This document shows positions 1 to 64,000 of a stretch of 64,000 nt of DNA, piece after piece; position 1 is the first letter of the stretch; the number at the start of each line of letters is the position of its first letter. Both the position numbers and the translations under genes were made by a program. The stretch comes from Rhodopseudomonas julia. Lineage in GTDB: Bacteria; Pseudomonadota; Alphaproteobacteria; Rhizobiales; Afifellaceae. The notes under the pieces were generated by a model. It searched no databases. It saw only the letters and a list, made by a program, of their open reading frames with translations, and was not told where the DNA came from. The stretch is from assembly GCF_030813515.1 (NCBI RefSeq), contig NZ_JAUSUK010000001.1:434001-498000 (forward strand), read 5' to 3'.

Positions 1-114
1 GCGGTCCGCAAAGGTCGGCCCACGCACGATCCGAATGGTGATCAGCGCGAACGAAAGCACGAGAAGCGCCAGCGAAATCGCGACACAGATTTCGAGAAAC
101 TCTGTAGCACTCAT
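1..114 (-). CDS. mrpF: Na+/H+ antiporter subunit MrpF (partial)
   Basis: This is the first 38 codons of MrpF; the rest lies beyond the left edge. The N-terminus has one hydrophobic segment (about residues 7-27), followed by RIVRGPTFADR, the arginine-rich loop typical of MrpF/MnhF. MrpF is a small three-helix membrane subunit of the multisubunit cation/proton antiporter and is needed for complex assembly. The ATG overlaps the stop of mrpE (ATGA), so the genes are translationally coupled. mrpG would be expected next, outside the window. Confidence 0.85.
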   Translation of the reverse strand, partial: MSATEFLEICVAISLALLVLSFALITIRIVRGPTFADR

Positions 115-584
115 CGGAACGCCTCCAGTATTTTTCGCTCAAAGCCTTGTGCGATATCGCGTTTCAGTTGATCCGGATCGGGCACGTCGATGGCATGAAT
201 GTAAAGCGTGCGCCGATCCTCCGACACGTCGACAGACAAGGTGCCGGGCGTCAGCGTGATGAGATTGGCAAGCAACGTGATCTCGAAGTCGCGATTGACC
301 CTGAGCGGATAGGCGATCAACCCGGGCGAGATCGGCATCTTCGGCTGCAGCACGATCCAGGTCACCTTGAGCGCCGACATGACCAGTTCGTAGATGAACA
401 GGAAGAACAGATTGATCACCCTGAGCGAGCGGCCGATATAGCCGCGCGTGCCGATCTGTTCGCGGATCAGCCAAAGCGCGATGGCGCCGAGCACGAAGCC
501 GAAAAGCAGGTTTGGCAGCGTGAAGCTGCCGGTGATCGAGGCCCAGGCGAGTGCCAGAAGCACGTTGACGGGAAACAGCACCAT
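111..584 (-). CDS. mrpE: Na+/H+ antiporter subunit MrpE
   Basis: The 157-residue protein is of normal length for MrpE/MnhE. It has two N-terminal membrane helices (about residues 4-22 and 25-45), a third near 55-75, and a cytoplasmic tail. The family's tail pattern is present: the ITLTPGTLSVDV segment after the helices and a YIHAIDV stretch. MrpE is an accessory membrane subunit of the Mrp antiporter. Its start ATG shares one base with the mrpD stop (TGATG), and its stop overlaps the mrpF start. The order A-B-C-D-E-F supports the call. Confidence 0.92.
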   Translation of the reverse strand: MVLFPVNVLLALAWASITGSFTLPNLLFGFVLGAIALWLIREQIGTRGYIGRSLRVINLFFLFIYELVMSALKVTWIVLQPKMPISPGLIAYPLRVNRDFEITLLANLITLTPGTLSVDVSEDRRTLYIHAIDVPDPDQLKRDIAQGFERKILEAFR

Positions 585-2170
585 CAGGAAGCGCCTCCAA
601 ACACCGCGCGAATATAAAGGGTCGGATCAAGAAGCCCCGCCGCGCCCGCTTCCGCAAGCCGCATCAGGGGTGACGGCCACAGGCCGATGCCGAGGCTCAT
701 CAAGGTGAGAGCGGCCAGCGACCCGAAGAGCACCAAGCGATCCTCGCGGGCGATCTCGCCGGGCACGCTCTTTTCCGCGCCGTCCGGCGTGCCGGCCGGT
801 CCGCCGCGCCAGAAGATCTGCGTGAAGGCGCGTCCCGAGGCGAGTGCGTTGAGGAGGCCCGTGCCGAGCACGATGCCGGCAAGCCACCAGCCTCCGTTCA
901 CCATCGCCGCTTCGGTCACCAGGATCTTGGCCCAGAAGCCGGAGAACGGCGGCAGGGCGGAGACGGAAAAGACGAGGGTCAGCGTCAGGCCAGCAAGCAG
1001 CGGGCTCGCCCCGTAAAGCCCGCCGAGCTTGCGCAGGTCCTGGCTGCCGCCGAGCTGGCCGATGAGCCCGGAGGCGAGATAGAGCGCCGACATGACGATC
1101 ATCGAGTGGAAGGCGTAGAAGATGCCGCCCGCCAGCCCCTCGGCCGTGCCGATCGCAAGCCCCGCCAGGATCACGCCGATGCCGGAGATGACGAGATAGC
1201 CGAGGATGCGCCGGAAATCGGAATGCGCCATCGCGCCGAGAGAGCCGAGAAGCATCGTGCCGATGGCGAGTGCCGTCAGAAAGGTGTCGTAGAGCGCCTC
1301 TTCCGAGGGCATCAGCATGATCAGCGTGCGCAACAGCGCATAGGCGCCGACCTTGGTCAAAAGCCCGGCGAAGACGGCACCCGCCGAAGGAGACGGCGTG
1401 TGATAGGAGGCGGGCAGCCAGAAGGCGACCGGAAACGCCGCCGCCTTCATGCCAAAGCCCAGAATATAAAGCGCCGTGATGGTGTTGATTGGCATTCCGG
1501 GCACGCCTTCGCGCAGCTTGATCGCGATCTCCGCCATGTTGAGCGTGCCGAGCGCGCCGTAGAGATAGCCCGTCGCCGTCAGGAAGAAGGCCGCCGCCAG
1601 AAGGTTGAGCACGGCATAGCGCACGGCGCCGTCGAGCTGCTCCTTGGAATTGCCGAGCACGATGAGGCCGAAGGAGGCGATCAGCATCACCTCGAACCAG
1701 ACATAGAGGTTGAAGATGTCGCCGGTGAGGAAGGCGTTGCACACGCCCGTCATCATCAGCAGCAGAAAGGGATAAAACCCGTAGCGGCTCTCCACGCGCC
1801 GCAGGCCGCGGCTTGCGAAAATGCCGACGACGAGTGCCACCACCGACGACACGAAGGCGAAGGAGGCGCCGAGCGCATCGACGGCGAAGGTGATGCCGAA
1901 GGGCGGCAGCCAGCTGCCCATCGTCATGGTCAGCGGCCCGCCGGTCGCAACGCGCGCCAGAATGCCCGCCGTCGCCACCGTCAGAAACACGAGGCCGACG
2001 ATGCCGAGTGGCGCCTGCGTTTCCGGGCGCTTGCGCGCCATCAACAAGACGGATCCGAAAAGAAGGGTGATCAACGTCGGCGCGATGATGATCGCGTCCA
2101 AGGGCGCGATCGGCGCCGTCACCATGGCGGACGCGATGTCCACCGCTGCATGACCTGCACTCTCTGCCAT
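584..2170 (-). CDS. mrpD: Na+/H+ antiporter subunit MrpD
   Basis: This is a 528-residue polytopic membrane protein with about 14 helices, homologous to the proton-pumping subunits of complex I (NuoM/NuoN). The family's ionisable residues in helices are visible: Glu in FNLYVWFEVML and Lys in FGMKAAAFPVAFWLP. The protein is one of the two candidate proton-translocating subunits of the Mrp complex, which exports Na+ or K+ for H+ at the inner membrane. I placed the start at the ATG overlapping the mrpC stop (TGATG); a TTG one codon upstream is possible. Confidence 0.95.
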   Translation of the reverse strand: MAESAGHAAVDIASAMVTAPIAPLDAIIIAPTLITLLFGSVLLMARKRPETQAPLGIVGLVFLTVATAGILARVATGGPLTMTMGSWLPPFGITFAVDALGASFAFVSSVVALVVGIFASRGLRRVESRYGFYPFLLLMMTGVCNAFLTGDIFNLYVWFEVMLIASFGLIVLGNSKEQLDGAVRYAVLNLLAAAFFLTATGYLYGALGTLNMAEIAIKLREGVPGMPINTITALYILGFGMKAAAFPVAFWLPASYHTPSPSAGAVFAGLLTKVGAYALLRTLIMLMPSEEALYDTFLTALAIGTMLLGSLGAMAHSDFRRILGYLVISGIGVILAGLAIGTAEGLAGGIFYAFHSMIVMSALYLASGLIGQLGGSQDLRKLGGLYGASPLLAGLTLTLVFSVSALPPFSGFWAKILVTEAAMVNGGWWLAGIVLGTGLLNALASGRAFTQIFWRGGPAGTPDGAEKSVPGEIAREDRLVLFGSLAALTLMSLGIGLWPSPLMRLAEAGAAGLLDPTLYIRAVFGGAS

Positions 2171-2547
2171 CAATAGCCCCTGGGCGGAACCGGATCACCC
2201 GGCTCTTCGGCCATGTGCATCTTCCCGGTCTTGTCCGTGCCGAGCCCCTGATAGGTGCGGAACACCAGAACCAGCAGGAAGGCGAAGAACGAGAACGAGA
2301 TGACGATCGCCGTCAGGATCAAGGCCTGCGGCAGCGGATTGGCGGTCGCGATCGGCGGCACCATGGCGTCTTCGGGAATGATCGGCGGCACTTCCTTGAC
2401 GATCCGCCCAGCCGTGAAAATCAGCAGATTGACGGCGTTCGAGAGGATGGTCACGCCAAGCAGGATGCGGATCAGGGAATCCGACAGCATCAGATAGATG
2501 GCGGATGCGAAGAAGCAGCCGACGAGAAGCGCGAGCGGGCCTTCCAT
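2170..2547 (-). CDS. mrpC: Na+/H+ antiporter subunit MrpC
   Basis: The 125-residue protein has three predicted membrane helices and is homologous to NuoK. The conserved region LLGVTILSNAVNLLIFTAG matches MrpC/MnhC. It is a structural membrane subunit of the Mrp antiporter. The start overlaps the stop of mrpB and the stop overlaps the start of mrpD, so expression is probably coupled. The length is within the normal range for proteobacterial MrpC. Confidence 0.93.
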   Translation of the reverse strand: MEGPLALLVGCFFASAIYLMLSDSLIRILLGVTILSNAVNLLIFTAGRIVKEVPPIIPEDAMVPPIATANPLPQALILTAIVISFSFFAFLLVLVFRTYQGLGTDKTGKMHMAEEPGDPVPPRGY

Positions 2548-2963
2548 CAGCGCTCCCTTTCTTCCAGCGAAAGCGCCACGGAGGTGATCGTTCCGACCAC
2601 CACCAGATAGACGCCGATATCGAAGAAAGTCGCGGTGGAGATGGCGACCTCCATGCCGAAGATCTTCGGATAGGCCCAGAGCGCCGTCAAAAACGGCTTG
2701 CCGCCGAGAAGCGACGGAACGCCGGCAAGCGCCGCCACGACGAGTCCGAAAGCGGCAATCCCCATCGGATGAAAGCGCAGGGCCCGGCGCACCGGCGGCA
2801 CACCATAGGCGATGCCGTAGATTGCAAAGGCGGAGGCCGCGATCAGCCCGCCGATGAAGCCGCCGCCCGGATTGTTGTGGCCGCGCAAGAGGACGAAGAC
2901 CGAAAACAGCACCATCAAGGCCGTGAGATAAGGCGCGATCGCGCGAAAGATGACGGTGCTCAC
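2547..2963 (-). CDS. mrpB: Na+/H+ antiporter subunit MrpB
   Basis: The protein is 138 residues from a GTG start that overlaps the mrpA stop (GTGA) and has a GGAGGAG Shine-Dalgarno just upstream, inside the end of mrpA. A longer reading frame begins at 2996, but this GTG is better supported. There are four predicted helices and the MnhB signature [13 protein letters not shown]. It is a membrane subunit of the Mrp antiporter. In some alphaproteobacteria MrpA and MrpB are fused; here they are separate. Confidence 0.92.
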
Positions 2964-5308
2964 TTCTCCTCCTCCACGGCCCTCGTCTGCCGCCATGGCG
3001 CCGGGAAGCGCAACAAAGCGAGAATGGCGAGGCCGGTGATCATGACGACCGCGATCTCGCCCAAAGTATCAAGACCACGGAAGTCGACGATGATGACGTT
3101 CACGATGTTGCGGCCATGGGCGATGGTTCGCGAATGCTCCGCAAAGAAATCCGACAGGCGCGAATCGAAGGGCTGGTTGGTGACGGCCACCAACAAGGCC
3201 GCCGTGCCCACGCCGCAGGCGAGCGCGATCGATCCGTCCTTCACGCGCTGAAACATGCTGCGCCGATCGGCCGTCATCAGGGACAGGCGCGTCATCACGA
3301 GCGCCAGGATGACAACCGAGAGCGTCTCCACCATGAATTGCGTGAAGGAGAGATCGGGCGCGCCGAAGAGCATGTAGATGAGCGCCACGGCAAAGCCCTG
3401 GATGCCGAGAGAGACGATCGCCGTCAGCCGGTTTTCCGCCACGATCACGGCGATGAGGCCGACGACGGCAAGTCCCATCACCGCCCATTCATGCGGGGCG
3501 AGCGCGAAGGTCTCCGGCCAGGCAGGCCATTCGCCGAAGACCAGAAGCGGCACGACGAGGGCGAGCGCCAGGACCGTGAAGGTGATGGAGAGATAGCGTT
3601 CCAGATCGCCGTTCTGGATGAAACGCGTCACCGCGGCCGAGCCGTTCGTGAGCCCGTTCACGAGCTGGTCGAAGCCGCGATCGGGACCCCAGCCGACGGC
3701 ATCGAGGACGGCGGCGATCGCCCGCCGCACCGGCCGCAGGGCGAGAAGCGCCAAAATGCCGATCGCCCAGGTGACGCCGGAGGCGGCGAAAGCCTCGTTC
3801 ACATGGATGGCGTAGGAGAGATTTGGATGCGGCTCCGCCCCCGCGACGGCTGCAAGCGTCGGGCCGATCAGCGCCTCCTGCGTGAAGGCTGCAAAAACGA
3901 TGCCGGCGACGCTCAGACAGGCGAGAACCAGCGGGCCGAGCCACAAACCGATCGGGCCTTCATGCGCTCCGGACAAATTCTCCGGCCGTTTGCCGATGAA
4001 AGGCAATAATCCGACGGCGAATGCCGCGGCGAACATGAGGCCGTTGCCCAGGACGGCGACGCCAAGCGTCACGGGCGCCGTGCCCTCCCCGTGCAGGAGC
4101 CCCTCATACATCGCCTCCTTGGCAAAGAAGCCGAGCGTCACGAAAAGCCCGCCCATCGCCCAGGCGAGAACGAGACCCGACAGGAAGGTGACCGGCATTT
4201 TGAGGCCGAGACCGCCGAGCTCGCGCAGATCGCGCGTGCCGGCCTCGTGGTCGACCGAGCCCGCCATCATGAAGAGGCCGCCCTTGAAGAGCGAATGCGC
4301 GAGAAGATAGACGAGCGCGCCCAAAATCGCCGTCTCGTTGCTCGTCCCGGTCAGCATCACGAGAAGGCCGAGCGAAGCGACCGTCGTATAGGCGAGGATG
4401 AGCTTCAGATCCGTCTGGCGCAGCGCCAGAAGCGTGCCGGCGAGAAGCGTCGCGCCCCCGAAGAGCGGCAGGATCGTCGTCCACGGCACCGTCTCGCCCA
4501 TGAAGGGGTGGATGCGCAAAAGCAGATAGACGCCCGCCTTCACCATCGTCGCCGAATGCAGATAGGCGGAGACCGGCGTCGGCGCCTCCATGGCGTTGGC
4601 GAGCCAGGAATGGAACGGAAACTGCGCCGATTTCGTGAAAGCGCCGCCGAGAAGCAGGATCAGGACCGGCAGGTAGTACGGGTTCTCCGCAAAGCTCGAG
4701 CCGAGCGCGATCGCCTCCGACATCGAATGCACGCCGACGAGCCCGGTCATGATCAAAAGCCCGGCGAGCAGGCAGAGCCCGCCGCCCGCCGTGATCACCA
4801 GCGCCTGCAGCGCCGCGCGCCTTGCCGCCTCACGCGTGTGATCGAAGCCGATCAGCAGGAAGGAGGTGATGGAGGTCAGCTCCCAGAAGACGAAGAGCGT
4901 CATGAAGTCGTCGGCGAGCACCAGCCCCTGCATCGCCCCCATGAAGAGGAGGATGAAGGAGAAGAAGCGCCCCTGATGCACATGGCCTTTGAGATAGGCG
5001 CCGGCGTAGATCAGGATGAACGTGCCGATGCCCGAGACGAGCAGCGCGAAGAGCAGCGACAGCCCGTCGAGGCGATAGGAGAAGTTGATCTGAAGCGACG
5101 GCGCCCAGGCAAAGCCGTTGGCGATGACCCTGCCGGATGCGACCGGCGCAATCAGCGTGATGAAATAGACAAACATCGCCGCGGGTGCCGCTGCCAGAAT
5201 CCAGGCCGCGCCAGAACCCAACAGCCGCTTCAACAGCGGCGCCACGAACGCCGCCAGAAACGGGGCGGCCATGACGAGGAAAGTCCAGTCGATTTGGGAT
5301 TCTTGCAT
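2960..5308 (-). CDS. mrpA: Na+/H+ antiporter subunit MrpA
   Basis: This is the large Mrp subunit, 782 residues from the ATG at 5308. The first 500 or so residues form a NuoL-like antiporter module; the key Glu lies in [15 protein letters not shown] and the key Lys in [16 protein letters not shown]. The last 200 or so residues carry the extra MrpA C-terminal helices (DUF4040/MbhD and MbhE-like), including [19 protein letters not shown]. It acts at the inner membrane in cation/proton exchange for pH and Na+ tolerance. A TTG 38 codons upstream extends the frame, but that extension is polar and Cys-rich and looks non-coding. Confidence 0.95.
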
Positions 5309-5309
5309 C

Positions 5310-5853
5310 AGCGGGGTGACGTTCGCGGGACCAGGAACGGATAGCGGGCGATCCAGAGCGGGGCAAGCTGCCAGCTTTGCCGCCTCAGCCGGACAAGCTA
5401 AGCATTTGGGCGCTTCTGGCAATCCTTAGAGAGCCGCGTTTTTCAAGAATGACCCATGCTTTCCGGCAAATCCCGACAGGAAAAAGACCGGGCCACGCCT
5501 TCCTTGTCCAACTGCTGCCGCGGATGCTCGCAGAAGTGTGATCTCAACGACAGTCGAAATCGCGCGGTCGCAAGTATGTCCGGCGGCGGGCATGTCGCAA
5601 GACATCGTGCTTCTGGCCGAGCTCCAGCCATTCCTGGCCGCGGAAACGCTGAGGTCATGGGTCTTTTGTCCGAGCGCTTGTTTCTCCACGTGCAACACAC
5701 GCTTTTGTCTTGCGGCCGTCGGGCCGTGCGCGGATGCCGCAGGGTGACGGAGGGCGATGGAGGTCGGCGCCATCGCGCCCCGCGAGGCCTGCCGGTTAAC
5801 GCCGCGCGTCCCATTCCCTTGCCCCGGAAAACAATCCGGCCTACCTCGCGCCC
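5310..5853. other. Intergenic region between divergent mrp operon and ptrB
   Basis: About 540 bases separate the leftward mrpA start from the rightward oligopeptidase B start. Reading frames here lack plausible composition, and the long leftward frame across this region is the antisense shadow of ptrB. The promoters of both units must lie here, but I could not pick -35/-10 elements with confidence. Confidence 0.4.
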
Positions 5854-7965
5854 ATGAACGACATTCCTTCCTCCCCGCCGCGCGCCGCAAAGCGGCCGCA
5901 CGAGATCACCCGCCACGGCCACACGCGCAACGATCCCTATCACTGGCTGCGTGCCGACAATTGGCAGGAGGTGATGCGCGATCCCTCCGTCCTCGATCCT
6001 GAGATCCGCGCCTATCTGGAGGCCGAAAACGCCTGGTTTTCTGCCCAGATGGCCGACACTGAAAAGCTTCAGGAAAAGCTCTTCGCCGAGATGAAGGGGC
6101 GCATCAAGGAGGACGATTCCTCCGTACCGGCCCCTGACGGACCTTATGCCTATGCGGTGCGCTACATCGAGGGCGGCCAGCATCCGCTCTTCGTGCGCCA
6201 GAACCGTTCGGGTGGCGAGGAGACGATCCTTCTCGACGGCAATGCGCTTGCCGAAGGCCATGCCTATTTCAAGATCGGCGGTGCGGCGCATTCGCCCGAC
6301 CATTCCCGCCTCGCCTGGGCCTTCGACGATGCCGGCTCGGAATTCTACACGCTCCACATCCGCAACGTGGAGACCGGCGAAGACATCGCCGACGTCATTC
6401 CCGATACGAGCGGCGGCGCCGTCTGGGCGGCCGACAACACGCATCTCTTCTATGTGCGCCTCGACGCCAATCACCGGCCATCGAAAGTCTTCCGCCACAA
6501 GCTCGGCACTGCGGTGACGGACGACGTTCTCGTCTATGAGGAGGCGGATCCCGGTTTCTTCGTCGGCCTCGGCGCGACGCGCTCGCACAAATTCATCCTC
6601 ATCGATTGCCACACGCACGAAACCTCGGAGACGCGCCTCATTCCCGCCGACCGGCCGGAGGCGGAGCCCGTTCTCATCGCGCCGCGCCGCGACGGCATCG
6701 AATATTATGTCGACGAGGCGCACGGCACGCTCTTCATTCGCACCAATTCCGGTGATGCCAAGGATTTTCAGATCCTGACGGCGCCCGTCGCCTCCCCTTC
6801 GCCGGAGAACTGGCGCCCGCTCGTCGCCCATGTGCCGGGGCGCCTTCTCCTCTCGCACGCCCTCTTCGCCGGACACCTCGTGCGCCTGGAGCGCGAGGCC
6901 GGGCTGCCGCGCATCGTCGTGCGCCGCCTTGAAGACGGCGAGGAGCACGAGATCGCCTTTGCCGAAGAGGCCTATTCGCTCGGCCTCGATCCCGGCTACG
7001 AATTCGACACGACGACGATCCGCTTTGCCTATTCCTCTCCGACGACGCCGTCGCGCATCTTCGATTACGACATGGAGAGCCGCGCCCGCACGCTTCTCAA
7101 GGAGCAGGAGGTGCCATCGGGCCACGACCCGGCGAAATACGTCTCGCGCCGCATCATCGCCCAAGCGCCGGACGGCGAGGAGGTGCCGGTCTCGCTTCTT
7201 TATCGCGCCGACACGCCGCTCGACGGTTCCGCCCCCTGCCTTCTCTACGGCTACGGCTCCTACGGCATCGCCATTCCGGCGGGCTTTTCCGTCACCCGCC
7301 TGTCGCTGGTCGATCGCGGCTTCATCTATGCGATCGCCCATATCCGCGGCGGCAAGGACAAGGGCTTTGCCTGGTACGAAGAGGGCAAGCGCGCCAAGAA
7401 GGCCAATACGTTCACGGATTTCATCGCCGCCGGCGAGCATCTCGTGGCCGAAGGTTTTACGAAGCGCGGCCAGATCGTCGCCCATGGCGGCTCGGCGGGC
7501 GGCATGCTGATGGGCGCCGTCGCCAATATGGCCCCGGACCTCTTCGGCGGCGTCATCGCCGATGTGCCCTTCGTCGACGTCCTCAACACCATGCTCGACG
7601 ACACGCTGCCGCTCACCCCGCCGGAATGGCCCGAATGGGGCAACCCGGTCGAAAGCGCGGCCGATTATCAGACGATCCTCGCCTATTCGCCCTATGACAA
7701 CGTCACCGCGCAGGCCTATCCGCCGCTTCTTGCCATGGCCGGCCTCACCGATCCCCGCGTCACCTATTGGGAGCCGGCGAAGTGGGTCGCAAAACTCCGC
7801 GACACCAAGACCGACGACAACATCCTTTTCCTGCGCACCAATATGGATGCCGGCCATGGCGGCGCCTCCGGCCGCTTCGACGCCTTGAAGGAAGTCGCCA
7901 TCGAATACGCCTTCGCCCTCAAGGTCATGGGCCTCACCGACAAAGCCCCGCTCCCGGCTGTGTGA
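5854..7965 (+). CDS. ptrB: Oligopeptidase B (S9 family serine peptidase)
   Basis: The 703-residue protein has the two-domain architecture of oligopeptidase B: an N-terminal seven-bladed beta-propeller (about 70-420) and a C-terminal alpha/beta-hydrolase domain. The catalytic triad can be placed at Ser547 (GGSAGG), Asp633 (GLTDPRV) and His668 (DAGHGG). YGYGSYG and IAHIRGGKDKG before the serine are family hallmarks. It cleaves short peptides after Lys or Arg, in cytoplasm or periplasm; no signal peptide is visible here. The gene stands alone, convergent with the NIPSNAP gene. Confidence 0.93.
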   Translation: MNDIPSSPPRAAKRPHEITRHGHTRNDPYHWLRADNWQEVMRDPSVLDPEIRAYLEAENAWFSAQMADTEKLQEKLFAEMKGRIKEDDSSVPAPDGPYAYAVRYIEGGQHPLFVRQNRSGGEETILLDGNALAEGHAYFKIGGAAHSPDHSRLAWAFDDAGSEFYTLHIRNVETGEDIADVIPDTSGGAVWAADNTHLFYVRLDANHRPSKVFRHKLGTAVTDDVLVYEEADPGFFVGLGATRSHKFILIDCHTHETSETRLIPADRPEAEPVLIAPRRDGIEYYVDEAHGTLFIRTNSGDAKDFQILTAPVASPSPENWRPLVAHVPGRLLLSHALFAGHLVRLEREAGLPRIVVRRLEDGEEHEIAFAEEAYSLGLDPGYEFDTTTIRFAYSSPTTPSRIFDYDMESRARTLLKEQEVPSGHDPAKYVSRRIIAQAPDGEEVPVSLLYRADTPLDGSAPCLLYGYGSYGIAIPAGFSVTRLSLVDRGFIYAIAHIRGGKDKGFAWYEEGKRAKKANTFTDFIAAGEHLVAEGFTKRGQIVAHGGSAGGMLMGAVANMAPDLFGGVIADVPFVDVLNTMLDDTLPLTPPEWPEWGNPVESAADYQTILAYSPYDNVTAQAYPPLLAMAGLTDPRVTYWEPAKWVAKLRDTKTDDNILFLRTNMDAGHGGASGRFDALKEVAIEYAFALKVMGLTDKAPLPAV

Positions 7966-7997
7966 GGGCGCTTTTCCATCTCGGGAACGACAGAACG

Positions 7998-8025
7998 GCA
8001 GAACCGGGAGGCCTCCCGGTTCTGC
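7998..8025. terminator. Perfect 28-bp palindrome between convergent genes
   Basis: The arm GCAGAACCGGGAG is followed by GC and its exact complement, giving a 13-bp perfect stem. It lies between the ends of ptrB (7965) and the NIPSNAP gene (8025), where a bidirectional terminator is expected. There is no clear T tract on either strand, so a transcript-stabilising hairpin is also possible. Confidence 0.5.
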
Positions 8026-8639
8026 TACCCGATCGGCCACCCCTCTTCCGCCTTGGCGATCGTCGAGGTCGCCTCGACAATCTCCTCCGGTCCGCCCTTG
8101 GGCGGCCAGAGACCGGCGGCGTAGTGCTCGGCGCGCAGGCGCGCGCGCTCTTCGAGGCTCGAAAAGCCCCAGATATGCGTGATGCGCGCCGGCCCGTCCA
8201 AGGCGTAAAGGTTCGTCACGAGGTGATCGGTATAGGCCGCAGCCGGGCCGATCGCCGCCTCCCAGCCGGCGAGCGTGCGCGGCAGGCCGCCCGGCCGCAG
8301 GTGATAGGTGCGAAACTCGAAGAGGCCGCCATATTGCCGGGGCTTGATCGCCGGCAGGAAGGGAAAGGGCGCGAAACTCTCCATCCGGAGCGTCCTGGCC
8401 GTCTCCCGGCTGAAGAACGGGTCCTCGCTCATCAAGGCGCGCTCCCGCTCGGCGCGCAGCTCCTCCTCCGCCTCGAAGGAGCGGAGCACGAAAAGCTCGC
8501 CGATCGTGCCGATATCGGAGCGCCACATGCCGAGCGGCGTTCCGAGCGCATCCTCATCACCAGTCCATCGCCGCGCACCTTCGGCCGCCTTGGTGACGCC
8601 CAGCACCGGGCAGGAGAGCGTCGCAAGTTCATAGAGCAT
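8025..8639 (-). CDS. NIPSNAP family protein
   Basis: The 204-residue protein carries a NIPSNAP (dimeric alpha/beta-barrel, ferredoxin-like) domain. It is clearest at GGLFEFRTYHLRPGGLPRTLAGW (residues about 110-132) and the tail ITHIWGFSSLEERARLRA. The N-terminal half (about 1-70) looks like a second, degenerate copy of the fold. The biochemical function of bacterial NIPSNAPs is not established; small-molecule binding or oxygenase-like chemistry is suspected. It is followed upstream, 28 bases away, by a YciI gene of the same fold, and both run away from a LysR gene that may control them. Confidence 0.8.
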   Translation of the reverse strand: MLYELATLSCPVLGVTKAAEGARRWTGDEDALGTPLGMWRSDIGTIGELFVLRSFEAEEELRAERERALMSEDPFFSRETARTLRMESFAPFPFLPAIKPRQYGGLFEFRTYHLRPGGLPRTLAGWEAAIGPAAAYTDHLVTNLYALDGPARITHIWGFSSLEERARLRAEHYAAGLWPPKGGPEEIVEATSTIAKAEEGWPIG

Positions 8640-8667
8640 GTGGCGCCCTCACCTCATCGATAGCCGA

Positions 8668-9012
8668 TCATTGATAGCCGAGCCGTTCTGCCAGCGGCTT
8701 CATGTCCGGCGGCAGCACCTTGCTTGAATCTGCCCCAAACGCGCCGAAGAGCGGATCCCATTCCTCGATCGTCAATTCCACGATCAGATCTTCGCGCGCA
8801 AACGGATCGCCCGCCACGATCTTCTCGATCTCTTCGCGGCTGTCGGCGACCATGATCAGGAAGCCGGCGCGAAGCGGCGTGCCCTTCAGCGGCCCCGAGG
8901 CCTTCAAGGTGCCCTCGTCGATCAGGTCGAGCAGATATTCCACATGCTCCAGCACATGCTCGTTCCAGCCGGGACCGTCCGGATGCGTCATCGTCACGAT
9001 GTAAAAGGCCAT
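8668..9012 (-). CDS. YciI family protein
   Basis: This is a 114-residue single-domain protein of the YciI/YCII family (ferredoxin-like alpha/beta barrel). The beta strand MAFYIVTMTHPDG and the GTLKASGPL...AGFLIMVADS segment fit the family, which has a conserved His/Asp pair proposed to act in hydrolysis or dehydrochlorination. Its substrate cannot be told. It is the first gene of a leftward two-gene unit with the NIPSNAP gene and lies divergent to the LysR gene at 9124. Confidence 0.8.
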   Translation of the reverse strand: MAFYIVTMTHPDGPGWNEHVLEHVEYLLDLIDEGTLKASGPLKGTPLRAGFLIMVADSREEIEKIVAGDPFAREDLIVELTIEEWDPLFGAFGADSSKVLPPDMKPLAERLGYQ

Positions 9013-9123
9013 GCCTCACTCCTCGAAAACCAGGTTCCTGAAAATCAGGGCGCCGAGTTTCGGTGACCAACCAGGAGTGATAAATGCCTCTCCGGTTGTT
9101 CCTGTCCCAAGCAAGAGTGGTGA

Positions 9124-10038
9124 ATGCCCGATCGGCTGGAAAGCATGTCCGTCTTCGTGCGCGTCGCCGAGCTCGGCTCGTTTTCCGCCGCCGCGACCGC
9201 TCTCGGCATCTCGCCCCAGATGGTCGCCAAACATGTCGAGGCACTCGAGAAACGTCTCGGCACCCGCCTCATCCATCGCACGACCCGCCGCCACAGCCTC
9301 ACCGATTTCGGCCGGCACTACCGCGACCGCTGCAAGGCGATCCTCGCCGATGTCGCGGACGCCGAAGCGCAGGCGTCGGAAACCGGTTCGGAACCGCGCG
9401 GCCTGTTGCGGATCAACGCGTCGGTGACCTTCGGCGCCCAGGTGCTCGTGCCGCTCGTCACCGCCTATCTCCGCGCCCACCCGCAGGTCACCTGCGACCT
9501 CGTCTTGAGTGACCGCTATGTCGATCCGATCGAAGAGGGTTTTGATCTCGTCTTCCGCATCGGCCCACTGAGCGGCCAGTTGACCCAGACCCACGCGCTT
9601 CTCGCCCATCCTCTGACGCCCTACCGGCTCGTCGCCTGCGCCGCGCCCGCCTATCTCGCCGAACACGGCACGCCCGAAACGCCCGAGGATCTGCGCAACC
9701 ACGAATGCCTCGGCTTCAGCCCCTGGTCCGGCGCACTCGGGCGCGAATGGCCTTTCTCGAAGGGCGGAGAGACGGTCGAGGTGCCGAGCGCGAGCCGTCT
9801 GTCGATCAACGACTGGCGGGCGATCCACCAGGCGGCTCTCGACGGATTCGGCATCACGCTCGGCTATGAAAGCGCCGTCGCCGACGATCTCACCTCCGGC
9901 CGGCTCGTGCGTCTCCTGCCGGATTACGAAGGGCCGGCCCGGCCCTTCCATCTCCTCCATGCACGCGAGCGACGAATACGGGCAACGCTGTCAGGCTTCC
10001 TCGCAATCGTCCTCGCGCGCTTCTCCGCAAAGTCCTGA
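9124..10038 (+). CDS. LysR family transcriptional regulator
   Basis: The 304-residue LTTR has an N-terminal winged HTH (residues 3-60, ELGSFSAAATALGISPQMVAKHVEALE) and a LysR substrate-binding domain (about 90-295). The ATG at 9124 gives the canonical start five residues before the HTH. It is divergent from the YciI/NIPSNAP pair with 111 bases between, the classic arrangement for an LTTR controlling its neighbour and itself. The effector is unknown. Confidence 0.9.
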   Translation: MPDRLESMSVFVRVAELGSFSAAATALGISPQMVAKHVEALEKRLGTRLIHRTTRRHSLTDFGRHYRDRCKAILADVADAEAQASETGSEPRGLLRINASVTFGAQVLVPLVTAYLRAHPQVTCDLVLSDRYVDPIEEGFDLVFRIGPLSGQLTQTHALLAHPLTPYRLVACAAPAYLAEHGTPETPEDLRNHECLGFSPWSGALGREWPFSKGGETVEVPSASRLSINDWRAIHQAALDGFGITLGYESAVADDLTSGRLVRLLPDYEGPARPFHLLHARERRIRATLSGFLAIVLARFSAKS

Positions 10039-10054
10039 CCCGGGAGGTCCTGCC

Positions 10055-10087
10055 CCCGGGCCGGGTTCAGGCGGCTGCCGGCCCGGG
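10055..10087. terminator. 10-bp stem hairpin between convergent LysR and Rnk-like genes
   Basis: CCCGGGCCGG and its complement CCGGCCCGGG flank a 13-base loop. The stem straddles the stop codon of the leftward Rnk-like gene and follows the LysR stop by 16 bases, so it could end transcription from both sides. No T tract is present. Confidence 0.45.
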
Positions 10088-10621
10088 ATCGTCGTCATGC
10101 GACGACATGAGCGTTGTGTTGGCAGCGCCCGGCCGTCCGCCGGACGGCATCCCGCCGGTGCTCCCACCGGTGTTTACGGCGCTTCGCACCGGCACCAGAT
10201 GCGGGCGCGTCATACGTGCCCAATTCTGGCGTTCCGCCTCCGGCTGGTACAGCACCTTCAGGAGCTCGACGCGTTCGATCCGATCGAGGTGATCGACGTC
10301 GACGCTCTCGCCTTCCTTGAGCCCGAGCAGCATCACGCCGCGGGGGGTGGCGATCGATTGATGCCCGACGCCCGGCACGTAATGGGCGGGGGTCACCAGG
10401 GTTCGTTCCTCCGGCGGCCGCTCGTCGACCCGCAATAGGATGCGCGAATCGATCGTTGCGACATCGGCAGGGAGATCCTCGGAGAAGACGAGCTGCGCCT
10501 CACGCAGCTTGCGTCGCAGTGCGGCCACGAGAAGCTCGTCGCTGCCGAGGCGGGCCTCGAGCAGGTTCTCGAGGATGGAGAAATCACGCGGAGTAACTTT
10601 GGGAAAAATCGCATCTGGCAT
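10067..10621 (-). CDS. Rnk-like GreA/GreB-domain protein (long tail)
   Basis: The 184-residue protein from the ATG at 10621 resembles Rnk, the Gre-factor homologue called regulator of nucleoside diphosphate kinase. It has a short N-terminal helical part (PRDFSILENLLEARL) and a C-terminal FKBP-like Gre domain at about 50-135, with ATPRGVMLLGLKEGESVDV. Rnk binds RNA polymerase but lacks the long catalytic coiled coil of GreA. The final 45 or so residues are an extra Gly/Pro/Ser-rich tail, unusual for the family. A second Rnk-like gene lies 132 bases upstream. An alternative start is at 10660. Confidence 0.75.
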   Translation of the reverse strand: MPDAIFPKVTPRDFSILENLLEARLGSDELLVAALRRKLREAQLVFSEDLPADVATIDSRILLRVDERPPEERTLVTPAHYVPGVGHQSIATPRGVMLLGLKEGESVDVDHLDRIERVELLKVLYQPEAERQNWARMTRPHLVPVRSAVNTGGSTGGMPSGGRPGAANTTLMSSHDDDPGPAAA

Positions 10622-10660
10622 GTCTGGTGTCCCGGTTATGTCGTTTCGTGAAGGACCCAC

Positions 10661-10688
10661 GGCCGGGCTGGCTGATGCCGGCCCGGCC
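10661..10688 (-). terminator. 8-bp GC stem hairpin between the two Rnk-like genes
   Basis: GGCCGGGC and GCCCGGCC are separated by 12 bases, downstream of the leftward gene that ends at 10754. It may be a terminator or processing hairpin; there is no T tract. Confidence 0.35.
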
Positions 10689-10753
10689 AGACGTGCAGAA
10701 TTTCAGAACCTCCGCTCCGCCGCAGGCGCGGACATCACGGCACAACATCGGGC

Positions 10754-11194
10754 TCACCCCTCGTCCGCGAGCTTGAGAACGGTCAGCGACAGGGCTCTCC
10801 CGTCCCGCGCCTCCCAGGGGATCGTCTGGCCTTCCGAAAGCCCGATGAGCGCGGCGCCGATCGGCGTCAGCACCGAGATGCGCGCCTGCGCAACGTCGGC
10901 CTCTTCGGGGTAAACGAGCTTGTAGGTGCGCTCGAAACCGTCGCTCGTGACAAAACTGACAGTGGACCCCATGCGCACCGTCTTGGCGGGGACCTTCGGC
11001 TGGGGGACGATCCGCGCCCGCTCCAGCTCGCTCAAGAGCTTTTCGCCGAGCTCGGCGAGTGGGCCCCCGAGACTGTTGGCAATCGCATAAAGGCGGGCAT
11101 GATCTTCGCTGCCGATGACGAGCCGCGGCAGAGTTTTGGGTTTCCGGACGACAGGCTTCCGGACAATCTGAGTTTTTTCGGCGATCTGAGACAT
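10754..11194 (-). CDS. rnk: Nucleoside diphosphate kinase regulator (Rnk-like)
   Basis: The 146-residue protein from the ATG at 11194 has a Rnk N-terminal helical region (about 20-60, PRLVIGSEDHARLYAIANSL) and a C-terminal GreA/GreB domain (about 75-140), including ISVLTPIGAALIGLSEGQTI. The hydrophobic ATPIG-like core is the Gre FKBP-fold signature. It is expected to bind in the RNA polymerase secondary channel region. An AAGGG ribosome site lies about 10 bases before the ATG. The frame is open to 11317, but that extension has Arg-rich non-coding composition. It is paralogous to the next gene downstream. Confidence 0.78.
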   Translation of the reverse strand: MSQIAEKTQIVRKPVVRKPKTLPRLVIGSEDHARLYAIANSLGGPLAELGEKLLSELERARIVPQPKVPAKTVRMGSTVSFVTSDGFERTYKLVYPEEADVAQARISVLTPIGAALIGLSEGQTIPWEARDGRALSLTVLKLADEG

Positions 11195-11550
11195 GGTTGC
11201 ACGACCCTTCGGCCGACGAGATTTCCCGCCGGACCACGCAAAACGAGTTTTGGGAAAACGCCTTCGCGCGGATCGTTCAGATCGCGGATCGTCCCGGTCG
11301 CAGAACGACCGGATCACAGATCATGCAGTTGATGGATCATGACAGATCGCTGCGCACCCCCGAAGCTCGGAAGGCGCAACGGCCGAGCTTCGGGCTACAG
11401 TCCCGTGACGGGCTGGCCTTGGAGCATTCGCAGAATGGAAAGAAGCGCTCGGATCATGATGCCCTCAGGCTATGCCTTCCGCCCCCAAAGTCAAGCGAGC
11501 GGGCCGACGCCAGGAAACGCCCCGGCAGGCTGACCACGCCGTACCTGATA
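11195..11550. other. Intergenic region, no gene seen
   Basis: About 360 bases lie between the divergent rnk-like gene and the toxin gene. Reading frames here have the composition of out-of-frame DNA. The rnk-like promoter should lie here. Confidence 0.4.
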
Positions 11551-11591
11551 ACTCCAGTTGGCAATTCCAACCCTGTGCACTAGAGTTGGCA
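11551..11591 (+). promoter_or_regulatory. Candidate operator of the toxin-antitoxin operon
   Basis: Immediately before the toxin ATG lies the near-perfect inverted repeat GTTGGCAATTCCAAC (11557-11571). A direct repeat of its left half also occurs: ACTCCAGTTGGCA at 11551 and ACTAGAGTTGGCA at 11579, 28 bases apart. Autoregulation by an antitoxin or toxin-antitoxin complex at such repeats is usual for type II systems. The assignment is an inference from position and symmetry. Confidence 0.55.
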
Positions 11592-11592
11592 T

Positions 11593-11895
11593 ATGAAGCT
11601 GCTCATCCGCTCTTCCATTTTCGACGACTGGCTCGCCGGGCTCAAGGATCGAGCCGCCGTGCAACGCATCACCGCAAGGCTGGACCGACTTGCCTTCGGA
11701 AATCCGGGAGATGTTGAACCCGTTGGCGAGGGGGTCTCCGAGCTCAGACTGCATTTTGGGCCGGGCTATCGCGTCTACTTCATGCAGCGCGGGGAGATCG
11801 TGATCGTGCTCCTGTGTGGCGGGGACAAGAGCACGCAACGCAAGGACATCAAACGCGCCAAGGACTTGGCTGCGTCTTGGAAGGATCAGACATGA
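11593..11895 (+). CDS. Type II toxin, RelE/ParE superfamily (addiction module killer)
   Basis: This is a 100-residue toxin of the COG3657 'addiction module killer protein' branch of RelE/ParE. It shows the family core GVSELRLHFGPGYRVYF and IVIVLLCGGDKSTQRKDIKRA, with the basic residues that in relatives contact mRNA. It is probably a ribosome-dependent or free mRNA interferase, or a gyrase poison if ParE-like; sequence alone does not decide. The stop overlaps the antitoxin start (ATGA), with the toxin first as in higBA operons. Confidence 0.88.
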   Translation: MKLLIRSSIFDDWLAGLKDRAAVQRITARLDRLAFGNPGDVEPVGEGVSELRLHFGPGYRVYFMQRGEIVIVLLCGGDKSTQRKDIKRAKDLAASWKDQT

Positions 11896-12236
11896 CCGAG
11901 GTCACGTTCAGCCGATACGATTCCGCCGATTACCTCGAAAGCGAAGAGGACATCGCCGGATACCTCGAAGCCGTCATGGACGAAGGCGGCGACGATCCGG
12001 CCTTCGTCGCGCATGCTCTCGGCGTCGTCGCGCGCGCCCGCAATATGAGCCAGCTCGCGCGCGACACCGGCATCAGCCGCGAAGGCCTGAACAAGGCTCT
12101 CTCGGGGGAAGGCAACCCGACGCTCGACACCATCCTGAAGGTCGCCAAAGCGCTCGGCCTGCGGCTCAGCTTTCAGCCCCGCAAGGCGCCGGCCGACAAG
12201 GCGCCACGGGAGCTGACGACGGCAGGTGAGGAATAA
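11892..12236 (+). CDS. HigA-type antitoxin (addiction module antidote)
   Basis: The 114-residue protein has a Cro/C1-type HTH at about 50-100 (MSQLARDTGISREGLNKALSG, TLDTILKVAKALGL). The N-terminal part (about 1-45) contains YDSADYLESEEDIAGYLEA, typical of the antidote partner of COG3657 toxins. It neutralises the toxin and probably represses the operon through the repeats before 11593. The start is the ATG inside the toxin's stop region. The last 15 residues form a charged, likely disordered tail. Confidence 0.88.
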   Translation: MTEVTFSRYDSADYLESEEDIAGYLEAVMDEGGDDPAFVAHALGVVARARNMSQLARDTGISREGLNKALSGEGNPTLDTILKVAKALGLRLSFQPRKAPADKAPRELTTAGEE

Positions 12237-12499
12237 ATTCCGCAGGACACTTATCTCCCATGAAGGACCGTGCCTCGTCCAGCCACGTCGGAGGCCGCCG
12301 AGAAACCTCGCCGCCCTCGGTGCAAGAGAAGTCTCATGATTTTCAGAGACGCTCGCACGCCGTCGCCGTCAGGCTGCCCAGAGCGTCACGCGAAGCCTCG
12401 CAGCCCCCAAAACCTTGCCGCAGCGACGTCTCCCCCTAGCTCCGCTGTATCTCCCGCGGACGTCGTTTCGCCCGCCATCCGCCAAAGCACGACCCCGCC

Positions 12500-13747
12500 A
12501 TGCCCCCTTCGCCCCAGCCGTCGGCCGCGACCCCAGCCGGTGCCGCCTCCCCTTCGATCACATCGCCCGAGCGCCCTTTGCCGCTCTTCGCCCTGATGGC
12601 GGCGGTTCTCGTCGTCTTCGCCACGGCCAATGCGCCGGTGCCGATCTATCCGATCTGGCAGCATGCGATGGGGTTCGCGCCCGGCACGATCGGCGTCATC
12701 TTCGTCTTCTACAATCTCGGCGTCTTGATCGCGCTGTTGTGCTGCGGGCGGCTGTCCGACCTCTACGGCCCGCGCCTCGTGCTTCTGCCGGCGCTCGTGC
12801 TTGCGGTGGCGGCCGCGCTTCTCTTTGCCTTCGCGCCCAATGTCGCGGTGTTGTGCGTCGCGCGCTTTTTGATCGGGCTTGCCTCCGGCGGCTGCGTCAG
12901 TGCCGGAACGGCGGCCATTCTCCTCGCCGGGCGCCGACGCGGCATCGGCCATATCTCGCTCTACGCCACTCTGTCGGTCGTTCTCGGCTTCGGCCTCGGC
13001 CCCTTGACGGCCGGCGTGCTCGCAAGCTTCGCCCCCGCCCCGAGCCGCCTCGTCTTTTTCCTGCTCGCCTGCCTTCTCGCGACACTCCTTCTCATCCTCA
13101 CCCGAAGCTTACCGCCGCTCCGGCAACCGTCTCAGAGCGTGCGCATATGGCAATTGCCGCGCCTGCCGGCCGACAACCGCCCCATCCTTTTGACGGCAAT
13201 CGTCATTTTTGCCGGACCTTTCGCGCTCTCCGCGCTCTTCATCTCGCTCGCGCCCTCCATGATCGCCGAGCTTCTCCACAATGGAAGCCCGATCGTCGCC
13301 GGGGCCGCCGCCTTCCTGGTCTTTGCCTCAGGCGGTGCGGGCGGCGTCTTTGCACGCAAATTGACGGTGTGGCGCTCCGCCTGGCTCAGCCTGGCGCTGG
13401 CGCTTTCAAGCCTCGCTCTCGTGCTCTTGAGCGAACTTTCCGTGTCGCTGCCGCTCTTCGCACTCGCCGCGGCGGCGGCCGGCATCGCTCAGAGCGTCGG
13501 GCAATATACGGGCGTGCAACTCGTCAATCGGCACACGCCGGAAGAAATCCTCGGCTCCGTCAACGCCACCTTCTTCCTCGGCGGCTACGGCACGGCAGGG
13601 CTCGCCGTTCTGTCGATGGGCTTTGCGTCGAACGCCTTCGGCCTCTTTGCCGGCAGCCTCGTCTTCAGCGCGGTCTGCCTCGTCATGTTCATGGCCGCCA
13701 TCTTCGGCGTCGCCACGACACGGCTTATGCCGGCGGTGCAGCGCTAG
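12500..13747 (+). CDS. MFS transporter
   Basis: The 415-residue protein has about 12 membrane helices after a 30-residue Pro/Ser/Ala-rich N-terminus. Motif A between helices 2 and 3 is GRLSDLYGPRLV, and helix 1 contains VFATANAPVPIYPIW, seen in drug- or sugar-exporter-like MFS proteins. It probably exports a small molecule across the inner membrane; the substrate is unknown. The 263-base gap upstream holds no recognisable gene. The next gene is convergent. Confidence 0.85.
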   Translation: MPPSPQPSAATPAGAASPSITSPERPLPLFALMAAVLVVFATANAPVPIYPIWQHAMGFAPGTIGVIFVFYNLGVLIALLCCGRLSDLYGPRLVLLPALVLAVAAALLFAFAPNVAVLCVARFLIGLASGGCVSAGTAAILLAGRRRGIGHISLYATLSVVLGFGLGPLTAGVLASFAPAPSRLVFFLLACLLATLLLILTRSLPPLRQPSQSVRIWQLPRLPADNRPILLTAIVIFAGPFALSALFISLAPSMIAELLHNGSPIVAGAAAFLVFASGGAGGVFARKLTVWRSAWLSLALALSSLALVLLSELSVSLPLFALAAAAAGIAQSVGQYTGVQLVNRHTPEEILGSVNATFFLGGYGTAGLAVLSMGFASNAFGLFAGSLVFSAVCLVMFMAAIFGVATTRLMPAVQR

Positions 13748-13770
13748 CGCCTTCAGGCCGCAAGGACGGT

Positions 13771-13795
13771 CCGGCCCGGATCGCCTCCGGGCCGG
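13771..13795. terminator. 10-bp stem hairpin between convergent MFS and Sel1 genes
   Basis: CCGGCCCGGA, loop TCGCC, then TCCGGGCCGG. It is a perfect inverted repeat placed 24 bases after the MFS stop and 27 bases after the leftward Sel1 gene's stop. It is a likely bidirectional terminator without a T tract. Confidence 0.5.
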
Positions 13796-13821
13796 CACCT
13801 TATCGTTTCAGCCGCATCGTC

Positions 13822-15972
13822 TCAGCCGCGCAGTTCCTGATAGCGGCGCAAGGCCGCCTGCGTCCCGCGCCCCAGAATGCCGTCGATCGGGCCGTTATAA
13901 AGCCCCTTGTCCTGCAGCCGCTCCTGCACGGCGCGCCGGAAGGCGGCCGGCTGGCCGCGGGCATTGTCGTCGATCAGGAGCCTTTCGGCCCTGTCTTCGC
14001 CCTGCGCCAGCGCTTCCAGCATCAGATTGGCGGCGCGCATCGGGTCCGCCGCAACGCCATTGCCGCCCTGCATGTACATGAAGCCGAGATTGGCGAGCGC
14101 GACGGCATTGCCCTGGTCGGCTGCCTTCTGCAGCCATGACACGGCCTTCTCGTCGTCCTGCGGCAGGCCGTTGCCGTCGCGGTAGAGCACGCCGAGATTG
14201 TTCTGGGCGGAATCCTCGCCGGCAAGCGCGGCCTTGCGGTACCAGCGTGCCGCCTGGACCATGTCTTTCTCCACGCCCTCGCCGCGCTCATAGGCAAGGC
14301 CGAGCTCGTTCTGCGCCGCCGCATTGCCGGCATCGGCCGCCCGCCGCAGCCAGGTGAGCGCCAGCTTCGGATCTTTTTCCACGCCGCGGCCGTCGCGGTA
14401 GAGGCCGGCGAGTTCGCTTTGCGAATCCGTGTCGCCCGCTTCCGCCGCACGCGACAGCCACAGGGCGCCCGTCACCGGGTCCTGTGCCACGCCGCGGCCG
14501 TAGAGATAGGCAAGGCCCAGATTGTGCTGCGCCGTGCGATTGCCCTTCTCGGCCGCCTGCCGGTAGTAGGTCGCCGCTTTGACGTCGTCCTGTTCGACGA
14601 CGCGGCCGGTCTCGTAAAGCCAGCCCATCTCGTTGAGCGCGAAGGCATCGCCCTGTTCGGCGGCGAGGCGATACCATTTCGCGGCCTCGTCCCAATTCTC
14701 CTCGACGCCCTCGCCGTTCCGATATTTCGTGCCGAGATAGCGCTGCGCCAGCGCGTCGCCCGCCTCTGCCGCACGGCGGTACCAGGTGATCGCCTCCGCA
14801 TCGTCTTCCGGCACCCCCTCGCCGAAATCGTACATCGTACCGATCAGCGTCCAGGCATGGGCGTAATCGGCATCGGCCGCCTTGCGGTAATGCTCCATCG
14901 CCTCGTCGTCGCGCCCGGCCTTGTCGAGCGCATAGCCGAGCTGAAACTCAAGTCGCGGCTCATCGGGATTGGCGGCGATCGCCGCCTCGCAGGCCTCGAT
15001 CGCGCGCGGCGCGTCGAGGATGGCAAACGGCACGCCCGGCACGTCGGCCGGCCTTTCGGGATCTTCCGGAGAGGCGGCCAGCGTATCGCAGGCAAGCGCC
15101 AGGAAGGGCGCCTGCTTCTCCGCAGCGGCTGCGGCCCCCTTGCGGGTTTCTTCCTCGAGCTTCTTCTGCATCTCCGAGATGCGGCTTTCGGCGTCGCGCG
15201 CGACGCGCGCCACCTCGTCTGCCGCCACTTGGCGCTGGTCGATCTCCGTGCGCGCCACGTCGCTCAGGCTGCAATCGGGAAAATCTTTCACATAGGCTTG
15301 AAGCGCTTTCGTCCCATTCTCGCCGATCGCCTTGGCGAAGGCCTCTTCTGCGCCCAGGCAGGCCGCATCGGCGCTCTCGCCCTCGCCCGGCGCCGCAGCT
15401 TCAGCCGCTGAGGGGCTTCCGTCTGTCGCGCCGTCATCTGGCGCGCCGTCATCTGTCGCACGTTCACCTGGCGCGCTGTCATCTGGCGCGCTGTCACCTG
15501 GCGCCCTGTCACCTGGCATCGGCGCGTCCCCCGCCATCGGGGCGTCGGCATCGGCCGGAGCGTCTTCCGCCCTCATCTCGCCTGGCGCGCTCTCTGCCCC
15601 CTCTGAGGCCTCGCTTTCTGAGGCTTCGCCCTCGGGCGCCTCGCTTCTCGCGCCGTCGGCGGCAGCTTTGTCCGCCTCGGCGGGAGCCGCTCCATCGGCC
15701 CCGTCGCCGGCTCCACCACGATCCGTGTCAGCGGCCTTTTCAGGCGCCGTTTCGTCGCCCGCATCCTGCGTCTCGTCCGCCGGCGTGACGGGATTTTCGG
15801 CCTGCGCCAGTCTCAGAACGGGAGCCTTCACGGCGGTCGGGGGCGCGCCGAGACGCTCGCCGGCGAGGCGCGGCGCTGCACTTAAAACCCCTGTAAATTC
15901 AGATGCTTGTGTCGTTCCAGCAAAGCACACGGAAGCAAGGAGTGCTCCCAGGACGTGGAATTTCTGCGCCAT
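13822..15972 (-). CDS. Sel1-repeat protein with acidic linker and peptidoglycan-binding end
   Basis: The 716-residue exported protein starts with a signal peptide (residues 1-23, ending at TQASEF). An Ala/Glu/Asp-rich low-complexity linker follows (about 60-205), then a Cys-containing segment and a short coiled coil (about 240-285). At least seven Sel1 repeats come next (about 345-640; repeats such as ALNEMGWLYETGRVVEQDD). A peptidoglycan_binding_1 module closes the chain (NGPIDGILGRGTQAALRRYQ). Similar proteins act as periplasmic scaffolds in envelope processes (compare ExoR and PodJ-like proteins), but a specific role cannot be assigned. It is divergent from sodB. Confidence 0.85.
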   Translation of the reverse strand: MAQKFHVLGALLASVCFAGTTQASEFTGVLSAAPRLAGERLGAPPTAVKAPVLRLAQAENPVTPADETQDAGDETAPEKAADTDRGGAGDGADGAAPAEADKAAADGARSEAPEGEASESEASEGAESAPGEMRAEDAPADADAPMAGDAPMPGDRAPGDSAPDDSAPGERATDDGAPDDGATDGSPSAAEAAAPGEGESADAACLGAEEAFAKAIGENGTKALQAYVKDFPDCSLSDVARTEIDQRQVAADEVARVARDAESRISEMQKKLEEETRKGAAAAAEKQAPFLALACDTLAASPEDPERPADVPGVPFAILDAPRAIEACEAAIAANPDEPRLEFQLGYALDKAGRDDEAMEHYRKAADADYAHAWTLIGTMYDFGEGVPEDDAEAITWYRRAAEAGDALAQRYLGTKYRNGEGVEENWDEAAKWYRLAAEQGDAFALNEMGWLYETGRVVEQDDVKAATYYRQAAEKGNRTAQHNLGLAYLYGRGVAQDPVTGALWLSRAAEAGDTDSQSELAGLYRDGRGVEKDPKLALTWLRRAADAGNAAAQNELGLAYERGEGVEKDMVQAARWYRKAALAGEDSAQNNLGVLYRDGNGLPQDDEKAVSWLQKAADQGNAVALANLGFMYMQGGNGVAADPMRAANLMLEALAQGEDRAERLLIDDNARGQPAAFRRAVQERLQDKGLYNGPIDGILGRGTQAALRRYQELRG
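15421..15520 (-). repeat. 15-bp tandem repeats inside the Sel1 gene
   Basis: Roughly seven copies of a 15-base unit of the form TCACCTGGCGCGCTG are found, with small substitutions. On the coding strand they give the five-residue repeat APGDS/APDDS/ATDDG of the acidic linker. Such repeats change copy number by slippage without breaking the frame. Confidence 0.8.
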
Positions 15973-16196
15973 ATCCGATTCGTTTCCCTCGGCCGCTCGA
16001 TGGTGTGCGGGACGTTAGCGATGCGGCCCTGCCGGGACAAGCGGCCCAAAGAGCGACAGCCGGAGCCATCCGGGGCCTTCCGTTGCGGAAAGCCGTTGCC
16101 AAAGAGGCCATCGCACTTATGTAGCCTGGAACCGGCCCCGGGCCGGTCGTGTTGACTACGCACCCGACTGCAATTTCAAGACAAGGAGATGGATCG

Positions 16197-16796
16197 ATGG
16201 CATTCACCCTGCCGGACCTGCCCTATTCCTACGACGCACTCGCCCCGCATATGTCGGCCGAGACGCTCGAATATCATCACGATAAGCACCACAACGCTTA
16301 TTGCACGACGATGAACGACCTCATCAAAGGCACCGAATACGAGAACATGGACCTTGAGGAGATCGTCAAGAAGAGCCACACCGACAACCCGAAGCTCTTC
16401 AACCAGGCCGGGCAGTTCTACAACCACATCCATTTCTGGAAGTGGATGAAGGCCGGCGGCGGCGGCACCTCTCTGCCGGGCGGTCTCGCCTCGCAGATCC
16501 AGTCCGACCTCGGCTCCTTCGACGAGTTCCGGTCCAAGTTCATCGATGCCGGCAAGGGCCAGTTCGGCTCCGGCTGGGCGTGGCTCGCCATGAAGGACGG
16601 CAAGCTCTCCGTCATGAACACGCCGAACGGCGAGAACCCGCTCGTCCACGGCGCCACGCCGCTGCTGGGCGTCGATGTGTGGGAGCATTCCTATTACATC
16701 GACTACCGCAACGCGCGGCCGAAATACCTCGAGGCCTGGTTCGACAACCTCGTCAACTGGGACTACGTCGCCGAGCTCTACGAAGCCGCGAAATAA
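16197..16796 (+). CDS. sodB: Superoxide dismutase [Fe]
   Basis: The 199-residue protein is of full family length. Metal ligands are His27 (YHHDKHH), His77 (YNHIHFW), Asp160 and His164 (DVWEHSYY). The signature and FeSOD-like local sequence favour iron, although Fe/Mn preference is not certain from sequence. It converts superoxide to peroxide in the cytoplasm. The ATG at 16197 is preceded by AAGGAG at 16183. A strong terminator follows about 130 bases after the stop. Confidence 0.95.
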   Translation: MAFTLPDLPYSYDALAPHMSAETLEYHHDKHHNAYCTTMNDLIKGTEYENMDLEEIVKKSHTDNPKLFNQAGQFYNHIHFWKWMKAGGGGTSLPGGLASQIQSDLGSFDEFRSKFIDAGKGQFGSGWAWLAMKDGKLSVMNTPNGENPLVHGATPLLGVDVWEHSYYIDYRNARPKYLEAWFDNLVNWDYVAELYEAAK

Positions 16797-16925
16797 GCTT
16801 TTCGGAAGCCGCGAAGTTAGCTTTTCGGTTGAAGACGCAGGCGGCGCACTAAGCTCAGGCCGAAAACGCCGCCGGCGCGACCACCTCAAGCTCTCGACAG
16901 CTTCCAAGCTCCTTGCGGGAGCTCC

Positions 16926-16954
16926 GCCCCGGCCCCTGTGGCCGGGGCTTTTTT
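16926..16954 (+). terminator. Rho-independent terminator downstream of sodB
   Basis: The 9-bp stem GCCCCGGCC/GGCCGGGGC with a CCTGT loop is followed directly by six T residues. This is the most convincing intrinsic terminator in the window and fits the end of the sodB transcript. Confidence 0.85.
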
Positions 16955-17171
16955 GTGGGGGCGCGAGGTTGGTGCGGTCGTCATACGTCCGCTGCACACG
17001 TGGGCACGTTCGTCGTGGGCTTCTGAAAATTCACATGCGTCTATTCGAGCCGATCGGAAAAGGGATGGAAAATAGACATCCCGCTTCCCATCAGCAGTCT
17101 GAAAAGGGAGCTCTAGGGTTAGAAACGCGGGGACCGTAGCTGAGGCGCCGCAATCACGAGACAACTATCAT

Positions 17172-18098
17172 TTACTTCGCCATCATCGCTGCTCGGCGCC
17201 TCGCCACCACGCTTTCGAGGTGCCGCGGCTGTGGATCGCGACCGAAGCGGTCCTTGACGAAACGAAGTTGGCTTGCGTCGGCGCCCCATACATATCGCTT
17301 CGCACCCTCTACCACCTGGCGGTTCACCTCGTTCACGAGCCCAACCGGATTGCCCAATCGTACCTGATCGATGAAGGCGACGTCATTGGCGCCGATCCAT
17401 AGCAGCCTGGGTCCAAGCGGAAGAATCACATGCCCATCCTCATCGTTAAGTGCCGTGCAGATAACGGGTCTGTCGGAAGTCAGAAGAGTTGGCGCATCTG
17501 GCACCGTCTGAATCACCCACCAGTGCATTTCGTTCAACGTCGCGCCTACGACCTCATGATCGATCAGCATACATAAGATCTCGAATTGCTGACGTTCCCT
17601 CTCGGCCAATGGAAGACCGGTCAGGTATTCCGACAAGGTATCAGGATCACCAGGATCGCGGCGTGCTTGGTAACGACTTTCAGATTCAGCATCAGTAAAA
17701 ATAAAGTAGTCCTGCCATAACTCCCTGAACATGGCGATATCCTCCGGGCAGCGCAGGAGAAGCGACATGACGAAACGGCTCCATGCTGACCGGTTACTGG
17801 TCTCGCATGGCGCAATTGTGCCGTCACTCTTCAGACGAACCAAGGCCCTGGATGCAAAGTTGTCGACGGCGCTGAAGAATTCCGTCTCCACCTGCTGCGC
17901 CAGAGCGGGTTCGTACCCCTTAAGCTCATAAAGCCGCTTCTCGTAGCCAGTGCTCTCAGCAGTTTTTTCTTCGATTACGACCTTACGCTGATAAGGATTT
18001 GAATACTCCGTCAGCTTTCCCGTGACATCGCTCTGCCATCCTCGCAAGTAGAAGGCAGGAATGAAGTGATGCTTGGTGGGTGGGTTCGTTGGCACCAC
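17172..18098 (-). CDS. DUF4238 domain-containing protein
   Basis: The 309-residue protein (from the first GTG of a GTGGTG pair) has the DUF4238 N-terminal signature KHHFIPAFYLRGW and a later VIQTVPDAPTLLTSDRPVI stretch (about 210-230), where the family has its TSDxP motif. The function is not established; members are scattered and often lie in accessory or defence-rich regions. No signal peptide or membrane segment is seen. The DNA is clearly less GC-rich than its neighbours, suggesting transfer. The frame is open to an ATG at 18146, but those extra residues (MTCRAVMCCRS) look non-coding. Confidence 0.8.
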   Translation of the reverse strand: MVPTNPPTKHHFIPAFYLRGWQSDVTGKLTEYSNPYQRKVVIEEKTAESTGYEKRLYELKGYEPALAQQVETEFFSAVDNFASRALVRLKSDGTIAPCETSNRSAWSRFVMSLLLRCPEDIAMFRELWQDYFIFTDAESESRYQARRDPGDPDTLSEYLTGLPLAERERQQFEILCMLIDHEVVGATLNEMHWWVIQTVPDAPTLLTSDRPVICTALNDEDGHVILPLGPRLLWIGANDVAFIDQVRLGNPVGLVNEVNRQVVEGAKRYVWGADASQLRFVKDRFGRDPQPRHLESVVARRRAAMMAK

Positions 18099-18308
18099 GC
18101 CTAATATTACACCTGATCTGCAGCACATGACAGCCCGACAGGTCATAGGATACTGAACTATATGAATACAGGCAGCCTAGACCGGGATCGAACAAACGTC
18201 CGGTCGCGCATTGGTGCGCGGCGCCGGGTCAGACACCCGCTGTTTGATGGACCTTATCAGCCTTCGCGCCAGCGCCCTTGCGCTCGTCCCCACTTAGTCG
18301 CCAAATCC

Positions 18309-19091
18309 TCAATGATACCGCGCCACCGCAGAACTCATGATGGCCGCCGTCTCGCTTGAAAGGCCGTCCGGCACGAACGTCACTCGGGCGATATCGCCTC
18401 CCGAAAGGCTCCTGTAGAGAACCAAGGCATAAAGATAGCTGGCGGCGAGTGTCGGGTGGTTGCCGTCGCGCGTCATCGCGATGTCGGGATGTTGCCGGCG
18501 CACCTCGTTCCAGACATCGTCCAACCAGATCAGGTGAGCCCCCGAAAGCCGGGCAAGCCGTCGATGGCCCATATCGATTTGGCGCTGATAATAATCCCGG
18601 TCAGCTTCACTGAAGAGATAGGCCTCTGTTGGGTCATAGGCCCAATTGACGACCAGGCCCGGGCTCCCCTCCTTCACCTTGATGGCGCGAAGCAATTTCC
18701 CGCCGTAGGTCATAAAGCTCGTCGTCTGCGCCTCGCTGGAAAAGGCCCGGCTTTCGGCCTGCACGATGGCATCGTCCCACACATGCTCCAGCAAGGACTG
18801 CGCGTATGTGTCATTCCAGAGGATCTCCAGGCTCGCGCCCGGCGGAGTTTGTTGCCTGATCTGGTATTTTTCGGGACTGTCGGCGGAATCCGCAATCTGC
18901 CGGAGCATGCGCGGCATGTGGTTTGCGTAGGTGCGGCTGTTTCCGAGAAGCAGGATTTCCCGGGCTGGGCGATCGTCAAAACGATCTTCAAGCCTTTGGC
19001 TTAACTCGTCAAATCCAAGCGGCTGGAAGAACTGGAACCAGCTCACGGCCACGATGGCAAGAACCAGAACGCCCCGAAAAATAAAACGCAT
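18309..19091 (-). CDS. SGNH/GDSL-like hydrolase, membrane-anchored
   Basis: The 260-residue protein starts with a signal anchor (residues 4-22). Block I of the SGNH fold reads LLLGNSRTYAN, with GNS in place of GDS and Ser52 as candidate nucleophile. The C-terminal DGNHPT gives Asp209 and His212 as the DxxH pair. It is therefore a plausible periplasmic esterase or acyltransferase partner, as in DltD- or AlgX-like SGNH proteins; the substrate is unknown. I chose the ATG at 19091 because it places the anchor at the N-terminus; a GTG at 19154 extends it by 21 residues. Confidence 0.65.
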   Translation of the reverse strand: MRFIFRGVLVLAIVAVSWFQFFQPLGFDELSQRLEDRFDDRPAREILLLGNSRTYANHMPRMLRQIADSADSPEKYQIRQQTPPGASLEILWNDTYAQSLLEHVWDDAIVQAESRAFSSEAQTTSFMTYGGKLLRAIKVKEGSPGLVVNWAYDPTEAYLFSEADRDYYQRQIDMGHRRLARLSGAHLIWLDDVWNEVRRQHPDIAMTRDGNHPTLAASYLYALVLYRSLSGGDIARVTFVPDGLSSETAAIMSSAVARYH

Positions 19092-19329
19092 ACATGCACC
19101 GATACCGAAAACGATCAGCTTCGCGACCGACCAGTCCGGCGCGAGACGCGACACCTATGCCGACTTCGTAAATACAATCTTAGATATGTCTTCGGCCTGA
19201 TCGCCGCGGTGCCCACCCAACGAACGGCAGCAGATCTGAGCAGCGCTCTATAGAACCGACCAAAAGTCGAAGCTGCGCCAGCTATCTCTGCGCCAAGCGG
19301 CACCTTCGGCCGTGAACACGAAGCTCCCC

Positions 19330-22300
19330 CTACTCCGCCTCCTCCATCTCCCCGCGCCCTTGCGCCGTCGCATCGGCACCTGCCCCGGCGGCCTTCTCCG
19401 CCCGCGTCTCCCCGACAACCCGGTTGCGGCCGCGGGCTTTCGCCTCGTAGAGCCGCGCGTCGGCCTCGCGCACGAAATCGCTGAGCTTGGCCTGCGGCGC
19501 GGGGATCGCGGCAAAGCCGCCGAGGCTCACCGTCAGGCGCCAGGTCTCCTCGCCGGCGGAAAACGGCTCCTTCTCCACCCGCCGGCGCAAAGCCTCCAGG
19601 CGCTCGAAGAAATCCTCGCTCGCGCCGCCGAGCGTAAAAATGATGAATTCCTCGCCGCCATAGCGGCCGAGAATGTCGCCGTCCTCGCCGAAGACCTCGC
19701 GCGCCAGGCGCGCGATATGGCGCAGGCATTGGTCGCCGAAGAGATGCCCGCGCGCATCGTTGACGCTCTTGAAATGGTCGACGTCGATCATCGCCACCGA
19801 AAACAGCCAGCCATTCCTCTGGCACAGGCCGAATTCGTCGGCGGCGCGCGCGTCGAAATGGCGGCGGTTGTAAAGACCCGTCAAAGCGTCGGTGATCGAC
19901 ACATCCTGCAGCTTCTGGTTGGCGCGTTCGAGCGCCGCGTTGAGGCGCCGCAGCTTGCGGTTCCAGTAGATGACGAGAACGAGGACGACGAGCGCCACGC
20001 CACCGAGGAGAAGCAGGCGGCTGTAATCGACGCGCTGGTCGATGCGCACCAGCATCTGCCGGCTCAGCATCGTCTGCACCTCCTGCTCGTCGAGGCCTGC
20101 GACGAGTTTTGCAAAAATCGCCGCCAGCATCGGCTCGTCGGAGCGGGTGGCGATCGAGGCGCGCCAGTCCTCAAAGATGCGGCCGGCGACCTTGACGTCG
20201 TAAAGCCGCTTGGAGGCCAAGAGATAGCCGAGGCTCGGCAGCGTGCCGAGGGCGGCGTCGAGTTCGCCGCGGCGCACGCCGGTCAACGCCTCCGCCTCGC
20301 TCTTCACCTCCACCAGCTCGACGTTCGGATAACGCTCCTGCAGAACGCGCACCGGGCTTTCGCCCGGGGCGATGCCGACGCGCTTGCCGGCCAGATCGTT
20401 CATCGTGCTGACGATCGGCTCGTTGAGCGAGCTTGCCACCGCCATCGGCAAAACGAGATAGGGCAGCGTGAACGTCCAGCGGTCGTCGGCCGCCGCGCTG
20501 TCGGTGACGAAGGGCAGGACGTCGCATTCGTAATCTTCGGCCTTCTTGAGGCCGCCGCCCCAGATCGGCACCGGCACGACCTGCCAGGAAAAGCCGCCCT
20601 GCCGCGCCAGCCGCTCCATCACGTCGGAGGCGACGCCGGTGAAATCGCCGGCCTTGTCGACAGAGGTATAAGGCGGCGTCAGAGGATCGACGCAGACCTT
20701 CAAGACACCCTTCTGATCGAGATAGGCGCGCTCTTCGCTCGTCAGAAGCGGGCGCTGGCGCTCCATTCCGGCGACGGTGGGGCCAAGCCAGCGCGTTTCG
20801 AGCTCGTTCCACCGCGTCGCCGACATGGCGCTCATCGCCCGGTCGATGATGCTGCGGGCATAGGGATAGCGGGGCGACACGCCGAAGCGCAGATCCTCGC
20901 GCTGCACACCCTGCATCAAGAATTCGCCGCCGATCTCGATATTGATGAGCCCCAGGCGCCGGATGATGGCACGGCCGTTGGAGAGCGCCATGATGGCCGC
21001 GTCCACCTCGCCGCCGGCCAGCGCCTGCAGGATCTCTTCCTGCGTGAGATAGGTGCGCACATCCGCGACGCGCGCCTTCAGCGCATCCTCGTAATAGATC
21101 GCCCGTCCGATGCCGACCTTGCGGCCCTTCAGCGATTCCAGGCCGCGATAGGGGCCGAAGCCGGAGCGCACGAAGACAGCGTTCGGGATGCGGTGATATT
21201 CGCGCGTGAAGAGCGTGTAGTCTTCGCGCTCGGCCGTGCGCGACATGTTGCTCACGATGTCGATGTCGCCGGCCCGAAACGCCTCGAAAAGGTTCGCCGC
21301 GCTGTCGTAGACGGGGATCATGGCAAGCCCCGTCGCGGCGGAGATCTCATGCATCAGATCGACCGCGAAACCCTGCCCCCTGCCGTCGCGGAGAAAGCTC
21401 AAAGGCTCGTAATCGCTGATGAAGCCGACCTTCAAAGGCGGCGCATTGGCCACGAATTGCTGCTCCTCCGGCAGGAGGCGCAAGGGTCCGGCGGAAAACA
21501 CCCGGCCGCTGCGATAGCTGAGCCAACGTTCGGTGATGGCGGCGAGCTCTTCCGTCGGCAGCGCGGCGACGGCCTTCGCTAGGATCTCGTGCAGCATCTC
21601 CCGGTCGCGGTTGCGCGCCGCCTCCACCGCCACGTCCTCGGCAGCATTTCCTGTCGCGCCCCCTGGCGCGTCCCCGGCGTCCCCCCCGACAGGCTCAGCC
21701 TCGGCCTTCAGCACGCCCAGGCGGAAATCTTCAAGCGACACGCCGGTGAGCGGCACCGGCCCGACCGCTTCCACATTGGAAAAGCCGTTCTCGCGGGCGA
21801 AGAAATTGCCGGTCATCTCCGATGCGATCACCGCATCGACCCAGCCGAAGGCGAGTGCCGCCATCAGATCGCGGTAGGTGTCGTATTCGACGGGCTCGAT
21901 GCCGGCCTTGCGCAGGGCGCCGCCGAAATAGATGTCGGTGATGACGCCGATGCGCTTCTTCGACAAAGTGTCGGCATCGATCGGCTGGGCGAGCGGGCGA
22001 TCGACGTTCTGGAAGATCACCGTGCGGCGCTGGTGATAGGGGTCGGTGAAAGCGATGAAGGGGAGGCGCGCCTCGGTGAGGGAGATATCGGCGATGACGT
22101 CGAGCCGGCCGGCGCGGAAATTGCCGTAAATCTCCGGCCAGGTGCCCATCCGCGGCACGAAGGTGAGGCCGACTTCAAGTTCGATGCGGTCGAGGACATC
22201 GAGCGTCCAGCCCATCATCGAGCCGTTGCGGAAAAACGAATAGGGCTCGTTGTCGGCGACGACGCCGACGGTGACGGTCGGATGCTCGGCCACCCATTGC

Positions 22301-22440
22301 CGTTCGGTCTCGCTCAATTCGACGGCGCGGCCAGGCACGCCGGAGGCGATGACGATGAGGGCCGCCACGATCAGGGCGACGCCGCTGCGAACAATCCCCA
22401 CAAGGCGAGGCGACACTCTCGGGTTCGGTCCCGTCAACAT
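19330..22440 (-). CDS. Triple substrate-binding-domain diguanylate cyclase
   Basis: The 1036-residue receptor protein has a signal anchor (about 15-38), then three successive periplasmic SBP_bac_3 domains (about 40-290, 320-550 and 565-790). Each opens with a binding-protein-like strand such as VTVGVVADNEPYSFF, LKVGFISDYEPLSFL or LKVCVDPLTPPYTSV. A membrane helix (about 800-820) leads to a cytoplasmic GGDEF domain with an intact GGEEF at residues 928-932. It should make cyclic di-GMP in response to small ligands such as amino acids. No EAL domain is present. About 24 residues after GGDEF form a Gly/Ala-rich tail. Confidence 0.9.
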   Translation of the reverse strand: MLTGPNPRVSPRLVGIVRSGVALIVAALIVIASGVPGRAVELSETERQWVAEHPTVTVGVVADNEPYSFFRNGSMMGWTLDVLDRIELEVGLTFVPRMGTWPEIYGNFRAGRLDVIADISLTEARLPFIAFTDPYHQRRTVIFQNVDRPLAQPIDADTLSKKRIGVITDIYFGGALRKAGIEPVEYDTYRDLMAALAFGWVDAVIASEMTGNFFARENGFSNVEAVGPVPLTGVSLEDFRLGVLKAEAEPVGGDAGDAPGGATGNAAEDVAVEAARNRDREMLHEILAKAVAALPTEELAAITERWLSYRSGRVFSAGPLRLLPEEQQFVANAPPLKVGFISDYEPLSFLRDGRGQGFAVDLMHEISAATGLAMIPVYDSAANLFEAFRAGDIDIVSNMSRTAEREDYTLFTREYHRIPNAVFVRSGFGPYRGLESLKGRKVGIGRAIYYEDALKARVADVRTYLTQEEILQALAGGEVDAAIMALSNGRAIIRRLGLINIEIGGEFLMQGVQREDLRFGVSPRYPYARSIIDRAMSAMSATRWNELETRWLGPTVAGMERQRPLLTSEERAYLDQKGVLKVCVDPLTPPYTSVDKAGDFTGVASDVMERLARQGGFSWQVVPVPIWGGGLKKAEDYECDVLPFVTDSAAADDRWTFTLPYLVLPMAVASSLNEPIVSTMNDLAGKRVGIAPGESPVRVLQERYPNVELVEVKSEAEALTGVRRGELDAALGTLPSLGYLLASKRLYDVKVAGRIFEDWRASIATRSDEPMLAAIFAKLVAGLDEQEVQTMLSRQMLVRIDQRVDYSRLLLLGGVALVVLVLVIYWNRKLRRLNAALERANQKLQDVSITDALTGLYNRRHFDARAADEFGLCQRNGWLFSVAMIDVDHFKSVNDARGHLFGDQCLRHIARLAREVFGEDGDILGRYGGEEFIIFTLGGASEDFFERLEALRRRVEKEPFSAGEETWRLTVSLGGFAAIPAPQAKLSDFVREADARLYEAKARGRNRVVGETRAEKAAGAGADATAQGRGEMEEAE

Positions 22441-22925
22441 TCTTGTCCCATTGCATCCGGCCCGCGCATGCCGGCCTGCCAATTCCGGCCCTCGTGGCCG
22501 GCGCTCGATTTCGCCCCCGGTCGCCCCCTCAATTCCGCCAGACGAGGCCGAGAGAAGGCGCGACCATCGCCTCGCCCCATCGCCTCATGCCCGCATCGGC
22601 CTCACCCCGCGCCTGCGCCCCCATCGCCTCCTGCGACGGCAAACACAATCCGTAGGCAACACCTAGCGACACGCACCGCCAAATCTGGAAAGCATCCAAA
22701 GCCTGCTTGAGACTTAAAAGGCAAGGCAGAGGCCGCAGGCAGGCCGATATTCCCCTGCGGAATGGCATATTTCACCGCCATTGGTGCAGGAAGCCCACAG
22801 CCGGCGCGAAGTCTCGGGCGGCCGGCACCGCCGCTTTCGCTTGGCGCAGAGCCCCGGCACGGCCGAAATCGGAACGGCAACTCCTGGTTTGCGTTTTCAA
22901 GCTGACGCCAGAGGAAAGAGCGACC
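22441..22925. other. Intergenic region between divergent cyclase and DUF2252 genes
   Basis: There is no credible gene in these 485 bases; frames here are shadows. Promoters of both flanking genes should lie here, but no motif stood out. Confidence 0.4.
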
Positions 22926-24374
22926 ATGGCCGAAGCGAAGAAAAAGCAGTCAACAGACAAGCCGGCGACCGACAAGGCGGACACGCAAACCCAATCCGCC
23001 GACATCAAGCCCGCCCGCAAGGCGAGCGGCCAGCGCGACGCCTTTCGCGACCTCGCCCACCGCATCGCCGAAGGCGAACAGGTCGTCCCGCCCGTGCTCC
23101 TCACCGGCCAGGCGCGGCGCGAGCATGTGCGCTCCACCCTGCGCGAAGACCACGCCCAGCGCATCGAACAGCGCAATCACGGAGCGCGGGCGAAGTTCGA
23201 CGAGCTCGCCGACGATTTCTTCAAGTTCTTCCGCGGCACGGCGCTTCTCTTCTACCGCGATCTGGCGGGCCAGGATGCCAACATGCCCTCCGTCATGGCG
23301 CTCGGCGATGTGCATCCGGAAAATTTTGGCGTCATGCCGGATGAAAACGGCGCGCCCATCTTCGGCGTCAACGATTTCGACGAGACGATCTATGCTCCCT
23401 TCACCTTCGACATCAAACGCGGCGCGGTCGGCTTCTGGATCGCCGCGCGCGAGGAAGGCGGCCTCACCCGCAAGAAGCGGCGCAAGGTCGTGACGAAATT
23501 CGTCAAAGGCTACCTCAAGGCGATGGAGGCCTATGCCGAGCACGCGACGGAGAAGAACGACGATTACCGCATGGACAATTCGCCGAAAGTCATCCGCCGC
23601 CTCTTCAAGGAAGCCTGGGAAGATCGCCACGACTGGCTGCGGGACGATTATCTCAAAGGCTCCGGCCGCGGCTTCAAGGCGAGCGACGAGCTGCAGCCGA
23701 TCTCGGGCCAGGTGACAAAATTCCAGAAGGCGGTCGAAGACCTCGCCAAGTCGAACGGCATCGACGCGCCCGACCGCGCCGGCGAGCTCAAGGTCAAGGA
23801 TGTGTGCGTGCGCCACGGCCAGGGCACGGCCTCGCTCGGCCTGCCGCGCTATTACGTCCTCATCGAAGGCCCGTCGAAAAACGCCACCGACGACATCATC
23901 ATCGAGTTCAAGCGCGCCCGCCGCTCCGCCCTCGACGGGCTCACCCCGCCCTCCGAATTTCATGCCGGCGCCAAGGCCGACCGCATCGCCCACGGTCAGG
24001 CCGTGCAGCTCGCCCATGGCGACATCTTTTACGGCGCCGTGGAGATCGACGGCGAAAGCTTCATGAGCCGCGAGCGCGCCCCCTTCCGCGACGACATCGA
24101 TCTCGACGAATTGAGCTACGGTACCTGGAAGGATTACGCGGAAGTCTGCGGCGCAGCACTCGCCAAGGCGCATGCGCTCTCAGACGATCTCGGCCAGATC
24201 GATTATGACGTCGAGCCCTCGATCCTCGCCGCCGCCACACCGCGAAAACTCTTCATCGCCGACCTCGTGCGCTTCGCCGAAGAAGGCGCCGACCGCCTCC
24301 AGGCCGATCACCAGACGTTCCGCGAAGACCACGCGCTCGGCGCCTTCGACTGCATCGACATGGTCTATCGGTAA
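22926..24374 (+). CDS. DUF2252 domain-containing protein
   Basis: The 482-residue protein starts at ATG 22926 after GAGGAAAG. A Lys-rich disordered N-terminus (1-35) precedes the DUF2252 domain (about 40-470). Kinase-like-fold hallmarks are present: MALGDVHPENFG (the catalytic-loop equivalent with Asp, His and Asn) and FGVNDFDET (the DFG-like Asp). The family is thought to be related to aminoglycoside phosphotransferase-like enzymes, but its substrate is unknown. The 3' end of this gene is duplicated at 27329-27382. Confidence 0.85.
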   Translation: MAEAKKKQSTDKPATDKADTQTQSADIKPARKASGQRDAFRDLAHRIAEGEQVVPPVLLTGQARREHVRSTLREDHAQRIEQRNHGARAKFDELADDFFKFFRGTALLFYRDLAGQDANMPSVMALGDVHPENFGVMPDENGAPIFGVNDFDETIYAPFTFDIKRGAVGFWIAAREEGGLTRKKRRKVVTKFVKGYLKAMEAYAEHATEKNDDYRMDNSPKVIRRLFKEAWEDRHDWLRDDYLKGSGRGFKASDELQPISGQVTKFQKAVEDLAKSNGIDAPDRAGELKVKDVCVRHGQGTASLGLPRYYVLIEGPSKNATDDIIIEFKRARRSALDGLTPPSEFHAGAKADRIAHGQAVQLAHGDIFYGAVEIDGESFMSRERAPFRDDIDLDELSYGTWKDYAEVCGAALAKAHALSDDLGQIDYDVEPSILAAATPRKLFIADLVRFAEEGADRLQADHQTFREDHALGAFDCIDMVYR

Positions 24375-24386
24375 GGAGAGAGCGGC
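24333..24386 (+). repeat. 54-bp direct repeat, left copy (3' end of DUF2252 gene)
   Basis: Positions 24333-24386 match 27329-27382 at 53 of 54 bases by eye; the one difference changes Tyr to Cys. The repeat spans the last codons (GAFDCIDMVYR and the stop) and 12 bases of downstream DNA. The copies lie 2996 bases apart in the same orientation and bracket the LysR/SDR/amidohydrolase block. Confidence 0.9.
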
Positions 24387-24439
24387 GACTGCGCCGCCCA
24401 GAACGTGACACCGAAGCCGACAGAAGGACGGCGCGCTCG

Positions 24440-25339
24440 TCAGGAGGGCTCGCCGGTGGATTTCAGCACCGTCTCGAAGACCATCTCCCGGAACCATTTC
24501 TGTTCGGGGTCGACATCGAACCTCGGATGCCACATGGCCGACACGGAAATGCCCGGCACCGAAACCGGGAGATCTGTTCCGACCAGGTCGGGGCTCAGGA
24601 CGGAACGGGGGATCTGCGCGATCACATCGGACCGGCGTGCGATCTCCATCGCGTCGGGAAATCCCGGCACGACCGCCACCACCTTTCGAACAAGGCCGAG
24701 GCGGGCCAACGCCTCATCCACCGGCCCGGTCGTCTGGCCGCGTCGGGACGCGACGACATGCAGGCAATTTGCAAAGCGCTCCGGCGTGACCGGCGCGTCG
24801 AGCAAGGCGTGACCGGGACGCGCCGCAGCAATGAACTCGTCGTCGAAAAGCCGCCGGGTCAGGATTTCCGGCGCGAACTCCCCTAATACGCCGATTTCCA
24901 AATCCGCGGCGCCTTCGCGCAGCGGCGTCCCATCCTTCACCCGTTTCGCCGCCAGCTTCAGACGGGTCTGCGGCGCCGCCGAAAGCATCCTTTGGAGCAG
25001 GGGCGCGGCAAACCGGTGGATGAACCCCTCATTGGCGCGGAGTGAAAAGGTCCGGCTGAGCGTCTTAAGCTCAAGACCATGCTCGTCCCGGGCGAGAGCG
25101 CTCTCGACCCCAGCCAGCAGTGCGGGCACTTCGGCGGACAAGGCGACGGCACGTGGAGATGGCACCAGCCGCGATCCGGCGCGCACGAGCAGCGGGTCTC
25201 CGGTGACCTTGCGCAATCGCGTCAGATTGCGGCTCATCGCCGATACGCTCAGGCCAAGACGTGCGGCCGCTTCGGTCACGCTGCCGGTCGCGAGCAGGGC
25301 ATCGAGCGCCCGCAGCAGATTGAGATCCGGATTTGCCAT
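24440..25339 (-). CDS. LysR family transcriptional regulator
   Basis: This is a 299-residue LTTR with an N-terminal HTH (residues 5-62; TGSVTEAAARLGLSVSAMS) of the NodD-like/PA-type branch that begins DLNLLRALDALL, and a substrate-binding domain (about 90-290). It is divergent from the SDR gene at 25465 with a 125-base gap, so it probably regulates the SDR/amidohydrolase unit. Its end is convergent with the DUF2252 gene, only 65 bases away. Confidence 0.9.
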   Translation of the reverse strand: MANPDLNLLRALDALLATGSVTEAAARLGLSVSAMSRNLTRLRKVTGDPLLVRAGSRLVPSPRAVALSAEVPALLAGVESALARDEHGLELKTLSRTFSLRANEGFIHRFAAPLLQRMLSAAPQTRLKLAAKRVKDGTPLREGAADLEIGVLGEFAPEILTRRLFDDEFIAAARPGHALLDAPVTPERFANCLHVVASRRGQTTGPVDEALARLGLVRKVVAVVPGFPDAMEIARRSDVIAQIPRSVLSPDLVGTDLPVSVPGISVSAMWHPRFDVDPEQKWFREMVFETVLKSTGEPS

Positions 25340-25464
25340 GCGCCGGGTATGGGGAAGACTTGCATGGCGCGCAATTTGTTTTTGAGGGTGATGCGTCTCG
25401 CGAAACCATCTTTTGCTCCCTAGCTTGCAGAGGACATTGTTCGAACTGGCAACGGAGACATTCC

Positions 25465-26151
25465 ATGCAACGCATTCTCATCATCGGCGCGTCCCGCGGG
25501 ATCGGTCATGCCCTTTCAAGTGAGTTCGTGGGGCGCGGCTGGCATGTGACCGGCACGGTCCGGCACACCGCCGGAACGCCCCTGCACGCGCTGCGCGAAG
25601 AGCACCCCGAGGCGGTCGAGATCGCCGCATTGGACATCACCGTGCCCGCACAGATCCTGGCTCTGCGCGAGGAGCTTCAGGACCGGCGCTACGACATCCT
25701 GCTCGTGAACGCCGGAACGGCGAACGCCAACCAGAGCGAGACGATCGCCGAGACCTCGACGGAGGAATTCATCCGCGTCATGGTCACCAACGCGCTCAGC
25801 CCGATGCGGGTGGTGGAGACCCTCGCCGACCTCACGACCCCCGAAGGGACCATCTCCGTCATGTCCTCGGGACAGGGCAGCATCGCCGGGAACACGCGCG
25901 GCGGTCACGAGGTCTATCGCGGCTCGAAGGCAGCGCTGAACCAGTACATGCGCAGCTATGCGATCCGCGCCGGAAATACGCGCCCGATGCTGCTGATCGC
26001 GCCCGGCTGGATCAAGACGGAGCTCGGCGGGGCGGAGGCGCGCTACACGCTCGCAGAATCGGCGCCCAAACTCGTTGATCTTCTCCTTGCGCAGACGGGA
26101 AGGCCCGGCCTGCGCTACGAGGATCGCGACGGTCGCACGGTGGCGTGGTGA
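25465..26151 (+). CDS. SDR family oxidoreductase (CsgA-like)
   Basis: This is a 228-residue classical short-chain dehydrogenase. It has the NAD(P)-binding GASRGIG (residues 8-14), NAG at 82-84, and the catalytic Tyr151-x3-Lys155 in YRGSK. The sequence style, with no extended C-terminal substrate loop, resembles C-factor/CsgA-like SDRs. The substrate is unknown. I chose the ATG at 25465 because the Rossmann strand MQRILIIGAS then starts the protein. The downstream amidohydrolase follows almost without a gap and is probably co-transcribed. Confidence 0.88.
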   Translation: MQRILIIGASRGIGHALSSEFVGRGWHVTGTVRHTAGTPLHALREEHPEAVEIAALDITVPAQILALREELQDRRYDILLVNAGTANANQSETIAETSTEEFIRVMVTNALSPMRVVETLADLTTPEGTISVMSSGQGSIAGNTRGGHEVYRGSKAALNQYMRSYAIRAGNTRPMLLIAPGWIKTELGGAEARYTLAESAPKLVDLLLAQTGRPGLRYEDRDGRTVAW

Positions 26152-26184
26152 CCCTCTTGCGTGGTGCCCCCCTTTTGCGTGGTG
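26143..26184 (+). repeat. Three GCGTGGTG direct repeats at the SDR/amidohydrolase junction
   Basis: GCGTGGTG occurs at 26143, 26159 and 26177, each followed by C/T-rich bases. The SDR stop codon lies in the first copy and each copy offers an in-frame or near-frame GTG. This makes the start of the next gene ambiguous and suggests local slippage duplication. Confidence 0.7.
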
Positions 26185-26189
26185 CTCCT

Positions 26190-27179
26190 GTGAAGATCAT
26201 CGCCACCGAAGAGCATATGGCGACCGCCGAAGTCGTCGACGCCTGGCACAGGCTCGGCCTGGAAAGCCGCGATCCGGGCGTCGCCCATCACCAGATCGGC
26301 GACATTGCGAAACGGCTGCTCGACCTTTCCAAGAACCGCATCGCGCTGATGGACGAGGCCGGCGTCGACGTGCAGGTCCTGTCCTTGACCACGCCGGCGC
26401 TCCACGACCTTGGGGCCGAAAGCGTCGACATTGCGCGGCGGGTGAACGATACGCTGGCCGAAGCGGTCGCGGGCCATCCAGACCGGTTCGAGGCGATGGC
26501 GACGCTCCCGGTCGCCCGGCCCGAGGCCGCGGCGGCGGAGCTTGAACGCTGCATCGTCGAGCTCGGCTTCACCGGAGCGATGCTTTGCGGACGGGTGGGC
26601 GAGCGCCACCTCGACCATCCCGATTTCGCGCCGATCTTCGAAGTTGCGAGCCGGCGCAGCGTACCGCTCCTGCTGCATCCGCGCGTCGTGCCGGACGGGG
26701 TGCGCGCCGCCTGGTTCTCGAGTTTCGGCGACAGGGTCGAGATGGCGCTGGCCGGCTATGCGATCGGCTGGCATCTCGATGCGGGCATCCAGTTCATACG
26801 CCTGCTTCTGTCGGGGCTCTTCGACAGGCACCCCGATTTGCCGATCCTTCTCGGCCATTGGGGCGAGCTCGTCCTTTATTACGTCGACCGGTTGCGTGCG
26901 CTCGACGCGATCTCGGAGCTTGCCCATCCGTTGGACGCCTATCTGCGCCGGAACGTCTATCTGGGCGCGAGCGGGATGTTCTCGGCCGAGCATCTGCGCC
27001 GTGCACGGGGCATCGTCGGGCCCGATCGATTGCTGTTCTCTGCGGACTTTCCCTACCAGTACCGCCCGGAGCGGCAGGCCCGCGACTTCATCGAGAACTG
27101 CGGGCTTGGCGGGGAGGACCTCACGAATTTTGCGTCTGGAAACTGGTGCCGGCTGAGAGACGCCATCCTTCGGTGCTAA
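26190..27179 (+). CDS. Amidohydrolase family protein (ACMSD-like TIM barrel)
   Basis: The 329-residue protein from the GTG at 26190 (VKIIATEEH) belongs to the amidohydrolase_2 family, related to 2-amino-3-carboxymuconate semialdehyde decarboxylase and resorcylate decarboxylases. Visible metal- and substrate-site motifs are the N-terminal TEEH, LLLHPRV (about 167), ILLGHWGEL (about 230) and LLFSADFPYQY (about 285, catalytic Asp). Family members decarboxylate or hydrolyse aromatic or lactone acids. It sits with an SDR under a LysR regulator, suggesting a small catabolic unit. The frame is also open to 26145, overlapping the SDR stop. Confidence 0.82.
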   Translation: MKIIATEEHMATAEVVDAWHRLGLESRDPGVAHHQIGDIAKRLLDLSKNRIALMDEAGVDVQVLSLTTPALHDLGAESVDIARRVNDTLAEAVAGHPDRFEAMATLPVARPEAAAAELERCIVELGFTGAMLCGRVGERHLDHPDFAPIFEVASRRSVPLLLHPRVVPDGVRAAWFSSFGDRVEMALAGYAIGWHLDAGIQFIRLLLSGLFDRHPDLPILLGHWGELVLYYVDRLRALDAISELAHPLDAYLRRNVYLGASGMFSAEHLRRARGIVGPDRLLFSADFPYQYRPERQARDFIENCGLGGEDLTNFASGNWCRLRDAILRC

Positions 27180-27180
27180 C

Positions 27181-27330
27181 CCGGCTCCATCCGCCAGGCG
27201 CGGCGGAACTCGCGAAAATTGTCGCCAAAGGACGGCGGCAGATAGAGCGGCACCATGGCGAAAACGCTCGCGATCAGCACCACGGTCGAGACGGCGGCAA
27301 AGACGAGCTCGAGGGAGGCGACGATCAGGC
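27181..27330 (-). pseudogene. Fragment of M50 peptidase gene (3' end copy)
   Basis: These 150 bases align with 29329-29478, the end of the intact M50 gene, with about 12 differences by eye; bases 27187-27256 are identical. In the leftward frame the remnant encodes AMVPLYLPPSFGDNFREF and adjoining residues, about 50 C-terminal residues, with a changed ending and no start. The homology stops abruptly at 27330, where the DUF2252 fragment begins. Confidence 0.85.
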
Positions 27331-27382
27331 GCTCGGCGCCTTCGACTGCATCGACATGGTCTGTCGGTAAGGAGAGAGCGGC
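27329..27382 (+). pseudogene. Fragment of DUF2252 gene (3' end copy), right copy of 54-bp repeat
   Basis: This copy holds the last 13 or so codons and stop of a DUF2252 gene (GAFDCIDMVCR) plus 12 downstream bases, one mismatch from 24333-24386. It is joined directly to the oppositely oriented M50 fragment with a two-base overlap (GC), so the two fragments form a chimeric junction. It cannot be expressed as a protein on its own. Confidence 0.88.
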
Positions 27383-27426
27383 CGCAGCTCCGGAAGGCCC
27401 TCCCCCCCCCTTTCCCCCGCGCACCC

Positions 27427-28254
27427 TCAGCCGTCGGTGGAGCGGGTCAATTCCTCCCAATCGGCGATCTCCTGCTTCAACCTGTCGATCCGTTCGCTCA
27501 CGAGCCTGAGCGCATCGCTGCCCAGGAGGAGCTGCGGCGGCGGATTATCCGAAGCGATGAGCGTCAGGACTGCAGCGGCCAGCCTCGCCGGGTCGCCGAG
27601 CTGCTTGCCGTCCTTCTCCTGGCGCGCCTTGCGGATCGGTTCAAAGAGCGCATCGTAATCGGCAACCGCGCGCGCACTGCGCACCATCGAACGCCCCGCC
27701 CAGTCGGTGCGGAAGGAGCCGGGACAAAGCGTCGTCACGTGCACGCCGAAGGGCGCCATCTCGGCACGCATCACCTCGGAGATCCCCTGCAGCGCGAATT
27801 TGCTGCCGCAGTAATAGGCGATCCCCGGCATGGTGATCATGCCGCCCATCGAGGTCACGTTGACGATGAAGCCGCTGCGCCTTTCGCGAAAGCGCGGCAG
27901 GAAGGCCTTGGCAACCGCCGTCGCGCCAAAGACGTTCACATCGAACTGCCGGCGCATCTCCTCGAGCGGCGATTCCTCCAGCACCCCCTCATGCCCGTAG
28001 CCGGCATTGTTGATCAGCACGTCGACGGCGCCGTGCTCGCGTTCCGCCGCCTCGACGATATCGGGGATGCGCTCGAATTCCGTCACGTCGCAGGAGACCG
28101 CATGGACCTGCGGCAGACGCCCCAGGAGCGAGGCCTTGGCCGCCTGCGAACGCACCGTGCCGATGACGTTGTGGCCCGCGCGGCTTGCCGCCTCGGCAAT
28201 GGCAAATCCAAAGCCGGAATTGGCGCCGGTGATGAAGAAGGTTTTTTCTGCCAT
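27427..28254 (-). CDS. SDR family oxidoreductase
   Basis: This is a 275-residue classical SDR: GANSGFG at residues 10-16, NNAG at 82-85, catalytic Ser135 region (VTSMGG) and Tyr148-x3-Lys152 (YCGSK). The length and CPGSFRTDW motif resemble retinol- or 17-beta-dehydrogenase-like bacterial SDRs of unknown substrate. It is divergent from an AraC regulator with 96 bases between, a common pairing for aldehyde- or ketone-responsive reductases. The stretch 27383-27426 is C-rich and non-coding. Confidence 0.9.
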   Translation of the reverse strand: MAEKTFFITGANSGFGFAIAEAASRAGHNVIGTVRSQAAKASLLGRLPQVHAVSCDVTEFERIPDIVEAAEREHGAVDVLINNAGYGHEGVLEESPLEEMRRQFDVNVFGATAVAKAFLPRFRERRSGFIVNVTSMGGMITMPGIAYYCGSKFALQGISEVMRAEMAPFGVHVTTLCPGSFRTDWAGRSMVRSARAVADYDALFEPIRKARQEKDGKQLGDPARLAAAVLTLIASDNPPPQLLLGSDALRLVSERIDRLKQEIADWEELTRSTDG

Positions 28255-28350
28255 GGATCAGCTCCGTCTTGATGGCTCTCACGAATTGACGGATACTCTT
28301 TTAACAGACCTCCCCCTAGGGCATATCCTGTTATTCTCTTGCTCAATCCT

Positions 28351-29256
28351 ATGAACCATCCCGAAATGCCTGCCGCGCTTCTCGACCTTGCCGCCCGTCT
28401 CGCGCCAGAGCCGGGCTATACCTCCACGGGCCTCTCCGGCCTGCGCCTTCTTCGCTCGGAAACCGTGCTTGAGGATGTGCCGGTGCTCTACCGGCCGGGC
28501 GCGGTGTTCGTCCTGCAGGGCTCCAAGCAGGGTTTTCTCGAAGGCGAAATCTATCGCTACGATGCGGAGCATTATCTCGCCGTCTCGGTACCCGTCCCCT
28601 TCCGGATGGCTTCGCAGGCGAGCCCCGAGCGCCCCTTATTGGCGGTCTATGTCGATTTCGATTTGCGCCTTGCCGCGGACATCGCAGCCGAGCTCGACGC
28701 CTATCGCCCATACGACCGGGCGGAGACGGCCAAAAGCCTCATCTCCAGCCGCATGGAGCCGGCGATCGCCGATGTTCTTTCCAGAACCCTGACGGCCCTT
28801 TGCGACCCCGGCGAGCTTGCGATCCTGGGTCCCGGCCTCTTGCGGGAATTGCACTACCGCGTGCTCGTCGGCCCGCAAGGCGGTGCCTTGAGGACCGCAC
28901 TCAAACAGGACGGCACGACAGCACGGATCGTGCAAAGCCTTACGCACATTCGCGAAAATTACTGGGCGGGGCTCACCGTCGCCGATCTTGCCGCCGAGGC
29001 CGGCATGAGCACGCCCTCCTACCACGTGCATTTCAAGGCACTGACCGGCAGCACGCCGATCCAGTACATCAAGGCGATCCGGCTTCACCAGGCGCGCCTG
29101 ATGATCGCAAGGCGCGAGGGCACGATTGCCGCGATCGCCGCCGAGGTCGGCTATGCGAGCGCCGCCCAGTTCAGCCGCGATTTCCGGCGTCACTTCCATC
29201 GCAGCGCGATGGAAGAAACAAAATGGATGCGCACGCATCTCGGCGAGATCGCGTGA
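28351..29256 (+). CDS. AraC family transcriptional regulator
   Basis: The 301-residue protein starts at ATG 28351. It has an AraC_N cupin-like domain (about 20-175; VLEDVPVLYRPGAVFVLQG) and a C-terminal double HTH (about 195-290; LTVADLAAEAGMSTPSYHVHFK and IAAEVGYASAAQFSRDFRRHF). This subfamily usually sits divergent to a reductase gene and activates it, as expected here for the SDR at 27427. Confidence 0.92.
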   Translation: MNHPEMPAALLDLAARLAPEPGYTSTGLSGLRLLRSETVLEDVPVLYRPGAVFVLQGSKQGFLEGEIYRYDAEHYLAVSVPVPFRMASQASPERPLLAVYVDFDLRLAADIAAELDAYRPYDRAETAKSLISSRMEPAIADVLSRTLTALCDPGELAILGPGLLRELHYRVLVGPQGGALRTALKQDGTTARIVQSLTHIRENYWAGLTVADLAAEAGMSTPSYHVHFKALTGSTPIQYIKAIRLHQARLMIARREGTIAAIAAEVGYASAAQFSRDFRRHFHRSAMEETKWMRTHLGEIA

Positions 29257-29305
29257 GAGGGCCGCCCGCAGCCAGGGATGCATCGACGCCGTATCAGAGA
29301 CCAGA

Positions 29306-30070
29306 TCAGAGACCGGGCTCGGCCTGCCCCGGCGCCATCCGCCAGGCGCGGCGGAACTCGCGAAAATTGTCGCCAAAGGACGGCGGCAGATAGAGCGGCA
29401 CCATCGCAAGAACGCTCGCGATCAGAACCACGGTCGAGAGAACGGCAAAGACGAGTCCGAGCGAGGCGACGAGCAGGCTCGCGGCCCGTTCCGACACGCG
29501 GCCGGGCAAAGCGGCCCGGAGAATGACGCCGCCATCGGTTGGAACGGCCGGCGCGAGATTGGAGAGCCCGAAGGCGAGATTGAAGACACCGAGAAAGAAC
29601 GCCGCCTCGTGCGCAAGCGTCGGTGAGGACGGCAGCGGCGTGACGAAGCCCGGCAGATGCTGCGAGGGGGCAAGCGGGCTCAAGCCCCAGATTGCGAAGG
29701 CGACGCCCGCAATCAGAAGGTTCGCCGCCGGGCCGGCGAAGGCGATCGCGATCGTACTTGCCCGCGACTTCGGCTCTTCGAGAAAAACGAAGGCCCCGTC
29801 GACCGACAGGACGATCGTATCGCAAGCGAGCCCGAAGCGGCGGGCCACCACCAGATGCGCGAGCTCATGCGCCAGATCCGACAGAACGAGACCGATCAGA
29901 AGGATGATCGCAAGCGCGACGGGCTGATGCGCATGGTGATAGGCAACGAGCGCACTGAAGACCACCGCCACGACCAAAGCGGAGGGATAAACCCACGCCT
30001 CGACGCCCGCGGGAAGCTTCAGCCGAAACGCGAACGGCCCCTCCGCCGCGTCTGCGCCTCCCACGGTCAT
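29306..30070 (-). CDS. M50 family (site-2 protease-like) membrane metallopeptidase
   Basis: The 254-residue protein from the ATG at 30070 has five or six membrane helices. The zinc site is HELAH (His68, Glu69, His72) in SDLAHELAHLV; the third ligand region is NLAPAVPTDGG (Asp179). The family cleaves substrates within the membrane, for example anti-sigma factors, but small stand-alone members like this have no assigned substrate. The 3' 150 bases are duplicated at 27181-27330. A longer frame reaches 30160 but adds residues of non-coding type. Confidence 0.85.
   Translation of the reverse strand: MTVGGADAAEGPFAFRLKLPAGVEAWVYPSALVVAVVFSALVAYHHAHQPVALAIILLIGLVLSDLAHELAHLVVARRFGLACDTIVLSVDGAFVFLEEPKSRASTIAIAFAGPAANLLIAGVAFAIWGLSPLAPSQHLPGFVTPLPSSPTLAHEAAFFLGVFNLAFGLSNLAPAVPTDGGVILRAALPGRVSERAASLLVASLGLVFAVLSTVVLIASVLAMVPLYLPPSFGDNFREFRRAWRMAPGQAEPGL
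29329..29478 (-). repeat. 150-bp direct repeat, intact copy (3' end of M50 gene)
   Basis: This is the source-like partner of the fragment at 27181-27330, 2148 bases away in the same orientation. Identity is about 92% overall, with a 70-base identical core at 29335-29404. Confidence 0.85.
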
Positions 30071-30683
30071 GATCGAATGCCCCCTCCCCCGGCCGCGTTG
30101 TCGAGCCGCCGCCCCGGACACAATCGGCAATCTGCCGCTCGCATTCCCTGGCGCCCGCATCCCCCACCATCGACATCATAAGCCGTCGCGCATGATTGGC
30201 GAGAGGTTACAGGTGAGGTCCCAGCCCAACATCGATCCGGCAACATCCGGGGGCCGCCGCGAAAGCTCCGCATGCGGCCGCTCATTCGCGAAAGACTGAG
30301 CCGGAAGGAGAGCGTCAGCTTCAAAGCAGCAGCCGACGGAAACCACCTATCCCGCAACAGTTCTTCCCAGTCGCTTGCTCCCTTGGCCGGGTGGGGCGCC
30401 CGGGCGTCGACATCCAGCATACTTCCGCTCTGCCCAAGTCCGGACTGTCGGCCCCTCCAGATTGCTTGCCCCTCATAGGCAGGTGGATTATGCAATCCGT
30501 GGCGCGAAAAACGACGGCGATCCTTCGACACCCACGAAACGGATCAGCGGTCGCGCACACGTCGGCCAGGCGCATTTCGCTCACCGACCAGCGTTCTCGA
30601 AAATCAACGGCCCGAGATCATCGGGCATGCGTGCAGGCGCCGCTCTTCCTTGAGGGTAGCACTTGCGTCGATTGGAACGCTCG
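30071..30683. other. Region without an assignable gene
   Basis: The 613 bases between the M50 gene and the broken exporter show only short frames on both strands with no recognisable domain. It lies next to a pseudogene, so eroded sequence, possibly of a former regulator, is possible. I could not align it to anything. Confidence 0.35.
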
Positions 30684-31220
30684 ATGCGCAGCCCCCTTGT
30701 CACCATCTACACGGCCGGCCTTCTCGATGCCGCAGGTATCGGCCTCATCTTCCCCATTCTCCCAAGCCGCCTTTCGGAGGCCACGCATGCCAGCAGCGTC
30801 GCTCCCCATATGGGCGTCATGACCGCGCTTTATGCGGTGTTGCAGTTCGTCTTCGCGCCGGCGCTCGGCGCATTGAGCGACAGGGAGGGTCGCGGTCGCG
30901 TTCTCCTGATTTCCCTTTTCGGGGCGACCGCCGACTACCTGCTCCTGGCGTTCGCCAATAGCTTTTGGATGCTTCTCGTCGGACGTGCGGTCGTCGGCCT
31001 GACCAGTGCCAACGGTGATGGCTCGCGCGCGCAGCGGCTGGATCGTCTTCGCCGTCATGCCGCCTTTCGCCATCGGCGGTATCGGGACCCCGGCCTTTCA
31101 GACGTTCGCCAAGCGGCAGGTGGGCCCGGAGCGATCCGGCTTTCGGTGGCGGCAGTCAACGTCTGCGGTTCCACAGATCATCATCGGAACGCGCATCCGA
31201 CCATCAGCGGGCCCGCGTGA
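30684..31220 (+). pseudogene. Broken tetA-like MFS exporter
   Basis: The first 115 or so codons encode the N-terminal four helices of a TetA-type drug:H+ antiporter (GLIFPILPSRL, motif A GALSDREGRGRVL, GRAVVGLTSAN). The frame is then lost. In another frame near 31027-31160 the text GWIVFAVMPPFAIGGIGTPAF resembles TetA helices 9-10, so the middle of the gene has been deleted and frameshifted. A working transporter is about 400 residues. Tetracycline resistance should not be inferred. Confidence 0.8.
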
Positions 31221-31276
31221 GACATAGGCCCGCACGGCTCAAAGCTCTTTACGCTTCCCAACGAAGGGATCACCTC

Positions 31277-32182
31277 ATGAAGGCAGTTATTTTTTCTCAT
31301 TACGGTGGAGCCGAGGTTCTGCGCTTGGTCGAGCTCGAGAAACCGCGGCCGGGCCCCGGCGAAGTGCGGATCAAGGTCTCCGCAGCGGGCGTCAATCCCT
31401 CTGACTGGAAGCGGCGCAAAGGTCTCTATCGGGAATTCGAAGAGGTTGTCTTTCCCTCAGGCGTCGGGGTCGAAGCCGCTGGCGTGGTCGACGCGATCGG
31501 GCCGGCCGTTTCGGGCGTCACGGTCGGCGATGCCGTCTTCGGCTATGGCAGGGCCACCGTCGCGGAATATGCTTGTCTCAGCAAATGGGTGGCGAAGCCG
31601 AGCGGGCTGCCCTGCGAGGTCGCCGGGGGGCTCGCGGTGACTAGCGAGACCGCACTGCGCGGCCTCGACGATCTTGGGATGAAAGCCAACGAGTGGTTGT
31701 TGATCAGCGGTGCTGCGGGAGGGATCGGCGCGGCTGCGGTCCAGTTCGCCCGTCACCGCGGCATCATCGTCATCGGCACAGCAAGCGAGCGCAATCAGGC
31801 TTACCTGCAGGAGCTCGGCGCGATACCGACGACCTACGGGCCGGGCCTTGCCGAGCGCGTCCGGGCGTTGGCGCCACACGGGATCGACGCGGCGTTCGAT
31901 GTCGCCGGATCTGGGATCATTTCGGAACTGATTGGGATCGTCGGCGTCGCATCTCGTGTGGTTTCGGTTGCCGATTTATCGGCTGAGAAATATGGGGCCA
32001 GATTTTCCAAGGGGCCTCCGAGAGAGCCGGAACGAGTCCTCGCCGAGGTCGCCAAGCTCTATTGCGAGGGCCAGTTCCAGGCTCGGGTCGAGCGGACCTT
32101 CTCGATCGAGCAGACCGCCGAAGCCCATGCAATCAGCGAGGCGGGGCACGCCTCGGGCAAACTCGTGATCTGCATGCCTTGA
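31277..32182 (+). CDS. Zinc-independent MDR oxidoreductase (quinone oxidoreductase-like)
   Basis: This is a 301-residue medium-chain dehydrogenase/reductase. It has an N-terminal GroES-like domain (1-115; PRPGPGEVRIKVSAAGVNPSDWK) and a Rossmann domain with SGAAGGIGAAAVQFA (about 150-165) for NADPH. There are no structural zinc cysteines. It resembles NADPH:quinone reductases and enone reductases. GAAGGGAT lies upstream of ATG 31277. It follows the exporter remnant by 57 bases and stands alone. Confidence 0.88.
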   Translation: MKAVIFSHYGGAEVLRLVELEKPRPGPGEVRIKVSAAGVNPSDWKRRKGLYREFEEVVFPSGVGVEAAGVVDAIGPAVSGVTVGDAVFGYGRATVAEYACLSKWVAKPSGLPCEVAGGLAVTSETALRGLDDLGMKANEWLLISGAAGGIGAAAVQFARHRGIIVIGTASERNQAYLQELGAIPTTYGPGLAERVRALAPHGIDAAFDVAGSGIISELIGIVGVASRVVSVADLSAEKYGARFSKGPPREPERVLAEVAKLYCEGQFQARVERTFSIEQTAEAHAISEAGHASGKLVICMP

Positions 32183-32422
32183 GCTACGGCCTTCCAATGT
32201 CCGGATGCGAGGTCCGGAATTGCTGCTCGCCCCGATTGACGAGAAGCTCACGCCCATACTGCGGGAGGGAGCGCTGAAGGCCGGTCTGGGAAACCTGCCG
32301 CATCAACGAGAGTCCGTTTTGGAGCGGCAGCCGAGAGAACGGTATGGGCGCAAAGGGCCCCCTCGGCTGCCATAAGAAAACAACTTCACGCAGCCGCAGA
32401 GATCAGCGACCCACCCGGCCTC

Positions 32423-32797
32423 CTACCGCCCCAACCTCTCGCACCGCATCAGCCCCGGCGCTTCAGCCCAGGTCTGCACGGAATTCACCCAGCGGCGGCA
32501 GGTGTATTCGTTGGGGAAACAGGCGCGCAGGAAGACCGGACGGCGCCAGTCGTTCATCGGGTCTTCTCTGGTGCCCGAAAACGTCCCGACCCAGCTCCAG
32601 CCGCCATCCTCGCAGGCGCCGCCGCCTTCCGGTGCCGGCGGGTGGCCGACCACGGCCGCCGCGGGCGTCGCCGTGAGCGCGCCCGCCATCACGACCGCCG
32701 CCACGACCGCCGCAAAGACCCCGGCCAAAGCCCCCGCACGCAGCGAAACCCTCGCCCCGCACCGTGCCGCCACGAAAAGACCTGCGCATCCCGCCAT
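32423..32797 (-). CDS. Small exported protein with conserved cysteines (paralogue A)
   Basis: The 124-residue protein starts at ATG 32797 behind a strong GGGAGG ribosome site. The N-terminal 45 residues form a signal peptide or anchor (hydrophobic Ala/Val stretch, cleavage near PAAAVVG). The mature part has Trp-Gly-rich text and four Cys, ending ACFPNEYTCRRWVNSV and later MRCERLGR. The same C-terminal spacing (CF, six residues, C-x-R-aromatic-VN, then a Cys near the end) occurs in the gene at 34537. The family is unknown to me. The upstream frame to 32875 overlaps non-coding DNA. Confidence 0.65.
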   Translation of the reverse strand: MAGCAGLFVAARCGARVSLRAGALAGVFAAVVAAVVMAGALTATPAAAVVGHPPAPEGGGACEDGGWSWVGTFSGTREDPMNDWRRPVFLRACFPNEYTCRRWVNSVQTWAEAPGLMRCERLGR

Positions 32798-32927
32798 CAC
32801 GAAACCTCCCGATCGCTCGCGCGCCGTCACGCCTGCGTGAAGGGGCGCCGCCGCGGTCTCTGCCGCTGGTTGCATGGAAACCGCCCCCTATAACTAGACC
32901 TGTCCAAGACAAACAGGAGGCAGCCTC

Positions 32928-33404
32928 ATGCTTCGCAGCATCTCCCTCGCCGTCGCCGGCGCCCTCACGGCCGTGTCCGTCGTGGGCTTCGCCGCCCATG
33001 CCCAGGACGCCATGTCCGGCGCGGCTTCCGACGACCCCATCCAATCGCGCCAGGCGATCATGGAATCCTTCGGCGCCTCCGCCAAGGTCGGCGGCGGCAT
33101 GATCAAGGGCGAAATCCCCTACAATCCCGCGGTCGGCCAGCTCGTTCTCGCCACGCTCGATGCCGGCGCCCACACCTTTGGGCATTATTTCCCGGAAGGC
33201 TCCGACACCGGCGACACCGAAGCCTCGCCCAAAATCTGGCAGGATATGGACGGCTTTCACGCCAAGATCGGCGATCTGCAACAGGCGACCGCCGCGGCGG
33301 TGAAGGCGAAGCCGCAGGATCTCGACGCCTTCAAGGCGACCTTTGGCAAGGTCGCGAAGAACTGCAAATCCTGTCACGAAGATTATCGCGTGAAGAAGGA
33401 TTGA
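32928..33404 (+). CDS. Cytochrome c' / c-556 family protein
   Basis: The 158-residue exported protein has a signal peptide (1-25, cleaved near AHAQ) and a four-helix-bundle cytochrome domain. The heme-binding CKSCH lies at 146-150, close to the C-terminus as in cytochromes c' and c-556. Roles in this family include NO binding and electron transfer; which applies is not visible. It probably forms an operon with the diheme cytochrome, which starts 8 bases after its stop. Confidence 0.9.
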   Translation: MLRSISLAVAGALTAVSVVGFAAHAQDAMSGAASDDPIQSRQAIMESFGASAKVGGGMIKGEIPYNPAVGQLVLATLDAGAHTFGHYFPEGSDTGDTEASPKIWQDMDGFHAKIGDLQQATAAAVKAKPQDLDAFKATFGKVAKNCKSCHEDYRVKKD

Positions 33405-33411
33405 GGTTTTC

Positions 33412-34350
33412 GTGGCGAAAAAGCTTCTGGCTGCGGTCGTCGTCCTGGCGGCCGTGGCACTCCTCGGCTTCTATGTCGTGACGATGCCGCGGCCGCTTGC
33501 GGCCGCGGCGCTCCCCGCGCATGAGCCCGATGTCGCCAACGGCGAGCGTCTGTTTCTCGCGGGCAGCTGCGCCTCCTGCCATGCCGCGCCCAAAGCGGAA
33601 GGCGAGGCAAAGCTCGTGCTTTCAGGCGGGCTCGAGCTCGACACCGATTTCGGCCTCTTCCGTGTGCCGAACATTTCCTCAGACCGCGAGGCCGGCATCG
33701 GCTCCTGGAGCGACATCGATTTCGTCAATGCGATGAAGCGCGGGCTCTCGCCGTCCGGCGCGCATCTTTATCCGGCCTTCCCCTACACCTCCTACGCCAA
33801 GATGCGCCTCGCCGATCTTCTCGATCTCAAGGCCTATCTCGACACGCTTCCGGCCAGCAGCAACCGCGTCGCGTACCACGATCTCCCCTTCCCCTATTCG
33901 CTGCGCCGCGGCATCGGCCTGTGGAAGCGGCTTTATCTCTCCGACGAGCCGGTCATCGCCGTCGACGAGGCCAACGAGGAGCTTAAGCGCGGGCGCACTC
34001 TCGTCGAAGGCCCCGGCCATTGCGCCCAGTGCCACACGCCGCGCGATGCTTTCGGCGGGCTCGAGACGGACCGCTGGCTCGCCGGCGCGCCGAACCCCGA
34101 AGGCAAAGGCCGCATCCCCAACATCACGCCGTCCGATGACGGCATCGGCGGCTGGAGCCTTTCCGACCTCACCTATTATTTCGAAAGCGGCTTCACGCCG
34201 GATTTCGACAGCGTCGGCGGGCCGATGGTGCCGGTGCAGGAAAACCTCGCGAAACTCCCGCCCGAAGACCGCGCCGCCATTGCCGCCTACCTCAAAGCCA
34301 TCCCGCCCCTCGGCGCCGACAAAAGCGGCGCGGACAACACCGGAGGATAA
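33412..34350 (+). CDS. Diheme c-type cytochrome
   Basis: The 312-residue protein starts at a GTG and carries an N-terminal membrane anchor (5-25). Two cytochrome c domains follow, with CASCH at 53-57 and CAQCH at 204-208. Layout and sequence resemble the cytochrome subunits of membrane alcohol, gluconate or sorbitol dehydrogenases, which pass electrons to the respiratory chain. No dehydrogenase gene is adjacent, so its donor may be the preceding cytochrome c'. The C-terminus is Gly/Asp-rich. Confidence 0.9.
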   Translation: MAKKLLAAVVVLAAVALLGFYVVTMPRPLAAAALPAHEPDVANGERLFLAGSCASCHAAPKAEGEAKLVLSGGLELDTDFGLFRVPNISSDREAGIGSWSDIDFVNAMKRGLSPSGAHLYPAFPYTSYAKMRLADLLDLKAYLDTLPASSNRVAYHDLPFPYSLRRGIGLWKRLYLSDEPVIAVDEANEELKRGRTLVEGPGHCAQCHTPRDAFGGLETDRWLAGAPNPEGKGRIPNITPSDDGIGGWSLSDLTYYFESGFTPDFDSVGGPMVPVQENLAKLPPEDRAAIAAYLKAIPPLGADKSGADNTGG

Positions 34351-34462
34351 AGCGGGGACCGGAAAGGCCGCCCCGAAAAGCTCAACCGCGCCCAGGCGAG
34401 ACTTATCCCCGGATCATCCCCTTGACCGGGCGGCCCGACGAAACTCCGGCGTCAGCCGCACG

Positions 34463-34519
34463 GTCCCCCTCCCCCTTGTGGGGAGGGGTTAGGGGTGGGG
34501 GTCCCCCACAAAAAGTGGG
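34463..34519. repeat. Dispersed palindromic intergenic repeat
   Basis: The core 'cctcccccttgtggggagg' is followed by 'ttaggggtggggg', and then a second hairpin, CCCACAAAAAGTGGG (34505-34519). Members of the same family occur at 42981-43289 and 59571-60004. It lies between convergent genes and may end both transcripts. Confidence 0.75.
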
Positions 34520-34536
34520 CGCCGCCCCAAAAAACC

Positions 34537-34887
34537 TCAGCGCAGCGCGCGCGGCGGCACGCCCGGCTCGCATTGCATGTTGATCAGCCGGCCGCGGGCG
34601 AAGCTCAGCCCCTCATTGACGAAGCGCTGGCATTCGATCTCGGTGCGGAAACAGCCTTCGGCATAGAAGCGGCGGCTGCCGCGTTCGCCGCCCGCTGGCC
34701 CCTGGCCCTGCGAGGCGACCCAGCCGAACCACAGGCTCGCGGGATCATAGCGCGCGGTGAGCGCCTTGCAGGTCCCCACGCCCTTGTCGAAACGCAGCCA
34801 GGTGGCATCGGCGGGCACCGTCCCGCCGACGAGAAGAAGCCCGGCAAGGGCGGCGGCCGAAACGGCGGCAGGCAGAAAGCGGGACAT
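34537..34887 (-). CDS. Small exported protein with conserved cysteines (paralogue B)
   Basis: The 116-residue protein has a signal peptide (1-28, SAAALAGLLLVGGTVPADA). The mature part contains FGWVASQGQ and GCFRTEIECQRFVNEGL followed by a final Cys in INMQCEPG. Cys spacing and the C-x-R-aromatic-VN motif match the product at 32423. Disulphide-bonded periplasmic location is likely. It is convergent with the diheme cytochrome gene; function unknown. Confidence 0.75.
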   Translation of the reverse strand: MSRFLPAAVSAAALAGLLLVGGTVPADATWLRFDKGVGTCKALTARYDPASLWFGWVASQGQGPAGGERGSRRFYAEGCFRTEIECQRFVNEGLSFARGRLINMQCEPGVPPRALR

Positions 34888-35001
34888 ACGCGTCTCCCTT
34901 GAAAATCAGCGTCAGCCTTATCTGGGGCTTTGGCCGGCCGGTTCCAACAGAAGGCCCAACATCGGGGCCCGCCACCGGCCGCCAATCACGGCGGGCAGAC
35001 C

Positions 35002-35856
35002 TCAGGCGTGCGCCCACTCCCAGTAGAGCGCGCGCGCCCGATTGCCGATCGGGCCGGGCTGCAGATCGCGGTCCTCGATGCGGTTGACGGGCACGACTTT
35101 TGAATAATTGCCGCTCGAAAAGATCTCGTCGGCGGCCATGAAATCGCTGATCGTCAGCGCCTGTTCGCGCACCTCCACGCCCGCCTGGCGCAGAAGATAG
35201 ATGACGCGCTGGCGCGTGATGCCGTTCAAAAACGTGCCGTTCGGCGCCGGCGTGAAGACGACGCCGTCCTTCGCCATGAAGATGTTCGAGGTGCCGGTCT
35301 CCGCCACATTGCCGAGCATGTCGCGCACCAGCGCATTGTCGAAGCCGCGCGACTTCGCCTCCAAAATCGCCCGCCCGTTGTTGGGATAAAGGCAGCCCGC
35401 CTTGGCGTTCGTCGGTGCGCATTCGATCGTCGGCTTGCGATAGGGCGAGAGCGTCAGCGAAAAGCCTTTCGGCTCCAGAACCGGCGTCTCGTAGATGCAC
35501 AGGCAAAAGCGCGTGGAGGCGGCAAGCGGCGGCACCGACATGAAGCCGCCCTCCTCCGCCCAATACATCGGCCGGATATAAAGCGCCGTCTCGTCGTCGA
35601 ATTTCTGGGCGCCCTCTTTGGCGAGCGCCACCATCGTCTCCACATCGACATTCGCCGCAAGCCCGAGCGCCGTGGCCGAGGCGTTGACGCGCGCACAATG
35701 CAGTTCGAGGTCGGGCATCACGCCTTCAAAGCGCCTCGCCCCATCGAAAACGACGGAAGAAAGCCACATGGCATGGCTGCGCGGGCCGATGAGCGGCACA
35801 TTCCCCTCGTGCCAATCGCCATCCACAAAGGTCCAGGTTTTCGACCATTCCGCCAT
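35002..35856 (-). CDS. Branched-chain aminotransferase-like PLP enzyme (class IV)
   Basis: This is a 284-residue fold-type IV aminotransferase. The PLP lysine is Lys152 (TNAKAGCLYPNN), and the phosphate-binding and signature region is VAETGTSNIFMAKDG and NGITRQRVI. It probably transaminates branched-chain amino acids (IlvE-like), though D-amino acid transaminase or aminodeoxychorismate lyase relatives look similar. The ATG at 35856 has AGAGG seven bases upstream. The open frame to 35994 is extra. It is monocistronic. Confidence 0.85.
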   Translation of the reverse strand: MAEWSKTWTFVDGDWHEGNVPLIGPRSHAMWLSSVVFDGARRFEGVMPDLELHCARVNASATALGLAANVDVETMVALAKEGAQKFDDETALYIRPMYWAEEGGFMSVPPLAASTRFCLCIYETPVLEPKGFSLTLSPYRKPTIECAPTNAKAGCLYPNNGRAILEAKSRGFDNALVRDMLGNVAETGTSNIFMAKDGVVFTPAPNGTFLNGITRQRVIYLLRQAGVEVREQALTISDFMAADEIFSSGNYSKVVPVNRIEDRDLQPGPIGNRARALYWEWAHA

Positions 35857-36151
35857 GTCGCGCCTCTCGTGTGTCGCTTGCTTGCGGCGAGCGGCCCGCG
35901 CCTTCAAAACGCCTGTCCCGGCCTCGTTCCAACGAGGTTGCGCCACGTCCTGCGCGGCGCGGCCGGGCGCGGCGAAGACGCCCGTCGCAGCCAATATGAA
36001 TTCCTGGCGGTAGCCTGAATGCCGCCGTCTTGCTAGACCCTATCTCGTCACAAGCCGCCCGCCGGCGGCATCTGCGGGCGCGTGCCAAAAATGCGGGCGC
36101 GCCGGCGATTTGGCGCCCGGAAGCCGGGGCGCTCGAGAAGGGGGAAGCCGC

Positions 36152-36811
36152 ATGCAGCCATCGATCTTCGTCTTCGATGCCTATGGCACGCTCTTCGACG
36201 TGCATGCGGCCGTGCGCCGGCATGCAGAAGCCGTCGGGCCGGATTGGGAGAAACTCTCTCATCACTGGCGCGCCAAGCAGCTCGAATATTCCTGGGTGCG
36301 CTCGCTGATGGGGCGCTATGTCGATTTTTGGACGCTGACGGAGGCCGCGCTCGACCACGCCTTCCAGTCCTATCCCTCGCTCGATTCCTCCATGAAGCCG
36401 ACGCTTCTTTCCGCCTATCGCAGCCTCGACTGCTATCCGGAGGTGCCGGAAACCTTGAGCCGGCTGCGCGCCGCCGGGCGCCAGCTCGCCATCCTCTCCA
36501 ACGGCACACACGACATGCTCGATGCGGCGGTCTCGGCCGCCGGCCTCACCGGCCTCTTCGATGCCGTCCTCTCCGTCGACGACATCCGCCTCTACAAGAC
36601 GGATGAACGCGCCTACGAGCTCGCCACCACCTATTTCCGCGTCTATCCGGAAGCGATCTCGTTTCAATCGTCGAACCGCTGGGACATCGCCGGCGCCACC
36701 GCCTATGGCTTCCGCACCGTGTGGATCAACCGCTCCGGCCAGGCCGACGAATACCACGACCTCCCCGCCGCCGCCGTCCTCCCGGATCTGAAGGCGTTGC
36801 TCAAGGTGTGA
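36152..36811 (+). CDS. (S)-2-haloacid dehalogenase, type II (HAD superfamily)
   Basis: The 219-residue protein has HAD motif I FDAYGTLFDVH with nucleophile Asp9, motif II ILSNGTHDML (about 112), the Lys in VDDIRLYKTDERAYELA (about 150) and motif III SSNRWDIAGATAYGF. This motif set is specific to L-2-haloacid dehalogenases, which hydrolyse 2-haloalkanoic acids with inversion. AAGGGGGAAG precedes the ATG. It stands alone, divergent from the aminotransferase. Confidence 0.9.
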   Translation: MQPSIFVFDAYGTLFDVHAAVRRHAEAVGPDWEKLSHHWRAKQLEYSWVRSLMGRYVDFWTLTEAALDHAFQSYPSLDSSMKPTLLSAYRSLDCYPEVPETLSRLRAAGRQLAILSNGTHDMLDAAVSAAGLTGLFDAVLSVDDIRLYKTDERAYELATTYFRVYPEAISFQSSNRWDIAGATAYGFRTVWINRSGQADEYHDLPAAAVLPDLKALLKV

Positions 36812-36895
36812 GGGGCGCGGATGTGTGGGTGAGGTCAAAGGACGGGCCGGTGAGGCGCCCGTCCGAACCTGCATTCCATCAAAAATCTCGATCCC

Positions 36896-37570
36896 TCAGA
36901 CCTTGTCCCATTCCTGCCACCTGATTTTTCGTCCGAGTTGCCGGGGTTGAGCGCTCAGCTCAAGGAGGTGCCCGACGCGCCTACACCATTTTCGAGTGTC
37001 GAAGCGCGGTGTCGAAGGATGACTGATGCGGGCATACATGCAATTGCCGTCGTCATAGAAGATCACGTCTCTGTCGGCATGCCCGAAACTATCCAGCGTG
37101 GGTGCCACATGGTCCCAAAGTGTTAGTCCACAAACGATCACCGCACGCGGCTCAAGACGCCGCCGGATGACCTGAAAGGGCGCGCCGCCGGCGCGGAACA
37201 TGTCATCTGTCGGCCGGCGCCTTGCGCCGCCTTCGGAGACCGGTCTTCCATCGACGATGGTCGGCACCCAATTGTAGAACGCCACAGCATTCCAAAACAC
37301 TTTTTTATCGGCGGCTGTCTGCTGCTTCCTAGGAACACCAGTTACGACTTCCTGTACCTTACCGAAAAAATTGTGCCTCCTTTCGATACCAAAATAACGA
37401 ACAACGTTTTCAGTAAACTTTTCGGGCGTCTCCCCAATCTCTTCGACGCGCTTCGAATAGTGCGACTCACCGAGTATCAATAAACGCCCACCGGCAAATC
37501 CGCTTTCATGTGAATACTTTTCACCCACCCACGGCTCAAACATCTTTCTCTCCATGTCACGCCACACCAA
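36896..37570 (-). CDS. Hypothetical protein, possibly uracil-DNA-glycosylase-like fold
   Basis: The 224-residue protein is encoded in AT-richer DNA than its surroundings. Text near the N-terminus (LLILGESHY, residues about 30-38) and a later HPSTPRFDTRKW (about 185-196) recall the motif order of the uracil-DNA-glycosylase-like superfamily, which has GExPG early and HPS late. Without a database search this is only a guess. An alternative ATG lies at 37555. The codon use and isolated position suggest a transferred gene. Confidence 0.6.
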   Translation of the reverse strand: MVWRDMERKMFEPWVGEKYSHESGFAGGRLLILGESHYSKRVEEIGETPEKFTENVVRYFGIERRHNFFGKVQEVVTGVPRKQQTAADKKVFWNAVAFYNWVPTIVDGRPVSEGGARRRPTDDMFRAGGAPFQVIRRRLEPRAVIVCGLTLWDHVAPTLDSFGHADRDVIFYDDGNCMYARISHPSTPRFDTRKWCRRVGHLLELSAQPRQLGRKIRWQEWDKV

Positions 37571-38111
37571 CCGGAACCTCGCCAGGCCACCTGAATTGCG
37601 GCTTTATTTAAAAACATCAACGATTTCATCGAATTATGTATGGATGCGTGCATACCTCACTCAACAATAAAACAATATGCGACGTAATTCATTATATAAT
37701 TCGTATTGGATTAAACCAAAGAAACACATTGAGAATATTCACTTCAAACAGTGCCAATATCGCGAGGTGATGAGCGGCGCTTCTATTGGCCTCAACAATT
37801 CCCGTCCCTACCCCAGCCGCCCGAGAGCGCCTCACGCTTGAAAACGGTGAGGATTGAGTGCGAACCAGCAGCGGCGCCGAATGACCTCCGGGTAACGAGA
37901 ACGTTGCCGGATCGCTTGGCTTTTGTCGGCGCCAGCCCAAAAGCACGAAGGCCATTCCATGGCTAGGTTGCCGATAAACACACGCCTTGCCACATGCACG
38001 GATCGGCTCAGGGCGCCCCACCACCGCGCCGCCCCACAAAATCATGAGCGCGAGAGTCTTGTTTTCTCCAATATGTCCGAATAGGCAGGCGCCACGTTCT
38101 CCCTGTGCACA
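37571..38111. other. AT-rich intergenic region upstream of the importer operon
   Basis: The first 190 bases (37590-37780) are the most AT-rich stretch of the window, and the rest is ordinary. No convincing gene was found. Promoters for the genes at 36896 and 38112 must lie here. I looked for a cobalamin riboswitch and for a Fur box and could not support either. Confidence 0.4.
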
Positions 38112-39131
38112 ATGGACCCGAAAATGCCGAACAGGATCCTGCTCTCGCTCGCCGTTATCATGGCCGCCTTCAGCACATCGGTTCGCGCCGAGCCGACGAG
38201 CTATCCCCTCACGATCGAAAATTGCGGCGAGGAGATCACCTTCGATAAGGCGCCCGAGCGCGCCGTCGCGCTCGGTCAGAACACCGCCGAGATCATGCTC
38301 CTGCTCGGTCTGAAGGACCGCATGGCCGCCACCGCTTTCTGGCCGAGCGAGGTTCTGCCCGAGCTGCGGGCCGCCAAGGACGAGGTCGACGTCCTGACCG
38401 TCGAATTTCCGACGCTTGAATCGGTCCTGTCGAAACAGCCGGATTTCGTCGCCGCGATGTTGACGACCCTGATGGGGCCAGACAGCAAGGTCGCCAGGCG
38501 CGACGATTTCGAACGCCTCGACATCCCGACCTATCTTGCGCCGAGCGCCTGTTCGACGACGCTTAACGCCAACGACGCCTATGGCAGCCGCGACGCGCTG
38601 TGGACCATGGATCTCCTCTATCAGGAGATCGACGATCTGGCGCGGATCTTCGACGTCGCCGATCGCGGCGAGGCCCTCATCGCCGATCTGAAGGCGCGCG
38701 AGGCGGCTCTGCGCGCCGAATTCTCCGGTTCGGAGCACCCGACCTTCGTCTTCTGGTTCTCCAGCCCCTCGCCCGCGGACGATGCCTATCTCGGCGGCGG
38801 CAACGGCCCGTCGGGCTATATCGCCGATCTCCTCGGCGGCTCGAATGCGATCGAGACCGAAGCCGACTGGCCGACGCTTGGATGGGAAGGCATCATGGCC
38901 GCCGATCCGACCGTCATCGTGGCCTCGCAGGTGGACCGCAAGCGCTGGGCGCTCGACGCGGCCGACGCGAAGATCGCCTATCTGACCTCCGATCCGACCG
39001 TCAGCCAGATGGAGGCGGTCAAGAAGGGCCGGCTCGTCGTCATGAGCGGCGCGGCCATGAATCCGAGCATCCAGACCCTCTACGGCGCCGAAGAGGTCGC
39101 CAGGCAATTGCGGACGCTCGACCTCAAGTGA
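38112..39131 (+). CDS. Iron/cobalamin-type ABC transporter substrate-binding protein
   Basis: The 339-residue FecB/BtuF-like (peripla_BP_2) protein has a signal peptide (residues about 5-30, ending VRAE). The domain opens with PLTIENCGEEITFDKAPERAVALGQNTAEIMLLLGL, standard for ferric-siderophore binding proteins. It captures a metal chelate in the periplasm and delivers it to the permease encoded next. An in-frame ATG at 38124 is an alternative start. Its stop shares a base with the permease start. Confidence 0.9.
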   Translation: MDPKMPNRILLSLAVIMAAFSTSVRAEPTSYPLTIENCGEEITFDKAPERAVALGQNTAEIMLLLGLKDRMAATAFWPSEVLPELRAAKDEVDVLTVEFPTLESVLSKQPDFVAAMLTTLMGPDSKVARRDDFERLDIPTYLAPSACSTTLNANDAYGSRDALWTMDLLYQEIDDLARIFDVADRGEALIADLKAREAALRAEFSGSEHPTFVFWFSSPSPADDAYLGGGNGPSGYIADLLGGSNAIETEADWPTLGWEGIMAADPTVIVASQVDRKRWALDAADAKIAYLTSDPTVSQMEAVKKGRLVVMSGAAMNPSIQTLYGAEEVARQLRTLDLK

Positions 39132-40168
39132 TGCCTGCCGACAAAGCGGACGGCGGAGCCGGCTGGCTCGCCCTCTTCCTCGTGGTCATGCTCGTGGCGC
39201 TCGCCTTCGTCGTCGCCCTGGCGACGACGATCGGCGACTTCAGGATCGGGCTCGGGACGGTGGTTCTGGCGATCAGCAACGGTCTCGGGCTCACCGGCGC
39301 CGACATCCCGCCCATTCAGGAATCCGTCGTCTGGGATCTGCGTCTCAGCCGCGCGCTGGTGGCGGCCCTCTCCGGGGCCGGTCTCGCGCTCTGCGGCGCC
39401 ATCCTGCAGGCGCTCCTGCGCAACCCGCTCGCCGAACCGTTCGTTCTCGGCGTCTCGGCGGGCGCCTCGACCGGCGCCGTCTGCGTCATCGTCCTCGGCA
39501 TCGGCGCCGGCAGCCTCTCCCTGTCGATGGGCGCTTTCGCCGGCGCTTTTTCGGCCTTCGCCCTCGTTGCGCTTCTCTCCAACGGCGCCACCAGCGGCCC
39601 CAACCACACGATCCTCGCGGGCGTCGCGGCGGCGCAGCTCTTCAACGCGCTCACCTCCTACATCGTGACCACGTCGGGCAACGCCCAGCAGGCGCGCGAC
39701 GTGATGTTCTGGCTTCTCGGCAGTTTCGGCGGCGTGCGCTGGCCGGATTTTCAGCTTCTCACCTTCGTCATCGCGCTCGGCCTCGCCGTCTGTTTGTGGA
39801 TGGCCCGCACGCTTGATGCCTTCACCTTCGGCGACGAGGATGCGGCGGCCCTCGGCGTGCCCGTGGCGCGCATCCGTCTCGTCCTCTTCGCGGTGACGGC
39901 GCTGATCACGGCGACGATCGTCAGCATGGTCGGCGCGATCGGCTTCGTCGGCCTCGTCGTTCCCCATGCGGCCCGCTACATCGTCGGCCCACTGCATCTG
40001 CGCCTCCTGCCGGCCTCGGCCGCGCTTGGCGCCGTCTTCATGGTGCTCGCCGATATCGCCTCGCGCGTGGTCGCCACACAGCAGACGGTGCCGATCGGCG
40101 TCGTGACGGCGCTCGTCGGCGTGCCGTTCTTCGCCATCATCCTCTATCGCGCGCGGCCCTCAACATGA
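39131..40168 (+). CDS. FecCD-family ABC transporter permease
   Basis: This is a 345-residue permease with about ten membrane helices. FecCD signatures include LRLSRALVAALSGAGLALCGAILQALLRNPLAEPFVLG and the coupling-loop region ALGVPVARIRLVL, and GFVGLVVPHAAR. It forms a homodimeric channel in the inner membrane for a siderophore, heme or cobalamin. Start TGATG overlaps the binding-protein stop, and the stop overlaps the ATPase start. Confidence 0.93.
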   Translation: MPADKADGGAGWLALFLVVMLVALAFVVALATTIGDFRIGLGTVVLAISNGLGLTGADIPPIQESVVWDLRLSRALVAALSGAGLALCGAILQALLRNPLAEPFVLGVSAGASTGAVCVIVLGIGAGSLSLSMGAFAGAFSAFALVALLSNGATSGPNHTILAGVAAAQLFNALTSYIVTTSGNAQQARDVMFWLLGSFGGVRWPDFQLLTFVIALGLAVCLWMARTLDAFTFGDEDAAALGVPVARIRLVLFAVTALITATIVSMVGAIGFVGLVVPHAARYIVGPLHLRLLPASAALGAVFMVLADIASRVVATQQTVPIGVVTALVGVPFFAIILYRARPST

Positions 40169-40938
40169 CGCGCATGACGATCCGTGCCGACAATCTGACC
40201 TGGGGCGTCGGGCGAAAAACCATCGTGCGCGATGTCTCCCTGCGCGTCGAAAAGAACGAGACGCTCGGGCTCATCGGCCCGAACGGATCGGGCAAATCCT
40301 CGCTCCTGCGTCTCCTCGCCGGGCTCAAACGGCCGCGTTCGGGACAAATCGAGATCGAGGGGCGGAACATCGCGAGCCTCTCGCGCCGGGCTCTCGCGCG
40401 CCAGCTCGCCTTCGTTCAGCAGAGTGCGGCATCGGACACCAATCTCAGCGTGCGCGACGTGGTGAAGCTCGGGCGCACGCCGCATCGCTCGGCCCTTTCC
40501 GGCTGGTCGTCTGCGGACGAGGCCGCGGTGTCGGGGGCGCTCTCGCGCGTCGACATGATCGAGCGTCGCACCCAGCCCTGGCAGACGCTGTCGGGCGGCG
40601 AGCGCCAGCGCGTCCACATCGCCCGCGCGCTCGCGCAATCGCCGACGATCATGTTCCTCGACGAGCCGACCAACCATCTCGACATCCACCACCAGATCGA
40701 AATCCTGCGCATGGTCCGCGACCTCGACCTCACCAGCGTCGTGGCCCTCCACGATCTCAATCTCGCGTCCATGTTCTGCGACCGCATCGCGGTGATTGCG
40801 GGCGGCACGCTCGTCGCCTGCGACCTGCCGTCGAAAGTCCTGACCGAGGCCCTGTTGCACGACGTCTTCCGCATCAAGGCGGAGGTGAGCCCCGCCGACG
40901 ACACCGGCCGCCCCCATATCCGCTTTCGCAGCGAATGA
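40165..40938 (+). CDS. FepC/BtuD-like ABC transporter ATPase
   Basis: The 257-residue ATPase has Walker A GPNGSGKSS at 38-46, signature LSGGE at 142-146, and Walker B IMFLDEPTNHLD with Asp166/Glu167. ALHDLNLAS is the switch-histidine region. It energises the FecBCD-type importer encoded by the two preceding genes; the ATGA overlap indicates coupling. The substrate is not resolved because no outer membrane receptor or biosynthetic gene is nearby. Confidence 0.93.
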   Translation: MTRMTIRADNLTWGVGRKTIVRDVSLRVEKNETLGLIGPNGSGKSSLLRLLAGLKRPRSGQIEIEGRNIASLSRRALARQLAFVQQSAASDTNLSVRDVVKLGRTPHRSALSGWSSADEAAVSGALSRVDMIERRTQPWQTLSGGERQRVHIARALAQSPTIMFLDEPTNHLDIHHQIEILRMVRDLDLTSVVALHDLNLASMFCDRIAVIAGGTLVACDLPSKVLTEALLHDVFRIKAEVSPADDTGRPHIRFRSE

Positions 40939-40943
40939 GCGTT

Positions 40944-40966
40944 TTGGGGATCTGACGGAGCCCCAA
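40944..40966. terminator. Weak hairpin between convergent importer and LysR genes
   Basis: TTGGGG and CCCCAA are separated by 11 bases. It lies just after the ATPase stop and before the end of the LysR gene. The stem is short and no T tract follows. Confidence 0.3.
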
Positions 40967-41009
40967 CACTCACCGCGCCGCCGCAGCGGCGTATGGCAAA
41001 CATCTCAGA

Positions 41010-41945
41010 TCACGCCCGCCCCCTAAGCCGCGCGAGATGCTGCCGGAGCACGGCAGCAAAGGCCGCGACCTTGTCGGAGCGGAAGGCGCTCGGCACCGTC
41101 AGAAGATGGATCGCGCGCGCGCCTCCGGTGCCGCCCCCCGTCCCGCCCGCCATTTCGTCAGCGGAAAACGCATCGAGCACGGTGACGAGATCGCCGCGCG
41201 CCAGATGCGGCGAGAGAAAAATATCGGGCGCGCGCACCAGGCCGTGCCCGGCGATCGCCTGGCGGATCGTCGCCGAGGCGCTGTTGACGGCAAGCCGCCC
41301 CGCCACCTCCACCACCTTCTCTTTCTTGCCGTCCCGAAACCGCCAGCGCCGCGGCGGGTCGTCGTTCAAATCGAGGATCGCCTGGTGATCGGCGAGATCC
41401 TCGGGACGGCGCGGCGTGCCATGCGCTTCGAGATAAGCGGGGCTTGCCGCGATCTGCGACGTGATCGCCCCGATGCGCAGCATCTTGTAGCTTGAATCCC
41501 GCGGCACGCTGATGCGCACCGCAAGGTCGAACCCGCCCGCGACCAGATCCGTCATCTCGTCCGACAAAACGAGATCGACACGCATGCCGGGATAGGTGTC
41601 GATGAACGTCTGGGCGGCGTCCGCCAGGCACAATTCGCCGAAGGTCGTGCCGGAGGTGATGCGCAGCCGCCCGGCAAGCCCGTTTTCGGCCCGGTTGAGC
41701 GCCACATCCGCCGCCTCCAGGGAGTCCAGAACTTTTCGCGCATAGGGCAGCCAGCGCTCGCCGTCCTCCGTCAGCGAGACGGAGCGGGTCGTGCGGTAGA
41801 GAAGCGCGCGCCCGAGCCTTTCTTCGAGCGCGGCGACATATTTGCTGACAAGCTTGTTGGAGATGCCGAGCCGCTCTCCGGCCGCCGTGAAGGAGCCCGT
41901 CTCGACCACGGCGACAAAGGTTCGGATCCCGTCCGTATAATCCAT
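41010..41945 (-). CDS. LysR family transcriptional regulator
   Basis: The 311-residue LTTR has an N-terminal HTH (residues 3-60; TGSFTAAGERLGISNKLVSKYVAALEE) and a CrgA-type substrate-binding domain (about 88-290). It is divergent from the VOC dioxygenase-like gene at 42116 with 170 bases between, and is the likely regulator of that gene. Confidence 0.9.
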   Translation of the reverse strand: MDYTDGIRTFVAVVETGSFTAAGERLGISNKLVSKYVAALEERLGRALLYRTTRSVSLTEDGERWLPYARKVLDSLEAADVALNRAENGLAGRLRITSGTTFGELCLADAAQTFIDTYPGMRVDLVLSDEMTDLVAGGFDLAVRISVPRDSSYKMLRIGAITSQIAASPAYLEAHGTPRRPEDLADHQAILDLNDDPPRRWRFRDGKKEKVVEVAGRLAVNSASATIRQAIAGHGLVRAPDIFLSPHLARGDLVTVLDAFSADEMAGGTGGGTGGARAIHLLTVPSAFRSDKVAAFAAVLRQHLARLRGRA

Positions 41946-42115
41946 ATTGTCTACGATACGGCGACAGTCCTTCGCCCATCAAGCCCGTTATCGCGACAGA
42001 TCGGCCACCCTAAATTCCGTCCATGACCCACGCCCCCGCGCGCGCGCCCAGCGCGCGCCCAGCCTCCACCCTTTCCCGGCGCGCCCTTCCCCGGCGCGCC
42101 ACAGGAGATTGTTTC

Positions 42116-42955
42116 ATGGCGACCAGCAACGCCCCTCTTTCGATCGACCATATCGCCCTCACCGTCCGCGATCTCGACACGGTCGGCGATTTCTATCAGC
42201 GTGTCATCGGCCTCGACCACATCGCCAGCGATGGCGAAAGCCGCCTTCTCGGCGAGGGCGACCGGCCGCTGATCGAGCTCCGCCGCGACGCGAAGGCGCG
42301 GTCGCTCCCCTTCGAGGCCGGTCTCTTCCACACGGCCTTCCTCCTCCCCCATCGTGACGATCTCGGCCGCTGGCTCCGGCATTTCGCAGAGGCCGGCGGA
42401 CGTCTCGACGGCGCCTCCGACCATCTCGTCTCCGAGGCCGTCTATCTCCGGGACCCCGAAGGCAACGGCATCGAGATCTACGCCGACCGGCCGCGCGCCG
42501 ACTGGACCCGAAACGGCCAGATGATCGTGATGGACACGCTGCCGCTCGACCTCCAAAGCCTCCTTCAGGCCCCCGGCCGCTGGGCCGGCGCGCCCCGCGG
42601 CACCGTCATCGGCCATATCCATCTGCAGGTCGGCGATGTCGCGGCGGCGGAGGCTTTTTATGCCGGAGAGCTCGGCTTCGATCTCGTCTCGGAGCTTCCC
42701 GCCGCGCGCTTCTTTTCAACCGGCGGCTACCACCATCACATCGGCACCAATGTCTGGAACAGCCGCGGCGCCGGCCCGCGCAGCCCGGATGCGGCCGGCC
42801 TCAGCGAACTCGTCCTCGCCGCAACCCCGGAGGAAGCCGCCCGCCTCGGCGCGAAAAGCTTCACCGACCCCTCTTTCACCGACCCTTCCTTCACCGACCC
42901 CTGGGGCAACCGCATCACCGTCCACCCCCGCCCCGCAAACGCCGCCGCCGCATAA
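42116..42955 (+). CDS. VOC family protein (two-domain, CatE-like)
   Basis: The 279-residue protein contains two vicinal-oxygen-chelate domains (about 8-125 and 160-268). Likely metal ligands include His in IDHIALTVRD, the Glu of DPEGNGIEIYAD, and His in IGHIHLQVGDV. The layout matches catechol-2,3-dioxygenase-like CatE/YfiE proteins. GGAGATTG precedes ATG 42116. Near the C-terminus SFTDP is repeated three times, in the loop before the final strand WGNRITVH; such an insertion is not normal for the family. Confidence 0.88.
   Translation: MATSNAPLSIDHIALTVRDLDTVGDFYQRVIGLDHIASDGESRLLGEGDRPLIELRRDAKARSLPFEAGLFHTAFLLPHRDDLGRWLRHFAEAGGRLDGASDHLVSEAVYLRDPEGNGIEIYADRPRADWTRNGQMIVMDTLPLDLQSLLQAPGRWAGAPRGTVIGHIHLQVGDVAAAEAFYAGELGFDLVSELPAARFFSTGGYHHHIGTNVWNSRGAGPRSPDAAGLSELVLAATPEEAARLGAKSFTDPSFTDPSFTDPWGNRITVHPRPANAAAA
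42860..42904 (+). repeat. Three 15-bp tandem repeats within the VOC gene
   Basis: Three near-identical units of 'ttcaccgacccctct' type encode SFTDP three times. They are in frame and lie directly before a conserved WGNRIT strand, suggesting recent slippage expansion. Confidence 0.85.
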
Positions 42956-42980
42956 CCCCGCCAGGCCGCACCGCGCGCTG

Positions 42981-43051
42981 CCACCTCCCCCTTGTGGGGA
43001 GGTCGACGCGCCGCCAGGAGCGTCGGGTGGGGGTCGCCGAGGCCCCGTCAG
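42981..43051. repeat. Dispersed palindromic intergenic repeat, long form, copy 1
   Basis: It consists of 'cctcccccttgtggggagg', a second stem 'gacgcgccgccaggagcgtc', then 'gggtgggggtcgccgaggccccgtcag'. It is almost identical to copy 43219-43289 in the same orientation. It lies after the VOC gene. Confidence 0.85.
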
Positions 43052-43075
43052 ATCTCAGACATTGTTTCTTCCAGC

Positions 43076-43118
43076 GGCCCCCCACCCCTAACCCCTCTCC
43101 ACAAGGGGGAGGGGGACG
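43076..43118. repeat. Dispersed palindromic intergenic repeat, inverted short form
   Basis: 'ccccacccctaacccctc' followed by 'cacaagggggaggggg' is the reverse complement of the short form seen at 34463. It lies between the two long copies. Confidence 0.75.
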
Positions 43119-43218
43119 TCCGTGCCACTCTCAAATCCATTCCCGCCGCCCTCGCGGTCCGGGCGCCACTCCACCCCCTTCGCCGCCCGCTTCTCCAGCA
43201 AGGCCGCGCCGCGCGCAC

Positions 43219-43289
43219 CCACCTCCCCCTTGTGGGGAGGTCGACGCGCCGCGAGGCGCGTCGGGTGGGGGTCGCCGAGGCCCCGTCAG
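43219..43289. repeat. Dispersed palindromic intergenic repeat, long form, copy 2
   Basis: It has the same three-part structure as copy 42981-43051. Here the second stem is perfect: GACGCGCC, loop GCGA, GGCGCGTC. The 15 or so bases to its left also resemble those left of copy 1. Confidence 0.85.
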
Positions 43290-43325
43290 GCCGCAGCGTC
43301 CGTTCTCATCTCACTCGCCGCCCGT

Positions 43326-43766
43326 TCACGGCGTCGCGTCGTCGTCCGCGGGAATGAAGCGCAAAACGCCGGCGAGGCGCGACGGCCGACCGGTGTCGGA
43401 GGTATGCTCGACGCCGTCCGTGACCGGCACCTCGGCGAAATCGAACGGGCTCAGCCCCTCAAGACACGCGACGTTCACGCCGTACTGAAGCGGGTCGGAG
43501 CGCCGCTGATGGTGCGTGTAGATCCCGCAGCGCGAACAGAAAAAATGCTCCGCCGTCCCGGTGTTGAAGCGATAAAGCGTCAAAAACCCCTCGCCCTCAA
43601 CGATCCGGACACCGCCCGTCACCGCCGAGACGCCGACCGCACCCCGCATCCGGCAATAAGAGCAGATGCACCGGAGCGCCGTCGCAAGATCATCGACAAG
43701 CTCCGCCTCAAAACGCACCGCCCCGCAATGACACTGCCCGCTCCGTATCACCCGTTCCGACGCCAT
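43326..43766 (-). CDS. GFA family protein (CENP-V/GFA zinc domain)
   Basis: The 146-residue protein has the glutathione-dependent formaldehyde-activating enzyme fold. Zinc cysteines are Cys12, Cys14 (QCHCGAVRF), Cys33, Cys35, Cys38 (CICSYCRM) and Cys77, Cys80 (FFCSRCGIY). Most members are not true formaldehyde-activating enzymes, so the substrate is unknown. GGAG lies upstream of ATG 43766, and the open frame to 43859 is extra. Confidence 0.88.
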   Translation of the reverse strand: MASERVIRSGQCHCGAVRFEAELVDDLATALRCICSYCRMRGAVGVSAVTGGVRIVEGEGFLTLYRFNTGTAEHFFCSRCGIYTHHQRRSDPLQYGVNVACLEGLSPFDFAEVPVTDGVEHTSDTGRPSRLAGVLRFIPADDDATP

Positions 43767-44096
43767 GATCTGATCTCCAAAAGCTATGTTTCGGGGCGAG
43801 GTTTGCGGGCGAAAGCGGGCCACAGCACGGCGAACGTCTCCCCAAGCAGAGCCATGCATATGGAGGCCATACCGGCCTTACAACGCGCTCCCTCAAGACG
43901 AAGAGGCAGACTGACGCGACGAACACCTTTCTTATCCAACGAACGGAAGGTTAGCGCCCGCTTTAGTCGTTGGAGTGGGGGCAAGCAGTCCTCAAAAGCG
44001 GAAGTCACCATTCTGAACGCTGTGAAGAAAACTCTACCGTCGCTTGCATCGGCCCCCATGGTACGTAATATTAGCCAGCTTTGCCGCCAACGTCCT

Positions 44097-44226
44097 TCGG
44101 GCTCGTGATGAGCGCCGAGGCGATGCGAAGCGGCCAGTGGTCGACGGGGCGCACGCCCCTGCGGCCCGAGCAGGGCGCCGAGCACGTGCATCCGTCGGGT
44201 GCCGCGCAAGGTCCTGGGAAGCAACA
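44097..44226 (+). repeat. 130-bp perfect direct repeat, copy 1
   Basis: It is identical base for base to 44489-44618, 392 bases downstream. It begins 'tcgggctcgtgatgagcg' and ends 'ggtcctgggaagcaaca'. The flanks differ on both sides. It contains GC-rich self-complementary stretches such as GGGGCGCACGCCCC. Confidence 0.92.
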
Positions 44227-44488
44227 GGCGAGCCATGCCTCTGAACCGGCCATAGCCCTCCACGGACAAACGAAGTTGGAGTTTCGGATGGTCATTGAGA
44301 CTTCTTTACGGCTCAGCCTGGGCGGGGCGAGCGATTGCCGCTTGATTTGTGTCAAAAACAGGTATGCTCGCAGCAAGGTGAGACGTCGGCTTGCCGACGA
44401 CACCAATTCAACCCGACTGGTTCGATCGGTCGGCTCACCGTCGCCGCGCCGCGTTGGCGGGCGACGCTTCTCGTCATCCTTCTCATTC

Positions 44489-44618
44489 TCGGGCTCGTGA
44501 TGAGCGCCGAGGCGATGCGAAGCGGCCAGTGGTCGACGGGGCGCACGCCCCTGCGGCCCGAGCAGGGCGCCGAGCACGTGCATCCGTCGGGTGCCGCGCA
44601 AGGTCCTGGGAAGCAACA
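44489..44618 (+). repeat. 130-bp perfect direct repeat, copy 2
   Basis: This is the second identical copy. It ends 59 bases before the likely ATG of the reverse transcriptase, and the RT frame is open back into it (GTG at 44591). The zero mismatches argue against a diversity-generating template/variable pair and for recent duplication or selection. Confidence 0.92.
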
Positions 44619-44677
44619 CGCGCCTTCAGAGGCTGGACGAGGCTTACCGATGCGTCCGCCAGAAAGAACGGGGCACG

Positions 44678-46420
44678 ATGGGAAAGATCTTCGACGAATG
44701 TAAAAAGCGGGAGACTCTGCATAGAGCGTGGGACCGTATTCGGGCCAACGGGACTCGGTCCAAGGCTGATGAGACCAAACGTGCAATTGAGGATTTTGCA
44801 CGAACTGCCGAGCGTGACATTCAACGCATTCAAAACCGGCTGCGTGAAGACACGTTTGTTTTCGAGCCGCAGAAGGGCGTCTTGAAGAAGAAGGCCAGCG
44901 GCGGCAAGCGCGGCCTCGTGATGGCGTCAGTCCAGAACCGCATTGTTGAACGGGCGCTACTCGATACGCTCTCGAAGCACTCTTCAGTCGCACAAAGAGC
45001 CAACGGCCAGCCGACCAGCTTTGGAGGCGTGCCGCACCGTTCGGTCCCGCACGCTCTTCAGTTCCTTGATCGAGCATTTAGGGACGGTCACCTCTTCTTC
45101 GTGAGGTCGGACATTTCAGGCTTCTTCGACGCAGTGCCGCGGAAGGTGGTGATCGAAAAGATTGGCGAAGACATTGACGATCAACGGTTCCTGAAGCTCC
45201 TAGATCAGGCAAGCACTGTTACTCTCGGCAACGAAGAAGCACTCGGGGATGACAGATCTGTCTTCCCCACTGATGAAGAAGGGGTCGCACAGGGTTCGCC
45301 CCTGTCGCCGCTTTTCGGCAACATCCTGCTTCACGAATTCGATCAGCGTTTCAATGAGCGCGGGATCGTGTGTGCACGCTTTATCGACGACTTCGTCATT
45401 CTAGGTCCCACCGAAGCGAAGGTCCGCAAAGCGTTCGAGAACGCGAAAGCCGACCTCGCCAAGCTTGGCCTCCACTGCCATGATCCCTTCGCGCAGAACG
45501 CTGACAATCGGAAGACCCAGCGCGGACGAGTCGGGAATGGGTTCAACTTTCTCGGCTACTTCTGCAGTCCAGGCCTGTTTCAACCCTCAGAGAGCGCCCG
45601 CAAGGGTCTGCTGGGGACGATCGATCAGCATCTCACGAACGGTCGCAAGGCTATCATGAAGGCGCGGCGAGACGAAAATAGCTGGGCTGATATGCAGCGC
45701 TACGCGCAAACGCAGACCCTCATAGATCGAGTGCTGCGGGGATGGGGCGACGCGTTTGCGTATTCAACATTGCCTACAATTATGGACAGGCTCGATGTTG
45801 AGATCGATCAACGTCTCGACAACTTCAAGAGTTGGTTCACAAGGCAGATGCGCGATGCGGACCGCAAGGCGAAGCGCCGGATGGGAGGAGTCGGCCTTCT
45901 AGGCGACGTAGAGCGCAAGACGCTGGATGAAGTGCCGTTTCGCCTAGAGCATGGGACGCGCTTCCGAACATCGAAGAACACGATCACAATCTCGACGGAT
46001 GGAGCACTTTGCTCCGGGGCTCGTCAGAGCAAGCGTGAGCGGCGGCCCGGCGGATGGGCGTTTGTCGTCCATGGATCGAATGAGGAACGAGGCGGGTACG
46101 ATGTGGCAACCTTCAACAACCGGATGGAGCTCATGGCGGTCATCGAAGCGCTGAAGCATACACCTTCAGGCGCATCAGTCTGCATTCGCACGGACAGCCA
46201 ATACGTATGCAGCATCTGTAACGAGGGCGGTGCTATTCAGAAGAACTCCGACCTTTGGAGGTCGTACGAAGCGCAGGCATCCCAACGCCGAGTGCGTATT
46301 GTTTGGGTTAAGGGGCATGCGGGGGATGAGTACAATGAACGAGCGGATCGGCTCGCGAGTAAATACGCAGAAGACGCTCGATTGATCGAGCAGGCGAGCC
46401 GCACGCCGTGGGTTGCGTAA
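44678..46420 (+). CDS. Reverse transcriptase - RNase H fusion protein
   Basis: The 580-residue protein (ATG 44678) starts with an N-terminal helical region and RT block 1 (ASGGKRGLVMASVQNRIVERALLDTL, about 68-95). The RT palm has Asp145 (RSDISGFFD), block 4 (VAQGSPLSPLFGNILLHEFD) and the catalytic pair Asp237-Asp238 in ARFIDDFVI, with FIDD rather than the usual YADD. A thumb/X-like helical region (GFNFLGYF, about 290-430) follows. The C-terminal RNase HI domain (about 435-565) has the full catalytic set Asp441, Glu484, Asp506, His547, Asp557. It should copy RNA to DNA and degrade the RNA strand. GC is lower than neighbours. No intron or retron RNA was recognised. Confidence 0.88.
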   Translation: MGKIFDECKKRETLHRAWDRIRANGTRSKADETKRAIEDFARTAERDIQRIQNRLREDTFVFEPQKGVLKKKASGGKRGLVMASVQNRIVERALLDTLSKHSSVAQRANGQPTSFGGVPHRSVPHALQFLDRAFRDGHLFFVRSDISGFFDAVPRKVVIEKIGEDIDDQRFLKLLDQASTVTLGNEEALGDDRSVFPTDEEGVAQGSPLSPLFGNILLHEFDQRFNERGIVCARFIDDFVILGPTEAKVRKAFENAKADLAKLGLHCHDPFAQNADNRKTQRGRVGNGFNFLGYFCSPGLFQPSESARKGLLGTIDQHLTNGRKAIMKARRDENSWADMQRYAQTQTLIDRVLRGWGDAFAYSTLPTIMDRLDVEIDQRLDNFKSWFTRQMRDADRKAKRRMGGVGLLGDVERKTLDEVPFRLEHGTRFRTSKNTITISTDGALCSGARQSKRERRPGGWAFVVHGSNEERGGYDVATFNNRMELMAVIEALKHTPSGASVCIRTDSQYVCSICNEGGAIQKNSDLWRSYEAQASQRRVRIVWVKGHAGDEYNERADRLASKYAEDARLIEQASRTPWVA

Positions 46421-46668
46421 TGTGGCACGGACAAACCACCGGATGTTGCGTATAGGTTGTGCGTGAAACGTCCACTTCTCACGCGGATCTCTCGAAACCT
46501 GCTGGTTCGCTTACGGCCCGACCTAGTCTAGTCGAGGCCATGAACCACGCGGTGGGGTGGAAGCGGGACTGGCGGCTTTCCGGATGGAACCTTTAAGAAA
46601 CGACCGCTGAAGATCGCGACCTTCGCGTCAAAGCGCATCCGTCTATTCAGTGCTTATACCGTCCAAGC
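46421..46668. other. Gap between convergent RT and DUF3825 genes
   Basis: These 248 bases hold no gene. I searched for a group II intron domain V-like hairpin after the RT and did not find one. Confidence 0.4.
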
Positions 46669-47544
46669 TCAAGCATCTTGGGCACCGGACTTGAAGCCCC
46701 CAAGCCACTCGCTGTTTGGCCGCGCAAGAAGTCGCGCGTGGCTGTAGGCCCAATCCATATAAAGGATGGTGGCCGCCCTGTACCACCCTCCATGACGCTC
46801 AAGCGTCAGTGCAAGGTCTGGCTCATTCGGGTCCCTCAGATAGATTGGCAACAGCAGCTGAATTTTACTCCTGTAAAACTGGGGAACAGCGATCCGGTAG
46901 CTTCTCTGCGCAAGTCGTATGCTTTGTTTTACTGCTCCCTCAAGCGCATTTCGTGTGGCAACCGGAATCTGCTGATCGTTGGCTGCTTGGGCTTCAGCTT
47001 CTGCATCGTCCTCAGATTCTTCTTCAATTGGTCTACCGTCTTTTCCGACCTGCCCACCGAGCTCTTCAGGAAATCTCTTGAGGTTGTCACGAATGATGTG
47101 GTCCAGATTGAGTTGAACCTGTAGCTTCGGGTCAAAAATAAGGTCTCTTGAATCGTTCCAGTACTCTACGAGGGCCGGAAGTTCCATGAATTCGGTTAGA
47201 ACGCGGTCACCTGATCTTGCCCAAGACTTCAGCCACCACTTCTTGTTTTCTGCGCTAACGGGTCGAGACCTATCATACGTTTCAGATATTGTAAAAACCC
47301 CAAATATTTCCTCCTGTCCAGGAGTGAGTAGCCCGGTGTTAAAGCATGCCACTTGATCGGCGAGAACGATCTTCTGCTGATCATACGCTCTGATGAAAGT
47401 GTTTGTCACATATCGATCAAGAACAGGGTAATCGTTCTTAGAGGGAAGATGACGATTATTCCAGCGTTCCGGCTCAGCAACCCCCGCGAGCGTTGCAAGG
47501 CGATCATCCCAATCGGCTACTCGAGCAAAGTCGAAAATTCTCAT
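46669..47544 (-). CDS. DUF3825 domain-containing protein
   Basis: This is a 291-residue cytoplasmic protein. Its sequence follows the DUF3825 pattern: N-terminal LAGVAEPERWN, YVTNTFIRAYDQQKIVLADQVACFNTGLLTPGQEEIF (about 45-80), FDPKLQVQLNLDHIIRDN (about 140), IPQFYRSKIQLLLP, and the end ATILYMDWAYSHARLLARPNSEWL. The acidic insert at about 170-190 (EEESEDDAEAEAQ) is low complexity. Function unknown; family members are accessory genes. DNA is GC-poor. It is convergent with the RT gene. Confidence 0.78.
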   Translation of the reverse strand: MRIFDFARVADWDDRLATLAGVAEPERWNNRHLPSKNDYPVLDRYVTNTFIRAYDQQKIVLADQVACFNTGLLTPGQEEIFGVFTISETYDRSRPVSAENKKWWLKSWARSGDRVLTEFMELPALVEYWNDSRDLIFDPKLQVQLNLDHIIRDNLKRFPEELGGQVGKDGRPIEEESEDDAEAEAQAANDQQIPVATRNALEGAVKQSIRLAQRSYRIAVPQFYRSKIQLLLPIYLRDPNEPDLALTLERHGGWYRAATILYMDWAYSHARLLARPNSEWLGGFKSGAQDA

Positions 47545-47839
47545 TTGCTATTCTCCAAAACTAGGTGACGCTTCTAATTAACCGAAAAGCGCGAAACCAG
47601 TGCATGTTTTCTTACGACACAGAACACAAGAGTGAGAATGGCGTCTTCGGGGATAGTCATAATTGATGCTCAAATGTCCCGCTTGAGTTGTGAGCTGAAG
47701 CGCAGCTTTACGCCAATCCCGCCCCAAAGCCGACAGTCTCTCTTCGGCCCATTGCAGTCATTCCTCCCCAAAGAAAAGAGACCCTGAGCATCTAATCCCC
47801 TACCGCATCCTCAACCCATCTCAGGCAGAGCGCGTCCTG

Positions 47840-48439
47840 CTACATCCCGCCAGAATCCCCCTGCCCCTTCGTCAGCCCATCCAAAAACAGATCCGCAAGC
47901 CGGGTCACATCGTCCTCGAACCCCGGCCCGGTGCGCACCAGGCACATGCCGATGAGGGTCAGAAGGAGATCCTCGGGCGTCACGTCTTCGCGCATGCGCC
48001 CGGCCTCTTTGGCGCGCGCCAGCAGGCGCGCGATCGCGCCGGTGAGGCTCGTATAGGAATAGGTGTAGATTTCCGAGGATTTGTCGACGGCGAGCGCCAG
48101 CGCCGTCAGCATGCCCTGCTTCGTGGCGATCAGCCGGATATTGGCGTGCACCCATTGGCGCAGCGCGGCGACCGGGTCCGCCTCGCCTTCGAGCCGTTCG
48201 GCGAGCGCCACCATCTCGTTGATCTCGCGGCGATAGACGGCCTCAAACAGCGCCTCGCGCGTCGGGAAATGCCGGTAGAGCGTGCCGATGCCCACCCCCG
48301 CCGCCTTCGCCACGCCTTCCAAAGTCGCCTGCCCGCCGTGGGTGCGAAACACCTCGGCCGCGGCGGTGAGAAGCCGCTCGCGGTTGCGCAGATAATCGGC
48401 GCGCGGCCTGCGCCTTGGCTGTTCGGTTTTCCGTTCCAT
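47840..48439 (-). CDS. TetR/AcrR family transcriptional regulator
   Basis: The 199-residue protein has a TetR_N HTH at 16-65 (LLTAAAEVFRTHGGQATLEGVAKAAGVGIGTLYRHFPTREALFEA) and a C-terminal helical ligand domain like those of the TetR_C_37-type AcrR regulators. It is divergent from the paoA-like gene (184-base gap) and probably represses the dehydrogenase operon. The 295 bases between this gene's end and the DUF3825 start hold nothing I can assign. Confidence 0.9.
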   Translation of the reverse strand: MERKTEQPRRRPRADYLRNRERLLTAAAEVFRTHGGQATLEGVAKAAGVGIGTLYRHFPTREALFEAVYRREINEMVALAERLEGEADPVAALRQWVHANIRLIATKQGMLTALALAVDKSSEIYTYSYTSLTGAIARLLARAKEAGRMREDVTPEDLLLTLIGMCLVRTGPGFEDDVTRLADLFLDGLTKGQGDSGGM

Positions 48440-48623
48440 CTAATCTTCTACGCCAATCTTTTGACGGCACCTCCCTTGAAAGCGGAGGTACCCTCCATAT
48501 AACTCATGCGAGCCAGGCCCGGCAGTGCGCAGTGCGCCTTCCGGCCTGCGTGACGGAAAACCGCCGAATGCGTCATCGCCGCGGCGGCGTTTCCGGCCCG
48601 ACCTCTTGTCCAAAGGTGGCCGC

Positions 48624-49118
48624 ATGACCCTTTCTATCAGCCTCACCATCAATGGCGAGCCACGATCCGTCGCAATCGACGATCCGCGCGTCACGCTCCT
48701 CGATCTCTTGCGCGAGCGCCTCCATCTCACCGGCACCAAAAAGGGCTGCGACCGCGGCCAGTGCGGCGCCTGCACCATCCTCGTCGATGGCGCGCGGGTG
48801 AACTCCTGCCTGGCGCTCGCCATCAGCCATGACGGTGCCGACATCACCACCATCGAAGGCCTTGCCGAAGAAGGCCGCCTGCATCCCGTGCAGGAAGCCT
48901 TCATCGCCCATGACGGCTTTCAATGCGGCTATTGCACCCCCGGCCAGATCATGAGCGCCGTCGGCCTCATCGCCGAGGGCCATGCGCACGGCGATGCGGA
49001 GCGCGTGCGCGAATTGATGAGCGGCAATCTCTGCCGCTGCGGCGCCTATCGCGGCATCACCGAAGCCGTGCTCGAGGCCGAAGCGAAACTTGCAAGCCGC
49101 GAAAGGGACGCAGCATGA
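48624..49118 (+). CDS. paoA: Aldehyde oxidoreductase [2Fe-2S] subunit (PaoA/YagT-like)
   Basis: This is the 164-residue small subunit of a xanthine-oxidase-family enzyme. The plant-type [2Fe-2S] site uses Cys42, Cys47, Cys50 and Cys62; the second cluster uses Cys101, Cys104, Cys137 and Cys139. It passes electrons from the molybdenum centre to FAD. E. coli PaoA has a Tat signal; none is seen here, so the complex may be cytoplasmic. AAAGGTGG precedes ATG 48624. The stop overlaps the next start (ATGA). Confidence 0.88.
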
Positions 49119-50218
49119 ACCGCTTCGATTATCTCCGCCCCGCCTCCATCGCCGAGGCCGTCGCCGCCGCGTCGAAGCCGGGTTCCGTCTATCTCGCCGC
49201 CGGCACCAACCTTCTCGATCTCATGAAGGGCGGCGTCGCGCGCCCCGACCGTCTCGTCGACGTCACGCATCTGCCGGGTCTCGGCGCCATCGAAACGCTC
49301 GCAGACGGCGCCATGCGCATCGGCGCGCTCGTCAAGAATTCCACACTCGCCTACGACGCGGCGTTTTCCGCCCGCTTTCCGGCCGTCGCCGAAGCGCTTC
49401 TCTCCGGCGCCTCGGCGCAGCTCCGAAACGCCGCGACCGTCGGCGGCAATCTCCTGCAGCGCACCCGCTGCCCCTACTTCTATGACACCGCCAGCGCCTG
49501 CAACAAACGCGCGCCGGGCTCCGGCTGCGACGCGATCGGCGGCGCCAATGAAGGCCACGCGATCCTGGGCTTCAGCGAGCATTGCATCGCCACCCACCCG
49601 TCCGATTTCTGCGTCGCGCTGACGGCACTCGGCGCCATCGTCGAGATCGAGGGACAGGACGGCCGCCGCGAGGTGCCGATCACCGAGTTCTATCGCCTGC
49701 CCGGCGACACGCCCGAGCGGGAAAACGTGCTCGCCCCGGGCGAGATGATCGTCGCCCTGCGCCTTCCGGCCGAAGCCGCCGCCTTTGCCGCCAACCAGCG
49801 CTATCTCAAGGTCCGCGAGCGCACCTCCTATGCCTTCGCCGTCGTCTCGGCCGCGGCCGCGCTCCAGGTGGAGGATGGCACGATCACCGAGGCCCGCCTC
49901 GCGCTGGGCGGTGTCGCGGCCAAACCCTGGCGCGCGGAAGAGGCGGAAGCGCGCCTCGCCGGCCGCCCCGCCAATCGCGCCGCCTTCGAAGAAGCCGCCG
50001 AGATCGCCTTCGCGGACGCAAAACCCTCCGGCGACAATTCTTACAAGATCGCGCTCGGCCGCCGCCTCGTCGTGCGGGCGCTGGCGATGGCCGCCGCCGG
50101 CACGCCGGAGGTGATGCCGGCGCTCCCCGCCTCGCCCTTTGCCGCCCTCCCCGACGGCTTCATCCCTGACAGCGTCATCCCGCAAGATGTCCAGCCAGAA
50201 GGTGCCCCCCATGTCTGA
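49115..50218 (+). CDS. paoB: Aldehyde oxidoreductase FAD subunit (PaoB/YagS-like)
   Basis: The 367-residue FAD_binding_5 and CO_deh_flav_C protein binds FAD through [15 protein letters not shown] (about 26-40) and [13 protein letters not shown] (about 107-119). It also has the extra cysteines that ligate a [4Fe-4S] cluster in PaoB (Cys119, Cys129, Cys138 and probably Cys158). That insert separates PaoABC enzymes from ordinary xanthine dehydrogenases and supports the assignment. It is coupled to both neighbours by overlapping codons. Confidence 0.88.
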
Positions 50219-52460
50219 GATCGCACAGCTCACGCCCGGCCCGCGCCAGCGCCACGGCTCCAGTATCGGCCAGCCGCTCACCCGCGCCGATGGCCGCCTC
50301 AAAGTCACCGGCGCCGCCATCTATGCCGCCGACAACCATCCGGACGGCCTCCTCCACGCCGTCATCGTGCCCGCGAAAATCGCCCGCGGCCGCGTCACCT
50401 CCCTCGATGTCGCCGCCGCCAGGGCGCATCAGGGCGTCGTCGAGGTGATGACGCCGGAAAACCGCCCGCCGCTCGCCATGGACCCTTACGAAAAGTCCAA
50501 CCCGCTCATGTTCCGCATGCATCTCCTGTCGGATGCGACGGTGCGCTATGCGGGCGAGCCGATCGCCGTCGTCATCGCCGAGACTTTGGAAGCGGCGAAA
50601 GAAGGCGCCGCCCTCCTCGCCCCGCGCTACGAGGCGGAGACCCCGGAAGTCACCCTCGATGCCGAGCCTTACACGCCCGAAGCCGTCGGTCCGGGCCAGC
50701 CGGCGGAGGCCACGAAGGGCGATGTCGATGCGGGTTTTGCCGCGGCCGCGCAGGTGATCGAGGCGGTCTACGAGACTCCGCCGCAATACCACAACGCCAT
50801 GGAGCCGCATGCAATCGTCGCCCGCTTCGACGGCGACAGCCTCTTCCTCGACATGCCGACCCAGGGGCTTGCCATGTCGCGGATGCGCATCGCCGGCCTT
50901 TTTGGCCTGACCCCTGAGAACATTCATATCCGCAGCCCGTTCTTGGGCGGCGGCTTCGGCTCGAAAGGCTCAGTCTCGAGCCCGGAGGCGCTCGGCATTC
51001 TCGCCGCGCAACTCACCGGGCGCCCTATCAAACTCGTCCTCGCCCGCGAAGAGATGTTCGGCCCCGTCGGCCATCGCGGCCAGACGCGCCAGACGGTCCG
51101 CCTCGGCATCGATGCAGAGGGCGCCCTCACCGCGCTCGATCACCTCACCCGCGCCGCCACCAGCCGCTTCGACGAGTTTCTGGAGCCCTCCTCCGGCGTC
51201 GGCCAGTCGCTCTACAACGTGCCGGCGCTCCACACCGCGCATGAGGGCGTGCGCATCGATATCGGCACGCCCTCCTTCATGCGCGCGCCGGGCGAGGCCT
51301 CGGGCTCGATCGCCCTTGAAAGCGCCATCGACGAGGCGGCCTATGCGGCCGGCATGGACCCACTCGCCTTCCGCCTCAAAAACTATGCCGAGGTCGAGCC
51401 GATCTCCGGCAAACCCTTCTCCTCCAAGGCGCTCAAGGAATGCTACCGCGAAGGGGCCGAGCGCTTCGGCTGGTCGGACCGGCCGCTCCAGCCACGCCAG
51501 ATGCGCGACCCGTCGGGCCGCCTTCTCGGCTGGGGCATGGCGACGGCGATTTTTCCGGCCCTCATGTTCCAGGGCAACGCCCGCGCCGTCATCCGCCGCG
51601 ACGGCACCGGCGTGATGGAGGCGGGCGCCCACGATATGGGCCAGGGCGCCTGGACGGCCTTTGCCCAGATCGCCGCCGATTCTCTCGGCCTGCCAGTGGA
51701 GGCGGTCGATTTCCGTTCCGGCACGTCGGACCTCCCCGATGCCGGCCTCGCCGGCGGCTCGAGCCATACGGCCACCGCCGGCAACGCCATCCACCGCGCC
51801 GGTGCCGCCGTCATCGACAAGCTCGCCTCCCTCGCCGTCGCCAACGAGCGCTCCCCCCTCTTCGGCGCCGGCAATGTCGGCGTCGTCGCCCGCGAAGGCC
51901 GCCTCACCCGCCGCGACGACGAGACGGCGAGCGAGAGCTTTGCCGACATTTTAACGCGCGCCGGCCTTGACGAGATCGCAGCCGAAGGCCAGGCGGCGAG
52001 CGATGCGGCCGCGCAGGAGGCCTATGCCATGCACGCCCATGGCGCCGTCTTCGCCGAGGTCGCTGTCGATCCGGAGCTCGGCCAGATCCGCGTCAACCGC
52101 CTCGTCGGCGCCTTCGCCGCCGGCCGCGTCATCAATCCGCGCATGGTGGAAAGCCAGTATCTCGGCGGCATGATCTGGGGCCTCTCCTTCGCGCTCCACG
52201 AAAAGGCCGTGCACGACCGCCGCACCGGGCGCATCGTCAACGCCAATTTCGCCGAATACCGCGTGCCGGTGAACGCCGACATTCAGGGGCTCGAAGCGAT
52301 CCTGGTGCCGGAGGAAGACCCCCATGTGAACCCGCTCGGCATCAAAGGCGTCGGCGAAATCGGCATCACCGGCACCGGCGCCGCCCTCGCCAACGCCATC
52401 TTCCACGCCACGGGAAAACGGGTGCGGAGTTTTCCGATCGGGTTGGCGGAGGTGATGTAG
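50211..52460 (+). CDS. paoC: Aldehyde oxidoreductase molybdenum subunit (PaoC/YagR-like)
   Basis: The 749-residue large subunit has an Ald_Xan_dh_C a/b hammerhead domain (about 20-125) and a molybdopterin-binding domain (about 150-735). Cofactor motifs include GGGFGSKG (about 247) and [14 protein letters not shown]. The catalytic base is Glu716 in GVGEIG. The enzyme hydroxylates aldehydes, often aromatic, to acids; in E. coli the same complex needs the MCD form of the cofactor. ATG 50211 overlaps the paoB stop by eight bases. No PaoD-like chaperone gene follows. Confidence 0.9.
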
Positions 52461-52864
52461 GGGCGCGGGGTGAGAGGTTTTTGATAAGGCGCGGACCGCC
52501 CGCTCGCGCCCTCTGCTTTTTTGAAAGGCATTGAGGCGGAAAGGCCGCCACGAACCGATACTATGGGCCCATGGCGGTCGTTCTTCGGCTCACTGATGAG
52601 CCCGGCAACCAGCAGTCGGCAGATCAGGACGACCCACCTAGACAGGTGGGAGCCGCCCAATTGCGCGACAGATGATGAATGTCATCCATGCGGAAGCAAA
52701 ATTGCTGCTCTCCAAATCCCGAAAATGTAGGTTATCTGGGTCTAACTGCCTTCGGCCATTTATAGAGGAATTGATAAAGTGCCGACTAGCGTCGGCGTCT
52801 GAGATAGACCGTCGCCACACTTGAGTATTCCCGCTAAATATCAGGCGTGTTAACATCGGAGTAA
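52461..52864. other. Intergenic region, no gene seen
   Basis: About 400 bases mark a drop from the GC-rich pao operon to the GC-poorer accessory block that follows. No gene or clear signal was found. Confidence 0.4.
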
Positions 52865-53518
52865 ATGGGACTCCTTGATGACATGACAACGCCAAACATA
52901 TTCACAGGAATCCTCACGGTTTTCATAGGACTCGTTGGATTCTACATTACCAATGTCGTCGAAAGCCTAAGGTCGGGTTATACCGCCGTCCACTATTTCG
53001 AGCCCCAGAGGGAGACGGAGACCGTAGTCTTTCACCTGGTAAACGTTTCGCGCTCCAAGCGAATCGATGCCGCAAGATTCCTCATCAAGTGCTCCGACCA
53101 GGCGGCTGAGTGCTTTAAAATCGTGCCCGGCTCTAACCCGGCCTCCTTTGTGTCGGAAGTCACGACGCCGCCCAACTTCGGCAGGCAGATCGACAGCGGA
53201 CGGTCGGGCCCTGCTGCGATTCAGGTCTGCTTAGGGGCCATCGCATCGTCGCGCACCTCCATCCGCGTCGCTCCGAAAGGCGGGAAGTCTGTCCCACTGA
53301 TAGCGCTTTATGACCCGTGGTCCAAAGATTGCGCACCTACCGATGCGGAGGCCACCAATCTATTGCTGCTCGGGCGGCGTGATCCGCACGCATTCTTCGT
53401 GCAGCATTATTTCACGTTAATCACGGCTGCGCTAGTTGTGTCGTCGGCAATCCTTGCCATAACGGGGATCGGCATTGCCGCACACAGATTCTGGAAAGTT
53501 TCGAGAGGCCTCCGATGA
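52865..53518 (+). CDS. Hypothetical membrane protein with two terminal helices
   Basis: The 217-residue protein starts with a membrane helix (about 10-30, IFTGILTVFIGLVGFYITNVV) and ends with another (about 180-205, FTLITAALVVSSAILAITGIGIAA). Between them lies a 145-residue domain, presumably outside the membrane, with Cys residues and Val/Ser-rich strands. I do not recognise the family. The stop overlaps the start of the next gene (ATGA), so the two form an operon and probably work together. Confidence 0.7.
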   Translation: MGLLDDMTTPNIFTGILTVFIGLVGFYITNVVESLRSGYTAVHYFEPQRETETVVFHLVNVSRSKRIDAARFLIKCSDQAAECFKIVPGSNPASFVSEVTTPPNFGRQIDSGRSGPAAIQVCLGAIASSRTSIRVAPKGGKSVPLIALYDPWSKDCAPTDAEATNLLLLGRRDPHAFFVQHYFTLITAALVVSSAILAITGIGIAAHRFWKVSRGLR

Positions 53519-54435
53519 CGATATATTCTAGGATCAGGAGCTATTTTTTCTTAGCTATCGCAGTGGCGCTCCCGGCGACGGCCTTAGCTGACAGCATAAC
53601 CGTCACTATCTGCGCTCACCCCGAAGGGCTCCCAGGATGGAAGATGAATGCGGAAGTGAAAGTACTCCAGAGCGGGGCTACGATCGAGATCACGCGGCAG
53701 ACGCTCAACGATAGGTGCATCAGGGCGAACCTGCCGGCGTGCGATGACACGGTTACCGTCGAGGCGAGCATTTCGCGAAGCTATTCGGGTAGGTCAACAT
53801 GCTCGACCGACCCCACCCCGATGCTGATCGCTATGCAGGCTAATCGGGTGGAGATCCTGAAGGAGTCGTTCGCCGATACGCTCGGAGAAGGTTTGCAGGG
53901 GTTCAATCGGCAGACCTTCCTTGCCGAGGTCGCCCGTACCGAGGCGGTCTTGCCCAAGTTGCCCGCCAGGGGGCAGCGGGCTATCAATGCGCTCTACGCT
54001 GCGCTTGCCGATGGGAACTATCCCGAGGCCCAGCGTCAGGCCGCCGAGGCCGCGGGCTTCCTACGGGAGGTCGAGGAAGAGAGGCTGTCATTGGCCTACA
54101 GCTCAATCACTTACGTGTCTGGGTTCCGTGCAATCGGGCTTGATGCGCTCGCCTCCGAAAATCCTTTGGTCGCAACGGGTAGCAATCCCTCGTTCGTGGT
54201 TTTGAGCGAGAAGGGACGCGACGTGCTGGAGTTGTATCAGTCGGCCCGCAAAATTCCCGCCAAACCGGGGGTCTGGGACTTTCCAACCAGCGCCAAAGTG
54301 GCGACCGTAGAACCCGCAACCGCTGACGACTTACATGCACAAAATACGACTGAAGCGCGAGGGGCGATCGCTCCGCAATCGCTCGACGAGACCGATTTCT
54401 TTATTGATGCCATGGGGCGCATGGTTTTCAATTAA
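53515..54435 (+). CDS. Hypothetical secreted protein
   Basis: The 306-residue protein has a signal peptide (1-25, LAIAVALPATALAD). The first domain (about 26-105) is beta-rich with five Cys. A helical region follows (about 115-190), with a TPR-like stretch INALYAALADGNYPEAQRQAAEAAGFLREVE, and then an extended acidic tail ending MGRMVFN. The family is not recognised. It is coupled to the preceding membrane protein, suggesting a periplasmic partner. Confidence 0.7.
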   Translation: MTIYSRIRSYFFLAIAVALPATALADSITVTICAHPEGLPGWKMNAEVKVLQSGATIEITRQTLNDRCIRANLPACDDTVTVEASISRSYSGRSTCSTDPTPMLIAMQANRVEILKESFADTLGEGLQGFNRQTFLAEVARTEAVLPKLPARGQRAINALYAALADGNYPEAQRQAAEAAGFLREVEEERLSLAYSSITYVSGFRAIGLDALASENPLVATGSNPSFVVLSEKGRDVLELYQSARKIPAKPGVWDFPTSAKVATVEPATADDLHAQNTTEARGAIAPQSLDETDFFIDAMGRMVFN

Positions 54436-54585
54436 ACGGCAGCTTCGTTGGTGTAAACGGCCATTGAAACTCTAAACAACATCCGTCGCTCAGAGCTCGA
54501 AACGGACATTCATTGCGTAATGTTTAAACGCCTTGCTTGAGCGGCTCGCCCACATATGCAGGTGGACTGACTGACCTGAATAGAA

Positions 54586-55056
54586 TTACAAGGTACGACG
54601 ATCGATGTTTCTGCTTTCCCCAGCAGGATTGATCGGACGGTACATCTCAGCTCCCGCAGCACCCCATCTGGTAGACGAATGGGTACCTGGATAGGCCTGA
54701 GAAGCAAGGACTACGGGAGACATGACTAAGGCGTCGATGTCGGAGATGCCTGATCCTCGCAGAAGAGACCGAGGCGTAGGATCGGCCGCTATGAGCGTGG
54801 AACGGCTGCTTCCTAGCAACCGTAGCAATTGTTCCGATTGCCAGCTGGGTGGAGAGCTATTATTTGTGTCACGCTCGGCGGATAGCTGCACTGCGCCATC
54901 ATAGTTGCCCAGATTTCGTTCTAGACGAGCCTGTAAACCCGTCGATGACAACGACGTGGGGTGGGGTCTCAGTTCAACAGTTTGCGTGCGGTGTCGCCAA
55001 GAAATACGTCTCGCAGCGACTGCTTGAGCAGAAACGTCACGCTCCATTTCGGTCAA
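54586..55056 (-). CDS. Hypothetical protein downstream of small membrane gene
   Basis: This is a 156-residue reading frame of mixed, not strongly biased composition. Its start region (ATG 55056 or 55047) overlaps the end of the well-supported small gene at 55037, which is the main reason to keep it. It shows no signal peptide, membrane helix or known motif; Ser, Arg and Leu are frequent. It could be a chance frame. Confidence 0.35.
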   Translation of the reverse strand: MTEMERDVSAQAVAARRISWRHRTQTVELRPHPTSLSSTGLQARLERNLGNYDGAVQLSAERDTNNSSPPSWQSEQLLRLLGSSRSTLIAADPTPRSLLRGSGISDIDALVMSPVVLASQAYPGTHSSTRWGAAGAEMYRPINPAGESRNIDRRTL

Positions 55057-55285
55057 TGTGGAAGGCAGTGTTGAAGCGCCACGATGCCCACGCGACAGCT
55101 AGAGCCGACACTAGGGTTGACAGTGACAGCAACTGGAATGCGACGCCAATCTCCCGACCGCAGGAGGTATCGCCGCAGGTTGTCTCGATAGCATCGTGAA
55201 GGGTGGAGAGCTGACCTTGCAGCAGCCACAACACGAAGAAGAACACACAGGTCGGAATTACGCTCGCCCAGTTGATGCGCCCCAT
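55037..55285 (-). CDS. Small membrane protein, two helices
   Basis: The 82-residue protein starts at ATG 55285 with an excellent AGGAGG ribosome site eight bases upstream. It has two hydrophobic helices (about 8-24 and 49-66) separated by a short loop with two Cys (ETTCGDTSCG). The family is unknown. It is the first gene of a possible leftward pair with 54586. Confidence 0.6.
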   Translation of the reverse strand: MGRINWASVIPTCVFFFVLWLLQGQLSTLHDAIETTCGDTSCGREIGVAFQLLSLSTLVSALAVAWASWRFNTAFHIDRNGA

Positions 55286-55618
55286 CCTTTGCCCTCCTGT
55301 TGCTCGGCGCAATCATAGCTGAGACACGGTCGAAAAATCACGCAATACAACTGCGAATAGTCGCGCACCTTGGGAGCCAGAAATCGCCGCTGTTTGTGGG
55401 AACGCCGCGAAGAAGCGCGCAACTAGAGGGTCGGCGGCATTTTGACGCTCCCCGCTCCGATGCTATCATTCCGCTCTGGCCCGGAGCGGATCTTCTGCTC
55501 ACGGGAATCGAACGGCCACCTTGGGTCTGGAACTGAAAAGCCGCTCTCCGCCGACTGATCCTCCTGAGCCGCCACTCCGCTTTCGGCCCTTCACGCTCAT
55601 TTGCCCCGACACACCGCC
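55286..55618. other. Intergenic region, no gene seen
   Basis: About 330 bases lie upstream of the small membrane gene. Only short frames of non-coding composition are present; the promoter for the leftward unit must lie here. Confidence 0.35.
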
Positions 55619-56164
55619 CTACCTCCCCCTCACCCGGCACCCCTCAAATCCCCCATCCGCCAGCCGCGTGCAGAGCGTGTCCCATTCGCAGCCGGCGCAG
55701 GCGGGGCGGGTGGTGCCTTTTTGGAACCAGGCGCGCATCTCGTCGACCCGCGTGTGGGAGAGCGGGATCACCGTGCCGGCCTTAACCGTCATGCCGAGTT
55801 TGTCGCCGACATCGCGGGCGGCCTTGCGGTCGCGTTCGCTCACCGACGCCTTGAAGCAATGCGGCTCTTTTTCGGCCGCGATCACGCAGGCGCAGAGCGG
55901 GTCGGGGCCGTCGACGATTTTGACGGCAGCCCCCGCATTGATCGCCGCCGCCACCTCTTCGAAGCGGGCGACGAAGCCCGGCGAATAGCCTTTGCCCGCA
56001 AAGGTCAGCATGCACAGGAGATGGTGGGCGCGCAGCTCCACCACCCCCGCATCGCCCGCGCCCGCATCGCCGCTCCCCGCGCGGGCGCCCGCACCCACCC
56101 TCTCCAGGCCTTCGCCCTCAGAACTCTCTTTGGCGCGGTTTTCCCTGTCCACAGGCGCGGTCAT
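55619..56164 (-). CDS. DUF1284 domain-containing protein
   Basis: The 181-residue protein carries the DUF1284 domain from about 42 onward: VELRAHHLLCMLTFAGKGYSPGFVARF, then CACVIAAEKEPHCF and the C-terminal ACAGCEWDTLC. Its numerous Cys suggest metal or iron-sulphur binding. The first 40 residues are a charged, low-complexity extension. The function is unknown. It overlaps the DUF1413-like gene by four bases, forming part of a leftward cluster 55619-58390. Confidence 0.82.
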   Translation of the reverse strand: MTAPVDRENRAKESSEGEGLERVGAGARAGSGDAGAGDAGVVELRAHHLLCMLTFAGKGYSPGFVARFEEVAAAINAGAAVKIVDGPDPLCACVIAAEKEPHCFKASVSERDRKAARDVGDKLGMTVKAGTVIPLSHTRVDEMRAWFQKGTTRPACAGCEWDTLCTRLADGGFEGCRVRGR

Positions 56165-56406
56165 CGGCCGGTCCAGCGATAGACCCGGCCGCCGTCCGTC
56201 TTGCGGCCCGTATCCTCGACGCCCGGAAAGTCGCCGGCGCGCACGGCGTTCAAGAACGTGCGGCCGAGCTTCACCCGGTCGCCGATATAAAGCCCGTCCC
56301 AGCCCTCCCCATAGATTTCGGGGAAGTGAAATTCTCCGGGCGCGCGGGCGTTGAGCGCCCGTTCAAGCCGCGCGCGTTCCGCCTCGTCAAAACCCATGTC
56401 CCTCAT
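56161..56406 (-). CDS. Small DUF1413-like protein
   Basis: The 81-residue protein has a helical N-terminus and a compact core, FHFPEIYGEGWDGLYIG, followed by RVKLGRTFLNAVRAGDFPGV. This resembles the DUF1413 small domain (a tryptophan, then 'G.R.KLGR.F...V'). Function unknown. The stop overlaps the DUF1284 start and the LOG gene lies seven bases upstream, so all three are probably co-transcribed. Confidence 0.65.
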   Translation of the reverse strand: MRDMGFDEAERARLERALNARAPGEFHFPEIYGEGWDGLYIGDRVKLGRTFLNAVRAGDFPGVEDTGRKTDGGRVYRWTGR

Positions 56407-56413
56407 GGCGCGC

Positions 56414-56995
56414 TCACCTCTCGCGGCCGGCGATCCATTTCTCCACCTGCGGCGGCTGATAGGTCTTGAAGCGGTGGAGAAGCGTGCCGGGGTCCGCCTC
56501 CACCATCAGCATCGCCCGGTGTTCGGGGCGCATGAAATGCTCCGCCGCCTGGTGGTCGAGGAAGGCGGCGAGGCCGTCATAAAACCCCGCCACGTTCAAC
56601 AGCCCGACCGGCTTCTGATGATAGCCGAGCTGGCCCCAGGTCCACACTTCGAAGAGCTCTTCGAGCGTGCCCGCCCCGCCCGGCAGCGCCACGAACCCGT
56701 CGGAGAGGTCGCCCATCAGCGCTTTCCTCTCATGCATGGAGCCGACTTCGTGGAGTTTCGTGAGCCCCTTATGCGCCACCTCCTTTTGCACGAGCGCATG
56801 CGGAATGACGCCGATCACCTCGCCGCCCGCCGTCAGCGCGGCGTTGGCGACGGCGCCCATCAGCCCGACGCGCGCGCCGCCATAGACGAGGCGCAGCCCC
56901 GCCTCGGCAATCGCCACGCCCAGGCTGGCGGCGGCACGCGCATAATCGGCGCGGGCTCCGGCATTGGAGCCGCAGAAGACGCAGATCGCCTGCAT
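56414..56995 (-). CDS. LOG family protein (TIGR00730, Rossmann fold)
   Basis: The 193-residue protein has the LOG signatures VYGGARVGLMGAVA (about 38-51) and PGGAGTLEE (105-113), the phosphate-binding motif of cytokinin riboside 5'-monophosphate phosphoribohydrolases. Members release the base from AMP-like nucleotides; bacterial LOGs are nucleotide hydrolases or make cytokinins in plant associates. It lies 12 bases downstream of the M20 peptidase gene in the same operon. Confidence 0.9.
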   Translation of the reverse strand: MQAICVFCGSNAGARADYARAAASLGVAIAEAGLRLVYGGARVGLMGAVANAALTAGGEVIGVIPHALVQKEVAHKGLTKLHEVGSMHERKALMGDLSDGFVALPGGAGTLEELFEVWTWGQLGYHQKPVGLLNVAGFYDGLAAFLDHQAAEHFMRPEHRAMLMVEADPGTLLHRFKTYQPPQVEKWIAGRER

Positions 56996-57007
56996 AATGT
57001 GCCCCGC

Positions 57008-58390
57008 TTACGCCCCGAGCGCCGAAAGGATCCGCGCCCAGGAGCGGATGCCGTGCCGAAAACTCTTCAGATTGTATTTCTCGTTCGGCGAGTGGATGCG
57101 GTCGTCGTCGAGCGCGAAGCCGACGAGCACCGTGTCCATGCCGAGAACGCGCTTGAACTGCGCCACGATCGGGATCGAGCCGCCCATGCCGATGAGTTTC
57201 GCCTCCGTGCCCCATTCCTCTGAAAGCGCCGTCAGCGACCGCGACACCCATTCGCTGTCGGATGGCTGGGTGATGGCGCCCTCGCCGCCATGGCTCTTGA
57301 ACGTCACCTTGCAATCGCCCGGCACGCGCGCCGCCACAAAGGCGCGGAACGCCTCGCGGATCTTGTCCGGCTCCTGCTCGCCGACGAGCCGGAAGGAGAC
57401 CTTCGCCGACGCCTTCGCCGGGATCACCGTCTTGCTGCCGTCGCCGGTATAGCCGCCGATGATGCCGTTCACCTCCGCCGTCGGCCGCGCCCAGATCTGT
57501 TCCAGAACCGAATAGGCCTTTTCGCCCCCCGGCTCTTTGAGGCCGATCTCGGCGAGAAACGCCTGCGGGTCGAAGCCGAGGCTCTCCCAGGCGGCCTTTT
57601 CCTCTGCCGTCAGCTCGGCGACGCCATCGTAAAAGCCCGGGATCTGGATGCGCCCCTCGTCATCGCGCAGATCCGCGAGCACCTTCGTCAAGACATGGAT
57701 CGGGTTCCTGGCCGCCGAGCCATAATGCCCGGAATGGAGGTCATAGGAAGGCCCCTCGATGAACACCTCCTCATAGAGAAGCCCGCGCAGGCGCGTCGCG
57801 ATCGCCGGCGTATTGGCATCCCATTGCGAGGTGTCGCAGACGAAGGCGACGTCGGCCTTCAGCTCCTCGACATTCTCTTTGAGGAACGGCAGCAGCGACG
57901 GGCTCGCCGATTCCTCCTCGCCCTCCAGAAGCACCGTCACATTGACCGGCAGCCGGCCCTCTTCCTCCATCAAGGCGCGCGCCGCCTCGATGAAGGTCAT
58001 GAACTGGCCCTTGTCGTCGGAGGAACCGCGGCCGAGAATTTTCGCCTCATCGCCCTCGCCCGCCACCTGCGGCTCGAACGGCGGCGTCTCCCACAGCTCC
58101 AGCGGGTCCGCCGGCTGCACGTCGTAATGGCCGTAGAAGAGGATATGCGGCTTGTCCTCGCCCGCGCCCTTGTAATGGCCGACCACCATCGGATGGCCGA
58201 TCGTGTCGCGGACCGACGCCTCAAAGCCGATCTCGTTCAGCTGCGTCGCGCACCAGGAGGCGGCGTTGCGGCAGGCGGCGGCATAGGCCGGATCGGCGGA
58301 AATCGACGGGATGCGGATCAATTGAAAGAGCCGCTCCAGCGCCTCGCCGGAAACGGCGGAATCGATGCGGGCAAGGGTGTTTTGAAGCAT
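57008..58390 (-). CDS. M20 family dipeptidase
   Basis: This is a 460-residue M20/M25/M40 metallopeptidase. Di-zinc site residues are His88 and Asp90 (GHYDVQP), Asp125/126 (GRGSSDDKGQ), the EGEEE cluster at 156-160 (catalytic Glu plus ligand) and the C-terminal HSPNEKY. A dimerisation lid domain lies at about 210-370 (YDLHSGHYGS). It is related to carnosinase-like dipeptidases. I chose ATG 58390, preceded by GAAGG, because MLQNTLARID is the usual start. ATGs at 58402 and 58441 are alternatives. Confidence 0.9.
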   Translation of the reverse strand: MLQNTLARIDSAVSGEALERLFQLIRIPSISADPAYAAACRNAASWCATQLNEIGFEASVRDTIGHPMVVGHYKGAGEDKPHILFYGHYDVQPADPLELWETPPFEPQVAGEGDEAKILGRGSSDDKGQFMTFIEAARALMEEEGRLPVNVTVLLEGEEESASPSLLPFLKENVEELKADVAFVCDTSQWDANTPAIATRLRGLLYEEVFIEGPSYDLHSGHYGSAARNPIHVLTKVLADLRDDEGRIQIPGFYDGVAELTAEEKAAWESLGFDPQAFLAEIGLKEPGGEKAYSVLEQIWARPTAEVNGIIGGYTGDGSKTVIPAKASAKVSFRLVGEQEPDKIREAFRAFVAARVPGDCKVTFKSHGGEGAITQPSDSEWVSRSLTALSEEWGTEAKLIGMGGSIPIVAQFKRVLGMDTVLVGFALDDDRIHSPNEKYNLKSFRHGIRSWARILSALGA

Positions 58391-58559
58391 GTGAGCCTTC
58401 ATGTTTTCGCGCCGGCCGGACGGGCGTTGCGATCGCGGCATCGCACGAACGATACCTCTCCCGCCCGGGCGCGCCAGGGTTTACCCGTCCCTAGCCGATC
58501 GCGCCCCCGCTCGGCAAATCACAGGCGCATGGCGGACCCGCAGAAAAGCCGTGCGCCGA

Positions 58560-59411
58560 TCACCAGCCCAGAACCAGCATCCGGTAGGGCATCCAGATCC
58601 CCATGGCGATCATCATCAGGTTCTCCGTCAGCGACACGAAGCCGAGCGGCACATTGCTGCCGCCGCCCACGCAGGCGCATTTCAGTTCCCGCTTGTCGAT
58701 ATAGACGGCCTTGAAGACGGAGGCCGCCCCCACCCCACCGATGAAGAGCGCGATCGGCGCGGAAATGAAGGTCAGCGCCCCGGCGATCATCAAGATCCCG
58801 GCCGCCGCCTCGCCGAAGGGATAAAAGTAGGCGTAGCGCACATATTTCGGCGCGAGCAGATCGTAGTTCAGGAACATGGTGGAAAAGCTCTCCACGTCCT
58901 GCAGCTTCTGCACCGCCAACAGGCACATCGAAATGGCGATGAACCATTCGAGCGCGCGCACGGTAAAGATGTTGCCGAAGGCGGCAAAGCTGACGGCAAG
59001 CGCCATCAAAAAGGCGACGGAAAAGATGGCGATCACCGGCCGGTAGCTCGTCTCGCCTTCCTTCGTCACATGCTGGCCGAAATGCTCGCGCAATTCGTCA
59101 TAGCCGCCGATGCGGTCGCCCGCGATGAAGATCTGCGGCGTCGTCTCCACATCGTGCTCGCGCTGAAAGGCGTCGGTCTCCGCGCGGGTTTCGAGCCAGT
59201 GATCCTCAACCGCAAACCCCTCGCGTTCGAGCAGATCCTTCGCCTTGATGCCGAAGGGGCAGACATGCTCCTCCATCACCATGCGATAAACGGCAGCCTC
59301 CTTCGCCCCGCTCGCACGCCCCTGCCCGTTGGCACTCTCCGGCATTCCACTCTCAGGCGCCCGGCCCTCCGCCCCTCTCTCCGGGGTCACTCTTTCCGCT
59401 GTCTCCGACAT
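58560..59411 (-). CDS. Glutaredoxin domain fused to MauE/DoxX-like membrane domain
   Basis: The 283-residue protein has a 38-residue disordered N-terminus, then a glutaredoxin domain (about 40-115). Its redox motif is CPFG with a single Cys51, not CPYC. A membrane part with four helices follows (about 123-280), of the MauE/methylamine-utilisation type, with KCACVGGGSNVPLGFVSLTEN near the end. MauE-type proteins move disulphides across the membrane. This fusion recurs in proteobacteria as 'glutaredoxin family protein'. It is convergent with nothing close; intergenic repeats follow its start. Confidence 0.85.
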   Translation of the reverse strand: MSETAERVTPERGAEGRAPESGMPESANGQGRASGAKEAAVYRMVMEEHVCPFGIKAKDLLEREGFAVEDHWLETRAETDAFQREHDVETTPQIFIAGDRIGGYDELREHFGQHVTKEGETSYRPVIAIFSVAFLMALAVSFAAFGNIFTVRALEWFIAISMCLLAVQKLQDVESFSTMFLNYDLLAPKYVRYAYFYPFGEAAAGILMIAGALTFISAPIALFIGGVGAASVFKAVYIDKRELKCACVGGGSNVPLGFVSLTENLMMIAMGIWMPYRMLVLGW

Positions 59412-59570
59412 GCCGTTTCCCACGTTTTTAAGTCCTCTCGTGGGAGCCAACGCCTTGAGCGCATTGGGGTTCACAGGCGGAGGGAGAAAGAGGGGCCTAA
59501 GCCGACACGCAAGGAAGCGCAAAAGAGAAAGCGCGTCGCTCCACGGCGCCGCACTCACGGCACGGCCCAT

Positions 59571-59645
59571 CCCGCGGCACGGCCTGTTCCTCTCCCCCTT
59601 GGGGAGAGGTCGCCGCGCAGCGGCGGGTGAGGGGTGGCGCCGATT
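59571..59645. repeat. Dispersed palindromic intergenic repeat, 75-bp form, copy 1
   Basis: It contains 'cctctcccccttggggagagg', then stem 'cgccgcgcagcggcg' and 'ggtgaggggtggcgccgatt'. It differs from copy 59930-60004 at three positions by eye. Confidence 0.85.
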
Positions 59646-59670
59646 GGCGAGCCCGCCATCAGCCTAAAGC

Positions 59671-59742
59671 ACGGCCTACCCTCGCCCCCCCTTGCGGGGA
59701 GAGGGTGGCTGCCGCAGGCAGCCGGGTGAGGGGTACCTCCGA
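59671..59742. repeat. Dispersed palindromic intergenic repeat, variant form
   Basis: This copy has the same architecture with different stems: 'ccttgcggggagagg' then the hairpin GGCTGCCGCAGGCAGCC and 'gggtgaggggtacc'. It lies 25 bases after copy 1. Confidence 0.7.
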
Positions 59743-59787
59743 GCCAGCTCGGGGCACGGCCGCGCCAAACACGCAAAAGCCGCCGAC

Positions 59788-59840
59788 ACCCCTCCCCTAA
59801 CCCCTCCCCGCAAGGGGGAGGGGAACTCCGCCGTGCCCGA
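59788..59840. repeat. Dispersed palindromic intergenic repeat, inverted short form
   Basis: 'cacccctcccctaaccc' followed by 'ctccccgcaagggggagggg' is the inverted short form, as at 43076-43118. Confidence 0.75.
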
Positions 59841-59929
59841 ACACACGCCCTCACCCATCCGTCGGCCGCAACCGGAGCTCGGCATAGGTCACGACAAACC
59901 AGGAAAGCACGAGTCAAGCCACCGCCCCG

Positions 59930-60004
59930 CCCGCGGCACGGCCTGTTCCTCTCCCCCGTGGGGAGAGGTCGCCGCGAAGCGGCGGGTGAGGGGTGACGCC
60001 GATT
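59930..60004. repeat. Dispersed palindromic intergenic repeat, 75-bp form, copy 2
   Basis: This is a near-identical twin of 59571-59645 in the same orientation. Composition changes sharply right after it, from GC-rich repeats to the AT-rich 3' end of the coiled-coil gene, so it marks one edge of the accessory pair. Confidence 0.85.
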
Positions 60005-60026
60005 ATATGTTATCAGTTATAGGCTT

Positions 60027-60455
60027 TTAATCTATATTATTTACAAGTCTTTCTTCAATACGGGATTCGATTTCCGCTCCCATTCGATCATTTAACATTG
60101 CGAAAATATATCTAGCTTGTTCAGAATCCTCTACATATTGCTTCACCGCTTTTTCGACGCGGAGTGAAATCTGCAGATCAATCCGTTTATCGATATCGTC
60201 GAGCCGGTGGGCTGTGGCGGCGGCGCGCTCATCAAGGCGTTTGTCCATTTCCTCGAGTTTTCCAGTCAGGCGGTTCAGGAGCTGGGAGCATTGATCGGCG
60301 ATCTTGCGAGCATTGTCAGCGTCCTTACCGAGCCGTGCCAGTTTCTCGTCAATGACCACAAGCGTCCGAAGCCCTTCATAAAGTGCCTTCATCACGCCCT
60401 TGCCCTGCGCGCCAGTATCCGATGACGTCGCGGGTCTAGGAGGGGTGTCGGTCAT
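60027..60455 (-). CDS. Hypothetical coiled-coil protein
   Basis: The 142-residue protein starts at ATG 60455. After a 20-residue Pro/Thr-rich leader it is almost entirely helical with heptad-like spacing (about 25-140): ALYEGLRTLVVIDEKLARLG, LNRLTGKLEEMDKRLDERAA, HRLDDIDKRID. It should form a long coiled coil or helical hairpin. It has no signal peptide or membrane segment. Its start lies inside the end of the 32-residue-repeat gene (about 20-base overlap), so it is translated with it. Family unknown. Confidence 0.7.
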   Translation of the reverse strand: MTDTPPRPATSSDTGAQGKGVMKALYEGLRTLVVIDEKLARLGKDADNARKIADQCSQLLNRLTGKLEEMDKRLDERAAATAHRLDDIDKRIDLQISLRVEKAVKQYVEDSEQARYIFAMLNDRMGAEIESRIEERLVNNID

Positions 60456-62361
60456 TAATCCGGTCCAATCGTTCGGCAATATTGAGAAGGGATCGCGCCG
60501 TTGCGGCATTGGCCTCGCGCGCCGTCTCGATTTGCCGGTCGAGCTCTATGTCTAGAGCGCGGGTCGCGGCAATGAAATCAGCGGCCATGGAGGCAAGAAA
60601 AACCGGGTCTTCGTCGGACTCACCTTCCGGCTGTTGAGGCCAATGTGGCAAGATGGCGGTCAACGCCTCGGCCCGATCGCTATCGTCCTGGATGGCGTTG
60701 GCGACGTCGAGCGCGCGCACCAGAAGTGCTTCCGGCAGGTGCGGGGCGAGGGCGGACAACGCCCTGGCGCGCCTCCCCTCATCTCGGATGAACGTAGCAG
60801 CCTCAAGCGCGCGCTCCAGCATCTCGATGCGTTGATGACCCGGCAGGTGTGGCGCGATAGCAGTCAACGTCCGCGCCCGACTGCCGCAGTCCAGGATAGC
60901 AGTGGCAACGTCGAGCGCGCGAGGGAAAAGCGCTTCTGAAAGATGTGGCGCCAGGGCGGAAAACGCCCAGGCGCGATAACCCTCATCCTGGATTAACGTG
61001 ACGGCCTCGAGCGCGCGCGGGAGAAGCGCTTCTGAAAGATGTGGCGCCAGGGCGGAAAACGCCCAGGCGCGATAACCCTCATCCTGGATTAACGTGACGG
61101 CCTCGAGCGCGCGCGGGAGAAGCGTTTCCGGCAGATGTGGCGCCAGGGCGGATAACACATCGGCGCGTGACCTGTCGCCCTGGCTGGCTGCGGCCTCGAT
61201 CGCATGCTCCAGAAGCGATTCCGACAGGTGGGGGGAGAGAGCGGTCAGCGCCTCGGCCCGATAGCTGTCCTCCGGGATGGCGATGGCGACGTCGAGCACG
61301 AGCGGGAGGCGCGCTGCGGGAAGATGTGACGCGAGGGCGGACAACGCTTTGGCGCGCGACCCGTCGTCGTTACTGGCTGCTGCGACCTTGATCGCACTCT
61401 CCAGAAGCGCTTCCGACAGATGGGGGGAGAGAGCAGTTAACGCCTCGGCCCGATAGCTGTCGCTCAGTATGGCGATGGCGACGTTGAACGCGCGCGGCGG
61501 AAGCGTTGCCGGCAAATGTGGCGCCAGGGCGGATAGCACATCGGCGCGATGCCATTCGGCTTCGATAGTGGCGGCAACGTCGAGCGCGCGAGGAAAAAGC
61601 GCTTCTGACAGATGTGGCGCCAGGGCGGACAACGCCGCGGCGCGAGAAGCCTCATCCTGGATTAACGTGACGGCCTCAAGCGCGCGCGGGAGAAAGGCTT
61701 CCGGCAGATGCGGCGCAAAGGCAGACCACGCCAGGGCGCGACACCTGTCATCATCGATGGCGGTGGCAGCCTCGATCGCGCGCGGAAGAAGCGCTCCGGG
61801 CAGGTGTGGAGCGAGGGCAGCAAACGCCCTGGCGCGAGGCCATTCATGCTCGATCGCGCTGGCGGCGTCGAGCACACGTGTCAGCATCTCAAGGCGTTGA
61901 TGGTCCGACAGGTGCAGCGTGAGGGCCGATAAGGCCTTGGCGCGAAAACTGTCATCCTCAATGAAGGTAGCAGCGTCTATCGCGCGCGGGAGAAGGGCTT
62001 CCGGCAGATGCGGCGCAAAGGCAGACCACGCCAGGGCGCGACACCTGAAGTCATTGATGGCGGTGGCGGCCCCGATCGCGCGCAGAAGAAGCACTTCCGG
62101 CAGATGCGGCGCGAGGGCCAGCAAAGCCAGGGCGCGAGAGATCTCGCCCTTGATGACAGAAACGACATCCAGCACATATGCGCAAATGTCTACGTAGCTC
62201 ATACTCTGAAAATCTGTGCGCCCGACTTTACGGCCAGCCGGACGCTCTCGCCCGAACAGTTTGTCGTCAGAACCCTCAATGTCCGCTAGCGCCATTTCAA
62301 GCTCCAACAGGGCATCAAATGCCTCGTCCCGATACGCCGTTTTTATTGGAGTTCGTGCCAT
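60436..62361 (-). CDS. Helical-repeat solenoid protein (sixteen 32-residue repeats)
   Basis: The 641-residue protein has a unique N-terminus (1-70) and about sixteen consecutive repeats of 32 residues (two of 36) from about 75 to 590. The consensus resembles RALALSALAPHLPEALLPRA followed by a helix ending in an acidic D/E pair. The C-terminal 50 residues are helical (LDRQIETAREANAATARSLL), like the partner encoded next. Each repeat is a helix pair, so an alpha-solenoid for protein binding is expected. No enzymatic domain is visible. Similar repeats occur in bacterial conflict or signalling proteins. A start at 62424 is possible. Confidence 0.75.
   Translation of the reverse strand: MARTPIKTAYRDEAFDALLELEMALADIEGSDDKLFGRERPAGRKVGRTDFQSMSYVDICAYVLDVVSVIKGEISRALALLALAPHLPEVLLLRAIGAATAINDFRCRALAWSAFAPHLPEALLPRAIDAATFIEDDSFRAKALSALTLHLSDHQRLEMLTRVLDAASAIEHEWPRARAFAALAPHLPGALLPRAIEAATAIDDDRCRALAWSAFAPHLPEAFLPRALEAVTLIQDEASRAAALSALAPHLSEALFPRALDVAATIEAEWHRADVLSALAPHLPATLPPRAFNVAIAILSDSYRAEALTALSPHLSEALLESAIKVAAASNDDGSRAKALSALASHLPAARLPLVLDVAIAIPEDSYRAEALTALSPHLSESLLEHAIEAAASQGDRSRADVLSALAPHLPETLLPRALEAVTLIQDEGYRAWAFSALAPHLSEALLPRALEAVTLIQDEGYRAWAFSALAPHLSEALFPRALDVATAILDCGSRARTLTAIAPHLPGHQRIEMLERALEAATFIRDEGRRARALSALAPHLPEALLVRALDVANAIQDDSDRAEALTAILPHWPQQPEGESDEDPVFLASMAADFIAATRALDIELDRQIETAREANAATARSLLNIAERLDRINDRHPS
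60928..61119 (-). repeat. Perfect 96-bp tandem duplication inside the solenoid gene
   Basis: Bases 60928-61023 are repeated exactly at 61024-61119, encoding one 32-residue unit twice. The other repeats differ from each other at many positions. This identical pair therefore shows a recent unit duplication that kept the reading frame. Confidence 0.88.
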
Positions 62362-62371
62362 ACGATCATTT

Positions 62372-62629
62372 CTAGCGAAAAGACTCGGATATGCGCATAC
62401 CGGAAAACTCGTCCTGTAATACACCGACGTTTATATTATATTCTCTAATTATAGCATTCTTCCAGCACAACTCAACGGCTTGTCGCAGCGATCGCAATTC
62501 AGCTCCAATGCCGGGAAGCGGCCCAAAAAGGTAAAACCCTACATTCGTACACACTTGTCTGGACCCAACGACATATGCTGACCCCTGCGTTCCGGGGAAG
62601 GTACTTATCGTGCTGCTTTCGGCTTTCAC
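62372..62629 (-). CDS. Possible small protein upstream of the solenoid gene
   Basis: This 85-residue frame begins at GTG 62629 behind a GGGGGAGAGG ribosome-site-like run and ends 10 bases before the solenoid ATG at 62361. It contains VCTNVGFYLFGPLPGIGAEL and otherwise no recognised motif. If real it would be the first gene of a three-gene unit; it may also be untranslated leader. Confidence 0.3.
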   Translation of the reverse strand: MKAESSTISTFPGTQGSAYVVGSRQVCTNVGFYLFGPLPGIGAELRSLRQAVELCWKNAIIREYNINVGVLQDEFSGMRISESFR

Positions 62630-62700
62630 CGCCTCTCCCCCTTGCCTCCCCTCCTCCCCGCGGCCATAACCCCTCGCCGAAACGTCCCGGGAAAACCCTC

Positions 62701-63081
62701 ATGGAAGAGCTCGTTCAGCGCGTCAGGCGCGCCCTTGGTGTCGACGCGGAGACGGCGCAATCCGCCATCCGCGCCGTGGTCTCCTTCCTCAACCGCGAAG
62801 GGCCGCAGGCGGAGATGGCAAAACTCGTCGCGGCGATCGACGGGGCGGAGGACTATGTCGGGCCGACGCCCGATCAGGATGCCGTCACGCTCGGCGGGCT
62901 CGGCGGGCTGATGGGCGGCGGCATCATGGAAATTCTGGGCGAGCTTCAGTCGCTCGGCCTCGACATCGGCCAGATCCAGACGCTCGGCGAAGAAATCTTC
63001 GGTTTTGCCCGCGAAAAGGTCGGCACGGAAACGACCGACAAACTGGTGCGCGGCACGCCGGGGCTTTCGCAGTTTCTCTAA
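62701..63081 (+). CDS. DUF2267-like small helical protein
   Basis: The 126-residue protein has an N-terminal helical part (ELVQRVRRALGVDAETAQSAI, RAVVSFLNREGPQAEMAKLVAAI), which resembles the DUF2267/DUF2780 type of small soluble domain. A Gly-rich segment (about 63-75, LGGLGGLMGGG) and two more helices follow. There is no signal peptide. Function unknown. It is divergent from the possible small gene at 62372. Confidence 0.7.
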   Translation: MEELVQRVRRALGVDAETAQSAIRAVVSFLNREGPQAEMAKLVAAIDGAEDYVGPTPDQDAVTLGGLGGLMGGGIMEILGELQSLGLDIGQIQTLGEEIFGFAREKVGTETTDKLVRGTPGLSQFL

Positions 63082-63231
63082 AACCGATCCGCAAAAGCCC
63101 GCATCGTAGCCGTCTGGCCCGCGTCATCCGGGGCGCGACCGCCGCCACTCACACCCACGTGATCTCGGCGCTGGCGTTGCGGGTGAAGATGCGGCTAAAT
63201 GATGGCGGAGGGGGGCTCTTGGAGGACAAGC

Positions 63232-63642
63232 GTGCCGTCCTATTCCATCTCGGCCATGGAATGCCTGTCGCCTGAGGAATGCGCCGCGTTGAAGCGCGTG
63301 CGCGTTCGCACGACCGCAAAACTCCTGGAGCGCGCGTCGACGCCGAAGGGGCGGCGGATGCTCGCCCAGGAAACCGGCATCTCGGAAAAATTCATCCTGC
63401 GCCTCGCCAATATGGCCGATCTCATGCGCATTCGCGGCGTGGCGGAAGAATATTCGGAGCTCCTCGAAGCCGCGGGCGTCGACACCGTCAAGGAATTGAA
63501 GCGGCGCAACGTCGCCAATCTCGTCAAGCGCATGCAGGAGGCGAACGCGGCGCGGCCGATGGTGCAGCTCCTGCCGAGCGAAAAGCGCGTCGCCGGCTGG
63601 GTCGAGGAAGCCAAAAGCCTCCCCGTGATGATGACCTATTGA
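63232..63642 (+). CDS. DUF4332 domain-containing protein
   Basis: The 136-residue protein starts at GTG 63232, six bases after a GGAGG. The DUF4332 region carries helix-hairpin-helix-like repeats (ISEKFILRLANMADLMRIRGVAEEYSELLEAAGVDTVKELKRRNVANL), as found in DNA-binding HhH proteins. The family's function is not known. A frame from ATG 63199 exists, but the ribosome site supports the GTG. Confidence 0.82.
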   Translation: MPSYSISAMECLSPEECAALKRVRVRTTAKLLERASTPKGRRMLAQETGISEKFILRLANMADLMRIRGVAEEYSELLEAAGVDTVKELKRRNVANLVKRMQEANAARPMVQLLPSEKRVAGWVEEAKSLPVMMTY

Positions 63643-63732
63643 GGGTTTACCGGGCCCTCGCGCCCGGCACGCACACACTCCGGCACATCTCCGCGCCATC
63701 CGCGCCCTTCCCTCACCCCTCACCCCCGAGGC

Positions 63733-63909
63733 TCTTGAGCGGCAACGACTATTGGCGAATGGGCGCCAGGCCTTCGAGCCGGTAAGACGCCAGCCAAAAG
63801 CGGTGTGGCGAAAGCGGCGTCGATGTGCGGGCGAAATCCCCGCCTGTCTTGCCCCCTTGCTTCGCCCAAGAGTAAAACGGCCGAACCAAAAAGGCCGGGA
63901 GGATTTGTC
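63733..63909 (+). promoter_or_regulatory. Structured leader, possible riboswitch, before the right-edge gene
   Basis: The region carries several short hairpins (for example GCGGG-CGAAAT-CCCGC near 63828-63844, CGCCA/TGGCG and GGCC-gaaccaaaaa-GGCC near 63880-63897) within 180 bases before a translated start. The 'gggcgaaatcccc...tgccccc' part vaguely recalls the cobalamin riboswitch core, but the conserved B12 box and GGTGCC element are absent. It is only a candidate. Confidence 0.25.
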
Positions 63910-64000
63910 ATGTCATCGAGCCAATCATCTGAGGCCTCTTCGCCCGGTCCTTCTTCGCTAGGAACCGGGGCATCAGGAACCGGGCAGCAGCGCCCGCCGC
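63910..64000 (+). CDS. Hypothetical protein, N-terminal part (runs off right edge)
   Basis: ATG 63910 follows GGGAGG and opens a frame to the window end: a Ser/Gly/Pro-rich, probably disordered start (MSSSQSSEASSPGPSSLGTG). Thirty codons are visible, too few to identify the family. Confidence 0.5.
   Translation, partial: MSSSQSSEASSPGPSSLGTGASGTGQQRPP

Follow-up and report, generated by a model that had tools for sequence, protein, structure and literature searches.

A G2L4-class reverse transcriptase fused to RNase HI in Rhodopseudomonas julia and the paired repeats upstream of it

In DGRs, a template repeat and an RNA element are accompanied by a second copy of the repeat within an ORF by the reverse transcriptase (RT), and in the DRT2 and DRT9 systems a defence RT is encoded next to an ncRNA. 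Cellular RNase HI carries a handle, or basic protrusion, that serves substrate binding; HIV-1 RNase H is a form of the enzyme without the handle. The closest described relatives of the RT analyzed here belong to the G2L4 class, which comprises domesticated group II intron-like RTs without intron RNA. For the published Pseudomonas aeruginosa G2L4 RT, action in double-strand break repair and two plug arginines in the RT3a insertion have been described (PMC12337344).

The window was the whole stretch of 64,000 nucleotides at positions 434,001 to 498,000 (forward strand) of Rhodopseudomonas julia contig NZ_JAUSUK010000001.1 (GCF_030813515.1). A first-pass annotation had claimed a 580-residue fusion of an RT to RNase HI with all catalytic residues in place, a GC content below that of the backbone, no intron ribozyme nearby, and a possibly domesticated RT. 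Each of these claims held. The reading frame is intact, and both Pfam domains exceed their curated cut-offs (RVT_1 at residues 70-267, E 2e-17; RNase_H at residues 436-564, E 6e-25). D145 and D237-D238 (FIDD) are invariant in an alignment of seven RTs, and D441, E484, D506 and H547 are invariant with 11 cellular RNases HI, D557 being nearly so. The GC content of the fusion gene is 0.57 versus ~0.65 in its surroundings. Features of the locus are collected in Table 1; we read the cassette in the order P1, R1, D, P2, small-ORF start, R2 and RT, with the fusion as its protein part.

Table 1. Features of the locus, numbered from the first nucleotide of the window.
Feature	Positions	Strand	Basis or remark
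Variable insert between GFA-like gene and TetR gene	43834..47858	.	Other content in two sister species
Promoter-like site P1 (TTGCAT-16-TAATAT), -10 ending 25 nt before R1	44044..44071	+	p=0.035; putative
Repeat copy R1, apparently silent	44097..44230	+	Repeat search; fails open-hydrophobic-frame test in 16/21 loci
RNA-like structured domain D (predicted)	44225..44320	+	Four fusion loci only
P (GCCTCTGAA), directly after R1	44237..44245	+	Complementary to P'; p=0.035 at window
Small ORF through R2, hydrophobic stretch at R2 start, putative start codon	44335..44703	+	ORF list, frame test
Promoter-like site P2 (TTGATT-15-TATGCT)	44342..44368	+	p=0.035; putative
Repeat copy R2, read through by small ORF	44489..44622	+	Repeat search, frame test
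P' (TTCAGAGGC), directly after R2	44625..44633	+	Complementarity to P
Possible hairpin (GGACG/CGTCC) before RT start	44635..44657	+	Sequence and fusion-group tail alignments; no statistics
RT-RNase H fusion gene	44678..46420	+	ATG start, 580 aa, TAA stop
G2L4-class RT half, residues 1-412	44678..45913	+	Structure-sequence match and fold
RNase HI domain, residues 436-564, without handle region	45983..46369	+	Pfam, alignments, model
DUF3825 gene downstream of fusion	46669..47544	-	E 1e-65

The RT half belongs to the G2L4 class. Its best solved sequence relatives are two G2L4 RT entries (PDB 9d4s and 9d5x, E 1.4e-75 and 6.4e-75), matched over about residues 3-412 of the fusion protein, and the next-best solved relative is a group II intron RT (E 4.8e-18). 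It is 36% identical to the published P. aeruginosa enzyme and has the same fold; an AlphaFold2 model of the fusion (mean pLDDT 79, RT half mostly >90, residues 406-478 and 546-560 below 50) gave a target TM-score of 0.89 against 9d4s. As in the G2L4 RTs, there is no D/En domain, and the Pfam search of the fusion protein returned no integrase or protease domain either. The isoleucine of motif 5 is likewise kept, whereas the tyrosine is replaced, the motif reading FIDD in all four fusions versus YIDD in G2L4. Also unlike the solved enzymes, the window protein adds a C-terminal RNase HI, and the plug arginines are not conserved: in the seven-sequence alignment the RT3a region of the fusions is present, two residues shorter than that of a P. 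aeruginosa plasmid homologue (L033), and is without the arginine pair. Note that the pair is also missing from the other G2L4-type sequences of this alignment except L033, and is altered in L061.

A group II intron or retron RT was ruled out by the absence of intron RNA, by models that stay under their cut-offs and by the G2L4 best match. No Rfam family reached its gathering score within the 64-kb window, and a lax RNA-family search of 43950-44750 gave two matches, both far under gathering scores. The curated group II RT/maturase model scored 157.8 bits (cut-off 300), NCBIfam Drt3a 56.3 (cut-off 200) and retron St85 33.4 (cut-off 235). PADLOC, which gives no cut-off, placed UG17 second, behind a generic RT model. 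Placement in a group II intron or retron clade with RNA parts at the locus, which the first-pass annotation had named as the finding that would speak against it, was thus not found; the RNA-like part that is present is of another kind.

The fusion was found in four genomes, namely that of the window, G577 (52% identical, 567 aa), G1221 (51%, 572 aa) and G1434 (50%, 592 aa). Because the three others also carry it as an open frame, an origin of the fusion by an assembly join was ruled out. In a FastTree tree the four fusions are monophyletic (support 0.984), and G2L4-type RTs cluster together against an outgroup of only five YADD RTs; one sequence with YVDD in place of YIDD (L055) nevertheless falls inside the G2L4 clade. 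Whole genomes were searched with the window protein, which was matched in its own genome (1/1) and, at a lax cut-off, in 5/5 genomes of the genus, the full-length match being solely in its own. Wider searches, in which the counts include the centre genome and overlap one another, gave 1/11 genomes of the family, 9/397 of the order, 5/385 of the class and 6/398 of the phylum, 1/4 and 2/43 genomes around G577, 2/48 of the class of G796 and 10/338 of the family of G353. From the order level onward these were run at E 1e-30, and some rows are YADD, hence not G2L4. A sister species (L018, G001) holds a further RT-like ORF with FEDD that is 30% identical to residues 10-246.

The plasmid RT of L033 matches 9d5x at E 2e-119 and is a relative of the published G2L4 RT, not the same protein. 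At 1e-30 it had a match in 1 of 72,556 plasmids and none among 50,697 phage records. A phage origin was rejected on the latter count, though three alignment scans of IMG/VR gave relatives, and seven IMG/VR contigs carry G2L4-type YIDD RTs; two single-protein scans of IMG/VR gave none. On the plasmid (L033 7741-14820), the RT stands beside a recombinase, a TIR protein, an inovirus Gp2-like gene and an integrase.

The RNase H domain, for which a separate fold had been proposed as a check, was modelled alone with a pLDDT of 89 and matches E. coli RNase HI. In all four fused domains, ~14 residues are missing after the third catalytic residue and ahead of the DLW motif, which is the position of the handle in cellular RNase HI. 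By analogy with HIV-1 RNase H, this loss suggests that the RT half holds the substrate for the handle-less domain. The four fused domains group together in a tree, but their attachment to cellular RNases HI is unsupported (0.434), with a long-branch row adjoining and C-termini cut off. A separate RNase HI gene in the same genome is 48% identical to the fused half.

Two direct repeats, each 134 nt long and 99% identical to one another, lie upstream of the fusion gene. A third copy was not found when the whole genome was searched at E 0.001, with 40 of the 58 first-look candidates scored. A search for homologues sharing this upstream repeat, which the first-pass annotation had recommended, found two direct copies in 21 of the 27 G2L4-type loci that had at least some 990 nt of upstream DNA. 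These 21 include all four fusions and L033, so that paired repeats are shared with a close relative of the published enzyme. The copies are 100-153 nt long, have 0-4 differences each and lie 328-397 nt apart, with R2 ending 36-74 nt ahead of the RT match. Left off the 27 were loci with too little upstream DNA (L046, L047, L065, L066 and L088), L059 (YLDD, at a contig end), L070 (a fragment with unrelated tandem repeats), L056, L057, L060, L068 and L069 (YADD, not G2L4), L089-L097 (on contigs shared with loci in L061-L067) and L098-L100 (weak matches). Repeats are absent from the five YADD relatives, just two of which (L068 and L069) had 1,500 nt upstream.

Chance or an assembly artefact was rejected as the source of the repeats because they occur in single-contig genomes (L050, L054 and L082) and because the pattern used as the control criterion was found at all 21 two-copy loci and nowhere in 550,715 control bases. 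Since R has diverged between loci (about 76% identity between the window and L044) and hardly within them (15 R1/R2 differences over 2,738 positions in 21 loci), the copies are under concerted evolution; the boundaries of R were set as the best-matching segment, and the low number of R1/R2 differences is therefore partly by construction. RecA gene conversion, without the RT, could be the homogenizer. When loci were compared in pairs, identity across R and the spacer exceeded that across the first 1,200 nt of the RT gene in all nine pairs; L033 and L061, for example, are 100% identical in R, 96.6% in the spacer and 80.8% in the RT. Taken together, these repeats suggest an enzyme class that works with a dedicated nucleic-acid partner.

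Three loci (L053, L083 and L087) have one copy only, directly before an open RT and with no D, as expected for R1-R2 recombination. Another three (L051, L052 and L084) have no R, and the RT ORFs of L051 and L052 are without their N-terminus. As one-copy and no-copy loci nest among two-copy loci in the FastTree tree, two copies look ancestral. The single-R loci could also be read as the outcome of a deletion switch, in which the RT would anneal R1 and R2 strands, remove D, P2 and the small-ORF start, and land behind P1. Their nested position and the placement of R before the RT tail would fit such a switch. We consider it very unlikely, given that it is seen in just 3 of 27 loci, that RecA deletion would suffice and that it leaves P/P' and D unaccounted for.

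The two copies differ in coding potential. A frame is open across at least three quarters of R2 in 21/21 loci, and an open hydrophobic frame was found at the R2 start in 20/21 loci, at R1 in 5/21 and in 2.5% of shuffled sequence, the most hydrophobic open frame being chosen alike in test and control. Of the two copies, R2 therefore appears to be expressed and R1 to be silent, with ambiguous start codons at several loci, the window included. In eight related loci (A6 group), the R frame has a dN/dS of 0.44 versus 1.1 and 1.3 for the other plus-strand frames, which contain many stops; frame 1 of the minus strand has a dN/dS of 0.52, but many stops as well. A purely non-coding R is thus unsupported in the A6 group. 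Neither of two small ORFs matched a Pfam or PHROG family. In L080 (4949-7036), and ahead of the RT in L064, no stop separates the small R2 ORF from the RT and both share one frame, giving a longer open frame. By eye, the spacers of many G2L4-type loci, such as L082, L085 and L033, also show a short leader ORF that uses another frame and has a ...KN... core (CKNVP or PKNRL), which overlies an AAAAAC motif directly ahead of the small hydrophobic ORF.

The locus occupies a variable site. Two of three fetched sister loci align on both sides of the insert and have other genes there, one of them encoding a TIR protein; in the third, alignment is confined to the TetR side. At this site (L105 6332-8707, L106 6830-9780), one sister carries the TIR gene and a weakly PDDEXK-like gene, and the other three family-less ORFs. 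The stretch at 42957-43296 belongs to a GC-rich intergenic repeat family with inverted copies, and related copies are found at several sister-species sites. The DUF3825 neighbour that had been reported downstream was confirmed, and this gene also matches phage family phrog_11623. As a constant partner it was rejected, having no match among ten neighbouring ORFs tested around the other three fusions. By Pfam, one of these is an M81 metallopeptidase, another a lactate permease, and the remaining eight belong to no family; note that the eight may not be genes and that contig L080 ends just past the RT.

These surroundings bear on a role in defence, which had also been proposed. An anti-phage unit would use the hydrophobic R2 protein as a toxin that is restrained by the RT/R1 product and freed on infection, as in a retron. 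The variable site, the TIR gene in one sister species, the small hydrophobic ORF across R2, the nearby TIR gene and integrase of the P. aeruginosa plasmid homologue and the IMG/VR contigs are consistent with this reading and amount to circumstantial support. The Pfam search of the ten ORFs around the other fusions found no defence family, and the NCBIfam DRT and retron models score far under their cut-offs, and we regard an anti-phage unit as decidedly unlikely.

Between R1 and R2, the four fusion loci share domain D. Paired alignment cells made up 93.8% of D versus 83.7% (sd 2.0) after shuffling (0/500 as high), eight pairs show compensatory change (no shuffle of 500 as high), and the covariation score was 0.507 versus 0.303 shuffled (0/500). 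Of the five measures, only the number of pair types was ordinary (93/500 shuffles). Slid out of register, the alignment gave 26-49% paired. D is predicted from these data to be a conserved, covarying RNA-like structure of the fusion clade, resting on four sequences whose own consensus supplied the structure; its closing helix (helix 1) uses the 3' end of R1. An RNA model of D retrieved the four training loci and no other G2L4 locus, and a single RNA model for all subfamilies failed. The A6 subfamily alignment gave no covariation support (covariation term +0.88, unfavourable), and 12 divergent spacers aligned jointly yielded next to no structure.

Complementarity between P and P' extends further across the class. 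It reaches p<=0.05 singly in 18/21 loci and is not significant in 3/21, and the helix lies within 11 nt of the repeat ends in 15/21 loci and 14-47 nt away in 6/21. In a permutation that used 16 chosen loci of the 21, the own-locus score was 25.9, while 20,000 permutations averaged 16.3 and peaked at 22.0 (p=5e-5). G-U wobble, corresponding to sense RNA, was the better fit in 14 of these 16 loci and A-C in 1. P has possible local pairing partners as well. Promoter-like sites reach p<=0.05 in 8/21 loci for the P1 type and 11/21 for the P2 type, with scores that are weak one by one.

The main rival explanation holds that the fusion works in DNA repair, as the published P. aeruginosa G2L4 RT does, and would join broken ends by microhomology. 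Its RNase H would strip RNA from hybrids at breaks, and the repeats and RNA-like part would be a regulatory leader kept alike by RecA. The shared fold and 36% identity argue for this reading, as does the role in double-strand break repair described for the published enzyme (PMC12337344). It does not account for the retention of two copies across most of the class, for the closer similarity of R and spacer than of the RT in every pair compared, or for the complementarity of P and P'. The plug arginines of G2L4, moreover, are not conserved in the fusions. We treat repair as a serious possibility, though a doubtful one.

The best explanation, held tentatively and at somewhat less than an even chance, is that R1 RNA serves as the template of the RT, that the cDNA acts on R2 and that RNase H clears the RNA. 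The first-pass annotation had proposed that the enzyme makes cDNA and strips away its own RNA template, which would fit the complete RNase H active site and the repeat cassette. R1-D would give rise to a transcript that the RT binds and uses as its own template or guide RNA. The RT would then copy R1 into cDNA, while the handle-less RNase H would remove the R1 RNA from the duplex held by the RT. The product, being complementary to R2, would be brought there by pairing of P with P'. From this point two endings may be envisaged. In one, for which we have a slight preference and which is by itself rather unlikely, the cDNA would be copied into R2 DNA as homing without mutagenesis, and R1 and R2 would therefore stay alike. 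In the other, which is unlikely, the cDNA would act as antisense DNA on R2 mRNA, which RNase H would cut. Against copying, we count that without mutagenesis it brings no obvious benefit. Against the template reading as a whole, we count that the RT frame stays open in three G2L4 loci that have a single repeat and lack D, and that the published G2L4 activity acts on DNA (PMC12337344).

With R1 as a putative template, the layout resembles by analogy that of a DGR, in that a silent repeat is followed by an RNA-like element and a second copy lies in an ORF near the RT. Unlike in DGRs, differences between R1 and R2 are not adenine-specific (4/15 fall at A in R1), and motif 4 of the window RT is QGSPLSP; a DGR with adenine mutagenesis was rejected on the former count. 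DRT2 and DRT9 likewise have an RT beside a possible template RNA; their RTs are of another class, with weaker fold matches, whereas the window has long paired repeats. Retroviral RTs share the joining of RT and a handle-less RNase H in one chain. They differ from the window protein, which has a group II-type RT and is without integrase or protease domain, and from its locus, where both repeats are upstream and do not flank the coding region.

If the template reading is extended to the class, G2L4-type loci would form an unrecognized class of bacterial retroelement, consisting of a silent R1 with a guide or template RNA domain, an expressed and nearly identical R2, and an RT that would either transfer the R1 sequence onto R2 or employ R1 cDNA as antisense DNA against R2. 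The RT of one clade would have acquired its own RNase H, combining copying and RNA removal in one chain, and G2L4 repair would represent one side of a system whose nucleic-acid partner had escaped notice. We offer this as a tentative proposal whose probability falls well short of even. In the available parts of PMC12337344, PMC13015716, PMC4244168, PMC8934634 and PMC5603734, no mention was found of the upstream repeats or of a G2L4-RNase H fusion; novelty of both holds within the literature searched, and the 2022 G2L4 paper lies outside that scope.

The G2L4 RT serves as a model of a retroelement enzyme turning into a repair enzyme. Should loci of the class indeed have their own dedicated repeats and RNA, the physiological substrate could be tested directly, and the repair role might call for reinterpretation. 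An RT that has its own RNase H and lies outside LTR-type elements would mean that the retroviral pairing of RT and RNase H has also arisen separately, and the fusion would be a possible tool enzyme.
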